This document shows, in pieces, positions 1 to 11,454 of a stretch of DNA of 11,454 nt (position 1 is its first letter; each line of letters opens with the position of its first letter). The notes beneath the pieces are model-generated. The model did no database searches and was not told the origin of the DNA. It saw nothing but the letters and a program-made list of their open reading frames with translations. Made by a program: the position numbers and the translations under genes. The DNA comes from Flavobacterium psychrophilum (GTDB taxonomy: Bacteria; Bacteroidota; Bacteroidia; Flavobacteriales; Flavobacteriaceae): contig CAMDQL010000054.1 of assembly GCA_945905915.1 (NCBI GenBank), forward strand, positions 1-11,454. The letters run 5' to 3'.

Positions 1-69
1 AACTAATTCGGGTGAATCTTGTACTCTTGCACGACCAATTTGGTCATCTGAATAGTTGTTTGTTTCCAT
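1..69 (-). CDS. 5' end of an unidentified operon gene (truncated at left edge)
   Basis: An ATG at 67-69 (minus strand) opens a frame of 23 codons with no stop before the window edge. The peptide begins METNNYSDDQIGRARV and continues with QDSPELV. It lies 77 nt downstream of the nitrilase-family gene on the same strand, so it is probably the next gene of the aromatic-acid operon. The visible part is too short to assign a family. By position it could encode a ring-cleavage or later step. The DSPEL segment loosely recalls the N-terminus of gentisate-dioxygenase-like cupins, but that is a weak guess. The start is chosen because the ATG directly follows the repeat-filled spacer and the reading frame is open from there. 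Confidence 0.6.
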   Translation of the reverse strand, partial: METNNYSDDQIGRARVQDSPELV

Positions 70-81
70 AATTTTAGTCTT

Positions 82-136
82 AAAGTCTAAAGTCTAAAGT
101 CTAAAGAGTAATTGGTAACTTTTCTCTTTAGACTTT
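82..136. repeat. 7-bp tandem repeat with inverted copy (hairpin) between two operon genes
   Basis: Three exact copies of AAAGTCT lie at 82-88, 89-95 and 96-102, followed by AAAGAG. A perfect 13-bp inverted copy of 96-108 lies at 124-136, separated by a 15-nt loop. The structure fills the gap between the nitrilase-family stop codon (147-149) and the next start codon (69). There is no T-run after the stem in the direction of transcription, so it is not a standard intrinsic terminator. It could be an RNA processing or stability element, or simply a dispersed intergenic repeat. Confidence 0.75.
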
Positions 137-146
137 CAACTTTTGA

Positions 147-1127
147 CTATTTTTTATTAAACTCCTCATGATTATCAATAAATGTAATATTTCGCGTTTG
201 AGCGGTGTTAACTCGTAAATCGAAAATATCAAATCGGTTGTAATGTCCGAGAATATCGTGCATTTGTTTCGGTTGGATACACTTTTCTAAGTCGATTTCA
301 GCATACACTACTCCTTCCTCATCAATTAGCGGTTGCCCAATTACTGCGCCATTTGGACCAATAAATCCTGAGAAAGCCGAACTTTTTCGGTCTAATAATT
401 CATCAACATTTGGCACATCAGCACGAAGCGCATCTTTTATTTCCTGGGAAATAGTGGAACACGAAACAATCGTAAATAATTTTCCTTCAAAAGAATGCGC
501 GGCAGCACGAATTTTTATCGCTTCCGCCATATCATAATCTGGTGGAGCAACTGGCAATGAAATATAGTTGGCAATGTGAATCAATTCGCCTTGCGAAAGT
601 AGTGTAAAACGTGCCAACGTATTGGTGTTTTCGCCACACGCCAAAGTTCCGATAGGTCCTATTTCAGTATCATATACTTTCAAAGAAGAACCATCACCTG
701 AAGTCCACGTCAGTTTTTCTGCCCAAGTTGGCACTAACTTTCTATGTTTTCCGATGATAATGCCTTTATTATCAATGATTAAATTGGTATTGTAAATTTC
801 GCCATAGCTTTTGCCTCGTTCGTTGATTCCCATCACGATATGCATATCATTTTCTTTAGCAGCCAAGCATAATTTCTTGATTTCAGGTCCAGAAATATCC
901 ACCGAATTTTTATATAATTCTTCGTACCACTTACTTCCTTGAACGGGCGTCATAATCCAATTCCAATACGGATATCCTGAAATAAATACTTCAGGAAAAG
1001 CAATAAGTTTTGCTTGATTTGAGGCGGCTTCTTTAATAAAAGAAATCGCTTTGTCAACTGTCTTTTCTACGTTTAGAAATACAGGCGAGGTTTGAACAGT
1101 AGCGGCTTTAAATTTTTTGAATTCCAT
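147..1127 (-). CDS. Nitrilase / carbon-nitrogen hydrolase family protein
   Basis: This 326-residue protein has the full nitrilase-superfamily triad. The general-base Glu is in FPEVFISGYPYW (about E46), the Lys is in GKHRKLVPTW (about K130), and the nucleophilic Cys is in ACGENTNTLAR (C164). An additional conserved Glu follows the Lys (about E137). The length matches nitrilase-branch enzymes rather than shorter omega-amidases. The usual CWEN around the nucleophile is CGEN here. The enzymes hydrolyse nitriles or amides in the cytoplasm, but the substrate cannot be read from sequence. Its place after an acyl-CoA ligase, monooxygenase/reductase and thioesterase suggests that it removes nitrogen from a ring-derived intermediate, which is inference. 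The ATG at 1127 gives a normal N-terminus (MEFKKFKAATVQTSP), 34 nt after the thioesterase stop. It ends in TAG. Confidence 0.88.
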   Translation of the reverse strand: MEFKKFKAATVQTSPVFLNVEKTVDKAISFIKEAASNQAKLIAFPEVFISGYPYWNWIMTPVQGSKWYEELYKNSVDISGPEIKKLCLAAKENDMHIVMGINERGKSYGEIYNTNLIIDNKGIIIGKHRKLVPTWAEKLTWTSGDGSSLKVYDTEIGPIGTLACGENTNTLARFTLLSQGELIHIANYISLPVAPPDYDMAEAIKIRAAAHSFEGKLFTIVSCSTISQEIKDALRADVPNVDELLDRKSSAFSGFIGPNGAVIGQPLIDEEGVVYAEIDLEKCIQPKQMHDILGHYNRFDIFDLRVNTAQTRNITFIDNHEEFNKK

Positions 1128-1133
1128 AATTTA

Positions 1134-1163
1134 TGTTGTTACACAGAGTTTCGCTAAGTTTTT
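1134..1163. repeat. Probable dispersed ACACAGAG/CGCTAAG-type intergenic element
   Basis: The 34-nt gap between the thioesterase and nitrilase-family genes is almost entirely a sequence of the form TTACACAGAGTTTCGCTAAG. I recognise this as similar to short CACAGAG / CGCTAAG strings scattered in intergenic DNA of Bacteroidota. Its 3' part overlaps the stop codon of the thioesterase gene. Only one copy is present in this window, so the repeat status rests on recollection and not on the sequence alone. Confidence 0.35.
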
Positions 1164-1581
1164 ATGAATTTAAATATTTATTAATTTTCTCTTTCATTTC
1201 TTCTGAAAAAGGTTCGGCTTTGATGCCATTTCTTTCTGGGTTGAAAGCTACATTTACTAAGGTAACTTCGCCTTCTAAAACCAAATTATTGCTTTCGTTT
1301 TCAAACTCAAATCCACAAATTATTGAAGAGTTTTTTAACTCTTTTACCCAAAGCTTTTTAGTTAAGATTTCACCCAAACGTGCAGCATTTTTGAATTGAA
1401 TTTTTAAATCAACTGTTGGAATACCATTGGTTTCGTGCATTTTTGAAAAAGGTCGGTCTAAGGCTTCTTCAAACCAATCTTCAACTAAACAGTTGAGCAT
1501 TTCTAAAAATCTCGGATAGAAAACTATTCCGGCATAATCTATATGTTGAAAACGAACTTTTTCTTGTTTTATAAATTGCAT
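1162..1581 (-). CDS. 4-hydroxybenzoyl-CoA thioesterase-family (hot-dog fold) protein
   Basis: A 139-residue single-domain protein with the 4HBT signature near the N-terminus: VRFQHIDYAGIVFYPRF, residues 9-25, with the probable catalytic Asp at D15. Length and motif position match 4-hydroxybenzoyl-CoA thioesterase/YbgC-type hot-dog enzymes, which hydrolyse acyl- or aroyl-CoA esters to free acid and CoA in the cytoplasm. It lies 41 nt downstream of the aroyl-CoA ligase. In this operon it would release CoA from the hydroxylated aromatic thioester, or rescue CoA from dead-end esters. The first option would point to ring cleavage of a free acid rather than beta-oxidation of a CoA ester. Exact substrate is unknown. 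The start at 1581 (MQFIKQEKVRF) places the motif at the usual distance from the N-terminus. Confidence 0.87.
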   Translation of the reverse strand: MQFIKQEKVRFQHIDYAGIVFYPRFLEMLNCLVEDWFEEALDRPFSKMHETNGIPTVDLKIQFKNAARLGEILTKKLWVKELKNSSIICGFEFENESNNLVLEGEVTLVNVAFNPERNGIKAEPFSEEMKEKINKYLNS

Positions 1582-1622
1582 ATTTCTGTTATTTTAAACA
1601 CTAATTACAAAATTAGTACTAA

Positions 1623-3212
1623 TTATTTTAACTTAAATCGTTGAATTTTCCCTGTTTCAGTTTTTGGCAAACTTGTAACAAAGTTAATTACTCTTGGATA
1701 TTTATATGGCGCTGCTGTGTTTTTAAACCAATTTTGAATCTGAATTTTTAATGCCTCATCTGCCATTTCTTGTTCTTTTAAAACAATATGCGCACAAACC
1801 AACATCCCTCGTTCTTCATCGGGTAAACCCACAACTGCACATTCTAAAACAGCTTCATGTGTTAAAAGTACGGATTCTACTTCAATTGCGGCAATATTAT
1901 ATCCTGAAGAAATAATCATATCATCGCCACGAGCCACAAAATGAAAATACCCTTCTTCATCTTGTCGGAAAATATCACCTGTAATGTTCCAGCCATTTTC
2001 AACGTATTCGCGTTGTTTTTCTTCTCGATTCAAATATTTACAACCTGTAATTCCTCGAACCGCCAATCTTCCTGACTCATTTCTTGGTAATTCGTTGCCT
2101 TGTTGGTCAATAATTTTAGCTTCGTAACCCGTAATGGCTTTTCCAGTTGCGCCAGGTTTCATATTCTCTTCATTGGACGAAATAAAAATATGTAACATTT
2201 CGGTAGCACCAATGCCATCAATAATTTTTAACCCTGTGGCATCATACCAATCTTGCCAAACTTTTAATGGTAATGATTCTCCTGCCGAAACACATTTTCG
2301 TAAACTCGAAATATCGTAGTCTTGAATTTTTGTTGTAATCATTCGCCAAGCGGTTGGAGCTGTGAAACAAATCGTAATTTTATACTCTTGAATGGCTTGT
2401 AACAAAAAGTCTGGACTTGGTTTTTCTATTAAAAAAGTGGAAGCTCCAAAATACATCGGAAACAACACCAAACCACCTAAGCCAAAAGTAAAACCAATTG
2501 GTGGACTTCCAATAAATATATCATTTTCAGTAGGTTGTAAGGAATAATTTGGAAATGCTTCGCAAATATTGAGAATATCTTTATGATAATGTGCCGTCAT
2601 TTTTGGTAAACCTGTGGTACCTGAAGTAAACCCAATTAAAGCCACATCCTCAGATTTTGATGGATAATTGTCAAATATTTTATGCTTATTTTCTATTAAC
2701 TTTTCTAAATCGGAATTCCTGAAGAAACAAACGTGTTTTAGAAAATTCGATTGGACTAAATTCATTTCTTCGGCTAAATCGCTATCGCAAAAGGCGTGAG
2801 AAATTTCAGCACAATCAATTATAGTGGTTATTTCTTTAGCCCGCAATAAGGGCATAGTGGCTACGACAATTCCGCCTGCTTTTAAAACTGCAAACCAACA
2901 CGCAACCATCATTGGGTTATTTGCCGAACGCAACAAGACACGGTTTCCCGATTGTAAACCAAAATCTTCGACTAAAACATGTGCAATTTGATTGGCTTTT
3001 TCATATAAATCTTGATACGTCCAAGTTTCTTCAAAGGTTCGTAGGCAAATCGCATTTCCACGACCTTCTTTGATGTGAGAATCTAATAGTTTATCTACAC
3101 AATTCAATAGTTCAGGATTTTGGAATTGCGGTAAATCAGTAAAAACATAATTCGGCTGCAAGTCTAAACTTGGTAGGTTTATGTGTGCAAAATTATCTTC
3201 GTAGTATTTCAT
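1623..3212 (-). CDS. Aryl acid-CoA ligase (benzoate / 2-aminobenzoate-CoA ligase type)
   Basis: This 529-residue member of the ANL (adenylate-forming) superfamily would activate an aromatic acid with ATP and CoA. Visible motifs in order are the phosphate loop FTSGTTGLPK (195-204), GATEM (335-339), the TGD motif (411-413), the hinge-region segment RGDDMIISSGYNI (428-440), and the C-terminal catalytic lysine in PKTETGKIQRF (K522). Length and the SGYNIAAIEVE block fit the benzoate-CoA ligase group, which includes 2-aminobenzoate-CoA ligase. The neighbouring monooxygenase/reductase fusion acts on 2-aminobenzoyl-CoA or salicylyl-CoA in characterised systems, so anthranilate or salicylate is the likely substrate. 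That specificity is inferred from context. The start ATG is at 3210-3212, 80 nt downstream of the fusion gene, with a large hairpin in between. Confidence 0.88.
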   Translation of the reverse strand: MKYYEDNFAHINLPSLDLQPNYVFTDLPQFQNPELLNCVDKLLDSHIKEGRGNAICLRTFEETWTYQDLYEKANQIAHVLVEDFGLQSGNRVLLRSANNPMMVACWFAVLKAGGIVVATMPLLRAKEITTIIDCAEISHAFCDSDLAEEMNLVQSNFLKHVCFFRNSDLEKLIENKHKIFDNYPSKSEDVALIGFTSGTTGLPKMTAHYHKDILNICEAFPNYSLQPTENDIFIGSPPIGFTFGLGGLVLFPMYFGASTFLIEKPSPDFLLQAIQEYKITICFTAPTAWRMITTKIQDYDISSLRKCVSAGESLPLKVWQDWYDATGLKIIDGIGATEMLHIFISSNEENMKPGATGKAITGYEAKIIDQQGNELPRNESGRLAVRGITGCKYLNREEKQREYVENGWNITGDIFRQDEEGYFHFVARGDDMIISSGYNIAAIEVESVLLTHEAVLECAVVGLPDEERGMLVCAHIVLKEQEMADEALKIQIQNWFKNTAAPYKYPRVINFVTSLPKTETGKIQRFKLK

Positions 3213-3230
3213 TTGAAAAAATTGTATATA

Positions 3231-3287
3231 GTATATTGTATAATTGTATATTGATTCAATTTTACAATATACAATTATACATTATAC
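3231..3287. repeat. Long AT-rich hairpin between monooxygenase/reductase and ligase genes
   Basis: Arms at 3231-3253 and 3265-3287 are complementary at 22 of 23 positions, with an 11-nt loop. Both arms are built from repeats of TATTGTATAAT-like units. The hairpin starts 5 nt after the stop codon of the upstream gene and ends 18 nt before the ligase start. A run of six T follows about ten nucleotides after the stem in the direction of transcription. It could act as a partial terminator or 3'-end stabiliser that sets relative expression within the operon, or be a dispersed palindromic repeat. Function is not shown by sequence. Confidence 0.8.
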
Positions 3288-3292
3288 AGTTT

Positions 3293-5584
3293 TTACTTCT
3301 TATTGCTCTTCGGTTTCAATGCTTTTTTCATACCTTCTGCTTGTTTTCTTTCAGCAGCTTTTAAGGGATACAAATGGGAAATACCCATTTTATATGAATT
3401 TGGAATATCTGTTGCGCGAAATTGTTCGTACGCTTGCGCATTTCTTACAAAATTAGCATCTAATAATAAAGGTCTTCCAAGTGCTACTAAATCGGCTCTT
3501 CCATTAAGAATTATGGTGTTAATTTGGTCAATATCTTGAATATATCCAGCAGTTATTGTTGGAATATGAACCGTATTTCGTACTGTATCTGAAAAAGGCG
3601 TTTGCCACATTCTTCCTGTTTGTGGTTTTTGGTCAGCAACTGTATTTCCTGTGGAAACATTGAGGATATCCGCACCCGCTTTTTTAAACGCTTCTGAAAT
3701 AAACAAAACATCTTGTTCTGAAATTCCGTTTTCTGCCCAATCGGTAGCGGATATTCTTACAGAAATTGGCTTTTCTTTTGGAAATACTTCACGAATAGCT
3801 ATAAAAACTTCTAATGGGTATTTTAATCGATTTTGAACACTCCCACCAAATTCATCGTTACGAATATTAGTCAATGGAGATAAGAAAGACGCCAATAAAA
3901 ATCCGTGATGTGCTTGTAATTCAATCATATCAAAACCAGCTTCATTAGCATTTTTTGTGGCTTGCACAAATTGATTTTTAACCAATTTCACATCTTCCAA
4001 AGTCATTTCTTTTGGACAATCAGAATTTTCATTAAACGGAATAGCAGAAGCTGAAAGCAATTCCCATTTATTTCCCTGAAATTGGTCTTCCCAAGGAATT
4101 TTCGAACAGCCTTTTCTTCCTGAATGTCCCAATTGAATTCCGATTTTGGTTTGGGTATATTTGTGAATGAAATCAGTAATTCGTTTCCAAGCGTTTAATT
4201 GATTTTCGTTATAAATACCTGCGCATCCTTCAGTAATTCTTCCATCATCTGAAACTGCGGTCATTTCGGTCAAAATTAATCCTAAACCACCAACGGCTCT
4301 TGACGTATAATGCTGAAAATGCCAATCATTTACCACACCGTTTTCGGACACATATTGCCCCATAGCGGACATTACGATACGGTTTTTCAATTCTAAATTT
4401 CTTAATTTAAAAGTCGTAAAGGCAGGAGATTCTGAAACAAGTTCAGAATAACAATTATCGGTAAATTCATTTAAAACTTTATCTGTAAATGAACTATCTC
4501 TTAAACGTAAGTTTTCATATGTTACTTTTTTGGAACGCGTCATGCAGCCAAAAGCAAATTGCTGAAATGTATGTTGCATATGACGATCCATATTTTCAAA
4601 CCAATCTAATGAAACTATAGCGGCATACTGAATCATTTCAACCGTATTTCTTCGGGTTTTATCGTACTGTGCAAAAGCGGCATGTACATCATTTGGATGA
4701 GCAATAACGGCATCGGATAAGCCAATAGCGCTATCCATCGCTAATTTTGTCCCTGAACCAATAGAATAATGGGCAGTAGCTTTGGCATCACCTAATAAAA
4801 CAATGTTATTATGGTACCAATTTTCATTCGTTACATGCGGAAACTGACGCCAATGTGATTTATTTGAAATTAAGGGATGACCGTCTAATTCTTCTGCGAA
4901 TATTTCGGCAATTTTTGCCATCGTATCTGCTTCATTGGTGACTTCAAAACCATGTTTTTGCCAAGTTTCATCGCTACATTCAAAAATCCAAGTGCTCATA
5001 CCTTCTTCGTATTGATACGAATGTGCTACGATGGTTCCGTGAGGCGTACTTCTGAAAAAATAAGTAAAAGCATCTAACGGTTTTGTGGAACCTAACCAAA
5101 CAAAACGGTTTTTCTTTAACTCGATTTTTGTGCCAAATTCCTTTTGATATTTTGTGCGAATTGCACTTCCAATTCCGTCTGTTGCCAGAATAATATCGGA
5201 ATCTGCAAATTGTGATAAATCATCTACGTTTTGTTCGAAATGCAAGTTTACACCTTCTTCCACACAACGTTGTTGCAATAATTGCAAAAGGGTTTTTCTG
5301 GAACAACCGCAAAAACCATTTCCTGCAATAGTTACGAATTCACCATCTCTCGCAATAATAATATCATCCCAATAGGCAAATTTACTTCTAATTAATTCAT
5401 ACGATTTCATATCGCGTTTTAGAAATTCGCCCAAGGTTTCATCTGAAAACACAACTCCGAATCCAAAACTATCATCGGGCTTATTGCGTTCGTAAATATC
5501 GATTTGGCAATGCGGCATTGCTTTCTTGGTTAATATCGAAAAGTAAAGTCCGCCTGGACCACCACCTATAACTGTTATTTTCAT
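3293..5584 (-). CDS. Bifunctional FAD monooxygenase / Old Yellow Enzyme reductase (2-aminobenzoyl-CoA or salicylyl-CoA type)
   Basis: This 763-residue protein is a fusion of two flavoenzymes. The N-terminal part (about 1-375) is a PHBH-like FAD monooxygenase: GGGPGG at 7-12 with acidic E32 closing the dinucleotide fold, ATDGIGS around D136, and the LLGDAKATAHYSIGSGTK motif around G265-D266. The C-terminal part (about 388-763) is an Old Yellow Enzyme barrel: NRIVMSAMGQY (401-411), ELQAHHGFLLASFLSP (from about 555), GGS.NR and a final LGRPLLLD phosphate-binding region. This order and length match 2-aminobenzoyl-CoA monooxygenase/reductase described from Azoarcus evansii, and the homologues called salicylyl-CoA 5-hydroxylase/oxidoreductase. 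Expected cofactors are FAD, FMN and NAD(P)H. The usual first His of the OYE substrate pair is Gln (Q557). The inter-domain linker contains a repeat-derived segment (residues 378-387). The gene is 19 nt downstream of the flavin reductase-like gene. Confidence 0.9.
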   Translation of the reverse strand: MKITVIGGGPGGLYFSILTKKAMPHCQIDIYERNKPDDSFGFGVVFSDETLGEFLKRDMKSYELIRSKFAYWDDIIIARDGEFVTIAGNGFCGCSRKTLLQLLQQRCVEEGVNLHFEQNVDDLSQFADSDIILATDGIGSAIRTKYQKEFGTKIELKKNRFVWLGSTKPLDAFTYFFRSTPHGTIVAHSYQYEEGMSTWIFECSDETWQKHGFEVTNEADTMAKIAEIFAEELDGHPLISNKSHWRQFPHVTNENWYHNNIVLLGDAKATAHYSIGSGTKLAMDSAIGLSDAVIAHPNDVHAAFAQYDKTRRNTVEMIQYAAIVSLDWFENMDRHMQHTFQQFAFGCMTRSKKVTYENLRLRDSSFTDKVLNEFTDNCYSELVSESPAFTTFKLRNLELKNRIVMSAMGQYVSENGVVNDWHFQHYTSRAVGGLGLILTEMTAVSDDGRITEGCAGIYNENQLNAWKRITDFIHKYTQTKIGIQLGHSGRKGCSKIPWEDQFQGNKWELLSASAIPFNENSDCPKEMTLEDVKLVKNQFVQATKNANEAGFDMIELQAHHGFLLASFLSPLTNIRNDEFGGSVQNRLKYPLEVFIAIREVFPKEKPISVRISATDWAENGISEQDVLFISEAFKKAGADILNVSTGNTVADQKPQTGRMWQTPFSDTVRNTVHIPTITAGYIQDIDQINTIILNGRADLVALGRPLLLDANFVRNAQAYEQFRATDIPNSYKMGISHLYPLKAAERKQAEGMKKALKPKSNKK
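4425..4453. repeat. Dispersed palindromic repeat inserted in frame in a domain linker
   Basis: Perfect 8-bp arms ATTCTGAA (4429-4436) and TTCAGAAT (4442-4449) flank a 5-nt spacer. Read on the gene strand the element encodes CYSELVSESP, residues 378-387 of the monooxygenase/reductase fusion. I recognise this as very close to a widespread flavobacterial intergenic repeat whose chance translation is CHSELVSES. It sits exactly between the monooxygenase domain and the start of the Old Yellow Enzyme domain (AFTTFKLRNL) and keeps the frame open. Only one copy lies in this window, so the repeat identity depends on prior knowledge. Confidence 0.65.
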
Positions 5585-5603
5585 GTTTTAATTGATAATT
5601 AAA

Positions 5604-6206
5604 TTATCTTTTAATAGAGAATATTTCTCCTAATTTACTGTAATTGGAACCTGCTAATCGTGCGACAGGTTTGTATTTTTCTAAATCTATTCTATGATTT
5701 TCCATCAAAATTGAATCGTCAATATGCATCGTAATAATTTTTCCAATGATAATACACGCGCCACCGTTTTGATGCTTTTCGATAAAATAATGATGTACCA
5801 TTTCGCATTCAAATTGCACCAAGCTTTCTTTTACTCGTTTTGGTTTGATGTAAATGGATTCTATTGGAGTTACGTTTGCTAATTCAAATTCATTGACATC
5901 AGCTGCTACAGATTGAGAAGTAGTATTCATTTGTTCTACAACATCTTCGGTAACTAAATTGACTACAAATTGCTGATTGGCGAGAATATTATTTAATGTG
6001 TCTTTATTTTTATTACCCGTTCGAACCGTTGAAAACATAATATGAGGCGGGTCTTCGCTAACTACATTAAAAAACGAAAACGGAGCTAAATTATCAATTC
6101 CATTTTCATCGATAGTGGCTACCCAAGCGATAGGTCTTGGAATGACAGTTCCTGTCAATAATTTATATAAAGCCGAAGATTCGGTGTTTTGAATGTCGAA
6201 TTGCAT
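5604..6206 (-). CDS. Flavin reductase-like / FMN-binding split-barrel protein
   Basis: This 200-residue protein belongs to the DIM6/NTAB flavin reductase-like family. Features are the N-terminal TGTVIPRPIAWVAT segment (19-32), the APFSFFNVVSEDPPHIMFST flavin-binding region (41-60), and a closing block KPVARLAGSNYSKLGEIF. Members bind FMN and either reduce flavin with NAD(P)H for a partner oxygenase or carry out their own flavin-dependent chemistry. It is the first gene of the aromatic-acid operon and precedes the monooxygenase/reductase by 19 nt. The fusion enzyme carries its own FAD and is expected to use NAD(P)H directly, so a flavin-supply role is not required. The real task of this protein is open. 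The start at 6206 is supported by the typical FDIQNTESSALYKLLTG beginning. Confidence 0.85.
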   Translation of the reverse strand: MQFDIQNTESSALYKLLTGTVIPRPIAWVATIDENGIDNLAPFSFFNVVSEDPPHIMFSTVRTGNKNKDTLNNILANQQFVVNLVTEDVVEQMNTTSQSVAADVNEFELANVTPIESIYIKPKRVKESLVQFECEMVHHYFIEKHQNGGACIIIGKIITMHIDDSILMENHRIDLEKYKPVARLAGSNYSKLGEIFSIKR

Positions 6207-6225
6207 ATTGTAATTGTTTATTATA

Positions 6226-6270
6226 CAAATTAAGTAAAATTAATAAAAATGTAACTATACTTTATGTATA
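6226..6270 (-). promoter_or_regulatory. Possible promoter/operator upstream of the aromatic-acid operon
   Basis: On the minus strand, TTAATTTG at 6233-6226 differs at one conserved base from the Bacteroidota -7 box TAnnTTTG and lies 20 nt before the start codon. No clear -33 TTG is seen at the expected distance. Just upstream is a small inverted repeat, TATAC (6256-6260) and GTATA (6266-6270) with a 5-nt spacer, which would fall near or over the -33 region and could be an operator. Next to it is an A-run/T-run pair (6270-6287). Support is weak. Confidence 0.28.
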
Positions 6271-6369
6271 AAAAAAAGACTTTTTTTGAAATCAGTAAAC
6301 TTATTTTTAACTAATCGCATAACAACATCTTTTTATTTCAAAATTTCTTTTTCAAAACCATAGAATACC

Positions 6370-6377
6370 TATATTTA
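6370..6377 (+). promoter_or_regulatory. Possible -7 box of the acs promoter
   Basis: TATATTTA matches the Bacteroidota -7 consensus TAnnTTTG except for the last base. It lies 29 nt before the acs start codon, giving a 5' leader of about 25 nt. A convincing -33 TTTG is not visible upstream, so the call is tentative. The leader is A-rich without a Shine-Dalgarno sequence, as is usual in this phylum. Confidence 0.35.
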
Positions 6378-6406
6378 CACTAATAAATGATTAATATAAA
6401 ATAACA

Positions 6407-8314
6407 ATGAGTTATTACAAAATACGCGATTTAGAAAACTATTTCAAAATGTATAAAAAATCAGTACGCGAACCCAGAAAATTTTGGGATCGTATTGCTG
6501 ATGAAAACTTTACTTGGTATCAAAAATGGGATAAAGTTTTTGAAGTAGACATGCAAGAAGCGAATTTTAAATGGTTTTTAAATGCAAAAGTCAATATCAC
6601 TAAAAACTGTATCGATAGGCATTTAGCCAAACGTGGCGATAAAACGGCGATAATTTTTGAACCAAACGATCCAAAAGAAGCCGCGTTACATATATCATAT
6701 AAAGAATTATATGAGCGCGTTTCTAAAATGGCAAATGTATTACGTGAACAGGGCATAAAAAAAGGCGATAGAGTTTGTATTTACTTACCAATGATTCCAG
6801 AATTGGCCGTTGCTGTTTTAGCTTGTGCACGAATTGGAGCCATTCACTCGGTAGTTTTTGCAGGATTTTCAGCTTCTGCTGTAGCGGCAAGAATTAACGA
6901 TTCTGAATGTAAAATGGTAATTACCTCTGATGGCGGATTTAGAGGTAATAAATCAATTGATTTAAAAGGAATTGTAGATGAAGCATTGGAAAAATGTTCT
7001 TGTGTAGAAAAAGTGTTAGTAGCTAAACGAACAAATACGGCTGTAAATATGAAAGATGGTCGTGACATTTGGTTGCAACCACTTTTAGATGCTGCATTAG
7101 GAAATAATGTTGCTACAATTATGGATGCCGAAGATCCTTTATTCATCTTATATACTTCAGGTTCTACTGGAAAACCAAAAGGAATGTTGCATACCACCGC
7201 AGGATATATGGTATATACAGCTTATACGTTTAAAAATGTTTTTAATTATGAAGAAAACGATGTGTTTTGGTGTACCGCTGATATTGGTTGGATTACAGGG
7301 CATTCCTATATATTATACGGTCCGTTATTAAATGGAGCAACTACAGTACTTTTCGAAGGTATACCTTCTTATCCTGATTTTAGTCGTTTTTGGGAAGTAA
7401 TTGAAAAACATCAAGTCAATCAGTTTTATACGGCACCAACTGCTATACGTGCTTTAGCCAAAGAAAATTTAGACTATGTGCAAAAATTCCCATTACGTTC
7501 TTTAAAAGTTATTGGATCTGTTGGAGAACCTATTAACGAAGAAGCTTGGCATTGGTATAACGACCACGTAGGAGGGAAGCGTTGCCCATTAGTAGATACT
7601 TGGTGGCAAACCGAAACGGGTGGAATTATGATATCGCCAATTCCTTTCGTAACACCAACAAAACCAACATATGCCTCTTTACCATTACCAGGAATTCAAC
7701 CGGTTTTAATGGACGAATTACGAAACGAAATTGAAGGAAATCAAGTTACGGGTAATTTATGTATTAAATTCCCTTGGCCTTCTATGGCAAGAACCATTTG
7801 GGGCGATCATCAGCGTTATAAAGAAACGTATTTTACGGCATTTCCAGGTAAATATTTCACTGGAGACGGTGCTTTGCGCGATGAAGTAGGGTATTACCGA
7901 ATTACGGGTAGAGTAGATGATGTAATAATTGTTTCAGGACATAATTTAGGAACAGCTCCAATTGAAGATTCTATTAATGAGCATCCAGCAGTAGCAGAAA
8001 GTGCTATTGTAGGTTTTCCTCATGATATCAAAGGAAATGCGTTATATGGTTTTGTTATTTTGAAAGAAACAGGCGAAACTAGAAATCAAGATAATTTACG
8101 AAAAGAAATCAATCAATTAATTTCAGACCAAGTAGGACCGATTGCTAAATTAGATAAAATTCAATTTGTATCTGGTTTACCAAAAACACGTTCTGGAAAA
8201 ATTATGAGACGTATTTTAAGAAAAATTGCGGAAGGTGATTTCTCTAACTTTGGAGATATCTCAACATTACTAAATCCTGAAATAGTGGAAGAAATAAAAG
8301 AAGGTAAACTCTAG
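6407..8314 (+). CDS. acs: Acetyl-CoA synthetase (acetate-CoA ligase, AMP-forming)
   Basis: This 635-residue ANL-superfamily enzyme converts acetate, ATP and CoA to acetyl-CoA, AMP and pyrophosphate. Motifs are the phosphate loop YTSGSTGKPKG (249-259), DTWWQTETGG (397-406) whose second Trp (W400) corresponds to the residue limiting the pocket to acetate in Salmonella Acs, RVDDVIIVSGHNLGT near the hinge, and PKTRSGKIMRRILRKIA with catalytic lysine K598. That lysine is the site acetylated to inactivate Acs in other bacteria. The N-terminal extension (KFWDRIADENFTWYQKWDKV) is typical of Acs and supports the start chosen. It is transcribed divergently from the aromatic-acid operon and convergently with the DUF294/exonuclease-like pair. 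No acetate permease gene is present in this window. The gene is followed by a good intrinsic terminator. Confidence 0.95.
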   Translation: MSYYKIRDLENYFKMYKKSVREPRKFWDRIADENFTWYQKWDKVFEVDMQEANFKWFLNAKVNITKNCIDRHLAKRGDKTAIIFEPNDPKEAALHISYKELYERVSKMANVLREQGIKKGDRVCIYLPMIPELAVAVLACARIGAIHSVVFAGFSASAVAARINDSECKMVITSDGGFRGNKSIDLKGIVDEALEKCSCVEKVLVAKRTNTAVNMKDGRDIWLQPLLDAALGNNVATIMDAEDPLFILYTSGSTGKPKGMLHTTAGYMVYTAYTFKNVFNYEENDVFWCTADIGWITGHSYILYGPLLNGATTVLFEGIPSYPDFSRFWEVIEKHQVNQFYTAPTAIRALAKENLDYVQKFPLRSLKVIGSVGEPINEEAWHWYNDHVGGKRCPLVDTWWQTETGGIMISPIPFVTPTKPTYASLPLPGIQPVLMDELRNEIEGNQVTGNLCIKFPWPSMARTIWGDHQRYKETYFTAFPGKYFTGDGALRDEVGYYRITGRVDDVIIVSGHNLGTAPIEDSINEHPAVAESAIVGFPHDIKGNALYGFVILKETGETRNQDNLRKEINQLISDQVGPIAKLDKIQFVSGLPKTRSGKIMRRILRKIAEGDFSNFGDISTLLNPEIVEEIKEGKL

Positions 8315-8332
8315 TTTTCGGTTTTATTGGAT

Positions 8333-8366
8333 AAAAAAATGCTTCAGTTATGGAGCAGTTTTTTTT
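8333..8366. terminator. Bidirectional intrinsic terminator between convergent genes
   Basis: The stem TGCTTCA (8340-8346) pairs with TGGAGCA (8351-8357), with one G-U pair in the plus-strand RNA and a GTTA loop. It is preceded by seven A (8333-8339) and followed, after one G, by eight T (8359-8366). The A-run gives a T-run on the opposite strand, so the structure can end acs from the left and the exonuclease-like gene from the right. It lies 18 nt after the acs stop codon. Confidence 0.8.
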
Positions 8367-8400
8367 ATGAGATCTTTTTAAAATTCAAAACTTATCACAA

Positions 8401-8988
8401 CTACTTAATTTTTAAAATAGTTTTTAACTTTAAAAATAAAATTGCTATTGAAAATGTATCATCAGCAACTGAAATTTGTTCACTTACAGGAACACCTAAT
8501 GCTTTGCACATAGCATCTAATGGGTGTTTTTTACCGGATGTGTCATTTACTTTATTGAACATGATCTCGATATCTAAAGCTTCATTTTTTAAATTTCCAC
8601 AATCAAACTTAGCTAAACTTGTATTTAAAAAATCAATATCTTGATTTACTCTATGTCCTATTATTGTAGCATTTCCAATGTAATTAACAATTAATTCAAT
8701 AGCTTCACGTTCTGTTTTTTTTTCTATTTTACTTACCACTAAAAAATCATTTGGATCGAAATTAATCTCAGATTTTGAATAAGATATATAGAGTTCAAGC
8801 GCTTCTCTAATCTTAATTCTATCGGCATTGACTGTTACTGCAGAAAAAGCCAAAATCACATCTTTAGAAGTGTTTAAACCACTAGATTCAATGCTTAAAA
8901 CAACATAACGGTTTGATTTATCTTTGAAATTAGTGCTGTATTGTTTCCAAAATTCGGGATGCTTATTATTATTTAACCACTGTAGCAT
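8401..8988 (-). CDS. DEDDh exonuclease-fold (DnaQ-like) protein, probably catalytically impaired
   Basis: This 195-residue protein has the shape of a DnaQ-like 3'-5' exonuclease domain. The ExoI block, usually DxExTGL, reads SIESSGL (32-38), so the first metal-binding Asp is Ser while E34 remains. ExoII is well kept: GHRVNQDIDFL (111-121) with D117. The ExoIII block, usually H-x4-D, reads ISVADD (172-177), so the His is replaced by Ile while D177 is kept. Two of five catalytic residues are therefore missing, suggesting loss of nuclease activity and a binding or structural role. The frame is intact and the C-terminal helix (FSIAILFLKLKTIL) is normal, so it is not an obvious pseudogene. It begins 3 nt after the DUF294 protein's stop codon, indicating translational coupling. 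The pairing with DUF294 proteins near acetate genes is common in other bacteria. Confidence 0.8.
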   Translation of the reverse strand: MLQWLNNNKHPEFWKQYSTNFKDKSNRYVVLSIESSGLNTSKDVILAFSAVTVNADRIKIREALELYISYSKSEINFDPNDFLVVSKIEKKTEREAIELIVNYIGNATIIGHRVNQDIDFLNTSLAKFDCGNLKNEALDIEIMFNKVNDTSGKKHPLDAMCKALGVPVSEQISVADDTFSIAILFLKLKTILKIK

Positions 8989-8991
8989 TGC

Positions 8992-10905
8992 TTATGAGAA
9001 TTGTGTTAGTTGGTATTTATCTTTTATGAGTTCTATTACTTCGACAGATTGAGTCAAACATTTTTTCAATTTTTCTTTATCTACTTTATTCAAATTAGCA
9101 ACCTTTATAAATGAACCATCTGTATCGTTAACAATACTTTCTTCAATTCTAAAATGTTGTAATTGCAAATAATTTTCTGCAAAATCTAAATACATTTCTG
9201 CATTTTTCGGATCACTAATCGCTAATTGTTTATAGCGCAAATAAGTATTATTAACTCCTTTTAATCCATAACTCAAAGCAAATAATCGTGCGGCATCAAT
9301 ATAAACTTGCAATCCTTTTTGTTTTAAATCGAAATATTCCTTTTTCGGACCGTTTTCTTCAACAGCAATATTCTTAAAAAATGTTAAACCTTCTGGTAAT
9401 TTTAAAACTTTATTTCCTAAAAAGTCAAAAAATAGTGTGTTACTTTTTGTTTTTTGATAGATTACGTTTTCAAGTGCATCTTTAATTTTAATTTCACCAA
9501 ACACATATTCAAAATCATAAAATATAGGACTGAAATTAACAGCATTTTCCCCTGGAGCCGACATCCAATTTTGATATAAATTTACAAAATCTGTCAAAGA
9601 CCTACACCATTTAATAGAACTAGCCATGTGATCAAATGGACATAAGGAATATCCTAATTTTTCCATATTTCCAATGACAATTTTAGCCATTTGAACAAAA
9701 TAATATTTTACATCACGTTGTTTTTCAGAGGCAACATCTTCATAAATAATGAGACTGTCTTGGTCACTTAAATAAAGTTGTTCTTTTCTTCCTTGACTTC
9801 CAATTGCCAACCAAACAAATCGGGCAGGAGGAGAGCCCAAATGTGCAATAGCCATTTGAATATTTTGCTGAATAATTGAAAACAATAACTCACTTGCCAC
9901 GGCATTAATATGAAAAATAGGGATGTTTTTTGTAAATGAATTTTGAATAATGTCTAAATACTTTGTGTGAATATATTTTAATTCATCGAATGAGTGTGCC
10001 GATTTAATTTCTTTGATTAATATACCAGGGTTATTTGACTGTGAGTTAATAACATCACGTTCTGAAATAACGCCAATGATTGCTGAATTTTGAGTGCCAT
10101 CTTCGGTTATACATAAATGAGTTGTTTCATTTTTTAATAATAAGAGTTGGGCTTCAGCCACCGATATATTTTTATCAACGACTATAAAATTAGTATTCAT
10201 AATCTTATTGACAACATCATCAATTTGATACAAACCAGCACCAATTTTCTTTGCTAAATCAGCATCAGTAAGTAATCCTACTATTTTATTATTGTAAGTA
10301 ATTAATGCATGACTTGATTTATCTGCAATCATTTTTAACGTTACATTTTTAATTGATGAATTAGCCTCAATTAAAGTAGGACTTGTAGTATATTGTAAAT
10401 CTTGAAAATAGGAATAATTTGTATCTGAAGAACTAGTATCAATTTCAGAAATAGATTTGAACTGTTGGTAATTTTCTTTTTTGGGTTTAGCCTGAGTAGC
10501 AAAATTTTCTAAAAAATAATCTAAAACAGCGGTGTATTTGGTAAGATAGGGTTTAAAAACAGCAATAGGAATAGCATATAAAACAGCATCTTCATTAGCA
10601 GTTGCCTTAAGGACATAGTTGTTTTTAGCAAAAAAAGGTCGTAAACCAAATAAATTTCCTGAATAACATTTTGAGTGTAAAACTTCTTCGGCATCTAAAA
10701 CTTTAGTCAAGTGAACTACTCCAGAATATACAATATAAAAGGAATCATGTAATTCATCATTGATTTTAAATAATGTTTTACCTTTTTGTAATGTTAATAT
10801 GTTACTATCTAGTACAATAGCTTTTAAATCCGAATATTCAATAAAATTGAACGGCTCATATTGTTTGAGGAAAGTAGCTATATTTTCGGCAATAGAATTC
10901 TGCAT
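8992..10905 (-). CDS. cNMP-binding-like / CBS pair / DUF294 nucleotidyltransferase-like regulatory protein
   Basis: This 637-residue cytoplasmic protein has four recognisable parts. Residues about 15-130 form a cyclic-nucleotide-binding-like beta-roll (SFYIVYSGVVHLTKV, then GNLFGLRPF). The conserved phosphate-cassette Glu and Arg are absent (L88 and K100), so cAMP binding is doubtful. Residues about 175-290 form a CBS pair (KIVGLLTDADL, SAIIGVISERDVI), which usually senses adenine nucleotides. Residues about 310-440 are the DUF294 nucleotidyltransferase-like domain with GSQGRKEQLYLSDQD (369-383), where D381 and D383 are the metal-binding pair. The remainder is the DUF294 C-terminal substrate-binding helical domain. 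The architecture recalls GlnD-type sensing proteins and is often encoded with a DnaQ-like exonuclease next to acs and acetate permease genes. A role in controlling acetate metabolism is inferred from that association. The start at 10905 follows a matching -7 box. Confidence 0.85.
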   Translation of the reverse strand: MQNSIAENIATFLKQYEPFNFIEYSDLKAIVLDSNILTLQKGKTLFKINDELHDSFYIVYSGVVHLTKVLDAEEVLHSKCYSGNLFGLRPFFAKNNYVLKATANEDAVLYAIPIAVFKPYLTKYTAVLDYFLENFATQAKPKKENYQQFKSISEIDTSSSDTNYSYFQDLQYTTSPTLIEANSSIKNVTLKMIADKSSHALITYNNKIVGLLTDADLAKKIGAGLYQIDDVVNKIMNTNFIVVDKNISVAEAQLLLLKNETTHLCITEDGTQNSAIIGVISERDVINSQSNNPGILIKEIKSAHSFDELKYIHTKYLDIIQNSFTKNIPIFHINAVASELLFSIIQQNIQMAIAHLGSPPARFVWLAIGSQGRKEQLYLSDQDSLIIYEDVASEKQRDVKYYFVQMAKIVIGNMEKLGYSLCPFDHMASSIKWCRSLTDFVNLYQNWMSAPGENAVNFSPIFYDFEYVFGEIKIKDALENVIYQKTKSNTLFFDFLGNKVLKLPEGLTFFKNIAVEENGPKKEYFDLKQKGLQVYIDAARLFALSYGLKGVNNTYLRYKQLAISDPKNAEMYLDFAENYLQLQHFRIEESIVNDTDGSFIKVANLNKVDKEKLKKCLTQSVEVIELIKDKYQLTQFS

Positions 10906-10930
10906 GGAATAGTGGATATTATTTACTTAA

Positions 10931-10938
10931 CAAATTTA
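10931..10938 (-). promoter_or_regulatory. -7 box candidate for the DUF294/exonuclease-like operon
   Basis: On the minus strand the sequence TAAATTTG matches the Bacteroidota -7 consensus TAnnTTTG fully. It ends 25 nt before the start codon at 10905. No TTG is seen at the expected -33 distance. That region instead overlaps the left arm of an inverted repeat (10947-10957), which might indicate regulator-dependent initiation. Confidence 0.45.
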
Positions 10939-10946
10939 GTAATTTT

Positions 10947-11012
10947 TATGATACTTTCATATTCTAAAATATTCTATTTTACATAATGTATATTATAATT
11001 CAAAGTATCATA
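10947..11012. repeat. 11-bp perfect inverted repeat in divergent promoter region
   Basis: TATGATACTTT at 10947-10957 is the exact reverse complement of AAAGTATCATA at 11002-11012, with 44 nt between the arms. Outside the arms the similarity resumes (ATTTTTA on the left, TAAAAAT on the right) after a short offset. The arms lie between the -7 box of the DUF294 operon and the promoter of the plus-strand gene at 11087. They could be paired binding sites for a shared regulator. In DNA this AT-rich, part of the match could be chance. Confidence 0.5.
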
Positions 11013-11033
11013 TCCTATAAAAATATGAAAACG

Positions 11034-11065
11034 TTTGTATAATCTTATAAATAGGATTAGTTTTG
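11034..11065 (+). promoter_or_regulatory. Bacteroidota-type promoter for the gene at 11087
   Basis: TTTG at 11034-11037 and TAGTTTTG at 11058-11065 match the -33 TTG and -7 TAnnTTTG elements of Bacteroidota promoters, with a 20-nt spacer, close to the usual distance. Transcription would start near 11070, leaving a leader of about 17 nt before the ATG. This is the best promoter match in the window. Confidence 0.65.
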
Positions 11066-11086
11066 TCATTCACATTTAAAACAATC

Positions 11087-11454
11087 ATGGAAAACAAACA
11101 AGCCTTACTTCTACTTGAGAAAAATTTAATAGACCTGCTTAAGAAAAAATTTTCAGTGGAATCAATCGTAACCGACTTAAAGAAAATTAGAGAAATTACG
11201 CTGGATTTACAAAACCCAGTAGTTACAAAATCATTACGATTAGCTTATGAACATTTAGAAATCAAAAATGCTTTTTTAATTGCTATTCCTGCTGATGAAC
11301 CAATTGATAACGATGAGGTAGTAAATGAGGTTGCTTTTTCAGAAGCCAATAATATTGAAAGCTTAACTTACTACCTTTCATTATTTACAGATTTAAACAA
11401 AAAAAACAATCTTTTAGACATTAAAGAATATAACAAAGCATTTTTATCTATTTA
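11087..11454 (+). CDS. Unrecognised protein, truncated at right edge
   Basis: An ATG at 11087-11089 opens a frame of 122 codons that reaches the end of the window without a stop. The last two bases are TA, so the gene might end at the very next base or continue. The peptide begins MENKQALLLLEKNL. The first 40 residues look alpha-helical and charged (LIDLLKKKF, DLKKIREITLDL). A more hydrophobic stretch (NAFLIAIPADEP) and an acidic segment follow. No signal peptide, membrane segment or catalytic motif is evident, and I do not recognise the family. A well-formed promoter and sustained open frame in AT-rich DNA support a real gene. It is divergent from the DUF294/exonuclease-like pair and might share its regulation. 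Confidence 0.7.
   Translation, partial: MENKQALLLLEKNLIDLLKKKFSVESIVTDLKKIREITLDLQNPVVTKSLRLAYEHLEIKNAFLIAIPADEPIDNDEVVNEVAFSEANNIESLTYYLSLFTDLNKKNNLLDIKEYNKAFLSI

Follow-up and report, generated by a model that had tools for sequence, protein, structure and literature searches.

The window, by which we mean the whole stretch of 11,454 nucleotides of Flavobacterium psychrophilum DNA that was analysed (GCA_945905915.1, contig CAMDQL010000054.1), carries five genes on the same strand between positions 147 and 6206, coding for a nitrilase-like protein, a thioesterase, an aryl-CoA ligase, a fused flavoenzyme and a flavin reductase. Judged from sequence, this gene set looks like an operon for aryl-CoA (anthranilate or salicylate) degradation. 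The features relevant to this work are as follows:

1623..3212, minus strand: CoA ligase (benzoate-CoA ligase-like, below cut-off), downstream of the host gene; from profile matches.
3293..5584, minus strand: host gene, 763 aa, a fusion of a VioD-like FAD monooxygenase with an Old Yellow Enzyme; from the ORF and profile and structure matches.
4427..4454, minus strand: whole repeat element, with a TTGTT tag, 8-bp stem, 5-nt loop and CT tail; from comparing the sequence with a consensus built on 93 distinct copies.
4429..4449, minus strand: palindrome, loop at 4437-4441; from an inverted-repeat call and a core match.
5604..6206, minus strand: flavin reductase-like protein, upstream, 19 bp from the host gene; from the ORF list and profile matches.

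The best NCBIfam model for the host gene is the bifunctional salicylyl-CoA 5-hydroxylase/oxidoreductase (979.8 bits, under the cut-off of 1078), and many relatives of the protein are named anthraniloyl-CoA monooxygenase by their sources. The downstream CoA ligase (1623..3212) probably acts in the same pathway. VioD chains match the monooxygenase half up to residue 337-350, and in the solved relatives listed the Old Yellow Enzyme half starts between residues 376 and 393 (both numbered without the methionine, true positions being one higher). These domain limits bear out the proposal that a repeat-derived peptide sits at the joint between the two enzymes. In an AlphaFold2 model of the protein (mean pLDDT 75.6) a helix ends at residue 377 and is followed by coil at 378-386, in true numbering, and two 10-residue blocks have mean pLDDT values of 75 and 73. 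The alignments, the structure search and this model were all based on 3293-5581, which lacks the initial methionine.

The original prediction described a perfect 8-bp palindrome with a 5-nt spacer, encoding CYSELVSESP, and this was confirmed. The arms ATTCTGAA (4429-4436) and TTCAGAAT (4442-4449) are 100% complementary with 5 nt between them, and the stretch encodes residues 378-387 of the 763-aa minus-strand ORF at 3293-5584. The interval first given for the repeat, 4425-4453, covers all of the element at 4427-4454 except the first T of the tag. With up to three mismatches allowed, the 19-nt core had one match in the window, against an average of 0.01 over 200 shuffles. This copy stands alone, i.e. 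is not part of a dimer, and its tag differs from the consensus TTGTC by one C-to-T change.

Copies of the repeat, here called ELVS, were counted in the genomes of relatives. The core CTGAACTTGTTTCAG was found in 42 of 49 relatives' genomes with up to 58 copies (the reversed control gave 0; the count covers the loci other than L038). Within the family group, 48 of 149 genomes had the exact form with its tag, again with 0 for the reversed control. The earlier statement that the element is common in flavobacteria therefore holds for these relatives. For 93 distinct copies from fetched loci, with two genomes contributing many of them, the consensus is TTGTCA-NN-CTGAACTTGTTTCAG-N'N'-TCT. The tag letters were conserved in 87 (T), 84 (G), 91 (T) and 84 (C) copies, and the tail reads CT (C in 92 and T in 89). 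The first pair of the 8-bp stem is A-T in 86 copies and the second is T-A or A-T in 86, while the inner five pairs, and the 5-nt loop in copies outside the window, were fixed by the search pattern. The outer free stem positions were complementary in 88 and 89 of the 93 copies, against 40.4 and 49.6 expected for independent letters. Among 76 copies from two genomes we found 12 close inverted pairs, with the tags outside and starts 29-45 bp apart (e.g. L127, L139, L144, L175), and one case (L136) where two copies 91 bp apart point the same way; many of the 76 lie shortly past the stop of a predicted ORF. The core inference of a dispersed palindromic repeat in frame at a tolerant inter-domain joint is thus supported by its dispersal in relatives and by the coil in the model. 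In contrast to the dispersed pattern elsewhere, genome G195 (that of L024) has ELVS cores in two arrays, one of 13 copies spaced 105-142 bp (contig C2, 461105-462657) and one of 9 copies spaced 69-139 bp (contig C4, 211443-212129).

By its sequence features, the window element is a copy of a dispersed element that fits the TGTC-tagged branch of the CGTC-superfamily REPs. Di Nocera et al. 2013 (PMC3733652) reported the TGTC tag for many members of this superfamily and listed Bacteroidetes and G. forsetii among its carriers; they found no dedicated transposase and left open how such REPs spread without one. Like them, the flavobacterial element has a terminal unpaired tag of the CGTC/TGTC type (TGTC in the consensus, TGTT in the window copy), a stem of 8 bp (8-9 bp in the superfamily) with A-T pairs in the first and second position, a 5-nt loop in the window (4-5 nt in the superfamily), compensated stem variants and intragenic members. 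Head-to-head dimers predominate (the 12 close pairs against the single same-direction case), and there was no association with transposase genes of the Y1 class, as none of 14 Y1 loci had an ELVS copy. Unlike them, it has a CT tail instead of the usual unpaired CCA, which is no defining failure because CCA fits most, not all, CGTC REPs (PMC3733652).

The element is also like Rickettsia RPE-4 and RPE-6, being a short palindromic repeat that lies in frame within conserved coding genes. Since its host is not Rickettsia, and belongs to another phylum, we do not file it as an RPE, and the sharing of one slot by several kinds is not described for RPE in the available text of PMC3733652. Both RPE-4 and RPE-6 were assigned to the CGTC superfamily there, and the comparison with Rickettsia palindromic elements made at the outset is in this sense supported. 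GTAG REPs with RAYT are similar in that they are short tagged hairpins occurring in pairs and often just downstream of genes; assignment to this class was rejected, as the tag is TGTC rather than GTAG and no ELVS-flanked RAYT-type (Y1) transposase gene was seen in 12 genomes. As for a target-site duplication of the transposon or MITE type, the differences in slot length point to partial or full replacement and away from clean insertion, and the relatives are too diverged for such a comparison.

In the 120 closest listed proteins (92-98% identity) the linker reads xELVxxx in 46, xNxKNQS in 45 and as an LPEALEG dimer in 29. Proteins of the first two types are mostly of equal length, and therefore the repeat replaced linker sequence. 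Likewise, in the nearest repeat-free homologues, L002 and L003, the linker has the same length and an unrelated sequence. Of the idea that a repeat was inserted at a tolerant joint, the dispersed repeat in frame at that place stood, whereas a simple lineage-specific insertion of residues 378-387 did not survive the alignment with these two homologues. In other clades the repeat-bearing slot was longer than that of repeat-free relatives, by 9, 30 and 42 bases in the cases seen. SELVSES was not encountered in homologues unrelated to the repeat, and other species have unrelated peptides in the slot.

The homologue set consisted of 80 loci and the window (81 in all), of which 78 had a readable linker; L019, L021 and L075 were unread by the linker pattern, although a comparison of slot lengths showed EALEG dimers in L019 and L021, outside the count of 78. 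With kinds assigned by eye from DNA and peptide, 20 linkers contained a palindromic repeat of one of five kinds (ELVS 6, TELVEV 6, SERSE 1, EALEG dimer 4, GAGCG 3), 15 a heptamer array of one of two kinds (QPTT 9, NSQLP 6) and 43 neither. On a 78-tip tree built without the linker, its type changes at least 27 times, or 20 times after collapsing nodes with less than 90% support, and the presence of a palindrome changes 15 times, or 9 with the same nodes collapsed. The repeat in the linker is thus no one-off: in many species the slot holds different repeat kinds, and two other genes behave alike. That the same joint is built from several genomic repeat kinds in related species means that repeats keep supplying protein linkers. 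Four loci of the set (L001, L051, L053 and L078) have record titles of Chryseobacterium, Rhizobium, Bifidobacterium or Sphingobacterium. Since their gene clusters with homologues from Flavobacterium, these MAG labels look wrong.

The kind found in the slot matches what is amplified in the genome for five of the six kinds tested, SERSE, with its single linker, being outside the test. Genomes with an ELVS linker had a median of 29 other copies, against 3.5 in non-carriers (one-sided Mann-Whitney p 0.0017). The corresponding medians were 17 against 3 for TELVEV (p 0.0023), 10 against 0 for EALEG (p 1.8e-5), 22 against 4 for GAGCG (p 0.046) and 6 against 0 for the heptamer QPTT (p 1.7e-5), heptamer counts being positions in arrays rather than separate places. 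These values treat related carriers as independent and so overstate independence; permuting the labels of kinds among the 26 carriers gave p 5e-5. The widespread repeat-free linker NVNxKNQS served as a negative control, and no excess of copies was found in the genomes that carry it. The idea that NVNxKNQS is itself another dispersed repeat was rejected on the same result, although the search pattern recognised the carrier's own linker in no more than 5 of 12 cases.

A total of 76 ELVS copies (30 of 30 in genome G001 and 46 of 58 in G010) were compared with ORFs of at least 80 aa. Thirteen lie in ORFs, of 221-1064 aa, and are read as SELVSE (7) or as LKQVQ (6), the two hydrophilic frames; the third open frame, which is hydrophobic, was read in none. 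Ten are in proteins with a Pfam match, namely a Kdo transferase, a transketolase/E1-type enzyme, RmlD, a radical-SAM protein (two orthologues), a class I tRNA synthetase (a dimer with both units translated), HsdM, an alanine-racemase-like protein and a family 2 glycosyltransferase. A further two occur in proteins orthologous to Pfam-matched ones (L143 to that of the window's gene, L168 to the Kdo transferase L125), and one (L135) is in a protein without a Pfam match. Several copies (L130, L134, L145, L153, L159) fall inside Pfam domain spans, and therefore tolerant sites are not only inter-domain joints. At L145, the tRNA synthetase from a F. aquatile genome, a head-to-head REP dimer is read whole (CHSELVSESQDQNLKQVQVDK).

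In the Kdo transferase and the radical-SAM gene we observed turnover at one site, similar to that in the linker. The Kdo transferase had a match in 43 of 44 genomes, and 39 of the 43 genes could be read; its loop contains the ELVS element in 7 (6 perfect and 1 decayed) and another palindrome or neither in the rest. The second palindrome, GTnnAGAC...GTC, had stems of at least 7 bp in 7 orthologues. Members of this family (L192-L196, L199 and L215) have an inner stem that is varied but complementary, up to 12 bp, and are translated in frame. The radical-SAM gene had a match in 42 of 44 genomes, and in the 41 sequences that were read, 19 have one of five recognised kinds and 22 have no recognised kind; one of the latter (L237) was missed by the family patterns and is TELVEV by its peptide. 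In L269, the radical-SAM gene of the L007 genome, one REP type has expanded into five CQTELV units, each about 21 bp long, which lie in tandem and in frame.

Together, these findings make it probable, in our opinion, that a REP of the CGTC superfamily with a TGTC tag has become fixed, in frame, at the flexible joint of this two-domain flavoenzyme, by passive, selection-filtered capture at tolerant sites. Of the element's two open hydrophilic frames one is read here, and the joint of related species is built from many unrelated repeat kinds. REPs would spread through the genome by some process, and copies in coding DNA would survive only at exposed, length-tolerant sites and in frame, where the repeat peptide may act as a passive spacer. 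Such a site would keep being overwritten by whichever repeat currently amplifies. Speaking against this reading, several families start at the same base, which is unexpected under random insertion and tolerance alone, and NSQLP linkers do not significantly track genome copies (p 0.21).

The first of these was seen in two genes. Counted from the DDGELP anchor of the radical-SAM gene, the TTTGTCA tag starts at offset 40 in 9 carriers, which belong to four kinds (ELVS 2, TELVEV 3, SERSR 2, SDEGG 2), and at offset 36 in all 7 TSSEVEM carriers, the exceptions being two ELVS carriers at offset 37 and one with a decayed tag. For the linker, 7 carriers (three kinds) have the stem-loop core at offset 37 and 6 carriers (two kinds) have it at offset 43, and all 13 TGTC-type carriers share orientation and frame; the core offsets are 40, 40 and 33 for GAGCG and 39, 39, 39 and 30 for EALEG. 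Shared positions are not predicted by random insertion and tolerance, and would be predicted by in-place switching or by strongly sequence-preferring insertion. It is possible, at somewhat less than an even chance, that the linker, the Kdo transferase and the radical-SAM gene contain fixed coding "REP sockets" of flavobacteria, in which unrelated families are exchanged in place, often at the same tag base and frame, with the linker continually rewritten to the currently dominant family. Just as tentatively, a coding site once seeded by a REP may keep the position of the tag while the stem-loop is swapped through ectopic gene conversion, template switching or tag-directed replacement. Consistent with such switching, the Kdo-transferase orthologues have arms that differ while pairing stays perfect, and L001 shows equal-length replacement against its nearest repeat-free relatives (L002, L008). 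However, the relatedness of the carriers ties their offsets together, more than one register occurs, and in other clades repeat-bearing slots are longer than repeat-free ones. Elements inserting independently at a preferred sequence would likewise keep the register constant, and no donor tract was identified. The exceptions to the register speak for at least several separate arrivals.

It was also considered that interspecies homologous recombination moves whole linker variants, in which case few original captures would be needed. The patchy distribution of types on the tree would agree with this, but the kind in the slot follows its own genome's repeat load for five of the six kinds tested, and carriers of the same kind have different residues beside the repeat, making this explanation unlikely. 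Mobilisation by a RAYT-type (Y1/HUH) transposase, as for GTAG REPs, appears less likely still. The hairpin, tag and dimers are REP-like, and 7 of the 12 genomes searched have Y1 transposase matches. Nevertheless, ELVS, TELVEV and EALEG were all absent from the 14 transposase loci, each taken with about 1.5 kb of flank except for two truncated at a contig end; one had a SERSE-like match. Among the 5 genomes without a Y1 match one has 38 ELVS cores and another 28 TELVEV cores. CGTC REPs are without a transposase in the literature as well, as far as the available text goes (PMC3733652), and RAYT mobilisation was rejected since no REP-flanked Y1 transposase with these three families was seen in the 12 genomes.

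A role of the hairpin in the mRNA, such as slowing of the ribosome between the two domains, would suit its location at a domain boundary, and the 51-nt stretch around the window hairpin does fold better than most dinucleotide shuffles (-6.4 kcal/mol, z -2.24, with 6 of 200 shuffles as good). Against letter shuffles, however, z fell below -2 in only 4 of 78 linkers, all of them EALEG dimers, the window linker scored -0.5, and the median for QPTT linkers was -0.1 kcal/mol. Across the 78 linkers hairpins are thus not conserved, and this role was rejected as very improbable. Selection of the peptide as a protein motif, with the palindrome incidental, would agree with the presence of CHSELVSESP in 20 of the 120 closest listed proteins. 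It is nevertheless hardly credible, since the slot has unrelated peptides in other species and copies of the element are scattered over ORFs and intergenic DNA and read in two frames.

Intragenic REPs are already known, including those in recB of two Xanthomonas species, the one case in which different REPs were reported at about one site (PMC3733652, available text). In flavobacteria, unlike recB, several kinds occur per slot, in many species and in three genes. We found no prior description in the open-licence literature of flavobacterial in-frame REPs or of slots shared by several families across species or genes; RepRanger (PMC12306157) counted REPs in two Flavobacterium species, and the words "intragenic" and "in-frame" are absent from its main text as available. 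Orthologous coding slots with different families and alignable flanks represent before-and-after pairs from which the replacement process can be read. The findings also show that non-coding repeats steadily supply proteins, the Kdo transferase among them, with segments, and this explains odd linker peptides such as CHSELVSES, CHTELVEV and LKQVQND, which could otherwise be mistaken for conserved motifs.

The window also contains intergenic 7-bp tandem arrays at 76-106, 3221-3253 and 3257-3288 (AGTCTAA; ATTGTAT and its rough complement). These arrays pair inversely with neighbouring sequence and resemble the heptamer arrays that are translated in the linkers of some relatives.
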